Shown: piece after piece, positions 1-64,000 of the stretch
How the letters are laid out: each line of letters starts with the position of its first letter
How positions within the stretch are numbered: position 1 is the stretch's first letter
Source of the DNA: Dehalococcoidia bacterium
GTDB taxonomy: Bacteria; Chloroflexota; Dehalococcoidia; SpSt-223
Assembly: GCA_025054935.1 (NCBI GenBank)
Contig: JANWZD010000001.1
Location: 1 to 64,000, forward strand
Length of the DNA stretch: 64,000 nt
Direction of reading: 5' to 3'
Notes under the pieces: model-generated
What the model was told of the DNA's origin: nothing
What the model saw: only the letters and a program-made list of their open reading frames with translations
Database searches by the model: none
Translations under genes and position numbers: made by a program

Positions 1-22
1 CGGCCGCCCGGCGCGCGCAGGC

Positions 23-1717
23 TCAGGCGGCCAGGCGGTTCGCGACGGCGCGCACGTGCTTGCAGTTGCCGCGGATGGCGAATCCTTCGCAGGTGCAGCG
101 CGCGACGCCGTGCGCAACGGTCACAGTATGAACGAGACCGGGCCGCGATTCGCTTGGGAAGGTGAACGTCTGCTCCGCCGGCCCAGCCGCCGCGAGGCCG
201 CGCCGCGCCTTGGCCAGCAGGTCGAGCACGTCGCCGAGCACGCCGACCGTGCCGCGGTCGGTTGGAGGCTGGTAGCGCGGCGTTAGCCGCTCGGGACGCT
301 CGCCGCGCACCGCCGCCTGGACGATCTCCTCGACGACCGAGGCATTGTGGGCGGCGTATTCCTCGAGGACGCCGATCGTTCGCGCCTTCTGTTCGAGCAC
401 GGCCGCGACGAAGTCATCGAGCGTTTCAGTCGCGACAAGGTAGGTGATGAAGGCAGGCCGAGTTTGGCCGATGCGGTAGATCCGGTCCTCGGCCTGCCAG
501 TGGTTCGCGGGCACCCAATCGAGGTCGTTGAAGATGACGTGGGTCGCGGCTGTCATGGTCAAGCCGACGCCCGCCGCGACGAGATTGCCGACCAGCACGC
601 GGATCGAAGGGTCTTGCTGCAGCGCATCGGCTGCTTCCTGCCGCGCTGCTGCCGGCGTGTCGCCGGTAATCGTGACTGCCGCCGCGCCGAGCTCCTCCTT
701 CAGTTTCTGGACGACGACAGCATAGTTCGTGAAGACAACGACTTTCTCTTCAGCTTCCAGCCGCTCATGCACCGCCTCGAGCGTATGGGGGATTTTCGCC
801 TCGGCCAAGGCGTGCCGCGCCGTGTTGAGCAGACCGAGGAACTGGCTCCAGGTTGGCCCCTGCGTGGCAGGATGCTTCTCGAAGAACTCGATCGCGCGCG
901 CCTCGAGTTGACGCGCCTTCTGGCTCTTGATTTCGATTTCCTGCCAGATGCGGGTCTTGGGAGGAAGGTCCAGCGCCTCGTCCTTCGTTCGGCGCAGCAT
1001 GATGCCGCTGACCAGCGCCGCGAGCTCCTCCAAGTTGGACGCGCCGCGCGTATCAAGCCCGTAGCCGTTGTCATGGGCGGCGCAGTAGCGCCTGGCGTAG
1101 ACGTAGAAGTTTTTGCTGAGCGGGTGGCGAACGGCCTTGAGCAGATTGAACAGGTCGCGGGGCCGGTTGGCCATCGGCGTGCCGGTCAGCAGATAGACCG
1201 CCTCGGGGTCGCGGACAGGCTTCGGTCCGCTGCCCACGCCGAGCAGGCGCAGAACGCGGGTTGTCCGCTGGCTGTCGTTCTTGATGTAGTGCGCTTCGTC
1301 AACGACGATGCCTGCCCACGGCGTGGCCAGCAGCGCTTTTTCCACTTGACCAAGCCGGTCGTAGTTGACGATCGTCCAACGGGCGTCGGCTTGCAGGTTG
1401 GCGCCGTCGATCACCGTGATCGCGGCATCAGGCTCGATCGCCTCGATCTCGCGCCGCCACGTCAGCTTGACCCCAGCCGGGCAGATGATAAGGAACGGCC
1501 CTTCTGGAGCGGCTTCACGCAGGGCAATAATCGCCTGGCGCGTCTTGCCGAGCCCCATGTCGTCGGCGAGGATGGCGCGCCGCCGTGAAAGCAGGAACGC
1601 GATGCCGCTTTGCTGATGGCGGTACAAGCCGGGATACGCCTTCGCTAATTGACGAGCTGCTTCCTCGAGCGCATCGGAGGACGGGGTAACGGCAATGACT
1701 TCATTTTCGTATGTCAT
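23..1717 (-). CDS. SNF2-family helicase with C-terminal SWIM zinc finger
   Basis: A 564-aa SF2/SNF2 ATPase. Visible motifs are the Walker A ADDMGLGKT (residues 51-59), DEAH (140-143), TGTP motif III (about 178-181) and a motif VI of the RIYRIGQ type in the second RecA-like lobe. The last 24 residues carry a SWIM finger, CxC...CxH (C541, C543, C552, H554), a zinc module that binds DNA or protein. SMARCAL1/RapA-like enzymes of this kind translocate on duplex DNA and remodel protein-DNA or stalled-fork structures. The ATG start has a good Shine-Dalgarno (GGAAGGTGA). The gene is divergent from the Cmr operon, and a near-consensus promoter lies about 210 nt upstream. A defence role is inferred from position only; it may be a general genome-maintenance helicase. 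Confidence 0.9.
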   Translation of the reverse strand: MTYENEVIAVTPSSDALEEAARQLAKAYPGLYRHQQSGIAFLLSRRRAILADDMGLGKTRQAIIALREAAPEGPFLIICPAGVKLTWRREIEAIEPDAAITVIDGANLQADARWTIVNYDRLGQVEKALLATPWAGIVVDEAHYIKNDSQRTTRVLRLLGVGSGPKPVRDPEAVYLLTGTPMANRPRDLFNLLKAVRHPLSKNFYVYARRYCAAHDNGYGLDTRGASNLEELAALVSGIMLRRTKDEALDLPPKTRIWQEIEIKSQKARQLEARAIEFFEKHPATQGPTWSQFLGLLNTARHALAEAKIPHTLEAVHERLEAEEKVVVFTNYAVVVQKLKEELGAAAVTITGDTPAAARQEAADALQQDPSIRVLVGNLVAAGVGLTMTAATHVIFNDLDWVPANHWQAEDRIYRIGQTRPAFITYLVATETLDDFVAAVLEQKARTIGVLEEYAAHNASVVEEIVQAAVRGERPERLTPRYQPPTDRGTVGVLGDVLDLLAKARRGLAAAGPAEQTFTFPSESRPGLVHTVTVAHGVARCTCEGFAIRGNCKHVRAVANRLAA

Positions 1718-1935
1718 AGTTCGTCACCTTCCTTTTCGAGCACGCAGCAGGGTGCCCTTGCCTCGCGAACACTCCGCGAGAACCCTTCACCCGGCGCGTC
1801 TTCACCCTGCGTGACGCGGCAGCGCGGGCCGCGGCTCTTCAAGCGTTCGACCGCGCGAGGTCCACGCAGAGCGACCCCGGCCAGCACCGTCGCTCGCGCA
1901 GTCCTTCGCGAACCGGATCCGAACTAGTGTTCTAT

Positions 1936-1964
1936 ATAATACCGACGAAACAAGCGCCTGTCAA
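1936..1964 (-). promoter_or_regulatory. Near-consensus sigma70-type promoter for the SNF2 helicase
   Basis: Read on the minus strand, TTGACA (plus-strand positions 1959-1964) is separated by exactly 17 nt from TATTAT (1936-1941). The -35 is perfect and the -10 has one mismatch. The segment is AT-rich against the 70% GC background. Predicted initiation near 1929 gives a 5' leader of about 210 nt before the helicase ATG. It is the best promoter match I found in the window. Confidence 0.7.
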
Positions 1965-2095
1965 GCCTCTTGCCCTCGCTGAACGGGGCGGTGTCACCGA
2001 GGGGGGACGAAACGCTGCTCTCTCCCTCGATGCGGGCATCGTTGAGGAGGCGGGAGAGGCGCCGGGCGACGCTCCCCTCTGCCGGCGGTGCGCCG

Positions 2096-2124
2096 TTCGA
2101 TTGCAGACGTGGTGAGTGTGTAAT
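2096..2124 (+). promoter_or_regulatory. Weak candidate promoter for the Cmr operon
   Basis: TTCGAT (2096-2101), a 17-nt spacer and TGTAAT (2119-2124). The -10 matches five of six consensus bases but the -35 is poor. It lies about 105 nt upstream of the chosen cmr1 start. The rest of 1718-2230 (513 bp) holds the helicase promoter and no convincing gene or repeat array. Confidence 0.25.
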
Positions 2125-2230
2125 CCAATAAACTGGGTGAGGCGGCATACCGCGACCGACTGTCGCGCTTCGGCTGCAGCCGTGGAAGATGGATCCTGAG
2201 AGGCCGTCGGCCAGTGGAGGGAAGAGCATC

Positions 2231-3574
2231 ATGGCGAAGATCGAACACCCCGCGGCTCCACCGCTCGCAGACCTTCCGGAACGGCGACCCCGCGCCGCCC
2301 GCGCCGGCCCGCTGCTCAGCCGGTTCGACGTCACCGTTCAGGTCGTGACGCCTATCCTCGGCGGGAGCGTCCAGCCGCGCACCGTCGATGAAATCGACGT
2401 CATCCGGCCGGCCACCGTGCGCGGCCACCTGCGCTTCTGGTGGCGGGCGCTCCACGGCCACCGCTACGCCACCGCCGAGCAGCTCTTTGACGCCGAGAGC
2501 GCGCTCTGGGGCCGCGCCGCCACCGACCAAGGCGGCCGCTCAGCGGTCGAGCTTGCGGTCCAAATCGAGCGGCGTTCTCAAAAGGATGGCAGCAACGTGA
2601 GCTTGGGCGACACGGGCGCGTATGCGCTCTGGCCAGCTCGTGAGACCAGAGAGCGCGGCGCGGTCAAAGACCCAGCAGCGCCGCGCTGGTGCCCGGGCAT
2701 CCAGGTTCGCTTTGAGTTCACGGTGCCGGCGGCCCGCGCACAGGAAGTGCGCGACACCGTGCGGGCGTGGCTGCTCTTCGGCGGCTACGGCGGGCGGACG
2801 CGGCGCGGCGTCGGCAGCCTCACGGCGCTTTCGGACAAAGAAGCGTGGCTGCCGAAGGCGGCAAGCCGCGAGGAGTTCCAGCGTCTCTTCGGCCGCGACA
2901 TCTTCGCGAACGCCGGCGCGTCGCGGGAGACGCCGCTGCTGGCCGGGGCGCGCCTCTTCGCCGGCCAGCCGGAGCCGGGTGCGATTCGGGCATGGACCGC
3001 CGCGCTCGGGTGGCTGCAGGACTTCCGCCAAGGGACGCGCGGCGCCCAAGGCGAGCGCGCGCGGGAGCCCGACCCGCAAGGAGGCAAGCGGGCATCGATT
3101 TCCAACTGGCCGGAGGCGGACAAGGTGCGGCATCTCACCGGCAAGACGAGCGGCCACACGCCTCGCCATAACGGGACGCCAGCGTGGCCGCGGGCCGGGT
3201 TCGGCCTGCCGATCATCGGCCGCTTTCAGAAGGATGGCCGCAATGGCAGGCGGCTCGACGAGCCTGAGGGGTTCGAGCTCCGATGGCGCTCCAACGGCAC
3301 GGAGCACGATCGTCTCGCCAGCCCGCTGATTGTCAAGCCGCTTGCCCTCGCGAACGGCCAATTCGTGCCGATCGCGCTTTGGTTCACCCGCGCCTTGCCC
3401 CCTGACGCCCGCGTGTTCCTTAAAGGCGTGCCCGATTCCGACGCGCCGTTTGACCGGCTGGTCGCGCCGGGCGATACGCCGCGCTTCAAGGCGCTGCAGG
3501 GCAAGACGTCGCTGCGGGACGCCTTCCTCGACTGGCTCGCCGAGACGAATCGCGCGAAGGCGGTGGTCCGATGA
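2231..3574 (+). CDS. cmr1: Type III-B CRISPR RAMP protein Cmr1
   Basis: 447-aa RAMP protein, first gene of the Cmr effector operon. The family signature VRGHLRFWWRALHG is at residues 63-76, and a glycine-rich RAMP loop (GGYGGRTRRGVG) is near 183-194. Cmr1 caps the 3' end of the crRNA in the Cmr ribonucleoprotein, near the end of the target duplex. I chose ATG 2231 because GGAGG sits 10 nt upstream (2216-2220); an in-frame ATG at 2189 would add 14 residues without a clear RBS. The stop overlaps the cmr2 start by 4 nt (ATGA), so the two are probably translationally coupled. Confidence 0.9.
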   Translation: MAKIEHPAAPPLADLPERRPRAARAGPLLSRFDVTVQVVTPILGGSVQPRTVDEIDVIRPATVRGHLRFWWRALHGHRYATAEQLFDAESALWGRAATDQGGRSAVELAVQIERRSQKDGSNVSLGDTGAYALWPARETRERGAVKDPAAPRWCPGIQVRFEFTVPAARAQEVRDTVRAWLLFGGYGGRTRRGVGSLTALSDKEAWLPKAASREEFQRLFGRDIFANAGASRETPLLAGARLFAGQPEPGAIRAWTAALGWLQDFRQGTRGAQGERAREPDPQGGKRASISNWPEADKVRHLTGKTSGHTPRHNGTPAWPRAGFGLPIIGRFQKDGRNGRRLDEPEGFELRWRSNGTEHDRLASPLIVKPLALANGQFVPIALWFTRALPPDARVFLKGVPDSDAPFDRLVAPGDTPRFKALQGKTSLRDAFLDWLAETNRAKAVVR

Positions 3575-5355
3575 CACGCTCGCTGCTGCTCGTGACGCTT
3601 GGGCCGGTGCAGGGCTTCATCGCTCAAGCGCGCCGGACCCGCGACCTCTGGTACGGCAGTCATCTCCTTTCTGAGCTGAGCCGGGCGGCGGCGCGGGCAC
3701 TCGTCGCTCAAGGCGCACAGCTCATCTTCCCGGCGCTCGCGGCGGGCGACCCTGAGCTGACCCGCTGCGACGAGCCGGTTCGCGCTAATGGCCGGCCGCC
3801 GCAGGCGATCCCGAACAAGCTGCTCGCGCTCACGCCTGACGGCGCTGACCCTGCCGTCATTGCGCGCGCCACGCGCGATGAAGTGACGCGTTTCTGGCGC
3901 ACGGGGATTGCTGCCCGGGTCCGGCAGCGCTGCGCCGGCCTGATCTCCCCCAATATCGACGACGTGTGGCGCGAACAGGTCGAGACATTCCTCGAGTTCA
4001 CGGCTGCCTGGGCGCCGGCAGACAACTTTGTCGAGGCGCGGCGCAAAGTCGCGCAGGCGGTCGATGGGCGCAAGCTCCTGCGCGATTTCACCGCCTGGGA
4101 ATGGCAGCGCGGCGCCGTCCCGAACTCGAGCCTCGACGGGGCGAGGAAGACCGTCTTAAGGCTGCCGGATGCCCGCGACAAGGCGCTTGCAACGACCTAC
4201 CGTATCGGGGACGGCGAAAACCTCGACGCCATCGGGCTGATCAAGCGCGCCGGCGGCGACCCCGACCAGTTCGTCCCTGTCGTCAACGTCGCCGTCGCCG
4301 ATTGGGCGGCCTACGCACGGGAGATTGCCGCTAAAGAGATGGAAGAACTCGCCGAGGCCGCACGCGAAATCGGGCTCTCCCGCGTCTCCCGCGACCTTCC
4401 GTGCGCGCGGCCGTTCCGGTTCGATGCCAGCATCTTCTTCCCCGACCGCTGGCCGGCAGTGTTCAAAGAGCAGGATCTCAACGGTGAGCAGGATCTCAAC
4501 GGTGACCCGCAGGAGTGGGGAGAGACCTGGGTTCGGCCGGTGCTGCGGCGAGCGAAGGAGCCGTTTCCCTATGTCGCGTTCCTCGTCGCCGACGGCGACC
4601 GCGTCGGGCGAGCGCTCGATACCCTCGATTCGCCGGAGAAGCTTCAGACGTTCTCGAAGCAGCTCGCCGAGTTCGCGGGCGAGGCGCGCGACATTGTCGA
4701 GCAGCGGCATCGCGGCGCGCTGATCTATTCGGGCGGCGACGATGTGCTCGCCATCCTGCCGGTGCCGCAGGCGGTGGCCTGCGCCGACGCGCTCCGCCGG
4801 GGCTTTGCTGACGCTATGGCAAAGACGGGCGTTCCCGCCGGCGACCGGCCGACGCTCTCGGTCGGCATCGGCATCGGCCACGTGATGGAAGGCATGGGCG
4901 ATCTTCTCGACCTCGCTCGGGACGCCGAGCGCGAGGCGAAGAAGGAGCGCAACGCCCTCGCCGTCATCGTCGACCGCCGCTCCGGCGACCGGCGCGTCTG
5001 GCGCGCTTCATGGAACTCCGACCCCGCCAGCCGGCTCAGGGAGGATGCAGAGCTGCTCGCAGGACCGCTCTCCTCCCGCAAGGTGTATGAGATCGCGGCC
5101 GTCCTCCGCCGGCTGCCGCTGGCCGAGGCGGTCGATGGCGATGCGGAATGGAGAGCGCTGCTCGCGGGCGAGGTGAAGCGCGCTCTGGCGCGCGCGGGCG
5201 AGGGCAGCCTGACGCCGGCCGAGGTCGGGCTCGACCTTCCCAAATCGTACCGCGAGTGCCGCGAGGCGGTCGAGCAGTGGGTCAACCGAGTGCTGCTTGC
5301 CCGCGTGCTCGAGATGGCGAAACCCGGCGCATCGCGCGCTCAGGAGGAACGATGA
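3571..5355 (+). CDS. cmr2: Cas10/Cmr2, large subunit of type III-B effector
   Basis: 594-aa Cas10 of the Cmr2 type. The protein begins almost directly with the GPVQGF/RRTRDLWYGSHLLSELS region, so the N-terminal HD nuclease domain of longer Cmr2 proteins is absent. The palm-domain motif GGDD is intact at residues 388-391, with downstream cyclase-like elements (SVGIGIGH). This predicts synthesis of cyclic oligoadenylates on target RNA binding but no HD-type ssDNA cleavage. I see no CxxC pairs for the usual zinc finger. An exact 18-bp tandem duplication (4468-4485 and 4486-4503) gives a repeated EQDLNG before the palm. Overlaps cmr1 and cmr3 by 4 nt each. Confidence 0.93.
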   Translation: MTRSLLLVTLGPVQGFIAQARRTRDLWYGSHLLSELSRAAARALVAQGAQLIFPALAAGDPELTRCDEPVRANGRPPQAIPNKLLALTPDGADPAVIARATRDEVTRFWRTGIAARVRQRCAGLISPNIDDVWREQVETFLEFTAAWAPADNFVEARRKVAQAVDGRKLLRDFTAWEWQRGAVPNSSLDGARKTVLRLPDARDKALATTYRIGDGENLDAIGLIKRAGGDPDQFVPVVNVAVADWAAYAREIAAKEMEELAEAAREIGLSRVSRDLPCARPFRFDASIFFPDRWPAVFKEQDLNGEQDLNGDPQEWGETWVRPVLRRAKEPFPYVAFLVADGDRVGRALDTLDSPEKLQTFSKQLAEFAGEARDIVEQRHRGALIYSGGDDVLAILPVPQAVACADALRRGFADAMAKTGVPAGDRPTLSVGIGIGHVMEGMGDLLDLARDAEREAKKERNALAVIVDRRSGDRRVWRASWNSDPASRLREDAELLAGPLSSRKVYEIAAVLRRLPLAEAVDGDAEWRALLAGEVKRALARAGEGSLTPAEVGLDLPKSYRECREAVEQWVNRVLLARVLEMAKPGASRAQEER

Positions 5356-6512
5356 CCGAGACCGCGCATCTCGCGCTCATTCCTCGCGACGGGCTGTTCT
5401 GCAAAGACGGGCGCGGCTGGTTTACCAGCGCCTCGAACCGCGGCCACGCGCTCGACTGGCCGTGGCCCCAGACTATCCTCGGCGCGCTCCGGACCGCCTG
5501 GGGGCGCACGGAAGAAGCGCGGCGCGGCCGCGCCTTTCGTCCCGATGAGTGGGCTGACCAGACAGCGGCGATCGCGCTTGGGCCGACGTTCCCGCTCCGC
5601 CGGCCGCACGGCGCGGCGTGGGAACCCGGCCAGCGGATGTGGCCGGCGCCGGCCGATGCCCGCTGGCTGAAGGACGAGAAGGAGGTGGCGCGCCTCGACC
5701 CGGTGCCAAGCGACGTGCCGACCTTGGGCCGCGACGACGACGACGCGCGCGAGGCGCTCTGGCGTCCGCAGCTTGACGACCGGCAGAAACCGGAACCGCC
5801 ACCCGCGTGGCTGCCCGACGCCGATTTCATCGCCTGGCTGGCCGGCCGTCCCGTCCCTGTCCGACGGGAGCGGTTCCGGCTCGCAAAGCGTGTCCAAATC
5901 CATGTTACGGTGGACCCCAGTACCCTCACAGCGAAGGAGGGGCTGCTCTACTCCCACGATGTCGTCGAGACGGTGGAGCGCGATGCCGAGTGGGCGATCG
6001 GCGCCGAGGTGACCCTTCCGAGCGCCGGGCTGCGCTGGGCGACGATCGGGGCGGATGCCCGGCTGGCCGCAGTCGAGCCGCTGCCCGCGGAGCTGTTCGC
6101 GCCGCCGCCCGCGCTGCTCGAGGCGTTCCGGGCAGGAAGCCGCGGCCTGCGGCTGGTCGTCGTCACGCCGGCGTGGTTCCGCCGCGGCTGGCTGCCGAAC
6201 GGCCTCCAGCGCGATGACGAAACGAAGACGTATCGCGGCCGGCTGCGCGGTCTCGAGGTCGACCTCGTCCTGCGCGCCGCGTTCGTCCCTCGTCCGATCG
6301 AGGTCTCGGGCTGGGCGGTGCGCGAGGGGGTCGCCAAGCGCTCGGACCGACTTGTTCCGCCCGGAGCGGTCTACTTCTTCGAACGCGCCGACGGCGGCGT
6401 CTTTACCGACGCCGAGGCGCGGGCGCTCTGGCTCGCTCAGCTTGGCTCGCGCCCGAGCGGAGGCTATGGCCGCGTCGTCCCAGGTGTCTGGACCCCTGCA
6501 AGGAGGAGCTGA
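5352..6512 (+). CDS. cmr3: Type III-B CRISPR RAMP protein Cmr3
   Basis: 386-aa RAMP. The N-terminus (LIPRDGLFCKDGRGW, then PWPQTILGALRTAWGR) matches the Cmr3 pattern of a short conserved strand followed by the pathway-entry helix, and SGGYGRV near the C-terminus is the RAMP glycine loop. Cmr3 pairs with Cmr2 and holds the 5' handle of the crRNA. I chose ATG 5352, which overlaps the cmr2 stop (ATGA) and has AGGAGG at 5342-5347. A longer open frame upstream runs through cmr2 and is not coding. The stop overlaps the Cmr4 ATG by 1 nt. Confidence 0.88.
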   Translation: MTETAHLALIPRDGLFCKDGRGWFTSASNRGHALDWPWPQTILGALRTAWGRTEEARRGRAFRPDEWADQTAAIALGPTFPLRRPHGAAWEPGQRMWPAPADARWLKDEKEVARLDPVPSDVPTLGRDDDDAREALWRPQLDDRQKPEPPPAWLPDADFIAWLAGRPVPVRRERFRLAKRVQIHVTVDPSTLTAKEGLLYSHDVVETVERDAEWAIGAEVTLPSAGLRWATIGADARLAAVEPLPAELFAPPPALLEAFRAGSRGLRLVVVTPAWFRRGWLPNGLQRDDETKTYRGRLRGLEVDLVLRAAFVPRPIEVSGWAVREGVAKRSDRLVPPGAVYFFERADGGVFTDAEARALWLAQLGSRPSGGYGRVVPGVWTPARRS

Positions 6513-7381
6513 TGATCGTCCGTCCTTTCCTCGTCCATGCGCTTTCTCCGCTCCACGCCGGCGTCGGCCACGCGGCAGACGTCGTCGACCTGCCGATCGC
6601 GCGCCTGAAAGCAACCGGCATCCCGTTCATCCCCGGGTCGTCGCTGAAGGGCGTCCTCCGCGACGCCCGCCAAAATGCCAATACCGAGGACAATAACAAC
6701 GAGGAGAGGCTCAAGGCGGTCTTCGGGCCGCCGACCGGCGAGGCGCATGAGCATGCCAGCGCGCTCTCGCTGACCGACGCTCGCCTGCTCGCGATGCCGG
6801 TGCGCAGCTTCCGCGGCGTCTTCGCGTGGACAACCTCGCCCTTGCTGCTCAAGCTCGCCAAGCGCGACCTCAATGAGCGCGCCCGCGACCTTCCCGTCCC
6901 GGCGATCGACGGCCGGCGGGCGCTCGTTACCAGCGGAAGCGCCGTTCTCCACAAGAACCATGTCTATCTCGGTGAACTCGACCTCGAAGCTGCCGCCTCG
7001 CCGGAGGCCGCCCGCTGGGCGCAGTTCCTCGCTCCCTGGATCTCGCCCGAGGAGGACATCTTCTCGAAGCGGTTTGTCATCGTCGACGACGACACGATGG
7101 CGTTCTTCATGGAGACGGCGACCCAAGTCGACGCTCGCGTTCGGCTCGACGACACGACCCGGACGGTCGCCCAAGGCGCGCTCTGGCTCGAGGAGAGCTT
7201 GCCGCCGGAGACGGTGCTGATTGGGCTGCTCGTCGCTGACCGGAGCCGCAGGAACGGCAAGCTGGGGCCGCTCTCTCCCGAGGAAGTTGCTGACTTCGCT
7301 CTGCCTCGCGAGGAAACGCTGCAGATCGGCGGCAAAGCGACGACCGGCCACGGCCGCTGCCGCATCATCCCGGTTTCGTGA
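6512..7381 (+). CDS. cmr4: Type III-B backbone RNase Cmr4
   Basis: 289-aa RAMP forming the helical backbone of the Cmr complex and cutting target RNA at 6-nt intervals. The N-terminus (SPLHAGVGHAADVVDLPI) places an aspartate at residue 26, matching the catalytic Asp known from archaeal Cmr4. IPFIPGSSLKGVLRD and a terminal glycine loop (GGKATTGHGR) are also typical. Start ATG 6512 is overlapped by the cmr3 stop (TGATG) and preceded by AGGAGG. By homology the nuclease should be active. Confidence 0.93.
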   Translation: MIVRPFLVHALSPLHAGVGHAADVVDLPIARLKATGIPFIPGSSLKGVLRDARQNANTEDNNNEERLKAVFGPPTGEAHEHASALSLTDARLLAMPVRSFRGVFAWTTSPLLLKLAKRDLNERARDLPVPAIDGRRALVTSGSAVLHKNHVYLGELDLEAAASPEAARWAQFLAPWISPEEDIFSKRFVIVDDDTMAFFMETATQVDARVRLDDTTRTVAQGALWLEESLPPETVLIGLLVADRSRRNGKLGPLSPEEVADFALPREETLQIGGKATTGHGRCRIIPVS

Positions 7382-7394
7382 GGAGGGGACGACG

Positions 7395-7796
7395 ATGACG
7401 ACCACCTCTCAGCAGTCCTCTGCCAGCAAGAACCCCACCCTCTTCCGCGACCAGCAGCGCGCCCGCCATGCCTATCGCTGCGTCGCCAGCGTCAAGCCTC
7501 ACGAACAGCGCGACTACGAGATTGCCGTCAACGACCTCGGCGCAAACATCCTGCGCGGCGGGCTGTGCGCGGCGCTTGCCGCCCTCCAGCGGCTCGGCCC
7601 GCGCGGCGAGGTCGTCCTCGCGCATCTCGCCGCGGCGGGTGTCCCGGGTCTCGAGAGGGCGGACAAGACGACGCTCGTCGACGAGGTCCGCAAGCTGGAT
7701 ACCGACGGATATATCCTCGCGACCCGGGAGATGCTGCGCGTCGCCGCGTGGCTGAAGCGGGCTGCCCAAGCTACCTTCGGGACAACGGAGGCGTGA
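7395..7796 (+). CDS. cmr5: Type III-B small subunit Cmr5
   Basis: 133-aa small, mainly helical protein with no RAMP loop, in the position cmr5 normally occupies. Cmr5 stacks along the Cmr4 filament and helps guide-target duplex formation. Features consistent with the family are the N-terminal DQQRARHAYRCV helix and the DLGANILRGGLCAALAALQRLG helix that follows. ATG 7395 is preceded by AGGAGGGG and lies 13 nt after the cmr4 stop. A longer frame opening at 7221 is a read-through of cmr4 DNA. The cmr6 ATG follows 1 nt after its stop. Confidence 0.85.
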   Translation: MTTTSQQSSASKNPTLFRDQQRARHAYRCVASVKPHEQRDYEIAVNDLGANILRGGLCAALAALQRLGPRGEVVLAHLAAAGVPGLERADKTTLVDEVRKLDTDGYILATREMLRVAAWLKRAAQATFGTTEA

Positions 7797-7797
7797 G

Positions 7798-8958
7798 ATG
7801 CGGGCAGTGTTGGAGAACATCGTCAAGAGCGGCGAGACGCCGAGCCACCTCGCCCTCGCCTATGATGCCTGGGCGCCGGTCTCGCCGGGCGACGGCAAAG
7901 TGCCGGACAACGACCGGCAAGCGTGGCTCGGCAAGCTGGCCGACATTCCCGTCGACCCGGACTACGCCCGGTTCTTCGAGCGGTGGAAAGCGAGCTTCCG
8001 CGCTGAAGGCGACCGGGCGCTCGAGGTGACGCTCGCCAGCCGCCTGCTCATCGGGCACGGCAATTCCAGCGCCACCGACGTCGGGCTGACCGTCCATCAC
8101 ACTTGGGGCGTGCCGGTCATTCCCGGCACGGCGCTGAAGGGGCTGCTCGCGCACTATGTCGACGCCGTCTACGGTCCTGACGGCCAAGACGCGGCGGACG
8201 AAGAGCAGAAGCGGCGGCGCTATCGCGGCATCACGTGGGACGGCCGCCGCATCAGGCGCGGGCCCGGGGAGGTGTACCGCGCGCTCTTCGGCGCGCCCGA
8301 GACCGATGAGGACGACTGGCTGCGCGCGGCCGGCCAGCCTGCGGGCGCCTCAGCCGGCCTCGTCACCTTTCACGATGCGCTCTACGTGCCGGGCAGCGGC
8401 ATACCGTTCGCTATGGATGTGCTGACGGTTCATCAGAAGCGCTATTACGATGCGCACAACATGCCGGGCGCCCAGAACGGGCCGTGGCCGAACGACTACG
8501 ACAGTCCGAACCCGGTCTCCTTTCTCACCGTTCGCCCGCATGTGCGGTTCTTGCTCGCGCTCTCCGGCCCGCCCGACTGGACGGCGCTCGCTGAGCACCT
8601 TCTTCTCGATGCCCTTGCCACGTGGGGCATCGGCGCCAAAACGAGCGCCGGCTACGGGCGACTGACCGCAACTTCGGCGGCAGATACTAGAGCCCAAGTG
8701 GCGCCTCCTCGTAAGACTGCGATGCCGAACAACGGCGACCTCGTTGAGGCTGTACTGGTTGAACGGAGACCGAACGGCAGTTGGATCGCCAAGCACGAGC
8801 CATCAGGCTTGCAGGGGCCGATCTTGAATTCTTCCGCTGTACCGAGTGAAAAGAAGGTTGGCGATCGGATAGCACTGGTGGTGGCTAATCGAAGTCAACG
8901 CCAGTTTCGTGTGCCTGCTCCTCAGCAAGGTATGCAGTCTCCTCAAAAAAAGAGATAA
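7798..8958 (+). CDS. cmr6: Cmr6 RAMP with extra C-terminal domain
   Basis: 386-aa protein. Residues 1 to about 295 form a typical Cmr6 RAMP: SRLLIGHGN, then GVPVIPGTALKGLLAHYV and a terminal glycine loop GAKTSAGYGRL (about 278-288). Cmr6 caps the backbone beside Cmr1. Residues about 300-386 go beyond the RAMP fold: a strand-rich segment (GDLVEAVLVERRPNG...GDRIALVVANRSQ) ending in a basic QSPQKKR tail, resembling a small OB- or S1-like nucleic-acid-binding module. DNA for this part (about 8690-8958) is clearly lower in GC than its surroundings and ends in a run of seven A. The function of the extension is unknown. Confidence 0.87.
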   Translation: MRAVLENIVKSGETPSHLALAYDAWAPVSPGDGKVPDNDRQAWLGKLADIPVDPDYARFFERWKASFRAEGDRALEVTLASRLLIGHGNSSATDVGLTVHHTWGVPVIPGTALKGLLAHYVDAVYGPDGQDAADEEQKRRRYRGITWDGRRIRRGPGEVYRALFGAPETDEDDWLRAAGQPAGASAGLVTFHDALYVPGSGIPFAMDVLTVHQKRYYDAHNMPGAQNGPWPNDYDSPNPVSFLTVRPHVRFLLALSGPPDWTALAEHLLLDALATWGIGAKTSAGYGRLTATSAADTRAQVAPPRKTAMPNNGDLVEAVLVERRPNGSWIAKHEPSGLQGPILNSSAVPSEKKVGDRIALVVANRSQRQFRVPAPQQGMQSPQKKR

Positions 8959-8964
8959 GCGGCC

Positions 8965-10224
8965 ATGAACGAGCACCGTCAAGTTCTGCTGATCTGCACC
9001 GTTGGCGGCAGCCCAGAGCCGATCATCACGAGCATCAAGGAACTGAAGCCCGCGCGCGTCTGCTTTGTCCCGTCAAGGGACTCTCATGTCCGCGTCGCCT
9101 CCACGATCGTCCCGAAATGCGAGCTTCCTCCCGGGATGTACAGAAGCTACGTGGTCGAGAACCCGCAGCATCTTGCCGAGTGCATCGAGGCGATGCGCAA
9201 GCTGAACGACGAGGTAGAGGACTGGCTCGGCCGCGGCGACGAGTACGAGGTTGTGGTCGACGTGACGGGCGGGACGAAACTGATGACGGCGGCGCTCGCG
9301 CTCGTCGCGGCGCGCTGGCCGAGGTGTACCTTCTCCTACGTCGGCGGCGAGGTCCGGGACCGCGAGGGGCTTGGCATTGTCCAGACCGGGACGGAGCGCG
9401 TCATCCTCGTCCCGAACCCGGTTGAACTGCTCGGGATGGCGGCGCTGCAAGATTTCATGCTGCTTTTCGACCACGGCGACTACGCCTCTGCCCGCCGGCT
9501 CGCCGAGGAGAGCAAGCGGAACGTCCGTGAGAAGCATCGCAAACAGCAGTTCGCTGCGCTCGAGCAGCTTGCCAAGGCCTTCGAACAGTGGGATCAGTTC
9601 GATCATGCTGCCGCGCTCGCATCGTTGTCCTCCATCGACCGAAACGGCTTGCGCGCTGCTCTCGGCGACGGGCGCGCCGACCGCATTCTGAAACAGTGCG
9701 ACCAGTTACGCGGGTATCTCGAGCGCCTGGAGGGGACCGAGTCGCCGCCGGTCCGCGACCTGATCATCGACCTGATCGCCAACGCCAAGCGCCGCAAGGA
9801 CGAGCACCTCTACGACGACGCTGTCGCGCGCCTCTACCGCGCCATCGAGGCGCTCGGGCAGTTGGCTATCCAAGACTACGGCTTCGAGGGGAGCGACAAA
9901 ATTCCCGTGGAGCGGCTGCCGGAGGCCCTGCGCGAAAAGTGGGCGGCCCGCGCGGAGAACGGCATCGTCAAGCTAGGGCTGCAGGATCTCTATCTTCTCC
10001 TTGACTCTCTCGGTGCCCCGCTCGGCGCGAAGTTCCGCGAATTGGGTCTCGACGGCGAGAAGTCGCCGCTTGTGGCGCGCAACAACTCGATCTTGGCGCA
10101 CGGCTTTGCGAGGGTGTCGGATAAGGCCTTCGAGCAGCTCTGGACGGCGGCGCTCGCCCTTGCCGCGGTCGTCGGCATCACGGAGCGCGACCTGCCGGTC
10201 TTCCCGAAGATGAACCCCTCGTAG
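8965..10224 (+). CDS. CARF-HEPN ancillary RNase (TIGR02710 / Csm6-like)
   Basis: 419-aa last gene of the Cmr operon, 6 nt after cmr6. The N-terminal CARF (Rossmann) domain shows TVGGSPEPIITSI near the start and VDVTGGTKLMTAAL near residues 95-110, the usual cyclic-oligoadenylate pocket motifs. After a helical linker, the C-terminal HEPN domain carries R372-x6-H379 (RNNSILAH), the catalytic Rx4-6H motif. Members of this family are RNases switched on by cyclic oligoadenylate made by Cas10, which fits the intact GGDD in the neighbouring Cmr2. The assignment to TIGR02710 is from motif recall; cOA ring size cannot be read from the sequence. Confidence 0.85.
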   Translation: MNEHRQVLLICTVGGSPEPIITSIKELKPARVCFVPSRDSHVRVASTIVPKCELPPGMYRSYVVENPQHLAECIEAMRKLNDEVEDWLGRGDEYEVVVDVTGGTKLMTAALALVAARWPRCTFSYVGGEVRDREGLGIVQTGTERVILVPNPVELLGMAALQDFMLLFDHGDYASARRLAEESKRNVREKHRKQQFAALEQLAKAFEQWDQFDHAAALASLSSIDRNGLRAALGDGRADRILKQCDQLRGYLERLEGTESPPVRDLIIDLIANAKRRKDEHLYDDAVARLYRAIEALGQLAIQDYGFEGSDKIPVERLPEALREKWAARAENGIVKLGLQDLYLLLDSLGAPLGAKFRELGLDGEKSPLVARNNSILAHGFARVSDKAFEQLWTAALALAAVVGITERDLPVFPKMNPS

Positions 10225-10237
10225 GCGGGAAGAGGGG

Positions 10238-11104
10238 CTAGCCGGCCCGCCGGTCGGCCTCCATCTCCTTACGCAGCTGAAGCGATGACCAGATCGGCAC
10301 GCCGACTTGGATCGCAATCTGCACCGGAATCAGGCAGAGCCCGACGATAACGAGCGAGAGAATAAGGATCGCCGTCCAGGCCAGCACGTTGTAGAGAAGG
10401 AACGCGGCGAGGCGGATAATGCCGTCGGTTGTCCGGCCGGCGTAGAGATAGCCGATGCCGAGAAAGCCGAACAGCCCGGGGATCAGCTCGAGGAGAAAGG
10501 CCGTGCTTGGGTCTTTCTGCCCGCCCGCGACCGCCGGCGCGGAGCTGAGGATCGCTGGCCCAGCAGTCTCGGCGAACGCGGGGCGGTCGCTCGCAAGCGG
10601 CGACGGCTCGGGGGGGACGCCCGATATCGCGGCGCCGGCAGCGGGCTCAAGCGGCGGCGCGCTGCCTTCCGTGGCCGCTCGGGGAGTGGCGACCTCCTCC
10701 GCACCAGGCGGCCCACTCGGCGCCGGCGCCGGCCCGCTGGGTTCGTCGCTCCGTTCGCTCGCGGCCTCCGTCGACGCGCTCAGCGGGGCAGGCGGTTCGA
10801 CAGCTGCCGCGGTCTCGGCGAGCGATGCGCTTGGCGGCGCGGCCGCCGAAGGGGGCGCGGCCGGCTCCTCGAGAGACGAGGAGCTCCAGAGGGGGTCGCT
10901 TCGTTCGTCTGCGCGCTCGAGAGCCGGCTCGTCCCAGAGCGGGCCGCGCCGCTCCTCGCCCGGAAGATCGCCAGCGCGCGCGGTCGTCGGCTCGTTCTCG
11001 GGCATGAACGTCGGTTCGACGCCGGGGTAGGGCGCTTGCCGCGCCGGGTCCGTTGCTCCACGGTCGCCATGGGGATCCTGGTCGGGGCCGCGGGTGTCGC
11101 TCAC
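10238..11104 (-). CDS. TM2-like membrane protein with disordered N-terminal half
   Basis: 288 aa. Residues 1 to about 200 are low-complexity (Pro, Ala, Ser, Glu, with few hydrophobics) and probably disordered. The C-terminal 85 residues hold two or three membrane segments with GLFGFLGIGYLYAGRTTDGI, reminiscent of TM2-domain proteins, followed by a basic cytoplasmic tail (LQLRKEMEADRR). Convergent with the CARF-HEPN gene (13-nt gap). No function can be assigned; a small membrane scaffold or sensor is possible. Confidence 0.65.
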   Translation of the reverse strand: MSDTRGPDQDPHGDRGATDPARQAPYPGVEPTFMPENEPTTARAGDLPGEERRGPLWDEPALERADERSDPLWSSSSLEEPAAPPSAAAPPSASLAETAAAVEPPAPLSASTEAASERSDEPSGPAPAPSGPPGAEEVATPRAATEGSAPPLEPAAGAAISGVPPEPSPLASDRPAFAETAGPAILSSAPAVAGGQKDPSTAFLLELIPGLFGFLGIGYLYAGRTTDGIIRLAAFLLYNVLAWTAILILSLVIVGLCLIPVQIAIQVGVPIWSSLQLRKEMEADRRAG

Positions 11105-11221
11105 ACTTCCCTCCCTCGGCGGAACGAGCCCTCCGGCGCGGCGGGCTGCCGCTCACGGCGCATTGTATCCTAGGCGCCGGCCGCATTCGGTCGTCTGATG
11201 TGCGAAGATTGTGCAGGACCC

Positions 11222-12433
11222 ATGTCGCTTGCAACGACGGTCGCCCTCAAAGAGCGTGTTCGCCGCGCGGTCGATGAGCGCCAGGAGGACTTGATCGCGC
11301 TCAGCCGGGCGATCCACGCTGACCCAGAGCTTGCGTTTCAGGAGGTTCGCGCCGCCGCCCGCCTAACCGCGCTGCTCGAGGCAGGGGGGTTCGTCGTTGC
11401 GCGCGGCGTTGGCGGCTTGGCAACGGCCTTCCGCGCCGAGTTCGGCAGCGGCAGCCCGACGATTGGGATCTGCGCCGAGTATGATGCGCTGCCGGAGCTC
11501 GGCCATGGCTGCGGGCATAACGTCATCGCGGCGGCAGCTGTCGGCGCCGGGCTGGCACTAGCGTCGCTCGGCAGCCGCTTGCCCGGCCGGGTTGTCGTCA
11601 TCGGCACGCCGGCTGAGGAGGGCGGCGGTGGCAAGGTGATCCTGCTTGAGCGAGGTGTCTTCCACGACCTTGACGCCGCGATGATGATCCACCCGGCGAC
11701 GCGCAATCTGGTCGATCGCGGCTCGCTCGCCTCGCTGCGCGTCGAGGTGACGTACCTTGGCCGGTCGGTCCATGCAGATGCGCCGCCGGGCAGCGGCATC
11801 AGCGCCCTCGACCCGATGATCCAGCTCTTCGCCGGGGCGAATGCGCTCCGTGCCGGCATGCTGCCGACGGCCCGGCTGCACGGCATCATCGTCGAGGGAG
11901 GGAGCACGCCGACGCTGCTTCCCGGCCGCACCGTCGCCCGCTTCTCAATCCGCGCTTCTGAGCGGCAGTATGCCGAGCACCTCCTCGAACGTTTCCGGCG
12001 GGTGGCGGAAGCGGCTGCTCTGGCGACCGGCGCTGAGGCGCAGGTCGTCGTCGCCCCCGGCTATGAGAATATGGTGCCCAACCGCGCGATCGCCCGCGCC
12101 TTTGCCGCCAATCTCGAGGCACTCGGCCGCGTCGTGACGCCGACGACCGGCAACGAGCGGATGGGCTCGACCGACATGGGCAATGTCAGTCAAGCGCTCC
12201 CGGCGGTCCACGCCTACCTGAGCATCGCCCGCGAAGGGATCAGCGGTCATTCCGCTGCCTTCCGCGACGCGGCAGGCTCGTCCGGCGGTGACCAAGCGGC
12301 GCTCGACGGTGCCCGCGCCCTCGCGATGACGGCGATCGATCTGATGACCGACCGCGACCTGTTCCGGCAGATGCAGGAGGAGTTTGCCGCTCAGCGCGCT
12401 GCCGGCCGGGTGAAGGGGCTTCCGCCCGCGTGA
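11222..12433 (+). CDS. M20-family amidohydrolase (AbgB/IAA-amidohydrolase type)
   Basis: 403 aa from ATG 11222 (an in-frame ATG at 11198 would add 8 residues; AGGA precedes 11222). Visible metal-site motifs are AEYDALPELGHGCGHN, GTPAEEGGGGK and MIHPA, plus a C-terminal HSAAFRDAAGS segment. These identify the M20D zinc/manganese amidohydrolases, which remove N-acyl or aminoacyl groups (aminobenzoyl-glutamate, N-acyl amino acids). The central GRSVHADAPPGSGISALD region is the dimerisation-lid domain. No signal peptide, so cytoplasmic. The substrate is not predictable. The stop overlaps the GTG of the next gene. Confidence 0.87.
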   Translation: MSLATTVALKERVRRAVDERQEDLIALSRAIHADPELAFQEVRAAARLTALLEAGGFVVARGVGGLATAFRAEFGSGSPTIGICAEYDALPELGHGCGHNVIAAAAVGAGLALASLGSRLPGRVVVIGTPAEEGGGGKVILLERGVFHDLDAAMMIHPATRNLVDRGSLASLRVEVTYLGRSVHADAPPGSGISALDPMIQLFAGANALRAGMLPTARLHGIIVEGGSTPTLLPGRTVARFSIRASERQYAEHLLERFRRVAEAAALATGAEAQVVVAPGYENMVPNRAIARAFAANLEALGRVVTPTTGNERMGSTDMGNVSQALPAVHAYLSIAREGISGHSAAFRDAAGSSGGDQAALDGARALAMTAIDLMTDRDLFRQMQEEFAAQRAAGRVKGLPPA

Positions 12434-13890
12434 GCGCCCGCGCTCGCCTTCGCGAGGCAGTTCGCCGCCATCGGGACCCGCGCCGGCAAAAATGGAGCGA
12501 ATGCGGCCGGCGACGATGGCTGCTCCCGCTGCTGCTCTTCCTCGGCGTGACAGGCGTCTTCTGGGCCATCCTCCCGCACCGGATCGACGCTCTTCGGCCG
12601 CTGGCGACGCCTCTGCCGGCGCCGACCGGCGACGAGCCGTACTACCTCGAAATGGCGCTCTCGCTGCTGCGTTACGGCTCGCTCGAGCTGACCCGCGCCC
12701 GCTCGATCGATCGTCTGTATTCCGAGTTCTATCCCGAGCCGCTCCTCGGGCATGAGGCCAACTCGCCGCGCGGCCATGTTTCGAAGCACTATCCCGGTCT
12801 CTCGGTCCTGATCGCGCCGTTCTATCTCGTTGGCGACGCGCTCGGCAGGGGCGCATACGGCGCAGGGCGCTTCGCGGTCGCGCTCGCGCTGGGCGTCGTC
12901 GGCGGCCTCGTCGCCATGAACATCTTCCTCGTAGCGCGCGAAACGGGCGGCGGGACCTGGTGGAGCGCCGCTGTTGCGCTGCTGCTCGCCTTCAGCAGCC
13001 CGTTGCTTTCCTACAGCTTTCTCATTTTTCCTGAGCTGCCGGCTGCGCTCCTCACTGTTTACGCCTTCCGGCGCGCCCGCCTTCCCAATGGGAGCGCGCG
13101 GACCCTGCTTACCGGCGCGGCACTTGGCCTCCTCCCGTGGCTCCATCCCCGCTTCATCGTCCTCGCGCTCGCGCTCGCGGCATGGTTTGTCATCGGCCGG
13201 CGGCGGACCGCACGCGAAGTGGCGCTGCTGCTCGCGCCCGCGGCTGTCTCGGCGGCGGGGATCGTCCTATACCACCTCTGGGCGTTCGGGTCGCCACTGC
13301 CGAATAGCGGCGATCACGCCGGCTTCGGCGGCCCTCAGCACCTGCTCATCGGTGCCGCCGGTCTCCTGCTCGATCAGCAGTGGGGCCTGCTGATCTACGC
13401 GCCGATCTACCTGCTGGTTGCGGCTGGGCTCCCCGCGCTTGTCGTCCATCGCCGGCGCGACGCGCTCGGGCTGCTGATCGTCACCCTCCCCTACTTCCTT
13501 CTCATCGCCGCCTACCTTCAGTGGTGGGGCGAATGGGGGCCGCCAGCCCGCTACCTGACGGCGGTCGTTCCGCTGGCGGCGCTGCCTCTTGCCGCTGCCC
13601 GGCCGGCGTGCTGGTGGCAGTGGGGCATCGCTGCTCTCCTCGCCCTGCCTTCCCTCACGATCGGCGTCCTCTTTGTGCTCTGGCCGGAGACGATGTACAA
13701 CCACCCAACCGGGCACGGCCACCTCTGGCTTCGGCTGGCCGACTCTGGGCTGCCGAATCTTGTCCCCTTCCTCCCCAGCTTCGTCGCTCCGGGAGCAGAC
13801 GGCGCGCTGCTGATGGCGCTCTGGATCGTGTTCGCCGGCCTCGCGGCGGCTCTCCTTACGCTCAGCGGGCCGGGCGCCCAAGCGCGCTAG
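12430..13890 (+). CDS. Multi-spanning glycosyltransferase-like membrane protein
   Basis: 486 aa with about ten predicted membrane helices. The first periplasmic loop contains TGDEPYYLEMALSL, the acidic-aromatic signature of GT-C transferases (PMT/ArnT type), which use polyprenyl-phosphate sugars. The GTG start at 12430 overlaps the amidohydrolase stop (GTGA). Convergent with dnaE downstream. The GT-C fold is inferred from topology and the loop acid; donor and acceptor are unknown. Confidence 0.7.
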   Translation: MSARARLREAVRRHRDPRRQKWSECGRRRWLLPLLLFLGVTGVFWAILPHRIDALRPLATPLPAPTGDEPYYLEMALSLLRYGSLELTRARSIDRLYSEFYPEPLLGHEANSPRGHVSKHYPGLSVLIAPFYLVGDALGRGAYGAGRFAVALALGVVGGLVAMNIFLVARETGGGTWWSAAVALLLAFSSPLLSYSFLIFPELPAALLTVYAFRRARLPNGSARTLLTGAALGLLPWLHPRFIVLALALAAWFVIGRRRTAREVALLLAPAAVSAAGIVLYHLWAFGSPLPNSGDHAGFGGPQHLLIGAAGLLLDQQWGLLIYAPIYLLVAAGLPALVVHRRRDALGLLIVTLPYFLLIAAYLQWWGEWGPPARYLTAVVPLAALPLAAARPACWWQWGIAALLALPSLTIGVLFVLWPETMYNHPTGHGHLWLRLADSGLPNLVPFLPSFVAPGADGALLMALWIVFAGLAAALLTLSGPGAQAR

Positions 13891-13952
13891 CCGGCGGTCA
13901 CTGCGCTGCCCAAAAGCGGAGCGTCGGTCGCCCGAGGCGGCGCGATCCTCCC

Positions 13953-16900
13953 TCAGCCGGCTTTCTTCAGACCGCGCCCATTCCGTCCGCTGCTGTCGGG
14001 GTCGAGAGGCACGAGGTCGATCGGAGTGAGGCTGACGGCGTCTGGGCCGACAAGGTCGTCCAAGCTGGCGCGGAGGTCCGCCGTCATGGTGACGCCTCGG
14101 ATGGTCGGCAGCTGGAGCACCACCTTCGAGCGCTGGGCGGCGACGATGACTTGGACCGGGTCATCGCCCGCGTGCTGCTGCAGAAGCGACATCAAACTGT
14201 CGAAGCGTTGACAGTCCTCGACCGGATTGCCCCGTTCGCGGAACTCAATTCGAACGCGCGTCCGTTTTGGCGCGAGGTCAGTGAACTCCTCGCTGACGCC
14301 GGGCTGGTAGCGGGCCGCCGTGTCGACGACGAACGACAGCCGGTCGTCGCGCGACCGGACCCGTCCGCGCGCCGTGACGATCGTGCCGTCGACCCACAGG
14401 TCTTTCGTCCGTTCGTAGACGTCGGCCCAGACAGTCACCTCGATCGAGCCGATCAGATCCTCGAGCACTGCCGTGCAGAACGGCCGGCGGTCTCGGGTGA
14501 AGAGCGTTCGAACCGACGTTACCATGCCGGCCACGAGCAGGGTCTGTCCGACATGCTCCTCGGTGATCGCTCCGCAGGGGGTGGCGTCGAGGGAACGGTC
14601 GGAAGCGACCGCGGCAAACGGATGCTCGGAGAGATAGACGCCGAGCAATTCCTTTTCCCACTGCAGCTTCTCGCGCCCGGAGACCGGCGCTACCGGCAGC
14701 TCGATCGTCGGCTGCGGCACTGGCACCTCGGCGCCGAACAGGTCGAACATCGTCGCCTGTCCTGCTTCCCGCAGCTTCTGCTGGCGCTGGGCGAACGCCA
14801 GGATCCGTTCGATCCCCGCGAGCAGGCTGCCCCGGTCGCCGAAGGAGTCGCAGGCCCCTGCTTTGATTAGCGATTCGAGCACCCGCTTATTGACCACGCG
14901 CGGGTCGACGCGGCGGCAGAACTCCTCGAGCGATGCGAACGGGGTATCGCCGCGGGCCGCCACGATCGCCTCGGCGGCGCCCACGCCGACGTTTTTGATC
15001 GCGCCCAGCCCGAAACGGATTGCCCGTTCCCCCTCGATCGTAAAAGCGACGCCGCTGCGATTGACATCGGGCGGCAGCACTTCGAGCCCGAGCCGTTTGC
15101 TTTCGGCGACTGTGCTGGCGATCTTGTCGGTCATGTCGAGGTGGGCCGAGAGCACCGCGGCGAGATACTGGGCGGGGTAGTTCGCTTTGAGATACGCTGT
15201 CTGGTAGGCGAGTTCGGCGTAGCAGGCCGAATGCGCTTTGTTGAAGGCATATCCGGCGAACGGCTCGATCAGGTCGAAAATCTGGTCCGCGAGCTCGGCA
15301 GAAAAGCCGTTGGCGAGAGCGCCTTGCCGGAATTCCTCGCGCTGGGCGCGCATCACCTCAGGGTTTTTCTTGCCCATTGCCTTGCGGAAGATGTCGGCCT
15401 TGCCGAGCGAAAAGCCGGCGACAGCGCGCACAATGTGCAGCACTTGGTCTTGGTAGACGATGACGCCGTAGGTCTCTTTCAGGATCGGCTCAAGCACGGG
15501 GTGAAGGTAGGTGACCGGAGCCCGGCCGTGCTTTGCGTCGATGTAGCGCGGGATGTGCGCCATCGGCCCGGGGCGGTAGAGCGCCACCATCGCCATGATT
15601 TCGGCGATGCTCTGCGGCTTCAGTTCTTTGATATAGCGCCGCATTCCCTGCGACTCTAACTGGAAGACATTGCTCGTCTCCCCGGCAGAAAGCAGTTCGA
15701 ACGTCTTTGGGTCATCCTGCGGGATCGCGCTGAGATCGAACGGCTGCCCGGTTGTCTGCTCGATCAGGGCGCGGCATCTGGCGAGCACGCTCAGGTTGAT
15801 CAGCCCGAGGAAGTCGAGCTTGAGCAGCCCGATCTTGGCAACCGCATCCATATCAAACTGGGTGACCAAGATCGACGACTCATCTCCCTTCGCGGGGCGT
15901 TGCAGCGGGACGTTGCGGATGAGCGGCTCATCCGAGATCACGACGCCGGCGGCGTGAGTGCTGGCATGGCGCGTAATCCCTTCGAGCTGTTTCGCCATAG
16001 TCACGAGGTCGCGGACAGCCGGGTCTTGATCGATCAGCGCTTTCAGCTCAGGGTTTTCGGCAATGGCGCGGTCGATTGTCATGTGCAGCTGCTGGGGGAT
16101 CAGCTTCGCCACGCGGTCGACGAAGCTGTACGGCAGCCCTTTGGCGCGGCCGACGTCGCGGATGGCCGCTTTCGCTCCGAGCGTTCCGAAGGTGATGATC
16201 TGGGCAACGCGGTCACGACCGTACTTCTTGACGACATACTCGATCACTTCGCTGCGGCGGTCGTCCTGAAAATCCATATCGATGTCGGGCATCTCTTTGC
16301 GCTCGATGTTCAGAAAGCGCTCAAAGACAAGCCCTTTTTCGATCGGGTCGATCGAGGTGATGCCGAGGGCATACAGGACGATGCTCGCCGCCGCGCTGCC
16401 GCGCACGCCGTAGAGAATGCCGCGCTCGCGGGCGAAGGTAAGAATGTCATCGACGACCAGAAAGTAGTTTGCGAACTGGGTCGCGCGGATTACCCCCAGC
16501 TCCATCTCCAGCCGCTCGCGGACGCGGGGGGGAAGCTGGCCGCCGTAGCGGCGGGGAAGCCGCTCCCAGCACAGCTTCGCGAGGTAATCGTCCGCGCTCA
16601 TCCCCGCTGGCCGCTCCACCTCCGGGAGCTTCACCCGGTCGAAATCGAGCGTGAGATTGCAGCGATCGGCGATCACCAGCGTGTTGCGGAGCGCGTCCTC
16701 GAGCCCAGAGAACGCTGCCGCCATCTCCGCCGGCGACTTCAGATAGAACGACTGCGCCTCCATGCGCATCCGCTTCTCGTCGGAGACTTGGGCGTTCGTC
16801 TGGATGCAGATCAGCAGGTCCTGCGCTTCATGGTCTTCTGCATAGACATAATGCAGGTCGTTTGTGGCGACGAGCGGCACCCCGAGCGCACGTCCGAGGT

Positions 16901-17468
16901 CGACCAGTTCAGCGTAGGCGCGCGCGAACGCCGGCATATCATGGCGCTGCACCTCAAGGAAGTAGTCCTCTCCGAACACCTCGCGATACCAGCCGATCGT
17001 GGCGATGGCGTCTTCACTCCGGCCCTCGTGGATGGCGCGAAGAACTTCGCCGCTCGGGCAGGCTGAGAGGCAGATCAGCCCGGCGCGATGACGAGCCAGC
17101 AGCTCGCGGTCGATGCGCGGCTTGTAATAGAACCCGTCTACCCACGCAGCGGTAGTGAGGGCGAGGAGGTTGCGATAGCCGGTCAGGTCTTTCGCCAAGA
17201 GGACAAGGTGGAAGGGGTTCTTGTCGGCTGCCGTCTTATCGGTGTGGCGGTTCGGGGCGACATAGGCCTCAACTCCGATGATCGGCTTGATCCCCCGCGC
17301 TTTCGCTTCGGTGTAAAACTGCACCGCGCCGTAGAGCGCGCCGTGATCGGTCAGCGCAATCGCGTTCATCCCCAGTTCGCGCGTGCGGTCCATCAGCACG
17401 GGGATCCGACAGAGCCCGTCGAGCAGCGAATACTCGGTATGAACGTGCAGATGCGCGAACTCGGCCAC
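13953..17468 (-). CDS. dnaE: DNA polymerase III alpha subunit
   Basis: 1171 aa, the usual length of the DnaE1 replicative polymerase. An N-terminal PHP domain (HLHVHTEYSLLDG, ALTDHGALYG) is followed by the C-family palm with catalytic aspartates in PDIDMDFQDDRR (about 392-403), then fingers (VIVYQDQVLHIV, AFNKAHSACYAELAYQTAYLK) and tandem HhH. The C-terminal third holds an OB-fold of the tRNA-anti type (VTVWADVYERTKDLW). It starts with GTG preceded by AGGGGGAG. PHP histidines and acids look intact, so a proofreading-type PHP is possible. Divergent from pepE across 138 bp in which I saw only a 5-bp dyad near 17544-17558 and no convincing promoter. Confidence 0.97.
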   Translation of the reverse strand: MAEFAHLHVHTEYSLLDGLCRIPVLMDRTRELGMNAIALTDHGALYGAVQFYTEAKARGIKPIIGVEAYVAPNRHTDKTAADKNPFHLVLLAKDLTGYRNLLALTTAAWVDGFYYKPRIDRELLARHRAGLICLSACPSGEVLRAIHEGRSEDAIATIGWYREVFGEDYFLEVQRHDMPAFARAYAELVDLGRALGVPLVATNDLHYVYAEDHEAQDLLICIQTNAQVSDEKRMRMEAQSFYLKSPAEMAAAFSGLEDALRNTLVIADRCNLTLDFDRVKLPEVERPAGMSADDYLAKLCWERLPRRYGGQLPPRVRERLEMELGVIRATQFANYFLVVDDILTFARERGILYGVRGSAAASIVLYALGITSIDPIEKGLVFERFLNIERKEMPDIDMDFQDDRRSEVIEYVVKKYGRDRVAQIITFGTLGAKAAIRDVGRAKGLPYSFVDRVAKLIPQQLHMTIDRAIAENPELKALIDQDPAVRDLVTMAKQLEGITRHASTHAAGVVISDEPLIRNVPLQRPAKGDESSILVTQFDMDAVAKIGLLKLDFLGLINLSVLARCRALIEQTTGQPFDLSAIPQDDPKTFELLSAGETSNVFQLESQGMRRYIKELKPQSIAEIMAMVALYRPGPMAHIPRYIDAKHGRAPVTYLHPVLEPILKETYGVIVYQDQVLHIVRAVAGFSLGKADIFRKAMGKKNPEVMRAQREEFRQGALANGFSAELADQIFDLIEPFAGYAFNKAHSACYAELAYQTAYLKANYPAQYLAAVLSAHLDMTDKIASTVAESKRLGLEVLPPDVNRSGVAFTIEGERAIRFGLGAIKNVGVGAAEAIVAARGDTPFASLEEFCRRVDPRVVNKRVLESLIKAGACDSFGDRGSLLAGIERILAFAQRQQKLREAGQATMFDLFGAEVPVPQPTIELPVAPVSGREKLQWEKELLGVYLSEHPFAAVASDRSLDATPCGAITEEHVGQTLLVAGMVTSVRTLFTRDRRPFCTAVLEDLIGSIEVTVWADVYERTKDLWVDGTIVTARGRVRSRDDRLSFVVDTAARYQPGVSEEFTDLAPKRTRVRIEFRERGNPVEDCQRFDSLMSLLQQHAGDDPVQVIVAAQRSKVVLQLPTIRGVTMTADLRASLDDLVGPDAVSLTPIDLVPLDPDSSGRNGRGLKKAG

Positions 17469-17606
17469 TGGCTCCCCCTGAACGATGCTGCCGCCCAGTA
17501 TGGCAGGCAGCCGAGCTGCGTGCTACCACTTCAATATCGAGGGGATGCTCATAGCATCGAGCGCTAAATCTTGCGCATATTCTAGGTTGCACGGGGTAAC
17601 CGGACA

Positions 17607-18323
17607 ATGGACCTTCTTCTCTTCTCCGGCGGCGACATGCGGCCCTATCGTGACCGGGTTCTCGCTGAGATCCGCGCCAGCCTCGGCGGCGCCACCACCT
17701 TGTATTTCGCGCCCTGGGCGCTCGCTCAGCATGATGCCGTCACCGCCCGGGTGCAGGAAGCGTTCGCGCCGCCCGGGGTGACAGTAATCGGGCTGCATCG
17801 CGTCGCTGACCCGCGGGCGGCGCTTGCCGAAGCGCAGGCACTCTTCGTTGGCGGCGGCAACACGTTTCGCCTGCTCAAGGCGCTCCAGACCTTCGGCCTT
17901 CTCGACCTCGTGCGGCGGCGGGTCGAAGCCGGCGACCTGCGCTACATCGGCGCGAGCGCCGGCGCAAACGTCGCCTGCCCGAGCATCCGGACGACGAACG
18001 ACATGCCGATCGTCCAGCCTTCCTCCTTCGAGGCGCTCGGTCTCCTGCCGTTCCAAATCAACCCTCACTATGTCGAAGGGGCGTCCTCGCCCGGCGGCGA
18101 GACACGCGACATGCGGATTGCCGAATTTCTCGAGGAAAACGATGTCGCTGTGCTTGGGCTGCGGGAGGGGAGCTGGCTCCGCCGCCGCGACCGCACGCTG
18201 CGCCTCGAGGGAGTTGCCGGCGCAAAGCTGTTTCGGCGCGGGCACGACCCCGTGGAGGTTGCGCCGGGCACCGACCTCTCTTGGCTGCTTGCCCTGACCC
18301 CCCGCTTCGATGTTGGCGCTTGA
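17607..18323 (+). CDS. pepE: Peptidase S51, dipeptidase E-like
   Basis: 238 aa, cytoplasmic. GASAGANVACPSIRTTNDMPI carries the nucleophile elbow GxSAGA and the downstream acid of the PepE Ser-His-Glu/Asp site; NPHYVEG supplies the histidine region. PepE releases N-terminal aspartate from dipeptides; the related cyanophycinases share the fold, but the Asn-Asp-Met-Pro segment favours PepE. ATG start. Divergent from dnaE. The closest upstream promoter-like element is TATTCT near 17578, which is weak. Confidence 0.88.
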   Translation: MDLLLFSGGDMRPYRDRVLAEIRASLGGATTLYFAPWALAQHDAVTARVQEAFAPPGVTVIGLHRVADPRAALAEAQALFVGGGNTFRLLKALQTFGLLDLVRRRVEAGDLRYIGASAGANVACPSIRTTNDMPIVQPSSFEALGLLPFQINPHYVEGASSPGGETRDMRIAEFLEENDVAVLGLREGSWLRRRDRTLRLEGVAGAKLFRRGHDPVEVAPGTDLSWLLALTPRFDVGA

Positions 18324-18392
18324 GGCGTACACTTTTCGTGAGATCGGAACACCGTCTGCGATGGAGGAGCTCTGACGGCGCTGCCGCCCGGC

Positions 18393-19790
18393 TTGGGCTT
18401 CGACCCGCTGTTTCGCGCCTTTCGCGCATACCACCGGGACAAGATCGGCTTTCTTCGCGCGCTCGCCGCTGAGTACGGCGATGTCGCGTCCCTCGCGCGG
18501 TGGCCGTATCTCGTCGTCCTGCTTTGCCATCCGGACGATGTGCGCGATGTGCTGGTCACCCATCAGCAGCAGTTCGTCCAAGGCCCGTCGATCCGGTGGA
18601 TCAAAGCGGTCCTGGGGGAGGGGCTCCTCGGCAGCGAAGGCGAATTGCATCGCCGCCATCGCCGCATGATGCAGCCTGCCTTTCATCGGCGGCGCATCGC
18701 CGGCTACGCTGAGGCGATGGGACGCCGCGCTCTTCACCTTGCGGCCTGCTGGCACGACGGCGAGACGATCGATGCTGCTCGCGCGATGATGGAACTAACG
18801 CTCGCTATCGTCGCCGAGACCCTGTTTGGCGCCGATGTGACCGGTGATGCCCGCGAATTGGGCGCGGCAGTCTCGATCGTCAATGCCTACATGGCGGAGC
18901 GAACTGTTGACCCGTTCGCGGAGATCCGTCACCGCTTGCCCTTCCCTGAGACGCGACGCTACCGCCGCGCCGTGCGCACGCTTGACACGGCCATTGCGGC
19001 GCTGATCCAGCAGCGCCGCGCGACGGGAGACACGGGTGACCTGCTCTCGATGCTCATCGCTGCCGCTGCGGATGGCGCAATGAGCGACCGCCATCTCCGC
19101 GATGAGGTGCTCACGCTCTTCCTCGCTGGACACGAGACGACGGCCAATCTGCTCAGCTGGACGATGATGCTGCTTGCCGCTCACCCGGCGGTTGCAGAGC
19201 GGCTTGAGGAGGAGGTGGACTGCGTGCTCGGCGACCGCACGCCGACGATGGACGACCTGCCTCGGCTGCGCTACGCCGAGATGGTGCTGAGCGAGTCGCT
19301 CCGTCTCTATCCGCCGGTCTGGGCGATGTCGCGTCGGGCGCTCCGCGACTATCACGTCGGGCCCTATCTGCTGCCGGCCGGCTCGGTCGTTGTCGTCAGC
19401 CCGGCGGTCACCCACCGCGACCCCCGCTGGTACCCCGACCCTGACCGCTTCGACCCCGACCGCTGGCTCCCCGAGGCGGTAGCCGCGCGGCCGAAATTCA
19501 GTTTCTTCCCCTTCGGCGGCGGCTCGCGGCAATGCCTCGGCGAGGGGTTTGCTTGGCTTGAGGCGACGATCATTCTTGCCACCCTCGTCCGCCGCTGGCG
19601 TTTCCTGCCGGTGTCGGAACTGCCGCCGGCGACCGAGCCGCTGGTCACCCTCCGGCCAAAAGGCAGGCTCCTGCTGGCTGTTCGGCGACGAGCGCGGCCC
19701 CTCGGCAGCGCGGCGTACCGCGCAGGCGACCCCGAGAACGCGCGTTCCGACGCGCCGCTGCTCGCCGAAGCAGGAAGCGAGCCGGCGTAA
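18393..19790 (+). CDS. Cytochrome P450
   Basis: 465 aa. All P450 landmarks are present: I-helix AGHETT for oxygen activation, ExxR in ESLRLYPP, a PDRFDPDRW meander, and the haem-thiolate loop FPFGGGSRQCLGEGFA. It is soluble, with no membrane anchor, like bacterial class I enzymes that need a separate ferredoxin and reductase; neither is nearby. The annotated start is TTG. The frame is open further upstream, and a CTG at 18372 follows GGAGGAG, which would add a typical Pro-rich N-terminus (LPPGL), so the exact start is uncertain. Substrate unknown. Confidence 0.93.
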   Translation: MGFDPLFRAFRAYHRDKIGFLRALAAEYGDVASLARWPYLVVLLCHPDDVRDVLVTHQQQFVQGPSIRWIKAVLGEGLLGSEGELHRRHRRMMQPAFHRRRIAGYAEAMGRRALHLAACWHDGETIDAARAMMELTLAIVAETLFGADVTGDARELGAAVSIVNAYMAERTVDPFAEIRHRLPFPETRRYRRAVRTLDTAIAALIQQRRATGDTGDLLSMLIAAAADGAMSDRHLRDEVLTLFLAGHETTANLLSWTMMLLAAHPAVAERLEEEVDCVLGDRTPTMDDLPRLRYAEMVLSESLRLYPPVWAMSRRALRDYHVGPYLLPAGSVVVVSPAVTHRDPRWYPDPDRFDPDRWLPEAVAARPKFSFFPFGGGSRQCLGEGFAWLEATIILATLVRRWRFLPVSELPPATEPLVTLRPKGRLLLAVRRRARPLGSAAYRAGDPENARSDAPLLAEAGSEPA

Positions 19791-19854
19791 CGGCAGCGCA
19801 GCCGGCCTCAGAAGGCGGGGCAATCATGCCGGGAGCGGCGCTCGCTCCGTGCTC

Positions 19855-19974
19855 TCAGCAGTGGTCCCCCCGGCGACGGCGCCAGAGCGCGCCCGCGAGT
19901 AATGAAAGGAGGGCGGCAGCGATCGCTGCCCCCGCGGGAGCGACTGCGGGAGCGACAGGTTCTGGCACGATCAT
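19855..19974 (-). CDS. 39-aa membrane microprotein, PEP-CTERM-like, coupled to ygfZ-like gene
   Basis: A short frame whose ATG overlaps the stop of the YgfZ-like gene (ATGA), so it could be translated by termination-reinitiation. The product begins MIVPEP, continues with an Ala/Leu-rich membrane helix (about residues 15-31) and ends WRRRRGDHC. The order Val-Pro-Glu-Pro, hydrophobic helix, arginine cluster is the layout of a PEP-CTERM sorting tail, here without any preceding exported domain. It may be a real single-pass microprotein or a remnant of a larger gene. Convergent with the P450 gene. Confidence 0.45.
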   Translation of the reverse strand: MIVPEPVAPAVAPAGAAIAAALLSLLAGALWRRRRGDHC

Positions 19975-21044
19975 CGGACGGCCTCCGCGACAGCCCGGAA
20001 TGGCAGCTCGACGACGGTCGCTTCCCGGCCGTCGTCGAGGCGGACGCGCTCACCGGGAACAACCTCACGACGGAGATAGGCGAGGGCGATCGGGAGGCCG
20101 AGTGTCGGCGAGAGCGCTGCGCTTGTCACCGCTCCGACGTGACGATCGCCGGCCCAGAGCGCGGCTCCGGGGGCGGGCACCGGCCCCGGGTCGAACTGCA
20201 GTCCCCGCAGGAAGCGGTTGACATGCCCGCGGTTTTTAATGCGGGCGACGATCTCTTGCCCGGGGTAGCAGCCCTTCGTGTACGAGATCGCGCGCGTTTC
20301 CAGCTGCGCTTCCGGCGGCAGGGTTGACTCGTTCAGCTCGGGACCGTACCGCGGCGTCCCAGCTTCGATCCGCAGCGCTTCCCACGCTGTCCGGCCGAAG
20401 GGGCGCGGGTTGCCGGCGGCGCGGAGGGCCTCCCACGCTTCTGCTGTCTTGTCACTCGGCAGGTAGAGGTCGTAGCCGATTTCTCCAAGGTCGCGGTTGC
20501 CGGCAAGAAGCAGCGGCGCACCGCGCCATTCTCGTTCGGCGACCGCATCGCGCTCGAGGATGAGTGGTTCCCCGAGCCACGCCGCAAGGATCGCCGGCGC
20601 TGCCGGGCCGACGAGCGACAAGAGCCCGATCGATTCGGTCACGTCGGCGATCTCAACCTTGCGGCGGAGCTTGAACCGCCGAAGCCACCCGATGACAAAA
20701 GCGCGCTCTTCTGGCTCAACGGCGAGAAGCAAGGTTTCGCCCCAGGGCAGGATTGGAAACTCCGCGGCGATCTGCCCTTTGTGATTGAGGCCGAGCGCAT
20801 AGATCCCGCGGCCCGGGGCGACTGCGCTCACGTCGTTGGTGACTAAAGCCTGCAGGAACGCGACGCGGTCGGGTCCGGCCAGCCGGACCTTGCCGCGGTC
20901 AGATCGATCGGCCAGCCCGGCGCGTTCGCGCACCGCTCGCGCTTCGGCGATGGGGTCACCATAGTCCATCGGCACCAGCCAGCCGAACCGCTCGGCGAGC
21001 GCTGCTCCTAACGCGTGCTGCTGGCGGAAGGTTGGTAGCTCCAT
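19971..21044 (-). CDS. YgfZ/GcvT-like folate-binding protein
   Basis: 357 aa, with the GcvT-type folate-binding fold in the first two-thirds (DRSDRGKVRLAGPDRVAFLQ, TNDVSAVAPGRG) and a C-terminal barrel. KGCYPGQEIVAR is the YgfZ signature with a conserved cysteine; YgfZ (IBA57 in eukaryotes) uses folate to help build or repair certain Fe-S proteins. This favours YgfZ over the glycine-cleavage T protein. The ATG is preceded by GGAGGAGG. Divergent from the DUF1992 gene, with only 20 nt between starts. The microprotein follows with an ATGA overlap. Confidence 0.87.
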   Translation of the reverse strand: MELPTFRQQHALGAALAERFGWLVPMDYGDPIAEARAVRERAGLADRSDRGKVRLAGPDRVAFLQALVTNDVSAVAPGRGIYALGLNHKGQIAAEFPILPWGETLLLAVEPEERAFVIGWLRRFKLRRKVEIADVTESIGLLSLVGPAAPAILAAWLGEPLILERDAVAEREWRGAPLLLAGNRDLGEIGYDLYLPSDKTAEAWEALRAAGNPRPFGRTAWEALRIEAGTPRYGPELNESTLPPEAQLETRAISYTKGCYPGQEIVARIKNRGHVNRFLRGLQFDPGPVPAPGAALWAGDRHVGAVTSAALSPTLGLPIALAYLRREVVPGERVRLDDGREATVVELPFRAVAEAVR

Positions 21045-21064
21045 CCTCGCCTCCTCCGTAAAAA

Positions 21065-21934
21065 GTGTACGGGACGCTCTCGTCTCCTGACGCTACACTT
21101 TCCCCAAGAGCGCATCGGAGCAGCCCCATCCACCGCGAGAAGAACTATCCGGAAAGCCTCGCTGAGCAGCGGATCCGCGAAGCAATGGAACGCGGCGAGT
21201 TCCGCAACTTGCGCGGGCGCGGCAAGCCGCTCGACTTCAGCCACGATGACGTTGTCGACCGCGATCAATGGGCGGCGAACAGGGTGCTGCAGAACGCCGG
21301 GATCTTGCCGGCGTGGATCGAGCTTGCGAAGGAAATCGACGCGCTCCAGGACATGATCGATGCGCTGGAGCGGGAGCAGCAGCGGTGGCTCGAAACGGTG
21401 TTTCCGGAGCTGCGCGCGCTCGGACCGCGCGAGCGCGAGCGGCGCCGCGCGGGGGTCGAGGCGATCCAGCGGCGCTACCTCGGGCGCGCCGGCGGGATAG
21501 CAGAGGAGCTGCGGCTGAAGGTCGCCCGGTTTAACCTGATTGTGCCGCAGCCCTTCCTGCAGAAAGCGCCGATACGGATCGAGCGCCGGCTGGAGCCGCT
21601 GCTCGCCGCCTATCGGCCTGTTGCTGCTGCACTCGGCTGGCCTGAAGTCGCTCTCCCTCCGCCGCTTCCGCTGCCGGACTTTGCTCCGGGCGTTCCGCAA
21701 CCGCTCTTCCCGCCGCGCGACCTGGCCCCGAGCGACGCGCCTGCGTCCAGTTCCGACGAGCGCGCGGCTGCCCGCCGCCTCAAGCTTCTCGAAGCGAGCC
21801 GCAAGCTGCGGAAGCGGCGGCCGGAGCGAGGCCTGCCGCTCGAATGGCTTGCCGCGCTCAATCCGCTCAGCCATGCTGCCGATATGCTGCGCCGCCGTCG
21901 GTGGGAAGAGCTCGTTGACCCCGACGAGGAGTAG
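21065..21934 (+). CDS. DUF1992 (DnaJ-C28-like) protein
   Basis: About 289 aa. The N-terminal DUF1992 core is clear: ESLAEQRIREAMERGEFRNLRGRGKPLD followed by NRVLQNAGILPAWIELAKEI. The domain also occurs in DNAJC28 proteins, and its function is unknown. The rest is charged and helical, with a proline-rich linker near residues 195-225. The start is uncertain: GTG 21065 is the only common in-frame start before the domain and has no clear RBS; an ATC at 21128 follows a GGAG. Divergent from ygfZ. Confidence 0.75.
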   Translation: MYGTLSSPDATLSPRAHRSSPIHREKNYPESLAEQRIREAMERGEFRNLRGRGKPLDFSHDDVVDRDQWAANRVLQNAGILPAWIELAKEIDALQDMIDALEREQQRWLETVFPELRALGPRERERRRAGVEAIQRRYLGRAGGIAEELRLKVARFNLIVPQPFLQKAPIRIERRLEPLLAAYRPVAAALGWPEVALPPPLPLPDFAPGVPQPLFPPRDLAPSDAPASSSDERAAARRLKLLEASRKLRKRRPERGLPLEWLAALNPLSHAADMLRRRRWEELVDPDEE

Positions 21935-21961
21935 GACGCGCGCTGGGACTATACTGAGAGC

Positions 21962-22177
21962 ATGGTGGCGATCGTAGAAATCCGCGTCGGCGATGTCGTT
22001 CGGCTTCGGAAGCCGCATCCCTGCGGCGGCTCCGACTGGCGCGTCGTCCGGGTCGGCGCCGATATCGGCGCGCGGTGTCTCACCTGCAATCATCGCGTCA
22101 TGATCGAGCGTCCTGTCTTCGAGCGCCGCATCAAAGCGTTTCTCTCACGCGGTCCTGAGCCGCCGGCAGGGGGGTGA
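21962..22177 (+). CDS. DUF951 small zinc-ribbon-like protein
   Basis: 71 aa. The family pattern is complete: [14 protein letters not shown], then W, RVGADI, and CLTCNH. The Cys-Gly and CxxC elements suggest a metal-bound small beta fold. DUF951 proteins are short, conserved in Firmicutes and Chloroflexota, and often sit near replication or ribosome-associated genes; no activity is established. It follows the DUF1992 gene by 27 nt on the same strand. Confidence 0.85.
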
Positions 22178-22271
22178 CGAGCGGGGGGCAGAAAGCGCCT
22201 ATCATTCCCCTGCGTGTCGCTCGCCGGAAGCGCGAGCCGGCGGATGCCCGAGGAGGGCAGGAAGGCGCAGC

Positions 22272-22304
22272 ATGACTAAGCGACTGAGGCGAGGCCGAGG
22301 GTGA
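22272..22304 (+). CDS. 10-codon basic leader peptide overlapping MFS gene start
   Basis: ATG 22272 opens a 10-residue frame (MTKRLRRGRG) ending in TGA at 22302-22304. The stop overlaps the GTG start of the MFS exporter (GTGA), and the leader has a good purine-rich RBS (GGAGGGCAGGAAGG) while the MFS GTG has none at normal spacing. This arrangement would couple exporter translation to leader translation. Six of ten residues are Arg/Lys/Thr. Upstream, 22178-22271 holds a 6-bp dyad (CGCCGG/CCGGCG). Whether it is made is unknown. Confidence 0.4.
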   Translation: MTKRLRRGRG

Positions 22305-23791
22305 GTGTCTCCAGCGTTGCTGGGGCAGCGCCCGGCGGTCCTGCGGATGTCCCCGTCTTTCGCAATCCCAATTTTCTGGCGCTTTGGACGGCGCAGGCCG
22401 TTTCGCAGACTGTCCAGAATGTCACGTTCTTCACTTTGATGGTATTCGTCGAGGAACGGACGCGCTCGACGGCACATATGAGCGCGCTCGTGCTCTCGAC
22501 TGTGCTGCCGGCGGTGCTGTTCGGCGTCGCTTCCGGCGTGCTGATCGACCGCTGGAACAAGAAGGGCGTGCTGATCGCCACCAACGCCCTCCGCGCCGTC
22601 GCCGTGCTCGGCTACCTCTTCCTTGAGCAGCAGCCGGTGCTGTTTTACGCGCTGAATTTCACCTTCATGACGATCAGTCAGTTCTTCCTTCCTGCTGAGG
22701 CCGCGATGATCCCGCGCATCGTCTCGCGCAATCGGCTCATCTCGGCGAACGGCCTGTTCAACATCACCTTCAATCTGTCGCAGGTGCTCGGCTTTATCGC
22801 GATTGGACCGCCGCTGACCAAGGCGTTCGGCACGCAGGGAACGCTGATTGGCGTCTCGCTGGCCTATATCTTCTGCTCGCTGATTTTGATCCGGCTGCCG
22901 AGCGATCGCGGCGAGCGCCTCGGCCGCGAAGGCCGCTTTTTCCATGACCTTGGCCGGGAGGTCCTTGCGGGCTGGCGCTTGCTCCGGGGCGACCTGACGA
23001 TCAGCCTCGCGATGGTGCATCTGACAGTGGTCACCACCTTGACCCTCATTCTCGCGACGCTCGCTCCCGGCTTCATCTCGCGCGAACTGAACCTCAGTCC
23101 TGACGACACCTACCTCGTGTTCGGGCCGGCCGGCCTCGGCATCCTCGCCGGCACTGCGCTGCTCACCAAGATCTCCCGCCGCTTCCGCCTTCTCTCCATC
23201 GTCAACTTCGGTCTGCTTCTCTTTGGTGTCGGCATGCTGCTGATCGCCGCTGTGTCGGCGGCAGAGCGCGCGCTCAGCGGCGGGGCGCTCCGGCCGGGCA
23301 GCGAAGCGCTCACGATCACGCTGATCATCGTCGGCTTGACGGCGCTCGCAATGGGGATAGCGCTTGCGTTCGTTAATGTCACCGCTCAGACGATCCTGCA
23401 GGAGCGCGCGCCGGTCGATATGCGCGGGCGCGTCTTTGCCGTGCAGTTGATGTTCGGCAGTCTCGCCTCCATCATCCCGCTCGTCTTTATCGGCCAACTG
23501 GCCGACCAAGTCGGTATTCTGCTCGTGCTCGGGCTGGTGGGCATCGCCGTGCTGGGGATCGCGTGGTTCTCAGTCCGGCAGACCCAGAAGATCCGCGCAG
23601 CAGTACGCAGCGCCCAGGCGGCCGCCAGCGAGGCAGCGGCTTCCCCGCCCGCGCCGGAGATGGCCGCCCCGCAGCCGTCTGACGCTGGGGCGGCGATCCT
23701 GCCGGACGCCGCACCGCATCGGCCGCGGCCGCCGAGCCCCAATGGCGCGACGGAATATCCCGCAGAAGGATCGCGGCGTTCTAGCGGGTAG
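22301..23791 (+). CDS. MFS transporter (MFS_3/enterobactin-exporter-like)
   Basis: 496 aa with about 12 membrane helices. FRNPNFLALWTAQAVSQ, SGVLIDRWNKKGVL (the MFS loop 2-3 motif) and the helix 10-11 segment ERAPVDMRGRVFAVQ match MFS_3 drug/siderophore exporters. The last about 70 residues are a cytoplasmic, Ala/Pro-rich tail. GTG start, coupled to a short upstream frame. Followed 3 nt later by a LysE exporter, so the two are likely co-expressed. Substrate unknown. Confidence 0.87.
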   Translation: MSVSSVAGAAPGGPADVPVFRNPNFLALWTAQAVSQTVQNVTFFTLMVFVEERTRSTAHMSALVLSTVLPAVLFGVASGVLIDRWNKKGVLIATNALRAVAVLGYLFLEQQPVLFYALNFTFMTISQFFLPAEAAMIPRIVSRNRLISANGLFNITFNLSQVLGFIAIGPPLTKAFGTQGTLIGVSLAYIFCSLILIRLPSDRGERLGREGRFFHDLGREVLAGWRLLRGDLTISLAMVHLTVVTTLTLILATLAPGFISRELNLSPDDTYLVFGPAGLGILAGTALLTKISRRFRLLSIVNFGLLLFGVGMLLIAAVSAAERALSGGALRPGSEALTITLIIVGLTALAMGIALAFVNVTAQTILQERAPVDMRGRVFAVQLMFGSLASIIPLVFIGQLADQVGILLVLGLVGIAVLGIAWFSVRQTQKIRAAVRSAQAAASEAAASPPAPEMAAPQPSDAGAAILPDAAPHRPRPPSPNGATEYPAEGSRRSSG

Positions 23792-23794
23792 CCG

Positions 23795-24451
23795 ATGGAA
23801 GGGGGGCTGGCCGCGCTCTTTCTCGCTGCCTTTCTCACCGGCTTGTCCGGCGCGGCATCGCCTGGCCCCATGCTGACATGGAATGTCGCGGCGGCGGCGC
23901 GTCACGGCGCGCTCGTCGGTCCGGTCCTCGTGCTCGGCCATGCCGCGGTTGAGCTGCCGCTCGTTCTTGCGCTCGGGCTCGGGCTTGCGGCTTTCGTCCG
24001 CGAGCCGACCGTCCTTGCCGGCTTGGGCCTGCTCGGCGCGGCGGTGCTGCTCTGGATGGCGGCAGGAACGCTGCGTGCTGTGCCTGCCCTGCCCGACCCG
24101 GCGGCGCTGCGCACGGCCGAGGCAGGCGGCCGACGCTTGAGGGGAGCCTTCGCGGCCGGCGCGCTTCTCTCGCTCGGCAATCCCTATTGGGCGCTCTGGT
24201 GGGCGACCGTCGGCGCCGGCTTGCTCGGGCAGGCGGTCGCCTTCGGCGCACTCGGGCTCGCCGTCTTCTTCGTCGGTCATATCCTGTCCGATTTCGGCTG
24301 GTACAGCCTCGTCTCGGTGGCGATGGCGCGCGGCGTCCGCCTGCTGAGCCGGCGTCTCTATCAGGGGGTGATGGCGGCGCTCGGCGTGGCGATGATCGTC
24401 CTCGCCGTCCTCTTCGGCGTCTCCGCTGTCATGAGCATCGCCGGGCGCTAG
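23795..24451 (+). CDS. LysE/RhtB-family amino-acid exporter
   Basis: 218 aa with about six membrane helices. The N-terminal SGAASPGPMLTWNVAAAARHG is the LysE/RhtB signature, and LLSLGNPYWALWWATVG is the conserved middle helix. These proteins export amino acids (lysine, threonine, homoserine) or related small molecules. The MFS stop is 3 nt upstream, so both exporters form one unit. Specificity cannot be assigned. Confidence 0.87.
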   Translation: MEGGLAALFLAAFLTGLSGAASPGPMLTWNVAAAARHGALVGPVLVLGHAAVELPLVLALGLGLAAFVREPTVLAGLGLLGAAVLLWMAAGTLRAVPALPDPAALRTAEAGGRRLRGAFAAGALLSLGNPYWALWWATVGAGLLGQAVAFGALGLAVFFVGHILSDFGWYSLVSVAMARGVRLLSRRLYQGVMAALGVAMIVLAVLFGVSAVMSIAGR

Positions 24452-24529
24452 CTGCAGGGCCCGGCGCTGACAGCAGCGGTGGCGCGTTCTGCAGACACGC
24501 TCTTGCTCCCTGCGCGCCGAAGACGCGCG

Positions 24530-25113
24530 AACGCGCATGGCTGCTGTCCGGGCGGGGGCTTTTCACCGCGGCGGTCGGTTGTGCAATCGCTCTGGCCGCG
24601 TTCTGCCTGATGCAGTTCGCCTTCCCCGTTATCGCCGACGCGTTTGGCGTCTCGGCCTCGCACGTCAGCGGCATCGTCGTTACGCTGCTTCTCGCTGGCC
24701 GTCTCATTGCGGCCGCCTGGCCGTCGGCCTTTCTCGTGATGGCCCCCTGTGGCCTGCTTGCGATCGTCACTTCGCTCCGGATGGCCGCGGGCAACCGTCC
24801 GGAGCGGCCGCCCCCCTCGTCTGATGCCGATCGGCGCCGCGCTGCTCACGATCGCGCTCCTGCCGCGGGTGCTGCGGCGCGTTCCGAACGGCGAACAGCG
24901 CCTTCGTCTTGAGGAGCCTCCCGCTGACTATGCGCGGCTTTGCCCCGCGCATGGGCAGCCCACCTGTCAGCATGGTCACGCGCTCGGGTTCCCGTTACGA
25001 CGGTCGTTGTCGCCGGATCGATTGCGACGGTGCCGACCTTCATCCCGCTCTTCGAGGAAGCGATGATCGCCACCGCGGCGGCGCCGGTCGAGCGCGAGGC
25101 TACTCCGGTCTAA
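24530..25113 (+). pseudogene. Decayed DHA2-type MFS transporter
   Basis: No intact gene spans 24452-25193. One frame gives MQFAFPVIADAFGVSASHV (helix 1 region), jumps to FLVMAPCGLLAIVTSLRMA (helix 6 end) and reaches RPERPPP. The frame then shifts near 24826 to PIGAALLTIALLPRV, which is the expected continuation of the DHA2 linker and helix 7. A third frame gives TTVVVAGSIATVPTFIPLF and a stop at 25113, resembling the last helix. The internal jump and two frameshifts indicate a remnant of an EmrB/QacA-like exporter with large deletions. The neighbouring intact MFS is a different subfamily. Confidence 0.65.
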
Positions 25114-25193
25114 AATCGGGGCGCGCATCGTGACAGTGCGACCCGCTGCTAGGTGCAGGCGATGCCGTATTCCCTCGCGACCGGGAGGTGAGG

Positions 25194-25874
25194 ATGCCGC
25201 CGCGAATTGAGGTGCTGCGGACGCTCGAAGAGAAGGTTCGGCCTGAGCATACTGCCCTGCTTGTCATCGACATGCAGAACGACTTCTGCGCTCCCGACGG
25301 GCTTTCTGCCCGCGAGGGGGGGCGCGACGTCTCGGCGGCGCTTGCCATCGTCCCAGCGATCCGCCGCCTTGCGGATGGGCTGCGCGCGGCTGGGGGGCTC
25401 GTTGTCTGGGTGAAGTTCACTACCATTCCCGGCGGCCTCAGCCATTCTGGTCCCTGGATCGATGCGCGGTCGCGGGCAACCTTCGGCGTGCTCGACATGT
25501 GCGTTGCCGGCACCTGGGGCCACGACCTGCTGGAGGGACTGCAGCCGCATCCCGGCGATGTCGAAGTGCGCAAGCATCGCTATAGTGCCTTCACCGGCAC
25601 CGACCTCGACATGATCCTGCGCGGCCATGGGATCAAGACGATCCTGCCGACCGGCACCTCGACCAACGCCTGCGTCGAGTCGACCCTGCGCGCCGGCTTC
25701 GAACTGGACTACTACGTGGTCGTTCCCGCCGACGCCTGCGCTTCCTGGAGCCGCGAACTCCATGAGGCGACGCTCGCCAACGTCCGCCATCGCTTCGGCG
25801 TGGTGACCACCGTCGACGAGCTGCTGCGGATCTGGGGCGTCGGCGCGCCGCACGCGACGCCGGCCGCGAGCTGA
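25194..25874 (+). CDS. Isochorismatase-family cysteine hydrolase
   Basis: 226 aa from ATG 25194, with GGGAGG at 25183-25188; a GTG at 25188 lies inside that RBS. The catalytic triad of the family is visible: Asp in LLVIDMQNDF, Lys in VRKHRYSAF, and Cys in TSTNACVEST. The fold hydrolyses isochorismate, nicotinamide, N-carbamoylsarcosine or similar amides and vinyl ethers; the lid residues do not decide between these. Cytoplasmic. The large membrane protein gene begins 23 nt after the stop. Confidence 0.88.
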   Translation: MPPRIEVLRTLEEKVRPEHTALLVIDMQNDFCAPDGLSAREGGRDVSAALAIVPAIRRLADGLRAAGGLVVWVKFTTIPGGLSHSGPWIDARSRATFGVLDMCVAGTWGHDLLEGLQPHPGDVEVRKHRYSAFTGTDLDMILRGHGIKTILPTGTSTNACVESTLRAGFELDYYVVVPADACASWSRELHEATLANVRHRFGVVTTVDELLRIWGVGAPHATPAAS

Positions 25875-25897
25875 CAGCACGCCTATAATCACTGCCT

Positions 25898-27964
25898 GTG
25901 AACGGGGACCCCCGGCGGCGGCTGGGCGGCTGGGTGACGGATCTCGCTGCGGTCGCGGCGCTGACCGCCTTTGCGCTCTGGGCGCTCGGCTTTCTCCTCG
26001 TCGACGACCTGTACATCTTCGCCGACAATCCGGGCACCTACATGCGGCTGTGGTGGCTGCTCGAGGTCGCGGGCCTCGGCGGTCTCCTCGGCTGGAACCC
26101 GTCGTGGTATGCCGGCTGGCCGGAATGGCAGTTCTATCCGCCCGGCTACGGCCTTGCGGGCCTCGCTCTCCAAGCCTTCACGCTTGGCCGCTTGAGCAGC
26201 GTCCAGATCTATCAGGCGCTGCTCTTTCTCGCTTATCTCCTGCCGGCGTTGATCGCCGCTCTTGCGCTCTCCCGTCTCGGCCTCGGCCGATGGGTCGGCC
26301 TCGCGGCGGGGTTCTTTCTCCTCGTCTTCACCGACCTCTACGGTGGGGTGGGCGGCGTGATGATCGGGATGCTTGGCGATCGGCCGGCGCTTGGGCTGGC
26401 GCCGCTCGCTTGGCTTCTTGGCGTCCGCCTCGCCGAGAGCCGGCGTCCTGCTCTGCCGCTCGCTGCCCTCGCCCTCACTGTGGCGGCGATCGTCCTGCTT
26501 CATCCCTTCCGGTTGCTGCTGCCGGTGCTTCTCGTCGCGCTCAGCATCTTGTTCGTTCCGCTCTGGCCGCGATGGCGGGCGCTGCTGCGGCTTGGGGCCG
26601 CTCTCGCCCTTGGCCTAGCACTGACGGGTTTCTGGCTGATTCCCTATTTCGCCCATAGCTGGCTGGCGACGCCGGTCCTGCGCGCGCCGCTCGAAACGCT
26701 GCCGTTCTGGCTTCTCGGCGGGCGGCTGCCGTTCTTCCTCATCTTCGCGGCGTGGGGCCTTGTCCGCGCGGCTGCTGCCCCGCCGCGCGAGCGCGGGCTT
26801 CTCCTCTCGCTCGCTGCCGCGCCGCCGATCATCCTCGGGTTTATGCTTTTCAACTGGCTGGTTCTCGTTGACCGGCTCGGCAGCGCCGCGCTCGACCCAA
26901 TCCGGTTTATCGAAGATGTGTACCTTGCGGTGCTGCTCCTCGCGGCGGCGGGGTTCGTTGACCTGATCCGGCTCGCTTTTGTCCAAGCGGGCCGCGCCGG
27001 CGCGCGCTGGGGAGCCGCGGCGGCCAGTGTTGCCGCGGGGCTGCTGGTGTGGCTTGTCGTTCAGCCGTTTCCGCGCTGGCTGGAGTATTACCGGCCGGCG
27101 GCCGGCAGCGAGCCGCGCTTCCTCCGCGACGCGACCGCTGCCTACCGCCTGCAGGGGCTCTGGGACGCCCTGCGCGCCAACCCTGGCGGGCGGGTGCTGT
27201 TCACTTCGTCGGTCTTCCGCCTGCGTCAGACGGGGACAAGCGTGCCGACCTACCTGATGGCGCTCGCGCCGGCGCTTGCCGGCCGTGAGAGCATTGGCGG
27301 CACCTTCCAGCATTGGACGCCGGTCTCCACCTACTATTGGCACGGCGACAACCGGCCTCGAATGATGACGGAGCGCACCGACCTCAAGGATGACCAGACC
27401 CTCTTCGGTCTGCCGTGGCGGGCGATGGACGAGGCAGCGCTGCTCGCGGCGCTGCGGAAGCTGAATGTCACCGACGTCGTCGCCACGGAATACGACCTGT
27501 GGACCCGCACCTATCTCGACCGCTCGCCGGCGTTCGAGGTTGTCCTCGCTGACCCGCTCTACAACGTCTACCGCGTTACGGCGTATCAGCCGTCGCTCAT
27601 CGAGAGCGACCGCGCCCGCGTTCGCGCCAGCGCCGAGAGCGGTATCGTGCGCTTACGGGTCGAGCAGGCTGAGCCGGGGGCGGAGGCGCTGCTGAAACAG
27701 ACCTACTTTCCGCTCTGGACTGCCGAATCGCCTGCTGGTCCGGTCGACATGATGCCGGATGCGACCGGACTGACGCGTCTGCGTCTGCCGGCGGGAACAG
27801 ACTACGAGGTGACGCTCCGCTACCTTCCGGGGCCCGCCGAGCGGATCGGGGTGACGGTGTCGCTCGCCGCGCTCGCCGTTGTCGGCGGGTTGGCTGCTGT
27901 CCATCTCCTCTCAGTTCGTGTCGGCCGGCCAGCGCCGGCGGTTGCGCGGCGCGTCGAAGGATGA
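25898..27964 (+). CDS. Large multi-spanning membrane protein, GT-C-like
   Basis: 688 aa, about ten helices in the first 430 residues followed by a periplasmic C-terminal domain and a last helix near residue 650-670. The first loop (ADNPGTYMRLWW, WNPSWYAGWPEWQFYPPGYG) resembles the YfhO/'6-pyruvoyl-tetrahydropterin synthase-related' membrane proteins found in Chloroflexota and actinobacterial genomes. Starts with GTG. The stop overlaps the next gene by 4 nt. Probably acts in envelope glycan or polyprenyl-linked sugar transfer, but that is inferred from topology only. Confidence 0.65.
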   Translation: MNGDPRRRLGGWVTDLAAVAALTAFALWALGFLLVDDLYIFADNPGTYMRLWWLLEVAGLGGLLGWNPSWYAGWPEWQFYPPGYGLAGLALQAFTLGRLSSVQIYQALLFLAYLLPALIAALALSRLGLGRWVGLAAGFFLLVFTDLYGGVGGVMIGMLGDRPALGLAPLAWLLGVRLAESRRPALPLAALALTVAAIVLLHPFRLLLPVLLVALSILFVPLWPRWRALLRLGAALALGLALTGFWLIPYFAHSWLATPVLRAPLETLPFWLLGGRLPFFLIFAAWGLVRAAAAPPRERGLLLSLAAAPPIILGFMLFNWLVLVDRLGSAALDPIRFIEDVYLAVLLLAAAGFVDLIRLAFVQAGRAGARWGAAAASVAAGLLVWLVVQPFPRWLEYYRPAAGSEPRFLRDATAAYRLQGLWDALRANPGGRVLFTSSVFRLRQTGTSVPTYLMALAPALAGRESIGGTFQHWTPVSTYYWHGDNRPRMMTERTDLKDDQTLFGLPWRAMDEAALLAALRKLNVTDVVATEYDLWTRTYLDRSPAFEVVLADPLYNVYRVTAYQPSLIESDRARVRASAESGIVRLRVEQAEPGAEALLKQTYFPLWTAESPAGPVDMMPDATGLTRLRLPAGTDYEVTLRYLPGPAERIGVTVSLAALAVVGGLAAVHLLSVRVGRPAPAVARRVEG

Positions 27965-29991
27965 GGCTGACCCCCGCCGTCCGGGCGCTCCTTGTTGTCA
28001 TCCTGCTCGGCGCGGCTTTGCTGCGCTTCTGGGATTTCGGCACGACGCCTCCCGGGCTGCACTACGACGAGGCCTACAATGGGCTGGACGCGCTCGACGT
28101 TCTCGTCACCGGGCCGAAGCTGTTCTTTGAGGGGAACACGGGCCGCGAGCCGTCCCTGAACAACCTGCTCGCGCTCTCGGTTGCTGTTTTCGGGCGGGAG
28201 AGCTATGCGCTTCGGCTGCCGGCGGCGGCGCTTGGCCTGCTGACCGTTGCGGCAACGTTCGCTCTGGCGCGGACGATGTTCCGCCCGCTCGGGCCGGGGG
28301 CGGTCCGTGTCGCGCTGATCGCTGCCGCGCTGCTCGCCGTCTCCCACTGGCAGGTCGATATCAATCGGCTGTCGCTGCGCGTCAACACCATGCCGCTGGC
28401 GCTGGCAGTGGCATTCTTTCTCCTTTGGCGAGCGGCGCGCGGCCGGCCGCAGCGGCTGGGCGCATGGCTGGCGGCGGGCGCTGCCTTTGGGCTCGTCGGC
28501 TACACCTACATCAGCGCGCGCATTCTCCCCGCGTTCGCGGCGGCGCTCGGCGCGGCCGAGGCGCTGCTGCGCCCGCGCGACCCGGCCTGGCCGTCCGCCG
28601 GCAAGACGCTCGTCGGCTGGCTGCGCAGTTGGCGCTTCTGGCCGTGGCTCGGCGCTGCGGCTGCTGTTGTTGCGCCGCTCGCGATCTTTTACGCGCTCCA
28701 TCCCGACCTCTTCCTCGGCCGGGCAACCTATGTCTCGGCGCTTGGCCCCTCCGGCGGCAGCGACCGGCTGGCAGCGCTGGGGGAATCTCTCCTCTACAAC
28801 CTCGCGATGTTCGGCCATGAGGGAGATTGGAATTGGCGCCATAATCTGCCGGGCAAGCCGGTGTTCGCGCCGCCGCTCTATGCGCTTTTTCTCCTCGGCG
28901 TCGCCGTCAGCCTCTTCCGCCTGCGGCAGGGACCGTATCTCCTCCTACTTGTCTGGACGGCGGCGATGCTGCTGCCGGGCATTGTCGCCACCGACGAATA
29001 CCCCCACTACACGCGGGTGATGGGGATCGTCCCGGCGGTCTTTCTCTTTCCTGCGCTCGGGGCCGAAGCGATCATCCAAGGAGCGGCGCGTCTGCTGCGG
29101 CGGCCGGCGACAAGCGCGCTCGCGGCGGCGCCGTTTCTCGTCCTCGCCGCCTGGAACGGCGCCGCCACCGCGCACGACTACTTCGCGATCTGGCGGCACG
29201 AGGACGACGTCTATTACGCCTTTCACGCCGAGGCAGCGGATGCGGCGCGGCTGATGAACCGGCTCGGCGACGACCCGGACCGCGTCTTCCTGCTGCCCTA
29301 CAACTTCCGGCTCGCGCCTGACTTCCGAGCGCGGACAGTCGATTTCCTGTACACCGGCCGCGCGCCGTACCACTTCGTTCGGGTTGAGGAGGCGTCGTTG
29401 CCGGCCGGGCTGCCGGGCCTTGTGGGGACGGCCCGCGAGGCAGTGCTGTTCCACTGGAAAGGCGGCGACCTCGGCGATGCCGATCCGAAGGGGCTGACGG
29501 CCTTTCTGCTGGCGCGCGGCGGGAAGAAGGTCGCGGAAGAGGAGCACCCCGGCTTCTCCGTGCGCCGCTTCCAGATCGACCGGCCCTTACCCGCTGCCCT
29601 CTTCGCAGGGGAGCGGCCGAGCGAGGCACGCTTCGGCGACTGGCTGGCGCTGCGGGGCTGGGCGGCGGGCTCGGAGCCGAGCGATGGCAGCCTGTGGGCC
29701 GTTTTCCGATGGGAGACGCTGGCGCGTCCGCCGGGCGACTTCAGTTTCTCGCTCCAAGTGACCGCTCCGGACGGCACACCCTACGCTCAGGCCGATGGGC
29801 CGCTGCTCTCGAACGATCTCTTTCCGACCTCGCGGTGGCGGCCGGGGCTGCCCGCCGCAACCTATGTCACGCTCGACGGCCGCCCGCATCCGCCGCCCGG
29901 CGAATATCGCCTGCGGCTGGTTGTGTATGAACTGGCGACAGGCCGCGTTGTCGGCGCCGTCGACCCGCTCGGCACGCTTGCTGGTCCGTAA
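27961..29991 (+). CDS. Glycosyltransferase family 39-like membrane protein
   Basis: 676 aa. GLHYDEAYNGLDA in the first loop places the catalytic-type Asp-Glu pair of PMT/ArnT-family GT-C enzymes, followed by about ten helices; residues about 440-676 are a soluble periplasmic domain ending in a beta-sandwich-like segment. Such enzymes move a sugar from a polyprenyl phosphate carrier to a protein or lipid acceptor on the outer face of the membrane. The start overlaps the preceding gene (ATGA), so the pair is one operon. Acceptor unknown. Confidence 0.72.
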   Translation: MRLTPAVRALLVVILLGAALLRFWDFGTTPPGLHYDEAYNGLDALDVLVTGPKLFFEGNTGREPSLNNLLALSVAVFGRESYALRLPAAALGLLTVAATFALARTMFRPLGPGAVRVALIAAALLAVSHWQVDINRLSLRVNTMPLALAVAFFLLWRAARGRPQRLGAWLAAGAAFGLVGYTYISARILPAFAAALGAAEALLRPRDPAWPSAGKTLVGWLRSWRFWPWLGAAAAVVAPLAIFYALHPDLFLGRATYVSALGPSGGSDRLAALGESLLYNLAMFGHEGDWNWRHNLPGKPVFAPPLYALFLLGVAVSLFRLRQGPYLLLLVWTAAMLLPGIVATDEYPHYTRVMGIVPAVFLFPALGAEAIIQGAARLLRRPATSALAAAPFLVLAAWNGAATAHDYFAIWRHEDDVYYAFHAEAADAARLMNRLGDDPDRVFLLPYNFRLAPDFRARTVDFLYTGRAPYHFVRVEEASLPAGLPGLVGTAREAVLFHWKGGDLGDADPKGLTAFLLARGGKKVAEEEHPGFSVRRFQIDRPLPAALFAGERPSEARFGDWLALRGWAAGSEPSDGSLWAVFRWETLARPPGDFSFSLQVTAPDGTPYAQADGPLLSNDLFPTSRWRPGLPAATYVTLDGRPHPPPGEYRLRLVVYELATGRVVGAVDPLGTLAGP

Positions 29992-30155
29992 GCGCTGAGC
30001 GCGAGCCGGGACTTGCGCGTCCAGTTCCATGATGCGCGGGAGAAAGCAGGTCTGCGCGCTCGGCTGTCGCCCCAGAGGGGTATTGATCCCGCGGCATCTC
30101 GCGGTGACCTGTGCCGACCATTTGGTTCAGTAAACGAACTCTCTGATTGATTTTA

Positions 30156-30164
30156 TGATATACT
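30156..30164 (+). promoter_or_regulatory. Extended -10 promoter giving a leaderless mRNA
   Basis: TG (30156-30157), one base, then TATACT (30159-30164): an extended -10 in an AT-rich patch. Initiation about 7 nt downstream falls on the GTG start codon at 30171. No Shine-Dalgarno precedes that GTG, so the lipoprotein mRNA is probably leaderless. No good -35 is seen, as expected for extended -10 promoters. Confidence 0.5.
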
Positions 30165-30170
30165 GCATTT

Positions 30171-30686
30171 GTGATAACGCGGGGGGCGAAGGTAAACCGT
30201 CGAGCGGCTGTCGCCTGCCTTGTCGTCCTGCCGCTGGCGTGCGGCGCTCCCTCCCGCACGGCAGCGCGCGAGCAGCGGCTTGCGGCCATCAGGGCGGACT
30301 TGGAGAACACCCTTCGCCGGATAGAGGCCCTCGAGGCCGAACTGCAGGAGCGGGGGCACAGCCTCGACGTCTCCCAGGACCAGATCAACGTCTATCGCGC
30401 CCGGATCGCCGACCTCGAATCCCGCTATCCTCGGGGCATCCCGTCCAGTCTCTACGCGGCCTACGTCGCGGATGTCGAGCAGCACAACGCGCTTGTCCGG
30501 TGGCACAATCAGGCCGTCCGAGAGTACGACGCCCGCTACGCGACCTACGCCGAGCTTGTCGCGTACTACAACGCTCGGGTTGAGGAGCACAACGCCATCG
30601 TGCGCGAGCTGAATGCTCCCGCCTCGAGAGGGCAAGGCGGTCCCGCTGTTCTCCCGCCGCTCTCTCGCCGGCGGTTCCGACGCTAA
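30171..30686 (+). CDS. Coiled-coil lipoprotein
   Basis: 171 aa. A lipoprotein signal peptide ends in LPLAC with the lipidated cysteine at residue 24. Residues about 35-70 form a heptad-like helix (EQRLAAIRADLENTLRRIEAL), and the rest contains repeated Asn-Ala-Leu-Val/His-Asn elements (EQHNALVRWHNQ, YYNARVEEHNAIVRE) suggesting a second helical hairpin. The tail is Pro- and Arg-rich. No known family is recognised. It is probably anchored outside the membrane; a spacer or envelope-organising role is a guess. Convergent with the osmoprotectant operon. Confidence 0.7.
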   Translation: MITRGAKVNRRAAVACLVVLPLACGAPSRTAAREQRLAAIRADLENTLRRIEALEAELQERGHSLDVSQDQINVYRARIADLESRYPRGIPSSLYAAYVADVEQHNALVRWHNQAVREYDARYATYAELVAYYNARVEEHNAIVRELNAPASRGQGGPAVLPPLSRRRFRR

Positions 30687-30748
30687 GCGGAGACTAGCGT
30701 GGAGTCGGCCCGCGCGCTGTTCTCTTGGGGGAAGAAGCTCGCTCTGCC

Positions 30749-31687
30749 TTAGCGGAGCAGCCCTTTGCTCCGCAGCCACGCTGCGGCGGCGTCCTTCGGC
30801 TCACGCCGGTCGACGCCCACCTGACGGTTCAGCTGGGTGAGTTCCTCGGTCGTCAGCTTCGCCGTGACATCGTTGACCAGCTTTTTGAACTGGTCTTGGT
30901 TCGGCGTTTTGGTCAGGAAGTCATTGCGAACGACCGGAACGAGGTTGTCCGCCGGCTGCAGCTTCTTGTCGTCGTTCAGCAGGACGAAGCCTTTGGCGGC
31001 GATCACCGCATCGGTCGTGAAGAGGACGGCGACGTCGATCTGGTTGCCCTCGAGCGCAGCGACAGTGAGCGGCCCGCCGACATCGAGCGGTTTGAACTCC
31101 CGGAAGCTGAGGCCGTAGACGCGCTGAAGCCCTTGGAGGCAGAGCGGGCGGTCCGGACACTCCGGAGGCCCCCCGAGGACCATCTGATTGTTCAGCTTCG
31201 CGAGGTCGCTGATGTTGCGGAGGTTATGGCGATCCGCGTAGGCCTTGGTGACGACGAAGCCATTCGAGTTGATCGCTTGGGCATATTGGAGCGCCGTGAT
31301 GTTCCTGCCGCGCAGCGCCTCTTGGAGCGTGGCGTAGGTCTGGGCGGCGTCGGGGGTCCCTTTCGCAGGGTCCTTCGTCAGGTAGATGACGTAGGTCGCC
31401 AAGTACTCGGGATACATGTCGATCTGGCCGGACTCCAGCGCGGGGGCGACGATCTCCCGCGAGCCGAGCTTGTAGCGCCGCTCAACTTTGTAGCCGGCCT
31501 GTTCGAGCACAAGGGCATACAGTTCGGCAACGATCTCTTGCTCAGTGAAGTTCGTGGAGCCGATCCGGATTGTGGGGAATGCTTGCCCGCCCGCTGTGCT
31601 GGGCCCAGTCCCTCCGGTCTGGGCTGGCTGGCAGGCCGCCGCCGCAAGGATCAGAGTGGCAAGGAGCGCTGGGAAGATGCGGATCAC
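30749..31687 (-). CDS. Osmoprotectant ABC transporter substrate-binding lipoprotein
   Basis: 312 aa from GTG 31687, which follows GGGAGG by 6 nt; an upstream GTG at 31705 lies inside a stem-loop and is a poorer start. The signal peptide ends in AAAAC, giving a lipidated binding protein. IRIGSTNFTEQEIVAELYALVLE and GQIDMYPEYLATY are characteristic of OpuAC/OpuBC-type (glycine betaine, choline, carnitine) receptors. Last gene of a four-gene operon, after two permeases and the ATPase. The ligand is inferred from family. Confidence 0.88.
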   Translation of the reverse strand: MIRIFPALLATLILAAAACQPAQTGGTGPSTAGGQAFPTIRIGSTNFTEQEIVAELYALVLEQAGYKVERRYKLGSREIVAPALESGQIDMYPEYLATYVIYLTKDPAKGTPDAAQTYATLQEALRGRNITALQYAQAINSNGFVVTKAYADRHNLRNISDLAKLNNQMVLGGPPECPDRPLCLQGLQRVYGLSFREFKPLDVGGPLTVAALEGNQIDVAVLFTTDAVIAAKGFVLLNDDKKLQPADNLVPVVRNDFLTKTPNQDQFKKLVNDVTAKLTTEELTQLNRQVGVDRREPKDAAAAWLRSKGLLR

Positions 31688-31699
31688 GTAAACCCTCCC

Positions 31700-31819
31700 G
31701 GCCACCGCCCGGCGGTGGCCTGCTTGTTACTGCCGGGCCCTTCCGGCCCGACACCCGGGGCGCTTGCCGACAGTGCCGGCACGTTGGGGAGATCGTACTC
31801 GGGGCGGGCAATCCTGCCC
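31700..31819 (-). repeat. Four consecutive stem-loops before the binding-protein gene
   Basis: Four perfect dyads lie in the gap between the distal permease and the binding-protein gene: 9 bp with a 3-nt loop (31700-31720), 6 bp with a 5-nt loop (31734-31750), 5 bp (31765-31781) and 5 bp with a tetraloop (31806-31819). The first directly precedes the RBS of the binding protein. No U-tract follows, so they are unlikely to be intrinsic terminators. Stem-loops in this position often stabilise or process ABC-operon mRNA so that the receptor outnumbers the permeases. Confidence 0.6.
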
Positions 31820-31823
31820 AATT

Positions 31824-32543
31824 TCACCGTGCGCCGCTGACATTTACCTGGGTCCATCGCTCCCGTTCCAGCCGCAGCCCCGGGGAGATCAGGACGCGCT
31901 CGAGGGCAGAAAAGGCGAGCTCGGTTCCGATCGACAGCAGCGCGACGAGGATCGCCCCCGCCAGCAAGCGCGGCGTATCTTGGCGCGCCAAGCCGTCGAC
32001 GATATACCGTCCCAATCCGCCGCCGGCGACGAGCGCGCCGAGGGTCGCTGTCGCGACCACGGTGACCGTGGCGTTGCGGATGCCGCCGAGGATGAGGGGG
32101 AGCGCGATCGGGATCTCGATCTTGCGCAGCACGTCGAGCTCGCGCATGCCCATTCCGCGCGCTGCCTCGACAAGATCGGGGTCGACGCTGCGGATCGCGG
32201 CGTAGGTGTTGATCAGCACGAGGGGGATCGCCAAGGGGACGAGAGCGATGACCGTTGGCCAAAAGCCAAGCCCGAGATTCAGCGCGAACGAGATCGGAAG
32301 CGCGAAGGCGAGGAAGGCGAGCGACGGCAGCGCGCGCCCAATGTTCATGACGCTCACGGTTGCCAACGCTCCGCGGTTGGTATGGCCGATGAACAGGCCG
32401 AGGGGCAGGGCGACGAACACAGCGATGCCGACCGAGACGGCCGAGATCCAGAGATGCTCCGCGATACGGGTCGGGATGCCGTCGCTTCCCTGCCAATGAG
32501 CGGGCGTCGTGAACCACGCAATCAGTGCTTCGAGCAGCGTCAT
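31824..32543 (-). CDS. Osmoprotectant ABC transporter permease (distal)
   Basis: 239 aa from ATG 32543, overlapping the stop of the first permease (ATGA). About five membrane helices; the EAA-type loop that contacts the ATPase is visible (VEAARGMGMRELDVLRKIEIPIA). It matches the OpuBB/OpuBD-like permeases that pair as heterodimers. A longer start at 32561 is inside the preceding gene and unnecessary. Followed by a structured gap and the receptor gene. Confidence 0.87.
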   Translation of the reverse strand: MTLLEALIAWFTTPAHWQGSDGIPTRIAEHLWISAVSVGIAVFVALPLGLFIGHTNRGALATVSVMNIGRALPSLAFLAFALPISFALNLGLGFWPTVIALVPLAIPLVLINTYAAIRSVDPDLVEAARGMGMRELDVLRKIEIPIALPLILGGIRNATVTVVATATLGALVAGGGLGRYIVDGLARQDTPRLLAGAILVALLSIGTELAFSALERVLISPGLRLERERWTQVNVSGAR

Positions 32544-33199
32544 CGCTTCACCGCCGTCCACGGCGCGGTCAGCCGCTGCACGCCGACGAGCAGAATGTCT
32601 GCGGCGATGGCGAGCGCGATCGAAAGCACCGCGCCGACCACGAGGGGGGTGTAGAAAAACCGCTGGATGCCCAGCAGAATGAACTGCCCGAGGCCTCCTT
32701 GCCCGATCAGCGCGGTGACGGTCACGAGGCCAATCGTCGTCACCGTCGCGACGCGAAGACCGGCGATGATGACCGGCAGCGCTAAGGGCAGTTCGATCCG
32801 AAGCAGAAGCTGGCGCGCGGTGTATCCCATGCCGATCGCCGCTTCGCGCGCGTCAGCGGGAACGCTCTGGAGCCCGCCGACGATGTTGCGGGTCAGGATG
32901 AGCAAGGTGTACGAGATAAGGCCGATCTCGGCGGTCAGGATGGAAAGCCCCGTGAAGGGGATGAGCAGCGCGAACAGCGCCAAGCTGGGAATCGTATAGA
33001 GAACGCCCGTCACCGCCGTGATGGGCAAGTAGAGCCGGCTGTTCCAGCGGATCAGCAGGCTGAGGGCGAACGAGATCACAAATCCGACGCCGACGGCGAT
33101 GACCGTCAGCACGATGTGCTCCCACAGACGCTCGGCGATCAGGGAGAGGTTGTTCCCGATCCATTCGAAGCGGACGAGCGGCTCGCCTTGGATCGTCAT
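32540..33199 (-). CDS. Osmoprotectant ABC transporter permease (proximal)
   Basis: 219 aa, five to six membrane helices. The ATPase-coupling loop is DAREAAIGMGYTARQLLLRIELPLALP, closely parallel to the second permease, so the two are paralogous halves of one channel. The ATG overlaps the ATPase stop (ATGA). Confidence 0.88.
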   Translation of the reverse strand: MTIQGEPLVRFEWIGNNLSLIAERLWEHIVLTVIAVGVGFVISFALSLLIRWNSRLYLPITAVTGVLYTIPSLALFALLIPFTGLSILTAEIGLISYTLLILTRNIVGGLQSVPADAREAAIGMGYTARQLLLRIELPLALPVIIAGLRVATVTTIGLVTVTALIGQGGLGQFILLGIQRFFYTPLVVGAVLSIALAIAADILLVGVQRLTAPWTAVKR

Positions 33200-34215
33200 G
33201 GCGCAGTGGCCGCGGCCGGCTGGAGCGCGCCGGCGATCATGTCGAGCGTCACTACCCCGATCGGGGCGCCTGCGTCGTTGTGCACGACAGCGGCGCGCTC
33301 CGGGGCGAGCAGGAGCGTAGCGAGCGCGTCGCGGACATTCATCGACCCGCTCAGGGTTGTCCCGCCTGCCACCGGCGCGACGGGGGCGAGGGGCAGGTCG
33401 ATGACGCGCATCACCGCCAGCCGCTTGAGCGCCCGGTCGCCGCCGACGAAGCGCGCCACATACTCGTTCGCAGGACGCATCAGCAGTTCGGCAGGCGGAC
33501 TGTACTGCGCGATCGTCCCATTCTGCTGGAACACGGCGACCCGCGACCCGAGTTTGATCGCTTCGTCGATATCGTGGGTCACGAAGAGGACGGTCAAGCC
33601 TAGGCGGCGCTGCAGATCGAGAAACTCGTTCTGGAGCCGTTCGCGAACGATCGGGTCGACGGCACCGAACGGTTCGTCCATCAGCATGAGCGGCGGCTCG
33701 ATGGCCATCGCTCGCGCAACGCCGATCCGCTGCCGTTCGCCGCCGGAGAGCTGGGAAGGGTAGCGGTTGCGGTAGCGATCAGGGTCGAGGCCCACAAGCG
33801 CGATCAGCTCATCGACCCGGGCGCGGATTTTCGCTTTGGGCCAGCCGACAAGCTCGGGGACAGTCGCGATATTCTCGGCGATCGTGCGGTGCGGAAAGAG
33901 CCCGACCTGCTGAATGACATAGCCGATCCGCCGGCGGAGCGTGACCGGGTCAACGGTCATGACATCGACCCCGTCGATCAGGATTGTTCCGCTCGTCGGC
34001 TCGATCAAGCGGTTGACCATCTTGAGCGAGGTGGTCTTACCGCAGCCGCTCGGCCCAACGAAGACACAGATTTCGCCGGGCTGAATAGTGAGCGTGAGGT
34101 CGCGCACCGCGGCAACGGTGCGGCCGTCGGCTGCGCGCTCATAGTGTTTGGTCACGCGGCGGAACTCGACGGTCGCGCCGCCGCCATTCCGTCGGGGAGG
34201 CTCGGAGAGTTTCAT
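33196..34215 (-). CDS. Osmoprotectant ABC transporter ATPase
   Basis: 339 aa. Walker A GPSGCGKTT, Q-loop, signature LSGGERQRIGVARAMA, Walker B LMLMDEPFGAVD and the switch histidine in FVTHDIDEA are all present. Residues about 245-325 look like a shortened regulatory region with one CBS-like repeat (NVRDALATLLL, APIGVVTLDMI) where OpuA-type ATPases usually have two. In those proteins the CBS pair senses ionic strength, so this single copy may respond differently or not at all. First gene of the operon; an RBS (GGAAG) precedes the ATG. Confidence 0.9.
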   Translation of the reverse strand: MKLSEPPRRNGGGATVEFRRVTKHYERAADGRTVAAVRDLTLTIQPGEICVFVGPSGCGKTTSLKMVNRLIEPTSGTILIDGVDVMTVDPVTLRRRIGYVIQQVGLFPHRTIAENIATVPELVGWPKAKIRARVDELIALVGLDPDRYRNRYPSQLSGGERQRIGVARAMAIEPPLMLMDEPFGAVDPIVRERLQNEFLDLQRRLGLTVLFVTHDIDEAIKLGSRVAVFQQNGTIAQYSPPAELLMRPANEYVARFVGGDRALKRLAVMRVIDLPLAPVAPVAGGTTLSGSMNVRDALATLLLAPERAAVVHNDAGAPIGVVTLDMIAGALQPAAATAP

Positions 34216-34315
34216 CGTGTGTCTTCCTGCCCCTGCGATCCTACTAAGCGGCCTCGTCTGACAGCAAATGGGCGGCGCCGGAGGCGGGGCGGGTCGAGGA
34301 GGACGGCGTCACCCG

Positions 34316-34345
34316 TTGACCGCGTTCGCAGCTGGAGCGTACATT
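34316..34345 (+). promoter_or_regulatory. Candidate promoter of the maoC-ligase-hydrolase genes
   Basis: TTGACC (34316-34321), an 18-nt spacer and TACATT (34340-34345), about 43 nt upstream of the maoC ATG. The -35 is close to consensus and the -10 is partial. It is in the divergent gap between this operon and the osmoprotectant operon; I found no clear promoter for the latter. Confidence 0.4.
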
Positions 34346-34388
34346 CCTCCCAACTTCTGCCGGCATTGCCGGCGCGTGGGAAACGAGG

Positions 34389-34847
34389 ATGTACATCGCT
34401 TCGCCTCCCTACTGGGAAGAATTTGAGGTCGGGCAAACTTTTACCACTCCGCGGCGCACGGTCACCGAAGCCGACCTGATGTTCTTTTCAGCGTGGTCGT
34501 GGGATCATCATCCCCTCCACACCGATCAAGTGTTCGCCGAACAGTCGATGTTCCACCAGCGCATCCTGCACGGCCAAGCGGGCTACGCTATTGCCAGCGG
34601 GCTGGCGATGCAGACGGGGCTGCACCGCACGACGGCGCTCGCCCTGTTAGGCATCACGTGGAATTACCGGGCAGCGATCTTCATCGGCGATACGCTCACC
34701 GTCACGGAGACTGTCGTTGAGAAGCGCGAGACGAAGAAACCAGATCGGGGCATCATCGTGATGCAGGTCGACCTTCGCAACCAGCATGACGAAGTGGTCC
34801 AAGAAGGAAGATGGACCTTCCTCTACGCGCGTCGCCCTGCGGAGTAG
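34389..34847 (+). CDS. MaoC-like dehydratase
   Basis: 152 aa hot-dog fold. The hydratase motif is recognisable in FFSAWSWDHHPLHTDQVFAEQSMF (Asp and His in the usual D-x4-H spacing), followed by FHQRILHGQAGYAIASG. MaoC enzymes hydrate enoyl-CoA or related thioesters in lipid and aromatic-acid metabolism. Adjacent to an acyl-CoA ligase (4 nt gap), so a shared catabolic or anabolic CoA pathway is likely. ATG start with GAGG nearby. Confidence 0.86.
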   Translation: MYIASPPYWEEFEVGQTFTTPRRTVTEADLMFFSAWSWDHHPLHTDQVFAEQSMFHQRILHGQAGYAIASGLAMQTGLHRTTALALLGITWNYRAAIFIGDTLTVTETVVEKRETKKPDRGIIVMQVDLRNQHDEVVQEGRWTFLYARRPAE

Positions 34848-34851
34848 CGCG

Positions 34852-36399
34852 ATGCCGGCGCTGCAGATGCTCATTCACGACCCCTTGCGCTGGCGTGCCG
34901 CCGCTCAGCCGCATCATCCTGCCGTTCGGACCGCTGAGCGGACGGTCTCCTACCGCGATCTCGACCGGCGCTCTACCCGGCTGGCGAATGCCCTCATCGG
35001 AGCCGGCGTTCGGCCGGGCGACCGGGTTGCGCTGCTTGACCAGAACTCGGTCGAGTTTCTCGAGGCGACCTACGCGATCTCCAAAGCGGGGGCGGTCAGC
35101 GTGCCGCTCGGCTATCGCTTGACCGAACGGGAGCTGGCGACAATTGTCGATCATGCCGGCGTCTCGTTCGCGATCGTTGCGCCGGAATATCGGGATCTGC
35201 TGGCTGCAGCAGCAGTGGGGACCGCCCTCAGCCCAGATCGCCTGCTTGTACTCGGCGAGGGCGGCAGCTACGAAGCGGCGATTGCCGCGGCGTCTGAGGC
35301 AAGCCCTGAAATCCGGGTTTCCGACGACGCTCCCTACGCTTTTCTCTATACCTCAGGAACGACGGGAGCGCCCAAAGGCGTCGTCCAAGCGCATCGCGGC
35401 CGCGCTGTTCACCAATGCCTCGCTGCTGCCGAATTCGATATCCGGCGCGACGACTGCGTCCTTGCAGCGGCGCCCCTATACAACAGCGGCCCGATCTTCT
35501 GGGCGCTGACCACGCTGTCCGCAGGCGCGACGGTCGGCCTGGTGCGCCGCTTCGACGCGGAGCGGCTCGACGCTGACCTGCAGACGCTCGGCGTCACCTA
35601 TGTCCCGCTGATGCCAACGCTCTTCAATCGCTGGATCGACGCGGGCGAAGCGGCGGGCAGCTGGAGCCAGCCGCTGCCGAGGGTGCGCATGCTGCTCACC
35701 GCCGGCGAGCCGCTCCTCGCACCTACCCGCGAGCGGCTGTTTGCCCGCTTCCCCGCCGCCGGCCTCGTTGAACATTACGGCTCGACCGAGCTCGGGGTTG
35801 TGCTCCTGATGCGGCCGGAAGATCATCGGCGCAAACCCGGCTCGGTCGGGCGGCCGTTCTTCGGGCAGGAAGTGAGCTTGCGCGACGATCATCGTCGCGA
35901 AGTGGCAACAGGCGAGGTTGGCGAGTTGTGGGCGCGCGGCACCGCCCAGATGGTGGGCTACTATCGTCAGCCCGAGGCGACTTCTGAAATCCAAGATGGC
36001 GATTGGATGGCGTCTGGCGACCTCGCCGTGCGGGACGAAGAGGGGTACCACTACATCGTCGGGCGCAAGAAAGACACGATCAAGACTGGAGGAGCAACCG
36101 TCTATCCGGCGGAAATCGAGGCAGTGTTGCTCGCTCATCCGCACGTGCGCGAGGCTGCCGTCGTCGGGATCCCTGATGAGCAATGGGGCGAGTTGGTGGT
36201 TGCGGCGGTTGTCCCGGCGCCCGGGAGCCGCGTGGACGAAGCCGAGCTGATCGCCTTCGCGAGCAGCCAGCTCGCCACCTATAAGCGCCCACGCGCCATC
36301 TACTTCGTCGATGCGCTGCCGAAAAGCGCCGCGGGCAAGGCGCTGAAGCGCGAACTCCGAGCAGAACTGGCGGAGCGTCATCGCCAGCGAATGACATGA
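34852..36399 (+). CDS. AMP-forming acyl-CoA synthetase
   Basis: 515 aa from ATG 34852; an earlier in-frame ATG at 34786 lies inside maoC. The AMP-binding P-loop YTSGTTGAPKG is intact, and the C-terminal segment carries GRKKDTIKTGG and PKSAAGKALK, the last containing the catalytic lysine of adenylate-forming enzymes. It activates a carboxylic acid as an acyl-CoA via acyl-AMP. Substrate class unclear. Likely co-transcribed with maoC and the hydrolase downstream. Confidence 0.9.
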   Translation: MPALQMLIHDPLRWRAAAQPHHPAVRTAERTVSYRDLDRRSTRLANALIGAGVRPGDRVALLDQNSVEFLEATYAISKAGAVSVPLGYRLTERELATIVDHAGVSFAIVAPEYRDLLAAAAVGTALSPDRLLVLGEGGSYEAAIAAASEASPEIRVSDDAPYAFLYTSGTTGAPKGVVQAHRGRAVHQCLAAAEFDIRRDDCVLAAAPLYNSGPIFWALTTLSAGATVGLVRRFDAERLDADLQTLGVTYVPLMPTLFNRWIDAGEAAGSWSQPLPRVRMLLTAGEPLLAPTRERLFARFPAAGLVEHYGSTELGVVLLMRPEDHRRKPGSVGRPFFGQEVSLRDDHRREVATGEVGELWARGTAQMVGYYRQPEATSEIQDGDWMASGDLAVRDEEGYHYIVGRKKDTIKTGGATVYPAEIEAVLLAHPHVREAAVVGIPDEQWGELVVAAVVPAPGSRVDEAELIAFASSQLATYKRPRAIYFVDALPKSAAGKALKRELRAELAERHRQRMT

Positions 36400-36429
36400 T
36401 GCCCGGCGGAGCGCAAGAAAGGATCGACC

Positions 36430-37713
36430 GTGACGACGCGTTCTCATCTCGCTCTCACCGAACGGCTCGCGGCGTTCCCGTTCAATCCGTTCCGCGGATC
36501 AGGTCAAGGGGTCCGCGGCCAGTTTTCTGACCGCTTTGCGCGCGTTCAGTTCGCTTCTGCCGATGGGCTGCCGCTCGTCGGCCGATTGGCGCTCCACCGC
36601 GACGGCATAGCCCGGCCGGCGCTCATCCTCGGGCACGGGGTTTGGGCGTCGAAAGAGCTGGACGCGATCGTTGACCTCGCCGAGTTTTTCTTCGCCAACG
36701 GCTGGCACGCCTTTGCGCCTGATTTCCAAGGCCACGGCGAGAGTGCCGCGCTCTCGGACGCGCCGTATACCATGGGATGGAAAGAGGGCGACAACCTTGT
36801 CGGCGCCGCGCGCTTCCTGCGGGAAATGCCCGAAGTGCGCGGGGTCGCGCTGATGGGGTTCAGCATGTCCGGCGCAGCCGCGATCCTCGCGGCTGCTTCG
36901 GCGCCGGAGCTGTTCGCCGCTGCGGTTGTCGCCAGCCCCCCAGCAAAGCAGGAAATACACTTCATCATGAGCCACATTGATAAGTGGCTCCGGATCGCCA
37001 AGACTGACCCGGTCACCTACTTCAACCGCGCGGGAGCCTACTACGGGATCAGCGGCGAGGAAGTCCGCCGGCGCGACGAAACCGTCGAGGCGCTGCGCTC
37101 GCTGACGGTGCCGACGCTGCTCATCCAGGCTGCCGATGATGAGTTCATCCCGCCGCCGGACCAGGCCCAAGTCGAGGCAGCGGCTCGCGCCAACCCGAAC
37201 GTGCTGGTCATCGCTCAAGCGCGCGGCGGTCACGGGGTCGAACTGTTTCTGAATGATCGCTATTGGTTCAAAGGCGTCGCCGCCACGTTTCTCAAGGCGC
37301 AGGTCGCCCCCGACCTCGACCTCGTCCGCGACGATCCGTGGCCGGCGCTCGATATCCAGTTAAAGCTCGAGATGGGCTGGGAAGGCTGGCTCTTAGGGAC
37401 AGTCTGGCTGCGGAACAGCAGCTCAGCAGCGCTTGAAAACGTGACGCTCCGTCTCCCGCTCTTCGAGACACCGCCGCCCGCCTACACCGCTGCCCCGCCG
37501 ATGTTCCGCGAAGCGCGTCAGGAAGGACGCGACCTCATCTGGGAGGCAGACCGCTTGCCCGGGGGAGCGCAGCTTGTCGGTCCGTTCACAGTCGCGATCG
37601 CGAGCGCGGAGATCCCGCAAGGGACGCGGCTGCGAACACGCGCCCGCGCTCTTTGGCGCGGTCCTGAGCCGGGTGAGGTGAGCAGCAATGAGGTGTCGTA
37701 CACCCAACGCTGA
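36430..37713 (+). CDS. Alpha/beta hydrolase with C-terminal beta domain
   Basis: 427 aa; GTG start. The nucleophile elbow GFSMSG, acid in QAADDEFIP and His in GGHGVE give a complete catalytic triad. After the hydrolase fold (to about residue 295) comes a 130-residue strand-rich region (WLLGTVWLRNSSSAALENV... VAIASAEIP) resembling an immunoglobulin-like or jelly-roll accessory domain, unusual for simple esterases. No signal peptide. An esterase or thioesterase role next to an acyl-CoA ligase is plausible. Thirty nt follow the ligase stop. Confidence 0.8.
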   Translation: MTTRSHLALTERLAAFPFNPFRGSGQGVRGQFSDRFARVQFASADGLPLVGRLALHRDGIARPALILGHGVWASKELDAIVDLAEFFFANGWHAFAPDFQGHGESAALSDAPYTMGWKEGDNLVGAARFLREMPEVRGVALMGFSMSGAAAILAAASAPELFAAAVVASPPAKQEIHFIMSHIDKWLRIAKTDPVTYFNRAGAYYGISGEEVRRRDETVEALRSLTVPTLLIQAADDEFIPPPDQAQVEAAARANPNVLVIAQARGGHGVELFLNDRYWFKGVAATFLKAQVAPDLDLVRDDPWPALDIQLKLEMGWEGWLLGTVWLRNSSSAALENVTLRLPLFETPPPAYTAAPPMFREARQEGRDLIWEADRLPGGAQLVGPFTVAIASAEIPQGTRLRTRARALWRGPEPGEVSSNEVSYTQR

Positions 37714-38139
37714 GCAGGGCGGGCATTTCGGGGCTCTCCCCCGTGGTCGTTTCGCTGGCGCAGCGCTCGCGGCACATTCAGCAGACACTCTCCGCTGCTG
37801 AGGCGCGCCGACGTTCCTGCGAGCGGGCCGTTCTCCGCAAGGCGGCGCTTTCCGGTCGAGCAGCGCCAGCTGCGAGGCTGACGGCGCGGCGATGCCGACG
37901 CGCTTCAGCGTGAACGCGGATTGCGGCGAGGCCGTTCTCTCGCCTTCCCGCCGCATTTCCCGTGAGGGGGAAGGGCGGTTACCAGCGCGATCCCCCGCCG
38001 CTCGGCGCACTGCCTCTCCCGCGAGCAGGAGGAGCAGGGTCTACAATTCCGGTCGTCGGGAGTGGGGAGGGGGCATGCTCCTGCCAGCCCGCTTTGCGCC
38101 GAGGCTGCCCCGCTCGTCGAAGCGCCGTGGGAGAGTGCC
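37714..38139 (+). other. Non-coding gap, 426 bp
   Basis: Short frames here are arginine-rich and protein-unlike. A TACAAT hexamer (38042-38047) about 95 nt before the next gene is the only promoter-like element and has no good -35. I saw no repeat, tRNA or terminator with a U-tract. Confidence 0.6.
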
Positions 38140-39555
38140 ATGATCCGTCAGGACCGTCAGCATCCCTTGCCGTCGCAGGAGCGGCGCGCAGACCGGCCCG
38201 CTGGTCGCGCTGGCGCGCTGGATGACGCGACCCTTGACGGGTTCTTTGCAGAACTGGCGTCGCGGTTTGAAGAGGCGCTCCTTCGCCACGCTGTTCCGGG
38301 CGGCGCGCTAGCGCTGCATTACTACGGGCGCGAGTGGACTGGCGCCTTTGGGGTCACCAACATCGCGTATCCCCTCCCGACTCATGACGAAACGCTCTTC
38401 CAAGTCGGCGGGATCACTCGGCTGGTCACCGCGCTCGCGGTAGCAATCCTCGTCGAGCAGGGGAAGTTGGACTGGGATGAACCGGTGCGCGCCTATCTGC
38501 CAACGCTGCGGCTGGCGGACCCGCGCGTCGCTGAACGCGTGACGGCGCGCCAGCTGCTCAATCACACCGCGGGCTGGTACGGCGATGACCGCGGCGGCGG
38601 CGAGAGCGGCCCGGACGCAGCAGCGCGCTATCTCAGCCGATTAGCGAGCGCTCCGCAGCTGCTTCCGCTCGGCTGGCGGTTCTCGATCAATGACTCGGCC
38701 TACGTTGTGGCCGGGCGGCTTCTGGAGGTGCTGACCGGACAGCGCTACGCCGCGGCGGTGCGCGACCTGATCTTCGAACCCCTCGGGATGACGCGCGCGC
38801 TGTTCGATCCGCGCGAGGTTGTCACCACTCGATACGCGATCGGTCACGCTCTCGAGGGAGGGCGCCCTAAGGTAGAGCCGACGTGGACCGTCGTTCCGCC
38901 TGTCCTCGCGCCGGCGGGCGGGCTGTGTGCCTCAGCGCGAGACCTCCTTCGCCTCGGCCGCGCCCTTAAGGGCAGCGGAACAACTCTGCTCTCGGAAGAG
39001 TCGCTGGCGGCGCTTCATACCCCGACGACCGACCCTGGCGTCCTCGAGCGGGAAGAACTGGCGGGTTTTGGCCTCGGCGTGATGGTGTGGGAAGGGAGCG
39101 GGGGACGCTACTTCGGGCAAAGCGGCTCGACGACGTGGCAGCATGCTCGGCTGGTCTATCACCCGGAGGCAGACTTCGTGCTCGTCCTTCTCACCAATGC
39201 CGCGGCAGGGGAGCAGGCGATTGCTGAGGTCCTTCCGTTCGCCCTTGAGCGCTATACCGGCATTCACGCCGCTCCCCTGAGCTTCGCCGAGCTTCCTCCC
39301 TCGGCGCTCGACGAGCTGACCGGCCGCTACGGCTTCGCCGACCCAAGGCTCGGCCCTTTGATTGCGATAACACTCCGGGAGGACGGTTTGCGCTTCGAGT
39401 ACGGCGGGGAGGCGCGCCTCGCCCCTCTCGCTCCCGACGTGGTGGTGGTCGCAGACGGTCCGCGGCGTGGGCAGCGCGCAGAATTTCTGCGCGACAGCGG
39501 CGGGAGCGTGAACTGGCTCCGCTTCGGGGGCAAGGTCTACCCGCGCTTGCGCTAG
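38140..39555 (+). CDS. Beta-lactamase-fold protein lacking catalytic motifs
   Basis: 471 aa from ATG 38140. The overall pattern is a class C beta-lactamase/serine-hydrolase (LFQVGGITRLVTALAVAILVEQ, QLLNHTAGWYGD, GLCASARDLLRLG, LVLLTNAAAGE). However, the SxxK motif is G91-I-T-R94, the YxN motif is S182-I-N184, and the HxG-type motif is FGQSG (325-329). Nucleophile, general base and third motif are therefore all replaced, so the protein is predicted to be non-hydrolytic and perhaps a binding protein or sensor. The C-terminal about 95 residues resemble the lipocalin-like tail of some family members. No signal peptide is seen. Confidence 0.85.
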   Translation: MIRQDRQHPLPSQERRADRPAGRAGALDDATLDGFFAELASRFEEALLRHAVPGGALALHYYGREWTGAFGVTNIAYPLPTHDETLFQVGGITRLVTALAVAILVEQGKLDWDEPVRAYLPTLRLADPRVAERVTARQLLNHTAGWYGDDRGGGESGPDAAARYLSRLASAPQLLPLGWRFSINDSAYVVAGRLLEVLTGQRYAAAVRDLIFEPLGMTRALFDPREVVTTRYAIGHALEGGRPKVEPTWTVVPPVLAPAGGLCASARDLLRLGRALKGSGTTLLSEESLAALHTPTTDPGVLEREELAGFGLGVMVWEGSGGRYFGQSGSTTWQHARLVYHPEADFVLVLLTNAAAGEQAIAEVLPFALERYTGIHAAPLSFAELPPSALDELTGRYGFADPRLGPLIAITLREDGLRFEYGGEARLAPLAPDVVVVADGPRRGQRAEFLRDSGGSVNWLRFGGKVYPRLR

Positions 39556-40287
39556 GGACCGGGCCGTTTGCCCCCTCGTCGCGCCGAGAAGCCACTCGCC
39601 CTCTCGAACGAGAAGTCCCGTTCATCGTCTCGACGTGCCAAGCCGCGCGCGGTTCCGGAATGAAGAAGTCGGCGGTCTCCAGGCGGGCGGCGGTTAAGCG
39701 GCTATTCGCGGGCCAGCGAGGGGGCAGGCGCAGCCCATCGGCGATCGCGCCGGGAACGGGGGCATCGGCGCGGCTGGCGCCGAGGGGGCGGCGGCCGCGA
39801 ATTCGGCGCTGCCGACCCCCTCTCAGCATTGGCCGCGCTCCGGACGACGAAGAGGGCGCCGAGCGCAGTGTCGAAGGCGAGGGCGGGAGAACGCAAGGGT
39901 CAGCGCCGCTGACGATGGTCGCGCTTGGCTGCTGCGTTCGAGTGATCCAGGCGCGCTGTTCCGGCGTCTCGGTAGAGGCGCTGCGGGCAGGGGCGAGGAA
40001 GCGGGCATTGCCAGCATGAAGCTGCGCGAGCGCTGTATCGGGAGTGAGGCCAGTCCTCCTGCGCCACGAGCCGCCGAGAAGCGAGCGTCTGCCTAAGGGG
40101 AAGTGCTAAGTCAGCGGCCGCAGCGCTGCAGCGCAGGACGCCTCGGCGAAGGCGGAGCATGGCCCGTCCTCCTCCTGAACGGAGCCGGCTCCCAGCGGCA
40201 GAAGCCGACGTGCGGTCTGCCCCGTTTCGCTGCGCACGAACGGCTGTCAGGACGGGAAGCGATCTTTCCGAGGGGAGGAGGCGGCGG
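39556..40287 (+). other. Non-coding gap, 732 bp
   Basis: The longest gene-free stretch in the window. Frames on both strands are low in hydrophobics and rich in Arg/Pro. A 7-bp dyad with inner complementarity (GAGGGGG 39782-39788 with CCCCCTC 39816-39822) could fold in either transcript but has no U-tract. It lies between the convergent beta-lactamase-like gene and rho. I can identify nothing else. Confidence 0.6.
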
Positions 40288-41616
40288 TTAGACCTCGCCG
40301 CGGGCAAGCGTGGCGAGGAACTCCTTGTTGGAGGAGGTCTTGGCAAGGCGATCGAGAACGCGCTCGGTCGCTTCGGTCGAACTCGTTGAGTTGGCGGTGA
40401 TCATGGCCACCATGCGGCGCAGCAGCCACACTTTGGCAAGCGAGTATTCATCGAGCAGCAGTTCTTCGCGGCGGGTGCTGCTGCGAACGATGTCGATCGC
40501 CGGGAAGATCCGCCGCTCCGCCAGCTTGCGGTCGAGGTGGAGCTCCATGTTGCCGGTGCCCTTGAACTCCTCGTAGATGACATCGTCCATTCGGCTGCCG
40601 GTGTCGATGAGACAGGTGGCGATGATAGTCAGGCTGCCGCCTTCTTCGATATTCCGTGCTGCCCCGAAGAACCGCTTCGGCGGATAAAGCGCAACCGGGT
40701 CGATGCCGCCGGAGAGCGTTCGGCCGCTCGGCGGCATCGCGAGGTTATAGGCGCGCGAGAGGCGGGTAATGCTGTCGAGCAGGATGACGACATCCTTGCC
40801 GATCTCGACGAGCCGCTTCGCGCGCTCGAGGGCGAGTTCGGCGACGCGAGTGTGATCTTCCACGGGCTCGTCGAAGGTGGAAGAGATAACCTCGGCTTTC
40901 ACTGAGCGCTTGACGTCGGTCACTTCCTCAGGGCGCTCGCCGATCAGGCAGAACATAAGGTGGATGTCAGGGCAGTTGGCAGTGATGCCGTTGGCGATGT
41001 CTTTCAGGATCGTCGTCTTGCCGGCTTTCGGCGGCGAGACGATGAGGCCGCGCTGGCCGCGTCCGATCGGGGTGATGAGGTTGATCAGGCGCTGGCTGAG
41101 GTTGCGCGGGTCGGTCTCAAGGTCGATCAGGCGGTTGGGGAAGATCGGCGTCAGCTGCTCGAAGTGCGGACGCTGCTTCAACTCCTCCGGCGAGAGGCCG
41201 TTGGCCGAGTCGACGCGGAGCAGACCGTAATACTTTTCGTTTTCCTTGGGCGGGCGGACTTGGCCGGTGACATAGTCGCCGGTGCGCAGGCCGAAGCGCC
41301 GGATCTGCGATTGCGAGACGTAGACATCGTTCGGCCCGGGCAGCATGCTTTCGCCGCGCAGAAAGCCGTAGCCGTCCTCGACAATCTCAAGGACGCCCCC
41401 GATCATGAGCGGCTGGTTCTGCGGTTCGGGAGAGGTTTGGAGAAGGCGGCTGATCAGGTCGTGCTTTGTGAAGGGGGTGTGGCCGGCGCTGGTGAGCTCG
41501 CGAGCAATCTGGACGAGCTCTTCTCGCGCTTTCAGTTCGAAGTCGGCCGGGGCAGGCTTGTCAAGAACGTCCATCGGTCGTTGACCCCGGTAATCAAGGG
41601 TTTTCGGCGGCTTCAC
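40288..41616 (-). CDS. rho: Transcription termination factor Rho
   Basis: 442 aa. The N-terminal RNA-binding cold-shock-like domain contains GYGFLRGES and [19 protein letters not shown]; the ATPase has Walker [22 protein letters not shown], and a [11 protein letters not shown] motor/arginine region. The length is normal, without the long insertion of actinobacterial Rho. GTG 41616 is chosen because GGGAG precedes it; ATG 41574 is an alternative without a clear RBS. Divergent from the SAM riboswitch unit. Confidence 0.97.
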
Positions 41617-41949
41617 CTATCTCCCATCTGGCGCGATTTCGGCAGCGGGGTAATCCAGTGACAAGCGCTCTCGTGGGAGACCATCCTGAAACGATCGACT
41701 GCGGTAACAGGAGTAGTTCCAACACCTGCAACAGGATGGGTAGTGAGGCGCTCGTCTGGCGCCGGACGATCGCGGCGTCCTAACGAGGAAACACGGCCGA
41801 ACTTCGCGTTCAGTCACCCTCAGCATACCAAAATGGCGGAACGACTGCAAGAGACTACGGGGCTGCGCCGTTGCTGCAGCCGTCGGCCCATGGCCGCAGC
41901 GCCGATTCGCACGGGGCGCGTTCTTCGCCGACGCCGGGCGCGGAACCAT
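41617..41949 (+). other. Divergent rho-riboswitch gap
   Basis: About 330 bp between the rho start and the promoter of the SAM riboswitch. It should contain the rho promoter, but I find no convincing element. No gene is recognisable. Confidence 0.55.
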
Positions 41950-41978
41950 TTGACGCCTACTTCTCGTCATGATACTAT
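41950..41978 (+). promoter_or_regulatory. Promoter of the SAM riboswitch transcript
   Basis: TTGACG (41950-41955), a 17-nt spacer and TACTAT (41973-41978), with TG at the extended -10 position (41970-41971). Initiation near 41985 would place about 47 nt before the riboswitch P1 helix. Confidence 0.6.
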
Positions 41979-42031
41979 CCGCCGCGGAACTACTCGGTTG
42001 GAGACGACCTCGCGCTGCAACAACTGCATAC

Positions 42032-42149
42032 GGCTCATCAAGAGAGGTGGAGGGAAAAAGGCCCTGTGAAGCCCGGCAACCCAGTCTCGATCGAGGAGGA
42101 GACGAGACAGCGGGTGCCAATTCCGGCGGCGTTCGCCGCAAGATGAGTC
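42032..42149 (+). ncRNA. SAM-I (S-box) riboswitch
   Basis: The conserved S-box cores are present in order: the CTCATCAAGAGAGG start, GGAGGGA, GCCC then GTGAA, GCCCGGCAACC, and GGTGCCAATTCC. All helices form: P1 (42032-42039 with 42142-42149, one wobble), P3 (GTCTCG 42084-42089 with CGAGAC 42103-42108) and P4 (GCGGC 42126-42130 with GCCGC 42135-42139, GTTC loop). S-box RNAs bind S-adenosylmethionine and normally repress methionine-related genes. The controlled genes here are a ThrC-like enzyme and a sulfur-carrier-like protein. Confidence 0.93.
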
Positions 42150-42162
42150 TCGCTGACTTGAT

Positions 42163-42189
42163 GAGCCTCTTCGCATGACGAAGAGGCTC
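42163..42189 (+). promoter_or_regulatory. Riboswitch expression-platform hairpin
   Basis: A perfect 11-bp stem with a 5-nt loop (GAGCCTCTTCG 42163-42173, CGAAGAGGCTC 42179-42189), 13 nt after P1 and just ahead of the RBS. No U-run follows, so it is not a standard intrinsic terminator. A second copy of the P1 strand GATGAG (42160-42165) overlaps its 5' arm, offering a competing pairing with CTCATC (42034-42039). This fits a switch that exchanges P1 partners, although attenuation by Rho or by RBS-proximal structure is equally possible. Confidence 0.6.
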
Positions 42190-42219
42190 AAGCATTTAAG
42201 CGCCGATCGAGGAGGACAA

Positions 42220-43467
42220 GTGACCTACACGCGCGGGCTGCATTGTCGTGAGTGCGGCCGTGAGTATCCGATCGCGCCGACGTATGTCTGCGCTTTCTGC
42301 TTTGGCCCGCTTGAAGTGACCTATGACTACGACGCGATCGGCGCAGCGCTGACGCGAGAACGGATCGCGGGTCGTCGGCCGACGATGTGGCGCTATCGCG
42401 AGCTGTTGCCGGTTGACGGCGACGAAGTAGTCGAGATCAACACCGGCTTCACCCCGCTCGTTGAGGCGACCAATCTCGCGCGTCGGCTTGGCATCGAACG
42501 GCTCCTCCTGAAGAACGACTGCGTCAATCCCACCTATTCGTTCAAGGATCGGGTTGTCTCGGTTGCGGTCACCAAGGCGCTCGAGTTCGGGTTCGAGACC
42601 ATTGCCTGCGCTTCGACGGGAAACCTTGCAATGAGCGTCGCCGCTCACGCAGCCCGTGCCGGCAAGCGCGCAGTCGTCTTCATCCCGTCCGATCTCGAAC
42701 TGGGCAAGGTCTACGGAGCGCTTGTCTTCAACCCGATCCTCGTCGCCATCGACGGCACTTACGATGATGTCAATCGGCTGTGTACCGAGATTGCGGACGC
42801 CTACCGCTGGGCTTTTGTCAATATCAATGTCCGCCCCTACTACGCGGAAGGAAGCAAGACCCTCGCCTATGAGACGGCCGAACAGCTCGGCTGGCGTGCG
42901 CCGGACAACGTGGTCGTGCCGATGGCGTCGGGCTCGCTCTTCACCAAGATCTGGAAAGGGTTCAACGAACTTGCCAAGGTGGGGCTGATCGACCCTCCGA
43001 AGACGCGCATGTTTGGCGCCCAGCCCGAGGGATGCAGTCCGATCGCAACCGCGTACGCCAAGAAGACGTTCGCCGTCCGCCCGGTCCGGCCCAACACGAT
43101 CGCCAAGTCCCTCGCTATCGGCAATCCCGCCGACGGCTATTACGCCTTGAAGGCGATGGAGGAGTCGGGCGGCGGTGCTGCCGCAGTGAGCGATGAGGAG
43201 TTGATCGAGGGGATCAAGCTGCTCGCTGAGACCGAGGGGATCTTTGCGGAAACGGCCGGCGGCGTGACAATCGCCGTTCTCAAGAAACTCGTTGAGCGCG
43301 GGGAGTTGCCTCGGCACGGCACGACTGTCGCGTACATCACCGGCAACGGTCTGAAGACGATGGAAGCGCTTGAGGGACATCTTGCCGACGCCATCCGGAT
43401 CCCACCCACCCTCGCTGCCTTCGAGGCCGCCTTTGCGGCTCGCGAGCGCGCACTCGTCCCAGCCTAA
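42220..43467 (+). CDS. thrC: Threonine synthase-like PLP enzyme
   Basis: 415 aa from GTG 42220, with GGAGG at 42211-42215. An ATG at 42175 is in frame but falls in the platform hairpin loop without an RBS. The N-terminal zinc ribbon (CRECG and CAFC pairs) and the PLP lysine K109 in SFKDR, with ASTGNLAMSVAAHA, fit fold-type II threonine synthases, which convert O-phosphohomoserine and water to threonine. Control by a SAM riboswitch and the sulfur-carrier gene immediately downstream make homocysteine or cysteine synthesis an alternative: similar PLP enzymes take sulfur from thiocarboxylated carriers. Sequence alone does not decide. Confidence 0.85.
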   Translation: MTYTRGLHCRECGREYPIAPTYVCAFCFGPLEVTYDYDAIGAALTRERIAGRRPTMWRYRELLPVDGDEVVEINTGFTPLVEATNLARRLGIERLLLKNDCVNPTYSFKDRVVSVAVTKALEFGFETIACASTGNLAMSVAAHAARAGKRAVVFIPSDLELGKVYGALVFNPILVAIDGTYDDVNRLCTEIADAYRWAFVNINVRPYYAEGSKTLAYETAEQLGWRAPDNVVVPMASGSLFTKIWKGFNELAKVGLIDPPKTRMFGAQPEGCSPIATAYAKKTFAVRPVRPNTIAKSLAIGNPADGYYALKAMEESGGGAAAVSDEELIEGIKLLAETEGIFAETAGGVTIAVLKKLVERGELPRHGTTVAYITGNGLKTMEALEGHLADAIRIPPTLAAFEAAFAARERALVPA

Positions 43468-43484
43468 GCAAGGAGAGACAACGC

Positions 43485-43796
43485 ATGAGCAGCATTCGCG
43501 TCCGGATCCCCGCCGCGCTTCGGTCGCAGACGAACGAGCAAAGCGAGGTCGAGATCGAAGCCGACGATGTTCGCGGGGTTATCGAAGCGCTCGACCGACG
43601 GTTTCCCGGCATCGGCGCCCGGCTGCGCGACGATACCGGTGAGCTGCGCCGTTTTGTCAATGTCTACGTCAACGGCGAAGATGTCCGCTTTCTTGACGGC
43701 CTCAGCACGCCCATTAAGCAGGGCGATGAGGTGAGCATCATTCCCGCCGTCGCCGGCGGCTCGCTCGAGGCCGCGGCGGCAGAAACGCGCGCTTAG
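43485..43796 (+). CDS. ThiS/MoaD-like sulfur-carrier protein
   Basis: 103-aa beta-grasp protein (SIRVRIPAALR, FVNVYVNGEDVRFLDGL, GDEVSIIPAVAGG). The thiocarboxylate-forming Gly-Gly is at residues 91-92 but is followed by an 11-residue tail (SLEAAAAETRA). Carriers with tails of this kind, such as those used for cysteine or homocysteine synthesis, need proteolytic trimming, usually by a JAMM/Mec-type peptidase, before activation. None is seen nearby. The ATG lies 17 nt after the thrC stop, with GGAGAG ahead, so both are in the SAM-controlled transcript. The stop overlaps the convergent dipeptidase gene. Confidence 0.82.
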   Translation: MSSIRVRIPAALRSQTNEQSEVEIEADDVRGVIEALDRRFPGIGARLRDDTGELRRFVNVYVNGEDVRFLDGLSTPIKQGDEVSIIPAVAGGSLEAAAAETRA

Positions 43797-44764
43797 CGCC
43801 AGACGCTCGCAAGGACACGGCGCAGGTTGCCGAAGCAGACGCGCTCGATCCGCTCGTCGCTCCAGCCGCGCCGCTGGAACTCCTCGAGCAAACGGGGAAG
43901 ACAGCTTGCGTCCTTGAGCGCGTTCGGCACGACTGCGCCGTCGAAGTCGGAGCCGATCGAGACATGGCGATCCCCGACGAGCGCGATGATGTGCTCAAAG
44001 TGCGCCATCACGATGTCGAGCGAGGTGTCGGGATTGGCAGCACAGTCGGGACGCAGATACGCGACGAAGAAGGTGATGCCGATCGTTCCGTCGTGGTCAG
44101 CGATGGCGCGAATCTGGTCATCGTCGAGATTGCGGGGGTGAGGCGAGATCGCCTTGGCGTTGGAGTGCGAGGCGAGAAACGGTCCCTCGACCGCGCGCGC
44201 AAGGTCCCAGAACCCGGCGGGGTTCAGATGGGAGACATCAAGCACAATCCCGAGCTTCTGGCATTCGCTGATGAGGGCGTATCCCGCCTCGGTCAAGCCG
44301 CTGGTCGGCTGGGGGTCGCGGAACGCGACGCCGCTCGCGAAAGCATTCGGTCGGCTCCAGGCGAGTCCGATCGAGCGCAGTCCCGCTTCGTAAAACAGCC
44401 GCAGCTCTTTCAGCGAGGGCGCGATTGGCTCTGCGCCCTCGAAGTGAAGGATCGCCCCGAATGTCCCGTCCGCGCGCGCTCGATCGAGGTCGGCAATAGT
44501 TCGCACCAGCCGCATTCGGCCGTCCGACCGCTCGATGAGGCGGTAGAGGTCGTCGATCTGCTTGATCGCGTAGCCGGTAGCGTTCTGCTCCGCCTGCTCG
44601 GTCGTCAGAAAGACGGCGGCGAAGGCGGCGGCGAGCCCGCCGCGCTTGGCGCGCGGGAGGTCGACATGCCCGCGCTCGCTCTCGCTGAGAAAATCTCGCT
44701 GCTGCCGTGGCAGCGCGGAGAGAAAGTCCTCATGGCCATCGAGGATCGGCGGCAGTTCCGGCAT
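43793..44764 (-). CDS. Membrane dipeptidase-like (peptidase M19)
   Basis: 323 aa from ATG 44764 (the frame extends upstream without signal). M19 zinc ligands are visible: HxD in DGHEDF, Glu in LHFEGAEPI, His in DVSHLN and LASHSN. These enzymes hydrolyse dipeptides, including D-residue substrates. Without a signal peptide, this copy is probably cytoplasmic despite the family name. Convergent with the sulfur-carrier gene by a 3-nt overlap. The APH-like gene ends 16 nt upstream on the same strand. Confidence 0.87.
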   Translation of the reverse strand: MPELPPILDGHEDFLSALPRQQRDFLSESERGHVDLPRAKRGGLAAAFAAVFLTTEQAEQNATGYAIKQIDDLYRLIERSDGRMRLVRTIADLDRARADGTFGAILHFEGAEPIAPSLKELRLFYEAGLRSIGLAWSRPNAFASGVAFRDPQPTSGLTEAGYALISECQKLGIVLDVSHLNPAGFWDLARAVEGPFLASHSNAKAISPHPRNLDDDQIRAIADHDGTIGITFFVAYLRPDCAANPDTSLDIVMAHFEHIIALVGDRHVSIGSDFDGAVVPNALKDASCLPRLLEEFQRRGWSDERIERVCFGNLRRVLASVWR

Positions 44765-44780
44765 CGGCGCTCCTCCAGCG

Positions 44781-45740
44781 CTACAGGGCGACTGGCTGTG
44801 GCGGCAGCGGCGACATCTCGGCCAGCCAGCGCAGCACCAAGCGCAGGTACTCTCCGCGCAGCTGCTGGTTGACCGGGCGCGACCGCGCTGCTTGGAGATG
44901 GTCGACAAAATAGCCGGTCCAAAACGCGAGGACGCCGAACACGTCGTCGGGGCTTACGGGACCGGCAATAGCTTCATAGCGCGCGTGCGCTGCGCTGGCG
45001 GGGCCGCCTCCCTCACGTTCGACGCCGAGCGCCCAGTAGACGCTGTCGTAAGCGGGCGTGCCGAGAATGGCGTGGTCCCAGTCGATGAGGACGGTTTCGC
45101 CGCGGCGCAGGAAGAGGTTATCCGAGCGGACGTTGTTGTGAACGAGCGTCTTGCGGCCGGGACCGAACAGCGCGAGATACGCGGCTTCAAGCTGCGGACG
45201 TGCCCGCTCGAACCAGTCCCACCACTCGGCCGTGCACGTTGCGGGCAGGTCGCCCTGCGCGCGCCGTCGCGCCGCGATCCGGTCGAAATAGGGCTGCGGC
45301 CGGTCGCGCCCGTGCCAGTCGTCGGGGATGAAAGCGGGCGGCGCAGAGCGGTGCAGGATCGCGAGGGCGCGCGCGCAGGAGTCGATGGCGTGGGGGGTCC
45401 ATGGCGGCGGCATGGTAAACCCGGTCAGGTCTTCGAGGAGCAGCCCTCGCCATCCCGCTGCTTCCACCGCACCGAGCAGCTGCGGCCGGATCGTCGGGGC
45501 AATGCCCGCCCGCTCGTACATCCACGTCTCGCGCTCTACAAGATCAGCCCAGCGGAATGACGGGTCGGACGACGCTGGTATCGGCGCGCCGGTCTTCAAG
45601 ATGACCGTTCGGCCATCGTCCAGAAACAGCCGGAGCACCGGACGGACGGAGAAGGGTGCCGTGGAGAGCACAGTCTCGCGCACCGCCGCTCCGAGAAAGC
45701 GGCCGGCCGCCTCGATCAGCGCGCGCGGAACCTCCGTCAC
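44781..45740 (-). CDS. APH-family kinase-like protein, catalytic Asp replaced
   Basis: 319 aa with the aminoglycoside/choline kinase fold. The Brenner motif HxDxxxxN is H201-N-N203-V-R-S-D-N208, so the catalytic aspartate is Asn (AAC instead of GAC). The metal-binding Asp in VLIDWDHA and the nucleotide lysine in VILKTG remain. This suggests weak or absent phosphotransfer. Tandem with a paralog that keeps the Asp (ATGA overlap), and both share a YDSVYWALGVERE/DSVYWALGVERETG signature and a C-terminal 'FWTGYFVD'-type helix. Physiological substrate unknown; unlikely to be a resistance gene. Confidence 0.82.
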   Translation of the reverse strand: MTEVPRALIEAAGRFLGAAVRETVLSTAPFSVRPVLRLFLDDGRTVILKTGAPIPASSDPSFRWADLVERETWMYERAGIAPTIRPQLLGAVEAAGWRGLLLEDLTGFTMPPPWTPHAIDSCARALAILHRSAPPAFIPDDWHGRDRPQPYFDRIAARRRAQGDLPATCTAEWWDWFERARPQLEAAYLALFGPGRKTLVHNNVRSDNLFLRRGETVLIDWDHAILGTPAYDSVYWALGVEREGGGPASAAHARYEAIAGPVSPDDVFGVLAFWTGYFVDHLQAARSRPVNQQLRGEYLRLVLRWLAEMSPLPPQPVAL

Positions 45741-46732
45741 TGGGCCTCTCCTTCAGGAGGAAGGGGGAGATCGAACGCCATCGCAAACCAGCGCACGGTC
45801 GGTCCGAGGAATTCTGCGCGCAAGCGTTGGTTGTCCGTCACGACCCCGCCGGCTTGGAGCTTGTCGACGAAATAGCCGACCCAAAAGGCGAGAACGCCCC
45901 GGACTGCGTCAGCGCCGGGATGGGGAGCATGGGCGAGGTAGCGCTCGTGCACCGCCGGCGCGGGGATGCCGGTCTCGCGCTCGACCCCCAGCGCCCAGTA
46001 AACGCTGTCGCGGGCTGGGGTGTCCCAAATTGCCTGTCCCCAGTCGAGGAAGATCGGCCGTTCAGCGCAGAAGAACAGATTGTCGGAGCGCACATCGTTG
46101 TGATTGAAGGCGCGGCGGAGCGGGGCGGTTGCAAGGCGGGCATAGGCGCGCTCAGCGAGGGGGAGCGCTCGGTCGAACCACGCCCACCACGCGCTCGTCG
46201 TGTAGCCGGTAGGAAGGTGGCCGGAGGCGCGGCCGCGGGCGCGGAGGTCGCCCCAAAACCGTTGGGGACCGAGCCGGCCGATGAGGTCTGGCGGCATCCC
46301 CGCCGGCTGCGGGATGGCGTGCAGGCGCGCCAGGGCGGCCGCGACCGCATCGATTGCTGCCGCCGACCACGGAGGAACGCGGCGGCAGGAGGAGAGGTCT
46401 TCGAGCAAAAGGCCGCGCCAGCCGTCGCCCGCGACCGCTCCGTAGCTGCGGGGGCGCCATTCCTGCGTCTCCGGGACGTGCTGATAGACCCAAATCTCGC
46501 GGCCGAGCAAGTCCGACCACAACCGTCCCGGGAGACCGCTCACCGGCGCAGGCGGAGCCGCTTTGAGAACGACCCGTCGTCCGTCGGCAAGGGTCAAGCG
46601 GCGATGCGATTGGGCAGAGTAGCCGCCCTGAAGCGGCTCAACCGCGAGGATCGGCGCTCCTAAGCAGTGTGCTGCGGCCTCGAGAAGCTTGGCGGGAAGG
46701 GTTGCCGGCTGGTGTGGAAAGGTGAGCGTCAC
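45737..46732 (-). CDS. APH-family kinase, paralog with intact catalytic motif
   Basis: 331 aa. HNDVRSDN has the catalytic D213, and IFLDWGQA the second acidic site. The preceding aminotransferase gene ends 1 nt upstream of the GTG start, and the stop overlaps the Asn-containing paralog (ATGA). Gene duplication followed by loss of the Asp in one copy is the simplest history; a heterodimer is possible. The substrate is unknown (small alcohols or amino sugars are typical). Confidence 0.82.
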   Translation of the reverse strand: MTLTFPHQPATLPAKLLEAAAHCLGAPILAVEPLQGGYSAQSHRRLTLADGRRVVLKAAPPAPVSGLPGRLWSDLLGREIWVYQHVPETQEWRPRSYGAVAGDGWRGLLLEDLSSCRRVPPWSAAAIDAVAAALARLHAIPQPAGMPPDLIGRLGPQRFWGDLRARGRASGHLPTGYTTSAWWAWFDRALPLAERAYARLATAPLRRAFNHNDVRSDNLFFCAERPIFLDWGQAIWDTPARDSVYWALGVERETGIPAPAVHERYLAHAPHPGADAVRGVLAFWVGYFVDKLQAGGVVTDNQRLRAEFLGPTVRWFAMAFDLPLPPEGEAQ

Positions 46733-46733
46733 C

Positions 46734-47936
46734 TTACGCTCTCACTCCCTGCTCGGCCAAGACCGCGCCGAGGATGGCGACCGCTTCATCAATCTCTGCC
46801 TCGCTGATCACGAGAGGAGGCATCAGCCGGACGGCGTTCGGCATCACCGCGTTGAGGAGCAGTCCGCGAGCGAGGGCAGCGCGGGTGAGCGCGTCGCTGA
46901 TCTCGCTCCTGAACTGGACGGCGATCAGGAGGCCAGCACCGCGCACGTCGACGATTGCGGGATGACGCGCTGCCAGGTCGCGGAGCCGAGCGAGGAAATA
47001 CTCCCCGCGCTGCGCTGCCCGCGCGACCAGCTGTTCCTCCTCGATCACGTCGAGCGTCGCGACCCCGGCAGCGCAGACGACAGGATTGCCGCCAAAGGTG
47101 GAGCCGTGGTCGCCCGGCTTGAACGCCTGAGCGACCTCCTCACGGGCAAGGAAGGCGCCGATCGGCAGTCCGCCGGCAAGTGCTTTGCCGAGCGTCAAGA
47201 TGTCTGGCCGGATGCCGTAGCGCTCGAAGGCGAACATTGTTCCCGTCCGGCCGATGCCCGTCTGGATCTCATCGAGGATGAGGAGGAGGCCGTACTCATC
47301 GCACAGGGCGCGGACAGCGCGCAGATAGTCCGGTGCCGCTGGCCAGACCCCTCCTTCCCCTTGCACCGGCTCGAGGAGAACTGCGACGGTTTTCTCTGAG
47401 ATCGCCGCCCGCAGCGCCTCGATATCGTTGAACTCGACCTGGCGAAACCCCTCTGGCAGCGGGCGGAAGGGGTCTTGGTAAGCCGGTTTGCCCGTGGCGG
47501 CAACCATCGCCAAGGTGCGTCCGTGAAAGGAGCGCCACGCCGAGATCACCTCATAGGCGCCGCCGCGGTACATCGCGCCCCACCGCCGGGCGAGCTTGAC
47601 GGCGCCTTCATTCGCTTCGGCGCCGCTGTTCTGGAAGAAAACCCGGTCCAGCCCGGCGAGCTGCGTGATGCGCTCGGCGAGCTGAAGCTGCGGCAGCGTA
47701 TAGAACTGGTTGGAGACTTGCATGAGGGTCGCGGCTTGGCGCTGGACCGCAGCGACGACCTTCGGATGGCAGTGCCCGACATTGTTGACTGCCCACCCCC
47801 CGACGAGGTCGAGATAACGCTTGCCGGCATCATCCCAGACCTCGCAGCCGCGGCCTCGAACGAGCGTTACCGGCAGGCGGCGGTGCAGCGGCATATACCG
47901 CTGCTCTTCCACGGCAGGCCAGTTGCGCTCGGTCAT
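46734..47936 (-). CDS. argD: Acetylornithine/class III aminotransferase
   Basis: 400 aa from ATG 47936 with AGGAGGAG ahead. Fold-type I class III features are complete: VFFQNSGAEANEGAVKLAR, SFHGRT, ILDEIQTGIGRTG and the PLP lysine in LTLGKALAGGLPIG. Length and sequence fit acetylornithine aminotransferase (arginine synthesis), though class III enzymes also include GABA and lysine-specific members and no other arg gene is nearby. It precedes the two APH-like genes on the same strand. Confidence 0.8.
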   Translation of the reverse strand: MTERNWPAVEEQRYMPLHRRLPVTLVRGRGCEVWDDAGKRYLDLVGGWAVNNVGHCHPKVVAAVQRQAATLMQVSNQFYTLPQLQLAERITQLAGLDRVFFQNSGAEANEGAVKLARRWGAMYRGGAYEVISAWRSFHGRTLAMVAATGKPAYQDPFRPLPEGFRQVEFNDIEALRAAISEKTVAVLLEPVQGEGGVWPAAPDYLRAVRALCDEYGLLLILDEIQTGIGRTGTMFAFERYGIRPDILTLGKALAGGLPIGAFLAREEVAQAFKPGDHGSTFGGNPVVCAAGVATLDVIEEEQLVARAAQRGEYFLARLRDLAARHPAIVDVRGAGLLIAVQFRSEISDALTRAALARGLLLNAVMPNAVRLMPPLVISEAEIDEAVAILGAVLAEQGVRA

Positions 47937-48098
47937 CTCTCCTCCTGCAGGCGGGGGCTGCCAAAACGTCCGCATGGGACGGGGGACGTCGGCGGCAGTA
48001 TATACCAGCCTTGTCCGACGATGAGCTCCCACCCTGCGGAGAGCGGCGGGCCGCTCATGCTAAGATGCCGTCACTCCGGCGCACGAAGGGGACGAATG

Positions 48099-48506
48099 AT
48101 GGCAACGCTGGGCGACGTAGCGCGGCTGCGCGACTTGATGCGGGAAGTCGCCGACTCGCTGGATATCGACCCTCCCATCGAGGAGGATGACGAGTTTACA
48201 ATTGCCTATCCGTTTGAGGATGGACGGACCAAGAGTGTCTCGGCCTTCGTCGAGGACGACGATGGCGAGCCGTGGGTGATTGTCTACAGCGTCTTCGGGT
48301 CGCTGGACGACCTCGACCCGGTCGACCTGCTCAATCGGAACTTCAGTCCCGGCTACACCTTCATCGCCGCTGACGAGGGAGATGCAATGGTGATGGCCTC
48401 CTACCTGCTGGACGACTTGGATGCGGAGAGCCTCGAAGCGCTGGTCGGCGATGTCGCTTCTTGGGCAGAAGCGCTGCGCGAGGAGTTTTCGAGCGAGGTT
48501 GAGTAG
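48099..48506 (+). CDS. YbjN-like/type III-chaperone-fold protein
   Basis: 135 aa (an ATG at 48096 is an equal choice). The middle (DDEFTIAYPFEDGRTKSVSAFVE, WVIVYSVFG) and the acidic end resemble YbjN and related type III-secretion-chaperone-like folds, often called sensory transduction regulators. It is strongly acidic with no membrane segment. The Nudix gene starts 3 nt after its stop. The function is unknown; the family assignment is by pattern and not certain. The frame runs further upstream through antisense argD DNA, which is not coding. Confidence 0.6.
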   Translation: MATLGDVARLRDLMREVADSLDIDPPIEEDDEFTIAYPFEDGRTKSVSAFVEDDDGEPWVIVYSVFGSLDDLDPVDLLNRNFSPGYTFIAADEGDAMVMASYLLDDLDAESLEALVGDVASWAEALREEFSSEVE

Positions 48507-48509
48507 CTC

Positions 48510-49058
48510 GTGCTGACAACCGGCTGGACCCGGCTTGCCCGAACGGTGCTCCATGAGAACGCGTTCCGCCGCTTTTTCCTCGACCGGGTCCGGATCCATT
48601 CCGGCGACGAGATCGAATACAGCTGGGCAGAAGCTGCGGCGGCCTCCTTTGTGGTGCCCCTGACAGACGACGGAGAGATCGTCCTCATCCGCCAGTATCG
48701 CTACCCGGTCGACCGCTGGGTGTGGGAAGTGCCAGCAGGACGGATTGAGGGCGAACCCAGCGAGGAGACCGCCCGGCGCGAACTGCTGGAGGAGGTCGGC
48801 GGCATCGCTCGAACGATCGTCCCGCTGGGCACCTGCTACAGCGCTGCGGCGCACCTCCATCTCCTCTGCGCCTTCTTCCTTGCGACGGGCGTCGTCCTCG
48901 ACCAAACGGCGCGCCGCGAGGCGACCGAGCTGCTGGAGGTTCGGCTTGTGCCCGCCGAGGAAGCGTTCGCGCTGGTCCGCCGGGGCGGCGACATCGAGGC
49001 GCAGAGCGGCCTCGCTATCCTGATGGCCGAACCGACCATCCGCAGCCTAGTGCGATGA
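48510..49058 (+). CDS. Nudix hydrolase (ADP-ribose pyrophosphatase-like)
   Basis: 182 aa. The Nudix box is intact: GRIEGEPSEETARRELLEEVGG, with the metal-binding glutamates in REELLEE spacing. The segment before (VLIRQYRYPVDRWVWEVPAGRI) is the ADP-ribose pyrophosphatase/NudF-like lead-in. Such enzymes clear ADP-ribose or related nucleoside diphosphate derivatives. GTG start 3 nt after the previous stop; the stop overlaps the next gene (ATGA). Confidence 0.9.
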   Translation: MLTTGWTRLARTVLHENAFRRFFLDRVRIHSGDEIEYSWAEAAAASFVVPLTDDGEIVLIRQYRYPVDRWVWEVPAGRIEGEPSEETARRELLEEVGGIARTIVPLGTCYSAAAHLHLLCAFFLATGVVLDQTARREATELLEVRLVPAEEAFALVRRGGDIEAQSGLAILMAEPTIRSLVR

Positions 49059-50146
49059 CGTTTTCGCCGCCCAATCGCGCCGCCGCCGCGCCGCGGTTCT
49101 CTGCGCTGGCGACGGTCCTGCGGCGCGACCAGCCCAACCGCGTCGGGACGCCGGAAGAGGTGGTTGCCCGCGCTCAGCGCGCCGAGCGGGATGGATTTGA
49201 TGTCATCTGTCTTGCCGACCTCGGCTACGCGGAGATCTTTCCGGCAGTCACGCTCGTCGCCTTGCGCACGGAGCAGATCGCCATCAGCACGCGCGTCATC
49301 GGTGTCTTCACCCGCTCGCCCGTCCTGTTTGCTTCAGGAGCGGCGTGGGCGAACCGGATCAGCGGCGGGCGGTTCTCGCTCGGCATTGGGGCCAGTTTGC
49401 CTGCTATTGTCGAAGGGGTCCACGGCGGCCGTTGGGCGAACCCCGTCGGGCGCATGATCGACACGCTCAAGCTGTATCGAGCGCTCTACGGCGAGGAAGT
49501 CGCCGGCGTCCGCCGCAACCCAGACGGCAGCGTCGCCTACGAAGGCGAGACGCTGCGTGTCGAGCGCGCGCTCCTCGACCTGGCAGCACCTCGCCCGCCG
49601 ATCATCGTCGCCGCCAGCGCGCCGCGGATGCTCCAAGTCGCCGGCGCATGGGGAGACGGCGCGATCATCGAATACACCTCGCCCGGCTACATTCGCTGGG
49701 CGTGGGAGCAGATCGCCATCGGCGCGCAGACGACCGGCCGCTCGCTCGCGGCGTTCGACCTCTGTGCCGAGACGACCTTCCATACTGAGGTCGATGACCC
49801 TGCACTCACGGCTCGCCAAGAGAGCTGGCTCACAGCGCTGATCAATCACTGCCTGCTGCCCCGGTTCGATCATCTGTGGCGTCCTGCGGGCTTGCTGGAA
49901 GCGGCGCGCGCTGTTCGTGCCGCTGCCTTGCGGGGCGACCGCGCCGAGGCGCGCCGCCTTGCGCTCGCCGAGATCGTTCCCCACATCGCGGTTTCCGGTC
50001 CCCGCGAGCGCGCGCCGGCCGCGTTCCAGCACTGGCTAGGCGAGCGTCGCGCGCTCGGGGTTACCACCTTCGCTCTCCCGCTCGAGCTGGAGGATTTTGT
50101 CGGCGTCACGGTGCCGGAGGCGAGGGCGCTCGCGACAGCAGGATAA
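49055..50146 (+). CDS. Luciferase-like (LLM) flavin-dependent oxidoreductase
   Basis: 363 aa TIM-barrel. The F420/FMN-type barrel is indicated by ERDGFDVICLADLGYAEIFPAV, NRISGGRFSLGIGA and PPIIVAASAPRMLQVAGAWGDGAI. Chloroflexota and Actinobacteria use such proteins with F420 or FMNH2 for one-carbon, monooxygenase or reductase reactions; the substrate is not predictable. Translationally coupled to the Nudix gene. Confidence 0.85.
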   Translation: MTFSPPNRAAAAPRFSALATVLRRDQPNRVGTPEEVVARAQRAERDGFDVICLADLGYAEIFPAVTLVALRTEQIAISTRVIGVFTRSPVLFASGAAWANRISGGRFSLGIGASLPAIVEGVHGGRWANPVGRMIDTLKLYRALYGEEVAGVRRNPDGSVAYEGETLRVERALLDLAAPRPPIIVAASAPRMLQVAGAWGDGAIIEYTSPGYIRWAWEQIAIGAQTTGRSLAAFDLCAETTFHTEVDDPALTARQESWLTALINHCLLPRFDHLWRPAGLLEAARAVRAAALRGDRAEARRLALAEIVPHIAVSGPRERAPAAFQHWLGERRALGVTTFALPLELEDFVGVTVPEARALATAG

Positions 50147-50630
50147 TCCGCCCCCGCTGCGTCCATGCTCACGGACGGCAGGCGAAGAAGGCTCGACAGT
50201 GCCGGCGTCGCTGCCGCCGCGCTCCCTTCGCCGCCCGGCAGCGCAGTCCCCTCAGCTCGAGGCGCAGCCCGCGCGAGGCGGGCGGCGAGGCGCGCAACGA
50301 GCGTCGGCTGCTCTCAGTCGAGGAGATGCCGCCTCGGCCCCTCAGCCGCACCTCCGGCACTGCGCAGCGAGTGGAGAAGCGGCCGCCCTCGGGCGAAAAG
50401 AACGATGTGGCGTGCGCGCACGCCGGGGGCTCGGCCGCCGTGCGGAAATGACTGGCCCGACACCGCCGTCCGATGGCCGCGTGCCGGCTGAGACCGGCCG
50501 CGCATGCTGCTCGGCGGCGAAGGTCCTTCGCGTCCTGCCGGCTTGCTTGGCGGAACCACGACGCTCGCCACGGCCGGCCGCACTGCGGCAATGGGCGGGG
50601 ATCGCGGTGCTGCCGAGCGCGGGGGAGGCG
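50147..50630 (+). other. Non-coding gap, 484 bp
   Basis: Between convergent genes. Frames are Ala/Arg/Pro-rich and unlike proteins, with high GC in all codon positions. I see no terminator with a U-tract, repeat or RNA gene. Confidence 0.6.
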
Positions 50631-51638
50631 TCAGCGGAGCGTGCGCAGCCAAGCGAGCAACCGGTCGATGCCCTCCTCAACCCCGACCTGGGGCGACCAG
50701 CCGGTCTCGGCGCGGATCTTCCGAATGTCAGAGATGTAAACGCGCTGGTCCCCGGGACGCCACGCTCCGAAGCAGCGCGCGATCGGTCGGCCAAGGCGCT
50801 CCTCGAGCAGCGCGAGTAACTCCAGCAGCGAAACGGTGTTCGCCGGCCCGCCGCCGACGTTGTAGACCTGGGTGGGGGTCTGCTCGGCGCGCTGCCGCGC
50901 CGCCAGCAGCGCCGCAATCAGATCATCCACGTAGAGGATGTCGCGCACCTGCTTGCCGTCGCCGAAAATGGTGATCGGCTCGCCCGCGAGCGCGCGCAGC
51001 CCGAAATGCGCCACCCATCCTTGATCCTCGTTGCCGAACTGACGCGGACCGTAGATGCAGGACATCCGAAAAACCGCCGTGCGCAGCCCGTAAATCCGGC
51101 TGAAGTCGATCGTGTACTGGTCGGCGGTGCCTTTCGAGCAGCCATAGGGCGAGTGGAAATCGAGCGGCCGCTCTTCGCTGATCCCGTCGGGATAGGAGGG
51201 AAGGATGTATCGCTGCGCGGTCTCGCTGACCTCGACATCCTCCATTGCGCCGTAGACCTTGTTGGTAGAGGTGAAGATGACAGCCGGCGGCTTTTCCTGA
51301 CGACGAGCGGCGTCAAGGACGTTGAATGCGCCAAGCGCGTTAACCTCGAAATCCTCACGCGGGTTACTGACAGATGTCGTGACAGCTACTTGGGCAGCAA
51401 GGTGAAAGACGGTGTCGACGCCACAGATAGCGGTCTCGACCGCGTGACGGTCGCGGATGTCGCCGCGGATCAGGGTGAGGCGGGGAGAGCCGAGAGACTG
51501 AAGCCACGCGACATTGGCGCGCACGCCGGCGCGCGAGAGATTGTCGAGAACGGTGACGCTGCAGCCCTCAGCGAGGAGCCGGCTGACCAGGTTCGAGCCG
51601 ATGAAGCCCGCGCCGCCGGTCACCAGCACCCGTTCCAT
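50631..51638 (-). CDS. CDP-paratose 2-epimerase-like sugar SDR
   Basis: 335 aa from ATG 51638 (GGAG upstream). An extended SDR with TGGAGFIGSNLVSRL for NAD binding and YGCSK as the Tyr-Lys catalytic pair. The segments FTSTNKVYGAMEDV, RPLDFHSPYGCSKG and RMSCIYGPRQFGNEDQGWVAHF are those of CDP-paratose/tyvelose 2-epimerases, rather than UDP-glucose 4-epimerase. It could modify nucleotide sugars for the surface glycans that the neighbouring large membrane protein may handle. Divergent from that gene with 45 bp between the two starts. Confidence 0.85.
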   Translation of the reverse strand: MERVLVTGGAGFIGSNLVSRLLAEGCSVTVLDNLSRAGVRANVAWLQSLGSPRLTLIRGDIRDRHAVETAICGVDTVFHLAAQVAVTTSVSNPREDFEVNALGAFNVLDAARRQEKPPAVIFTSTNKVYGAMEDVEVSETAQRYILPSYPDGISEERPLDFHSPYGCSKGTADQYTIDFSRIYGLRTAVFRMSCIYGPRQFGNEDQGWVAHFGLRALAGEPITIFGDGKQVRDILYVDDLIAALLAARQRAEQTPTQVYNVGGGPANTVSLLELLALLEERLGRPIARCFGAWRPGDQRVYISDIRKIRAETGWSPQVGVEEGIDRLLAWLRTLR

Positions 51639-51683
51639 CGGCGTGCTCCAGAAGGAAAGGTAGCGGGAGTATAGCTGCCGAGG

Positions 51684-54600
51684 ATGGTTGTTGGTCCCGA
51701 ACTCCCTCACTATTATCTGCCGGCAGAGAGGGTGGCCCGATCCCTAACGCCTAGCTCCCCGCCTGCTGGCAGCGTGAATGTCCCGGTCAGCACAGACGCC
51801 CGGCCGTCGCGCCGGCGGTCAGACGTGACCGTACTTCTCGCAGCCGGCATTGGACTGATCGCGGCAGTTCCTTTTTTCCTTCCGGGCTTTCCGGCAGCGC
51901 GGGACTCCCTCTCGCATCTCTTTCGAGTGTGGGCGGTCGAAGCCGCTGTCGCCGGCGGGACGCTCTATCCGCGCTGGCTTGGCGACTTTGTCTACGGCTA
52001 CGGCTACCCGCTGTTCAACTTTTATGGCCCGCTGCTCTACGCTCTCGCGCTGCTGCCGGCGTATCTCGGCGCAGACGCGATGCTTGCGCTGCGGTTTGCG
52101 GTGATCCTGAGCGTGGCGGCCGCTGCCGTTGGCGCGGCGCTGCTCGCGCGCGACTTGGTCGGTTCCGCCGGCGGCGTGGTGGCGGCGGCTGTCTATGTCG
52201 CCGCTCCCTATGTGCAGACCGACCTGCTTGTGCGCGGGGCGTTTCCCGAAGTGCTCGGGATCGCGCTCCTGCCGTGGGCGCTGCTCGCCGTGCAGCGCGA
52301 CCGTCCGGTCTGGCTGGCAGTTGCTGTCGCGCTGCTGGTGCTGGCGCATAACGGGGCGGCACTGATCGGGCTCCCCCTCGTAGCCGGCTTTCTGCTCTGG
52401 CGTGCCGGAGGCGCGCGCCGACTCTCGCCACTGCGCCGCGGCGGCGCCGGGGTCGGCATCGGGCTGCTGCTCTCGGCGTGGTTTTGGCTGCCCGCGACCA
52501 TCGAACTGGAGGCGGTGTGGCTCGGCACGCCGGAAGGGCGGACCGACTTCCTCGCCGCTCTTGCGCCCTTCGACCAGCTAGTCCAGTTCTCGTTCCTCCA
52601 CGACTACCGCGAAGTGCCGGGCGCATTCCTGCCTGCCGGCCTCGTGCAGGTGCTCCTTGCGCTTGCAGGACTGCCGTTCGCGCTGCGGCGCGGGGGCGCG
52701 CTGTTCGCGATCGTGCTGGTGCTGACGGCTGTGCTGATGACGCCGCTCGCTGCGCCCCTCTGGGAGCGGTTGCCGATCGTCACCTTGATGGCGTTCCCTT
52801 GGCGGCTTCAGGCGGTCGTTGCGCTCGCATGCGCGGTGCTCGCCGCCGGAATTCCCTCCCTCTCCCGGCGACGAGCGTTGCGGCTCGCGCTCGCGGCGGC
52901 CGCGACGATAGCTGCTCTCGTCGCCGGATTGGCCGGCGCGCGGCCGACCTTCCTCGACATCGCGCCCCACGCCATCGACAGCGGAGGCTTTGCGGCGTTC
53001 GAACGCTGGAGCGGGTTTATCGGCACGACTTCCCCCGTCCAGTTTCGCCCACGCTCAGTCGCGATCGACCCGGCGCGCCTGCCGGAGCCGGCCGCAGAGC
53101 CCGCACCGCGCGATCCCGTGCCCGAAGTCGCCTTCCTCTCAGATGGCCGGCTGCGTGTTCGGAGCGACAGCGCGACAACCCTCCGTGTCCGGCAGTTCTT
53201 CTTCCCCGGCTGGAGCGCGCGCGCGGACGGGATGCCGCTGCCGATCTCAGCCGACGGGCCGGCAGGCGTGATCGCCGTCGCGCTGCCGCCGGGGGAGACA
53301 ACGCTGGCGCTCACCTTTGGACCGACAGGACCGCGTTTCGCCGGCGCGCTCGCTTCGGCTGTTGGTCTCGCCGCTGCCGTCGCCCTTGGGATGCGGCCAC
53401 GACGGCGGGGGCTGCTGCTTTCTCTTGCGGTGCTGGTCGCTGGGCTCGCGGTCGCGCTGCGTCTGCCGGACCAGCCGGCGTGGACGGGGCTGCGTCCCGC
53501 GAGCGGCGACGCCGGTCCCCTCTCCCTGCTTGGGGTCGGCGTCAACGAGGACCGGGTGCCCCTCGACGGCGTGCTCACGGTGCGCGCGCTCTGGCAAACG
53601 CGCGAGCCCCTCGGCCCGGACTGGGAAGCGGTCGTCGCGCTCGAGCAGGTCGAGAGCGGGGTGGTGACGAAGGTAGCGCGCGCGCCGCGCGCCGGCACAG
53701 TCTCTTCAGGACGATGGCGGGCCGGCGATCTCGTTGAGGATGTGCAGTGGCTGACCGTTCCGCCGAGTGCGACCGCTCAGCCGTATCGCCTCTGGCTTGG
53801 CTGGCGCGCTCCAGATCGCGAAACACCCCTGCTGCCTGCCGGCGAGGGTTGGCTTCCCCCCTCCCCGCTCCGTGCTCCTTCGCTGCCATTCGTCGCCGGC
53901 GGCCGCTTCGAGGGAGGAGTGACGCTCCTTGCCGGCCAGGCGACACCGGTGGCGGCATTGCCGCTCGGACTGACGCTGCCCTGGCCGGGCACGCTCGCCG
54001 ACCTCGGGGGACGCGGCGCGCTTGACGTGCGGCTTCTCTGGCAGGCGGACACTCCGCTGCAAGAGGACTACGGAATTTTTGTCACCGTTCGGCATGGCGC
54101 TCAGGTGATCACGCAGACCAACACCTTCCCGCCGCTCGACCAGCGCTATACCTCGCTCTGGCCGGTCGGGCGGCCGGTCGAGCAGCGCTATCTGCTGCCG
54201 CTGCCGGCCCTTCCCGAGGGACCGATCGAGGTGACGGCGGGGCTGTTCCGCCGGGATACTCTCGTGCGCCTGCGCACCGTCGAGGGCGCTGACCAAGCTG
54301 TAGTCGCCCGGCTGCGCCGTGAGGCTGCACCTCCAGCGCTGCGCGTTGATCAGCCGATCGGAGCGGCGCTGCTTCTCGGCTACGACCGGCACGACGGCTG
54401 CGGGACGATCATCTCCCCGCCGTGCACGATCGAACTCCGTCTTGTCTGGGCAGCGCGTCAGCCGATTGCCGAGCCGCTAACGGTCTTTCTTCATCTTGTC
54501 GGCCCAGCGGGTCAGCTCGTCAGCCAGCAGGACGGTCCGCCGAACGACGGGATCGAGCCGACCGATCGCTGGGGAGGCGAACGGGTGGGAGACCGGCGGC

Positions 54601-54734
54601 GGCTCGTACTTCCCGCGGATGCGCCGCCCGGCGACTACCGCATACTGGTGGGGCTGTATCGGGCAGACGGCAGCCGAGTGCCGGCAGCTGACGGCGATTC
54701 GGTCGAGTTGTTTCGCGTCCGCGTTGTCCGCTAG
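51684..54734 (+). CDS. Giant YfhO-like membrane protein
   Basis: 1016 aa. Residues about 45-420 hold roughly ten membrane helices, including the first-loop segment SLSHLFRVWAVEAAVAGGTLYPRWLGDFVYGYGYPLFNFYGPL, as in the '6-pyruvoyl-tetrahydropterin synthase-related' YfhO-like proteins. The helices are followed by about 590 residues of soluble domain, broken by two helices (near 555-600), with Pro-rich linkers and two beta-sandwich-like modules. The start is uncertain: ATG 51684, GTG 51732 and GTG 51774 are in frame. Probable role in surface polymer export or glycosylation; unproven. Confidence 0.65.
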   Translation: MVVGPELPHYYLPAERVARSLTPSSPPAGSVNVPVSTDARPSRRRSDVTVLLAAGIGLIAAVPFFLPGFPAARDSLSHLFRVWAVEAAVAGGTLYPRWLGDFVYGYGYPLFNFYGPLLYALALLPAYLGADAMLALRFAVILSVAAAAVGAALLARDLVGSAGGVVAAAVYVAAPYVQTDLLVRGAFPEVLGIALLPWALLAVQRDRPVWLAVAVALLVLAHNGAALIGLPLVAGFLLWRAGGARRLSPLRRGGAGVGIGLLLSAWFWLPATIELEAVWLGTPEGRTDFLAALAPFDQLVQFSFLHDYREVPGAFLPAGLVQVLLALAGLPFALRRGGALFAIVLVLTAVLMTPLAAPLWERLPIVTLMAFPWRLQAVVALACAVLAAGIPSLSRRRALRLALAAAATIAALVAGLAGARPTFLDIAPHAIDSGGFAAFERWSGFIGTTSPVQFRPRSVAIDPARLPEPAAEPAPRDPVPEVAFLSDGRLRVRSDSATTLRVRQFFFPGWSARADGMPLPISADGPAGVIAVALPPGETTLALTFGPTGPRFAGALASAVGLAAAVALGMRPRRRGLLLSLAVLVAGLAVALRLPDQPAWTGLRPASGDAGPLSLLGVGVNEDRVPLDGVLTVRALWQTREPLGPDWEAVVALEQVESGVVTKVARAPRAGTVSSGRWRAGDLVEDVQWLTVPPSATAQPYRLWLGWRAPDRETPLLPAGEGWLPPSPLRAPSLPFVAGGRFEGGVTLLAGQATPVAALPLGLTLPWPGTLADLGGRGALDVRLLWQADTPLQEDYGIFVTVRHGAQVITQTNTFPPLDQRYTSLWPVGRPVEQRYLLPLPALPEGPIEVTAGLFRRDTLVRLRTVEGADQAVVARLRREAAPPALRVDQPIGAALLLGYDRHDGCGTIISPPCTIELRLVWAARQPIAEPLTVFLHLVGPAGQLVSQQDGPPNDGIEPTDRWGGERVGDRRRLVLPADAPPGDYRILVGLYRADGSRVPAADGDSVELFRVRVVR

Positions 54735-54771
54735 GGCCTGCCTCCGGCACATGACGACGTGCTACTCTGAC

Positions 54772-54788
54772 AGAGGCGCTGTGCCTCT
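54772..54788 (+). promoter_or_regulatory. Stem-loop after giant membrane protein gene
   Basis: A perfect 6-bp dyad with a 5-nt loop (AGAGGC 54772-54777, GCCTCT 54783-54788), 38 nt after the stop. No U-tract, so a terminator role is weak. Confidence 0.35.
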
Positions 54789-54892
54789 ATAGCGGGCGAA
54801 TGGGGGCGCCGCGGCGACGCCGCCCGCCCGCGCTCCTGTTCGCCGGCCGGGCGCATGCCTAGGAAGGGTAAAGAGCGACGCAGTTGCCGGGG

Positions 54893-56290
54893 ATGGTTCG
54901 GAGAATAAACGCGCGCTCCTCTGCTGCCATTGCTGCTGCGAAGGCGACCGGCGTCATGCTGCGGCTGGCGGGACGCGGAGGAACAGCGCTGCCGGGGCTC
55001 GTTGCCGAGCGGATTGATCCTGCCCTTGTCGCTGTGCTTGCGCACAACTTAGCGCGCGGGAGCGCGCTGGTGACGGGGACGAACGGCAAGACGACGACGA
55101 CGCGGCTGGTGGCAGCAGCGCTGCGCGCTGGGGGGCTGGCTCCTGTCCACAACACTGCCGGCTCGAACCTGATGCGCGGCTTGGCGGCGACGCTCGCCTC
55201 GGCCGCGCGCTTCGACGGCAGGCTGCCGGCAGGCTTCCGGTCGGTTGGGGTCTTCGAAGTGGACGAAGCCGTCGCTCCGCAGGCGGCGCGCGCCCTCCGG
55301 CCGCGGGTTGTGGTCATCACCAACCTCTTTCGTGACCAGCTCGACCGGTACGCTGAACTGGACACTGTTGCCGCGCTCTGGCGCGAGATGATCGCCTCTC
55401 TTCCCGGAGCGACAGTCGTCCTTAATGCTGACGATCCCCTCGTCGGCGCGCTGCCGGCGCCGCCGAGCGGACGGCGGCTGCTCTACGGCATTGCCGACCC
55501 TGCTGTTGCTGTCGACGCGGCTGGCACCGCCGACTCGATCTGGTGTCCGGCCTGCGGCGGCCGGCTCGCCTTTCGCGCTCGCTGGTTTTCCCATCTTGGC
55601 GACTATTCTTGCCCTAGCTGCGGCTATGCTCGTCCGCCGCTTGACCTCGCTGCCGTGGAGGTGCGGTGTCTCGGGTTCGAGGGGAGCAGGCTGCTTGTCC
55701 GGAGCGCGGCGGGCGAGGTCGCTCTTGCTCTGCCCCTGCCGGGACTGTACAACGTCTCAAACGCCCTCGCTGCTCTGGGCGGCGCGCTGGCGATGGGTGT
55801 GCCGAGCGCGGTGGCGGCGCGCGCCCTCGCGTCGGCGGGAACGGCGTTCGGCCGAGCGGAGCGGCTGGTCGTCGCCGGGCGCGAGGTCGCCATTCTGCTC
55901 ATCAAGAACCCTGCCGGTGCCGACCAAGCGCTGCGGACGATCCAGGCTGAAGAGGCGGCCCCAAGCGTGCTTTTCGCGCTCAATGACCGGATTGCTGACG
56001 GTCGTGATGTCTCGTGGATCTGGGATGTCGACTTTGAGCGGCTCGCTGGCCGCCATGGCCCGATCACCGTCACTGGCGACCGGGCTGCCGAACTGGCGCT
56101 GCGGCTGAAGTATGCTGGGGCTGATGACGGCGTCGAGGTTGAGCCGCACCTCGAGCGCGCAGTCGACCGCGCCCTCCGCCGGGGCGCGGGGCGGCTGTAC
56201 GTTTTGCCGACCTATACTGCGCTTCTCGCGCTTCATCGGATCTTCGCCCGGCGCGCCGGCGCACAGCAGTTCTGGGAGCGACGCGGGTAG
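54893..56290 (+). CDS. murT: Lipid II isoglutaminyl synthase subunit MurT
   Basis: 465 aa from ATG 54893 (a TTG at 54884 is also in frame). Mur-ligase P-loop TGTNGKTTTT and NADD motif are present. Between the central and C-terminal domains is the MurT-specific zinc ribbon CPACGG...CPSCGY. MurT with GatD amidates the D-glutamate of lipid II to D-isoglutamine, using ammonia from GatD. The adjacent GatD makes the assignment firm. This supports a peptidoglycan-containing envelope. The stop overlaps the GatD start by 1 nt. Confidence 0.92.
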   Translation: MVRRINARSSAAIAAAKATGVMLRLAGRGGTALPGLVAERIDPALVAVLAHNLARGSALVTGTNGKTTTTRLVAAALRAGGLAPVHNTAGSNLMRGLAATLASAARFDGRLPAGFRSVGVFEVDEAVAPQAARALRPRVVVITNLFRDQLDRYAELDTVAALWREMIASLPGATVVLNADDPLVGALPAPPSGRRLLYGIADPAVAVDAAGTADSIWCPACGGRLAFRARWFSHLGDYSCPSCGYARPPLDLAAVEVRCLGFEGSRLLVRSAAGEVALALPLPGLYNVSNALAALGGALAMGVPSAVAARALASAGTAFGRAERLVVAGREVAILLIKNPAGADQALRTIQAEEAAPSVLFALNDRIADGRDVSWIWDVDFERLAGRHGPITVTGDRAAELALRLKYAGADDGVEVEPHLERAVDRALRRGAGRLYVLPTYTALLALHRIFARRAGAQQFWERRG

Positions 56291-57081
56291 TGACCTTCGT
56301 GCTGCGGATCGGGCATCTCTATCCGGACGTGATGAACTTGTACGGCGATCGAGGCAATGTCCTTGCGCTTGCTCAGCGCGCGCGCTGGCGCGGCTTCGGG
56401 GTTGAGATCATCCCAATCTCCCTTGGAGACCCGTTTCGGCCTGACGCCGTTGACCTTCTCTTCGCAGGGGGGGACCAAGATCGCGAGCAGCGGCGCGTTG
56501 CTGCCGACCTTGCCGGCAGGAAAGGGGAGGCGATCCGGGCGGCGATCGAAGAGGGGCTGCCGGCGTTGGTGGTCTGCGGGAGCTACCAGCTGTTTGGCGA
56601 GCGCTATCAGCCTGCCGCGGGGCCTGAACTGCGGGGCCTCGCCGTCTTCGATGCGGTGACCATCCATCCGGGTGCCACTGTCGTCCGCTGCGTCGGCAAC
56701 ATTGTCGTCGACTGGGAAGGCTCCTTGCTCGTCGGGTTCGAAAACCACGGCGGACGCACCTATCTCGGGCCGCGGGCTGCGCCGCTCGGCCGGGTGGTGG
56801 TGGGCTACGGCAATAATGGGGAGGACGGCACAGAAGGAGCGCGCTATAAGAACGCTTTTGGCACCTATCTGCACGGCGCGCTGCTGCCGAAGAACCCGAT
56901 GCTCGCGGACACCCTCCTCTCTCTCGCGCTGCAGCGGCGCGGCGAAGACCCCGCGCTCGCGCCGCTCGATGAGCGTGTCGAGGAGGCGGCGCGCCGCGTG
57001 GCGATTGCCCGGGCTCGCCGCGAGCGCCATGCTCTGCGCAATGTCGGGGCGACCCGCCGCTCGCCCGGAACGCGCCGATGA
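56290..57081 (+). CDS. gatD: Glutamine amidotransferase GatD
   Basis: 263 aa, cobQ-like class I glutaminase. The nucleophile Cys is C96 in VVCGSYQLFG, and the His is in YLHGALLPKNP. The N-terminal IGHLYPDVMNLYGDRGNVLAL is the GatD hallmark. It supplies ammonia to MurT. GTG start overlaps the murT stop. The extra C-terminal region is basic (RRERHALRNVG). The stop overlaps the next gene. Confidence 0.92.
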   Translation: MTFVLRIGHLYPDVMNLYGDRGNVLALAQRARWRGFGVEIIPISLGDPFRPDAVDLLFAGGDQDREQRRVAADLAGRKGEAIRAAIEEGLPALVVCGSYQLFGERYQPAAGPELRGLAVFDAVTIHPGATVVRCVGNIVVDWEGSLLVGFENHGGRTYLGPRAAPLGRVVVGYGNNGEDGTEGARYKNAFGTYLHGALLPKNPMLADTLLSLALQRRGEDPALAPLDERVEEAARRVAIARARRERHALRNVGATRRSPGTRR

Positions 57082-58109
57082 CTGCGGCCGAGGCGCTGCT
57101 CTTCATGCTGCTTGGAGCAGTCAGCGTGCTTGTCGCCGGCTATGTGCTGCGGGCGCTCGCTGCGGCTAGGTCGGTCTCAGAGCCGGCCTTGGAGGGTAGG
57201 GTAGAGAAGGTGTCGGTCGATGTCCTCATGATCGGGGGCGCGGCCGCAGGGCTTGAGCGTCAGGGAAAATCGCTGACCGTCGTTCAGCCGGTTGCAGCGG
57301 TTCCCCCTGGCTGGACGAGCCGCACTTGGCCGCTCCAGCAGGCGGCCGCCGCGGCGCGCGGCGAGTGGCTGCTCCTCACCACCAGCACAACGGCCTGGCG
57401 CGCGGGCGCGCTGAGCGCACTCGTCCGGTTCGCCCGCACACGGCAAGCGGCCCTAGTCACGCTATTCGGCTGCCAGGAAGCGACCACGCTTGCCGAACGC
57501 CTCGCGCTTCCCGTTCTCCTGCTGGGACTAGCAGCAGCAAACCCGCTCGCGGCAGCGAATGCTCCCGACCGCACAAACGTCGCCCTCGCTTTCCCGGAGT
57601 GCCTCCTCATCCGGCGCGATGTCTGGGAGGCGATTGGAGGCCTCCAGCTTCTCAAGGGGCGGGACGAACCGTGGTTTGAACTCGCGTGCCTTGTCAAAGC
57701 ATCGGGGCGGCCGATCGTCGTCGGCAGCGGTCGACTGCTTTTCACGGCCGCAGGCGGCCGTCGCTGGCCTGCGCTTTCCGACCGCTGGGCGCGCCTCTTC
57801 GGGCGCGTGGGAGGCGGCCGCCTGGGAGTGGTCGCGGCGGCAGCAGCTATTGTGCTGACAGTGAATGTGCTGCCGTTCGGCTGGCTGCTGATCGGCGGGA
57901 TCGGATTGCTCTTGAACCCGGCCTCGATTCTGTGGACGATGTGCGGGGCGATCGGCTTGGCGCAGACAGCCGCGGTCCTGGCGGCGCGCCGCTGGATCGA
58001 GCGGCTGACTACCGTCCCCCCGCTCTTTCTCATCACGCATCCGCTCGGAGGGTTGATGGTCGTCGCAATCCTGCTCGCTTCCCTGAGCCGCGGAGGCAGC
58101 GAACGATGA
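57078..58109 (+). CDS. GT2-like membrane protein without DxD
   Basis: 343 aa: one N-terminal anchor helix, a soluble middle and three C-terminal helices. The middle (GWTSRTWPLQQAAAAARGEWLLL, LIRRDVWEAIGGLQLL) follows the HpnB-like GT2 pattern, but the metal-binding 'DAD' after GEWLLL is TTSTT (101-105), and the usual N-terminal nucleotide-binding 'PARNEE' segment is not recognisable. It may be an inactive GT-A protein or one using an unusual site. It is coupled to gatD and the methyltransferase (4-nt overlaps). Confidence 0.6.
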   Translation: MTAAEALLFMLLGAVSVLVAGYVLRALAAARSVSEPALEGRVEKVSVDVLMIGGAAAGLERQGKSLTVVQPVAAVPPGWTSRTWPLQQAAAAARGEWLLLTTSTTAWRAGALSALVRFARTRQAALVTLFGCQEATTLAERLALPVLLLGLAAANPLAAANAPDRTNVALAFPECLLIRRDVWEAIGGLQLLKGRDEPWFELACLVKASGRPIVVGSGRLLFTAAGGRRWPALSDRWARLFGRVGGGRLGVVAAAAAIVLTVNVLPFGWLLIGGIGLLLNPASILWTMCGAIGLAQTAAVLAARRWIERLTTVPPLFLITHPLGGLMVVAILLASLSRGGSER

Positions 58110-58798
58110 ATGAACGCCGTCCGTCCCGACGGACCGACCCGCGCGCCCCGGTCCTGAGCGGTTCTTTGCGCGAGCTGCTGGCGCGCTATCGCTTTGTCGA
58201 GCGGTTCGCAGCCGGTCGCGCGGTGTTAGTGATTGGCGCGGCCGATGGGAGCGGGGCGGCGCGGCTTGCGGACGTGGCGCAGAAGGTGGTCGCACTCGAC
58301 CCGGTGCCCGCGCTTATCCAGCGGGCGGTCCGCCGCTACCGCCGCCCGAACCTGCGCTTTGCTGTCGGGGGGCCGGACGTCGCAGGCCTGACCCCCGCCT
58401 CGTTCGACGTGATAACGGCCTTCCATCGGCTCGATCGCGTCACGCGCTGGCCGGCATTCCTCGATGGGGTCCGGGCAGTGATGCGACCGGGCGGGCAGTT
58501 TGTCATCGCGGTCGAAAATGCCAACTGGGAAGCGCTAGGACGGGCGCCCGCCATGCTTCCTTCCGGCGCGCCTGCGTTCCCTCTCGCCGAGTTTCACGAC
58601 CTTCTTGCCGACCGATTCAAGATCCGCGGGCTGTACGGGCAATCCTCGGCAGCCAAGGCGCTCCTCATCCACACGGCGGCGTATGTCTGCCCTCACGGCG
58701 CAGGAGCAGCGGTCGACCTCGCGGATCGCGCCGCTGCAGTCGCCGGCCCAGCGACCGCGGCGAGCCGCTATTTTGTCGCTGTCTGTGAGCGGCGCTGA
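58106..58798 (+). CDS. SAM-dependent methyltransferase
   Basis: 230 aa from ATG 58106. Class I methyltransferase Rossmann core: VLVIGAADGSGAARLA (motif I), VVALDPVPAL (acidic loop), FDVITAFHRLDRV, and VMRPGGQFVIAVEN. The substrate is unknown, but small-molecule or lipid acceptors are typical for this UbiE-like layout. A longer frame from 57686 overlaps the upstream gene and is not coding. The start overlaps the GT2-like stop (ATGA), and its stop overlaps the deacetylase ATG by 1 nt. Confidence 0.8.
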   Translation: MNERRPSRRTDPRAPVLSGSLRELLARYRFVERFAAGRAVLVIGAADGSGAARLADVAQKVVALDPVPALIQRAVRRYRRPNLRFAVGGPDVAGLTPASFDVITAFHRLDRVTRWPAFLDGVRAVMRPGGQFVIAVENANWEALGRAPAMLPSGAPAFPLAEFHDLLADRFKIRGLYGQSSAAKALLIHTAAYVCPHGAGAAVDLADRAAAVAGPATAASRYFVAVCERR

Positions 58799-59715
58799 TG
58801 GAGCCGCACTATCGCTATCGGCCAGTCAGCAGCCGGCCGCCATTTCGCTGGCCCGGCGGAAATCACCTCGCGGTCGTACTCACCGTCACCCTTGAGTCGT
58901 GGGACCTCGTCAAACCAGCCGGCGCGGCGGGATATGCCGGCGGCCCGAGCATCCTGCCTGACCCGCTGCCCGCCGATATCCCCGATTGGCCGAACTACAC
59001 TTGGCGCGAGTATGGAATGCGCGTCGGCTTTTGGCGAGTCTTGGAGGTCCTTGAGCAGTACGGTGTTCGCGGTTCAGCCGCGCTTGGGCTCCAAGTGCCG
59101 GAACGGTATCCCGCCATGTTCGAAGCGGCGCTCGAGGCCGGCTGGGAGCTCAACGCTCACGGCTACGACCAAGGCACGCCGCTGACGGCGTTCGCGCGCG
59201 ACCCCGATGCAGAGCGGCGCTACCTTGAGGAAGTGGTCGCTCGCTATCTCGCTGCGGTCGGGACACGGCCGCTCGGCTGGCTCTCTCCGTCGGCGCGCTT
59301 CACTGCCCACACCGTTCGTTTCCTCGCTGAACTGGGGTTTCTCTACCATGGCGACTATCTGAACGATGACGAGCCGTATCTGATCGAAGTGAGCGGGCGG
59401 CGGCTGGTGGCGATCCCCTACTCCTTCGAGGTGAACGACTACACAGCGTTTTTCCGGCGGAACTTCACAACGGCAGAGTGGAGCAGCCTCCTGCGCGAGA
59501 CGTTTGACTTCCTCCTCGACGAAGCGCGCCGCACCGGCTCAGGCAAGCTGATGAATGTCGGGCTGCATCCGCATGTGATCGGCGCGCCGTTCCGAATCCG
59601 AAGTCTCGCTCAGTTCCTCGCCTATGCCCGCGAACAGCCGGGGGTCTTCTTCCCGACGCGCGAAGAGATCGCGAGGATCACGCTTGACCAGGCGGAGCGC
59701 ATCGGGATCTCGTAA
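58798..59715 (+). CDS. Polysaccharide deacetylase / PuuE-like (CE4 fold)
   Basis: 305 aa NodB/CE4 barrel. VLTVTLESWD and WELNAHGYDQG are at the expected metal-site positions; GWLSPSARFTAHTVRFLAELGF and LHPHVIGAPFRI are motifs shared with the PuuE (allantoinase-like) clade, whose enzymes act on small amides as well as glycans. No signal peptide, so the substrate is likely cytoplasmic. Last gene of the MurT operon by overlap. Confidence 0.82.
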   Translation: MEPHYRYRPVSSRPPFRWPGGNHLAVVLTVTLESWDLVKPAGAAGYAGGPSILPDPLPADIPDWPNYTWREYGMRVGFWRVLEVLEQYGVRGSAALGLQVPERYPAMFEAALEAGWELNAHGYDQGTPLTAFARDPDAERRYLEEVVARYLAAVGTRPLGWLSPSARFTAHTVRFLAELGFLYHGDYLNDDEPYLIEVSGRRLVAIPYSFEVNDYTAFFRRNFTTAEWSSLLRETFDFLLDEARRTGSGKLMNVGLHPHVIGAPFRIRSLAQFLAYAREQPGVFFPTREEIARITLDQAERIGIS

Positions 59716-59837
59716 CCGAACAACCGGTCGGCGAGCGAAGCGGCGGCTCACGCGGTGTCCGCTTCATGCGTCGGAGCGCAGCGTCGAGCCGGCGTGGTAT
59801 AGACTTGTGGCGCTTTAGCCTCGTCGGGATTGGATTG

Positions 59838-60338
59838 ATGAAGTACACCGCCGATTTCGATGGAAAGCGCCTTGAGCTTGAGATCTCAGGGGATGAGAGC
59901 AATTTACGGGTGCGCGGGCCGGAGGGGGAGTCGCAGGGCGCCCTCACTCGGCATGAACGCGGGCGCTATGTTTTGCGGCTCGGCGATCGCATCATCGAAG
60001 GGTTCGTGACGCCGACCGACGAAGGGTACGCGGTCGTCTACCGCGGCCGCCTCTATCCGATCGCCGTCACCGATGAACGCGCCCGAACTCTCTCTCAGCT
60101 GGGCGGTATCCGGCATGGACACACTGGCGGGGTGGTCAAAGCGCCGATGCCCGGCCTCGTGAAAGCGGTCAATGTCGCGCCCGGCGATGTTGTCCAGCGG
60201 GGGGCGAGCCTCGTCATTCTTGAGGCGATGAAGATGGAAAATGACCTCACTGCCCCCGGGCCGGGACGGGTGCGCGAGGTGCGGGTTGCGGCAGGCGACA
60301 AGGTAGATCAAGGGCAGGTGTTGGTGGTGCTTGAGTGA
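59838..60338 (+). CDS. Biotin carboxyl carrier protein
   Basis: 166 aa from ATG 59838. The C-terminal biotinyl domain has the EAMKMEN biotinylation site (lysine carrier) in VNVAPGDVVQRGASLVILEAMKMEND, with the matching half GDKVDQGQVLVVLE. The N-terminal about 85 residues form a beta-rich docking domain of the propionyl-/acetyl-CoA carboxylase alpha type, and the PMPG turn is present. No carboxyltransferase or biotin carboxylase gene is nearby, so partners must be elsewhere. Confidence 0.9.
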   Translation: MKYTADFDGKRLELEISGDESNLRVRGPEGESQGALTRHERGRYVLRLGDRIIEGFVTPTDEGYAVVYRGRLYPIAVTDERARTLSQLGGIRHGHTGGVVKAPMPGLVKAVNVAPGDVVQRGASLVILEAMKMENDLTAPGPGRVREVRVAAGDKVDQGQVLVVLE

Positions 60339-60584
60339 GGCGGCAGCGGCAGTCGGAACGGAAGGGCCGGGCCGCGGCAAGCGTGCCGTTAATCGCCGGC
60401 ACGAGCGCGGAGGCGGAGAGCGATTCTGCTCGCCTCCGGCGCGAGAGCGCTCGTCGAGGCAGTGCGGCGGTCGCCTTCCCGATGCCTTTGTCCTCACTGG
60501 GGGCGGAGGAAGCTTCGACGAAGCTGTACACCGTGGCGCTGCTCGGGCGCAATCCCGGCGCGCCAGCTGCTCCGAGGAGGTCTG

Positions 60585-62234
60585 ATGGCGGGTGTTGAAC
60601 GGTGGGAACGCGAGGTCTACGAACCGGCGCGCCGCAAGTTCCCCGAACGGCAACGCGAGTTCTTGACGACGTCGGGCATTCCGATCAAGGCGCTCTATAC
60701 GCCCGAAGACCGGCACGGCCATGACTACGAGCAGGAAATCGGCTATCCGGGCGAGTATCCCTTCACCAGAGGGGTGCAGCCGACGATGTATCGCGCTCGC
60801 TTCTGGACGATGCGGCAGTATGCCGGGTTCGGCACCGCAGAGGAGAGCAACGCGCGGTACCGCTACCTGCTGGCGAATGGGCAAACCGGGCTTTCGGTGG
60901 CGTTCGACCTCCCGACGCAGATCGGCTACGACTCCGATCATCCGATGGCGATTTCCGAGGTGGGCAAGGTCGGGGTCGCCATCAGTTCGCTCGAGGATAT
61001 GGAGATCCTGTTTCGCGGCATCCCGCTCGATCAGGTCTCGACCTCGATGACGATTAATGCCACCGCCTCTACGCTGCTCGCGCTCTATATTGCGGTTGCG
61101 AAACGGCAAGGCGTTCCTCTCAAGAAGCTCTCCGGCACGACCCAGAACGACATTTTGAAGGAATATGTCGCCCGGGGGACCTACATCTACCCGCCCGGAC
61201 CGTCGATGCGACTGATTACCGACATGTTCCGCTACTGCGCCGAGGAGCTCCCGCTCTGGAACACGATTTCGATTTCGGGCTATCACATGCGCGAAGCGGG
61301 CTGCACCGCGGCGCAGGAGATCGGCTTCACGCTTGCTCATGCCATCGCTTATGTGCAGGCTGCGCTCGAGGCGGGGCTCGATATCGACAGCTTCGCTCCC
61401 CGGCTCTCGTTCTTTTTCGTCGCTCAGTCGAACTTCTTCGAAGAAGTCGCGAAGTTCCGGGCGGCGCGGCGGCTGTGGGCCTCGATCATGCGGCATCGCT
61501 TCAAGGCGAAGGATCCTCGCTCCTGGATGCTCCGGTTCCACACCCAGACGGCCGGGGTCTCGCTGACGGCACAGCAGCCGGACAACAACGTAGTCCGCAC
61601 TACCATTCAAGCGCTCGCGGCAGTGCTTGGAGGGACGCAGTCGCTCCACACCAATGCAAAAGACGAGGCGCTGGCGCTGCCGACCGAGGCGTCGGCGCAG
61701 CTGGCGCTGCGGACGCAGCAGATCATCGCTTATGAGACGGGGGTCGGCGATACGGTGGACCCGCTCGGCGGCTCGTACTATGTCGAGACACTGACCGATC
61801 AGCTCGAAGCGAAGGCGCGAGAATATATCGAGAAGATCGACTCGCTCGGCGGCGCGGTGCGCGCGATCGAACTCGGCTACGAGCAGCGGGAGATCCAGGA
61901 AGCGGCGTTCCGCCTGCAGCAGGAGATCGAGCGAGGGGAACGGATTGTGGTGGGAGTAAACCGCTTCCAAGTGCCGGAAGAGATCCCGGTGCCGATCCTC
62001 CGGGTCGACCATCGGGCGCGCGACGAGCAGATTGCCCGTCTGAAGCGGCTGCGCGCTACCCGCGACCAAGCGGCGGTGGACCGCGCGCTCGAGGAGCTGC
62101 GCCGCGCTGCTGCCGGCACGGAGAATGTGATGCCGCGCATTCTCGCCGCTGTCGAAAGCTACGCGACAGTCGGGGAGATCGCTGATACTCTCCGTTCCGT
62201 CTTCGGCGTCCACAAGGAGAGTGTGGTCATTTGA
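60585..62234 (+). CDS. Methylmalonyl-CoA mutase large subunit
   Basis: 549 aa from ATG 60585 (GAGGAGG ahead). The TIM-barrel half of the coenzyme-B12 mutase: [44 protein letters not shown] and [15 protein letters not shown]. The cobalamin-binding domain is absent here and encoded separately downstream, the split architecture seen in archaea and Chloroflexota. It interconverts (R)-methylmalonyl-CoA and succinyl-CoA. The 246-bp gap after the biotin carrier holds nothing I can identify. Confidence 0.93.
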
Positions 62235-62283
62235 CAGGTTGCCCGCGGTGGCCGGGTGAGCAAGGGCAACGAAGCGAGGCTGC

Positions 62284-62694
62284 ATGATTCAGAAGATCCA
62301 TCACATCGCGATCGCCGTGCGCAAGATTGAAGAGCGCATGCCCTTTTACACAGACCAGCTCGGCCTTCGGGTGCGCGAGGTGAAGGAGGTTGCTTCCGAG
62401 GGGGTGCGCATTGCTTTTATTCCGTGCGGGGAAACCCTGATCGAACTTGTCGAGCCGCTCTCTGCGGACCATACGGTTGCGCGCTTCATCGAAAAGCGCG
62501 GCGAGGGATTGCATCACATTTGCTTCCAGACGCCTGATATCCAGGCGGAGATTGCGGGACTGAAGGGCCACGGCTGTACTTTTGTTAATGACGAGCCGAA
62601 GCTCGGCGCGGATGGGCTGATCGCGTTTCTGCATCCGAAATCGTCGGGCGGGGTGCTTGTTGAGCTTGTCCAGCAAGTGGAGAGCGAGACGTAG
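62284..62694 (+). CDS. mce: Methylmalonyl-CoA epimerase
   Basis: 136 aa glyoxalase/VOC fold. Metal-ligand positions are visible in IHHIAIAV (His), EGLHHICFQ (His) and LVELVQ (Glu). Such epimerases interconvert (S)- and (R)-methylmalonyl-CoA to feed the mutase. It lies between the two mutase subunit genes, which makes the assignment firm. ATG start 49 nt after the large-subunit stop. Confidence 0.93.
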   Translation: MIQKIHHIAIAVRKIEERMPFYTDQLGLRVREVKEVASEGVRIAFIPCGETLIELVEPLSADHTVARFIEKRGEGLHHICFQTPDIQAEIAGLKGHGCTFVNDEPKLGADGLIAFLHPKSSGGVLVELVQQVESET

Positions 62695-62711
62695 CCGAGT
62701 GAGGGCAGAGC

Positions 62712-63116
62712 ATGATGTCCCCAGCGACAACGAAGCGTCTGCGTGTCCTTGTCGCCAAGCCAGGCCTTGATGGGCACGACCGCGGAGCGAAGATCGTGGC
62801 ACGAGCGCTCCGCGATGCCGGCATGGAGGTGATCTACACCGGTATTCGCCAGACCCCGGAGCAGATCGTCGAAGCGGCGGTCCAAGAAGATGTCAACGCG
62901 ATCGCGCTCAGCATTCTTTCCGGCGCGCACCGCGAATTGTTTCCCCGTATCTTCGAACTGCTCCACCAGCATGGCATGGACGATGTGCTGGTGATCGCCG
63001 GCGGCATCATCCCGGACGAGGATATCCCAGAGATGAAAGCCCTCGGGGTGCGCGCAGTCTTCGGTCCTGGTACGCCGACGAGCGTTATCGTTGATTTCAT
63101 TCGGGAGAATGCCTAG
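62712..63116 (+). CDS. Methylmalonyl-CoA mutase B12-binding subunit
   Basis: 134 aa. The DGHDRG cobalamin lower-ligand motif ([20 protein letters not shown]), SILSGAH and the terminal [16 protein letters not shown] loops are those of the B12-binding domain. It completes the large subunit encoded upstream. ATG 62712 or 62715 may be the start. A natural separate small subunit rather than a truncation. Confidence 0.95.
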
Positions 63117-63471
63117 TCGGCGGCACAGCCGATCGCGGTAACGGGCGGCACCCGCCTTCGCCGGCCGTCGTGACCTCGTCGACGCTGGCATCGCGCCGAG
63201 GGTGCCGCTAGCGGACAGCAGCGTCGAGCATCCTCCGCGCCGGCCGACCCCTTCCGGAGCCGTTCCACGACGAGGTTCCCGGGAGGCGCGATGCGCGGAC
63301 GGCGCCGCTGCCATGCACCAAGCGCCGAACTGCGCCTTGGGAACGGGCATCGTCGTCGGGCGAGACTGCCCGTCCGAGAGGGGAATGGCACGGCGAGGCG
63401 CGTCCGGGCGACAATTTCGCTGCCCCGCCACATCCGCGCCATGATCGATCGTGCACAAAGGGGGAAAGAGT
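63117..63471 (+). other. Non-coding gap, 355 bp
   Basis: Frames are Arg/Ala/Pro-rich on both strands. A short GGCGG/CCGCC dyad near its start has no U-tract. I find no RNA gene, repeat or clear promoter. Confidence 0.55.
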
Positions 63472-63870
63472 ATGCAGAAAGGCGCTCTTCGAAGCATTCG
63501 AGTCCTCGGGCTGCTGCTCGGGCTCGTCCTGCTGGCAGCCTGCACGGGGCGCGGCGGGGGCGGCGGCGGGGGCGGCGGCATAGTTATCGTCGCCAAGCGG
63601 GGCGCATTCGAGTTTGTGCCGGCGAATGTGACCGCTCCGCTCAATGTTGCAACGACGATCACCCTCCAAAACCCGGATAGCCAGATCCACGACTGGACGA
63701 TCGACAGCATCCCGGTGGGGGGGACGCCGCAGCGGATCCACTTGGTGGCCGACCCAGGCCGGACGGTGCGTCAGACCTTTACGTTCACCCAAGCCGGGAC
63801 CTATCGTGTCTACTGCAGCCAGCCCGGCCATACCGAAGCGGGGATGGTCGGCCAGTTGACGGTCCAATAG
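63472..63870 (+). CDS. Cupredoxin-like copper lipoprotein
   Basis: 132 aa from ATG 63472. Signal peptide ends in LLAAC, with lipidated C24, then a run of glycines as a flexible tether. The cupredoxin domain has the type-1 copper ligand set His73 (IHDW), Cys115, His120 and Met125 (CSQPGHTEAGM). This is consistent with an electron carrier at the outer membrane face or a copper-binding protein like the plastocyanin/sulfocyanin or CtaC-linked groups. No oxidase is nearby, so the partner is unknown. Confidence 0.87.
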   Translation: MQKGALRSIRVLGLLLGLVLLAACTGRGGGGGGGGGIVIVAKRGAFEFVPANVTAPLNVATTITLQNPDSQIHDWTIDSIPVGGTPQRIHLVADPGRTVRQTFTFTQAGTYRVYCSQPGHTEAGMVGQLTVQ

Positions 63871-63915
63871 CGGCAGCTCGAAGAAGCGCTGCCCAGGCCC
63901 TCGGCAGGTCGCCTC

Positions 63916-64000
63916 TCAGCGCGCAACCTCGATCCGCCCCGCTTTGACGCGGAGGATTGTCGAGCGGCTGAGAAAGTCGGGGCTAAAGTCCTCGAGGTCG
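63916..64000 (-). CDS. C-terminal end of a minus-strand gene (partial)
   Basis: An open minus-strand frame runs from the window edge to a TGA at 63916-63918, ending DFSPDFLSRSTILRVKAGR. At least 27 codons are visible. It is convergent with the cupredoxin gene. The fragment is too short to name. Confidence 0.45.
   Translation of the reverse strand, partial: DLEDFSPDFLSRSTILRVKAGRIEVAR

Follow-up and report, generated by a model that had tools for sequence, protein, structure and literature searches.

The question raised by this locus is whether five tightly packed genes of a Dehalococcoidia bacterium encode enzymes acting on one cell-wall precursor. The genes are co-directional on the plus strand and occupy positions 54893 to 59715 of the window, i.e., of the entire 64,000-nucleotide stretch of DNA that was analyzed. 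A preliminary description had read them as murT and gatD followed by genes for a GT2-like enzyme, a methyltransferase, and a CE4-type deacetylase, and had proposed that the five products might modify a single cell-wall or lipid-linked precursor.

The four junctions overlap by 1 (TAGTG), 4 (ATGA), 4 (ATGA), and 1 (TGATG) nucleotides, in gene order, and the reported succession of five genes overlapping by 1 to 4 nucleotides was thereby borne out. These overlaps are real yet ordinary for this genome. Start overlaps of 1 or 4 nucleotides were found in 11 of the 23 same-strand neighbor pairs less than 150 nucleotides apart in the window, and in 7 of 19 pairs when the four junctions of the locus were set aside. 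This census covered the genes with a reciprocal best match in contig C7 of a related genome, G002; one paralogue of 30% identity was dropped and the methyltransferase gene was added by hand. A second run of three overlapping junctions is present at positions 2189 to 7381. The packing argues for co-transcription rather than for a common substrate. Upstream, 158 nucleotides separate the ATG start codon of murT at position 54893 (the longest frame opens at TTG 54884) from a long membrane-protein gene (51684 to 54734; PTPS_related). On the other side, a 50-nucleotide gap follows the fifth gene, the next longest frame opening at position 59766. A biotin-carrier-like gene is located downstream of the locus in the same direction and is followed by genes of that orientation which, recognized by eye, we take to encode methylmalonyl-CoA mutase. 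Scanning for promoters and terminators revealed no promoter-like site and five terminator-like sites versus 3.5 expected, four on the plus strand and one on the minus strand, all within coding sequence. Comparison with G002 indicated purifying selection on each of the five genes, so that none is decaying.

The first two genes, murT (54893 to 56290; 465 residues) and gatD (56290 to 57081; 263 residues), had been assigned to the Mur-ligase-like and glutaminase subunits of a lipid II isoglutaminyl synthase. MurT matched the Mur_ligase_M and MurT_C profiles, the latter (113 bits) far above its cut-off, and GatD matched GATase_3 (110 bits), also far above the cut-off, so that the domain combination defining the MurT-GatD family occurs here in adjacent genes. 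MurT contains a P-loop (GTNGKTTT) at residue 62, and its Cys4 zinc-ribbon motifs are located at residues 218 and 240. The catalytic triad shared by the two subunits, namely, GatD C94 and H189 and MurT D349 in the available text of PMC6113224, is intact, since these residues of the Staphylococcus aureus proteins align with GatD C96 and H195 and with MurT D372. The best solved-structure relatives of both subunits were MurT-GatD complexes (6fqb, 9sq9, 7q8e, and 6gs2). The murT-gatD operon of S. aureus and Streptococcus pneumoniae, as presented in the accessible portions of PMC6113224 and PMC3267633, shares with the window gene order, tight spacing, and domains, in addition to the P-loop, the Cys4 ribbon, the Cys and His of GatD, and the Asp of MurT. 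The second of these articles, in its available part, described MurT-GatD in 2012 as a widespread syntenic pair. Unlike in these operons, three further overlapping genes are found downstream in the lineage of the window. Unlike characterized MurT-GatD proteins, both subunits fall under the NCBIfam equivalog cut-offs (255.5 versus 800 bits and 211.4 versus 450 bits), which serve to label proteins rather than to define the family; we took these scores as distance from the founders of the models and not as a failed test. The same genome encodes FtsZ, MurB, MurC, MurG, FtsW, MraY, MurE, and an FtsI/SpoVD-like PBP. Together, the residue and domain matches and the peptidoglycan genes support the assignment of the pair as a putative lipid II isoglutaminyl synthase of the ordinary type.

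Gene order was compared in a sample of 60 genomes, in which 24, including that of the window, contained a MurT-level match (>300 bits). The neighborhoods from the 23 other genomes and the best 80 of 480 relatives provided 103 loci. Four of these were duplicates, six had no gatD within reach, and two were cut in gatD, leaving 91 loci in which gatD is whole; in 15 of them, less than 3 kb of sequence follows this gene. The loci were searched with the window proteins as queries and, for frames of at least 100 residues at an E value of 1e-4, with a profile for each of the three families. The three extra genes were all found after gatD only in G002, whose locus is identical to that of the metagenome-assembled genome (MAG) Dehalococcoidia bacterium KatS3mg060 (L034 and L058). 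Taken literally, the order is not confined to the genome of the window, but collinearity between G002 and this DNA extends over the greater part of the window. In contig C7 of G002, the reciprocal best matches of window positions 1 to 41.6 kb (29 of 29) form an unbroken series in inverted order, and nine more, from 54.9 to 63.9 kb, occur in direct order; between 41.6 and 54.9 kb, only the paralogue of 30% identity was found. The shared five-gene order is thus what general synteny would give and adds little. Between the two congeners, the 29-gene block (window positions 1 to 41616; C7:122774-168178) and the murT block thus differ in relative orientation.

The more telling comparison is provided by G001, a more distant congener whose MurT is 65% identical to that of the window. 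In this genome, murT and gatD are followed by the methyltransferase gene only, and then by a convergent frame; the GT2-like gene was not found anywhere in G001. In the remaining 89 of the 91 loci, no same-strand gene of the three extra families was detected downstream of gatD. The order is therefore not seen beyond close kin, the next congener being devoid of two of the three genes and the 89 other loci of all of them. The genus is represented by three genomes in the sample of 60, which contains no other genus of the family. Among the articles listed by literature searches, we found no description of the five-gene combination, nor did one appear in the accessible portions of the MurT-GatD articles PMC6085368, PMC6113224, and PMC3267633. 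Searches on KatS3mg060 and on inactive GT2 proteins in connection with peptidoglycan produced nothing relevant among the entries listed.

Other arrangements of murT and gatD were encountered in this survey. In two Chloroflexota MAGs, murT is split from gatD by two opposite-strand genes (L105:6890-8625 and L114:6039-7786), presumably encoding a polyprenyl-phosphate-mannosyltransferase-like GT2 and an integral membrane protein of the UPF0104 kind. The opposite-strand glycosyltransferase-like matches at these two loci were rejected as instances of the window's arrangement, as they belong to another GT2 type and are located between murT and gatD, and an opposite-strand match at L048 was likewise discarded. 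At L044 (contig C2 of G034) and L047 (contig C146 of G055), murT has no adjoining gatD, which is carried by another contig, indicating that linkage of the two genes is not universal in the class. In two actinobacterial MAGs (L074 and L090), gatD is not contiguous with murT but starts about 2.15 kb beyond it.

Of the three extra genes, only the fourth gene of the locus (58106 to 58798; 230 residues) is common to all three genomes of the genus, the products from the other two genomes being 74 and 56% identical to the window copy. The protein scored above the gathering threshold of Pfam Methyltransf_11, Methyltransf_23, and Methyltransf_25 and contains motif I, as expected for class I S-adenosylmethionine (SAM)-dependent methyltransferases. 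The methyltransferase assignment originally proposed was thus recovered; the role in wall or glycan modification was not, since the protein is generic and profile searches revealed no match to a specific family. Retention beside murT-gatD throughout the genus may mean that a real link exists. If any of the extra genes is linked to MurT-GatD, it is therefore the methyltransferase gene.

The third gene (57078 to 58109; 343 residues) encodes a membrane protein with one N-terminal and several C-terminal hydrophobic segments. The protein weakly matched Glyco_transf_21 (22.0 bits versus a cut-off of 21.7) and the HpnB model (2.7e-15, far under the HpnB cut-off). In a search of the phylum, matches at 1e-8 were present in 143 of 400 genomes; in the class sample, no relative exceeded 32% identity beyond G002. 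We aligned the window protein and its G002 copy with 34 homologues, of which the phylum search supplied 24 loci and the class search the other 10. The N-E motif, DDxS, the lysine of GWxGK, DxD, and [ED]D were kept in all 34 homologues and replaced in the window and G002 proteins, as was the MY..W..KN stretch, which begins with MY in 32 of the 34. Neither species therefore retains the set (N-E, DDxS, DxD, and [ED]D) that marks an active GT2, and the GT-A fold has lost its first strand-helix unit, the one carrying the N-E motif. Thus, the protein resembles the HpnB- or CruG-type GT2 of Chloroflexota by weak profile matches and about 19 to 37% identity, mostly over residues 57 to 340, and differs from them by the loss of the catalytic motifs and of the first beta-alpha unit. 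A phmmer search against solved structures returned only chance-level matches (3-phosphoshikimate 1-carboxyvinyltransferase; E value of 0.15), and AlphaFold models computed from two-row alignments had mean pLDDT values of 40.7 for this protein and 44.9 for the fifth gene product, too low to be informative.

The gene has nevertheless been maintained. Its dN/dS between the window and G002 is 0.18, an approximate value because dS (1.57) is near saturation, and changes are dominated by third positions (80, 79, 205). This dN/dS ranks sixth highest among 21 genes (range, 0.035 to 0.243), a set comprising 14 comparison genes outside the locus picked by hand from the reciprocal matches, and the protein, 64% identical to its G002 copy, is the second least conserved. 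The combination of motif loss and purifying selection indicates that the third gene product is, as predicted from its sequence, a maintained pseudo-glycosyltransferase devoid of a GT2 active site, and its description as a glycan-modifying enzyme is not supported. Such a protein could be a non-catalytic membrane subunit that uses the lipid-binding part of a GT2 to keep MurT-GatD, and perhaps the methyltransferase as well, at lipid II. Loss of the motifs in both species, good conservation of the C-terminal membrane part, the dN/dS, and the direct overlap with gatD in the window are consistent with this role, but it is unlikely, since G001 keeps murT-gatD without the GT2-like gene and since the gatD-GT2 junction of G002 is a 9-nucleotide gap instead of an overlap.

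The fifth gene (58798 to 59715; 305 residues) encodes a PuuE-like protein of the NodB fold. The metal site of NodB-fold CE4 enzymes comprises the Asp of the first motif and two His residues. In the window protein, the first and second motifs read TLES and HGYDQG; the Asp and the second His are gone, H121 is the only ligand left, and the metal site of CE4 polysaccharide deacetylases is consequently absent. The HGxxH form is kept in 3 of 23 aligned homologues. The protein marginally matched Polysacc_deac_1 (25.5 versus a cut-off of 23.1) and far better the PuuE model TIGR03212 (126.2 bits), although this score is below the cut-off of the allantoinase family (424.6). Among solved relatives, the match to PuuE (1.3e-31) was followed by that to the Pseudomonas aeruginosa structure 1z7a (2.2e-30) and, at a distance, by Helicobacter pylori HP0310 (3qbu; 1.7e-11). 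The sequence contains no hydrophobic N-terminal or signal-like segment. The likeness to PuuE allantoinase (PDB 3CL6) thus extends from the best structure match to the absence of the second His and of a signal-like segment, PuuE being non-metal dependent in the available text of PMC10967932. HP0310, unlike PuuE, binds a metal, according to the accessible part of PMC3084791. The gap between 126 and 424.6 bits sets the window protein apart from PuuE allantoinase, and allantoin is therefore not implied as its substrate. In G001, NodB-like homologues (36 and 31% identity) are encoded elsewhere in the genome, including two tandem genes in contig C89 (L236; 4941 to 11938) surrounded by genes for a GntR regulator, an MmgE/PrpD domain, an isochorismatase-type hydrolase, and an NlpA-type ABC importer. 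This neighborhood suggests that the G001 branch functions in small-molecule catabolism, and by analogy the window protein may do so as well. The loss of the metal ligands, the similarity to PuuE, and the lack of a hydrophobic N terminus argue against the CE4-type deacetylase that had been proposed.

The locus is most probably composed of an ordinary lipid II isoglutaminyl synthase (MurT-GatD) and of three lineage-specific genes joined to it by tight packing. By analogy with characterized relatives, GatD would free ammonia from glutamine and MurT would use ATP to amidate the D-isoglutamate of the stem peptide. The three downstream genes would have joined the transcription unit through tight packing, with the methyltransferase acting on some substrate, the GT2-like product being a non-catalytic membrane protein, and the NodB-like product being either an amidohydrolase of small molecules or an inactive protein. 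Wall modification is probably not the function of these three genes, whose products need not act on the same substrate as MurT-GatD.

The original proposal, in which all five proteins would modify one lipid-linked wall precursor by amidation, glycosylation, methylation, and deacetylation, draws on the tight overlaps and on the retention of the methyltransferase throughout the genus. We consider it very unlikely and do not retain it, since the GT2 active site and the NodB metal site are absent, the fifth protein is PuuE-like, the methyltransferase is generic, and the gene order is limited to two collinear congeners. A narrower version, in which the pseudo-GT2 would provide a platform holding MurT-GatD and the genus-specific methyltransferase at lipid II, leading to a precursor both amidated and methylated, is highly improbable. 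There is even less reason to regard the NodB-like protein as a metal-dependent peptidoglycan deacetylase similar to H. pylori HP0310: the HP0310 match is outweighed by that to PuuE, the second His of the HP0310 motif is replaced by Gln, the Asp of the first motif is also replaced, and a signal-like segment is missing. Finally, purifying selection would be compatible with an active glycosyltransferase having a rebuilt active site, but this can scarcely be credited for a protein whose GT-A fold lacks the initial strand-helix unit and that keeps the acidic residues of DDxS, DxD, and [ED]D in neither species.

The evidence thus points to lineage-specific neighbors of an ordinary MurT-GatD pair, not to a new pathway. 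The main value of this analysis is to correct an over-reading of the locus, since adjacent genes often overlap by 1 to 4 nucleotides in this genome and textbook active sites are missing from two of the three presumed glycan enzymes. The conserved pseudo-GT2 is the only mildly surprising part and would catch the eye of a specialist. Should this protein prove to cooperate with MurT-GatD, it would represent an unusual case of a dead glycosyltransferase recruited to the amidation of peptidoglycan precursors.
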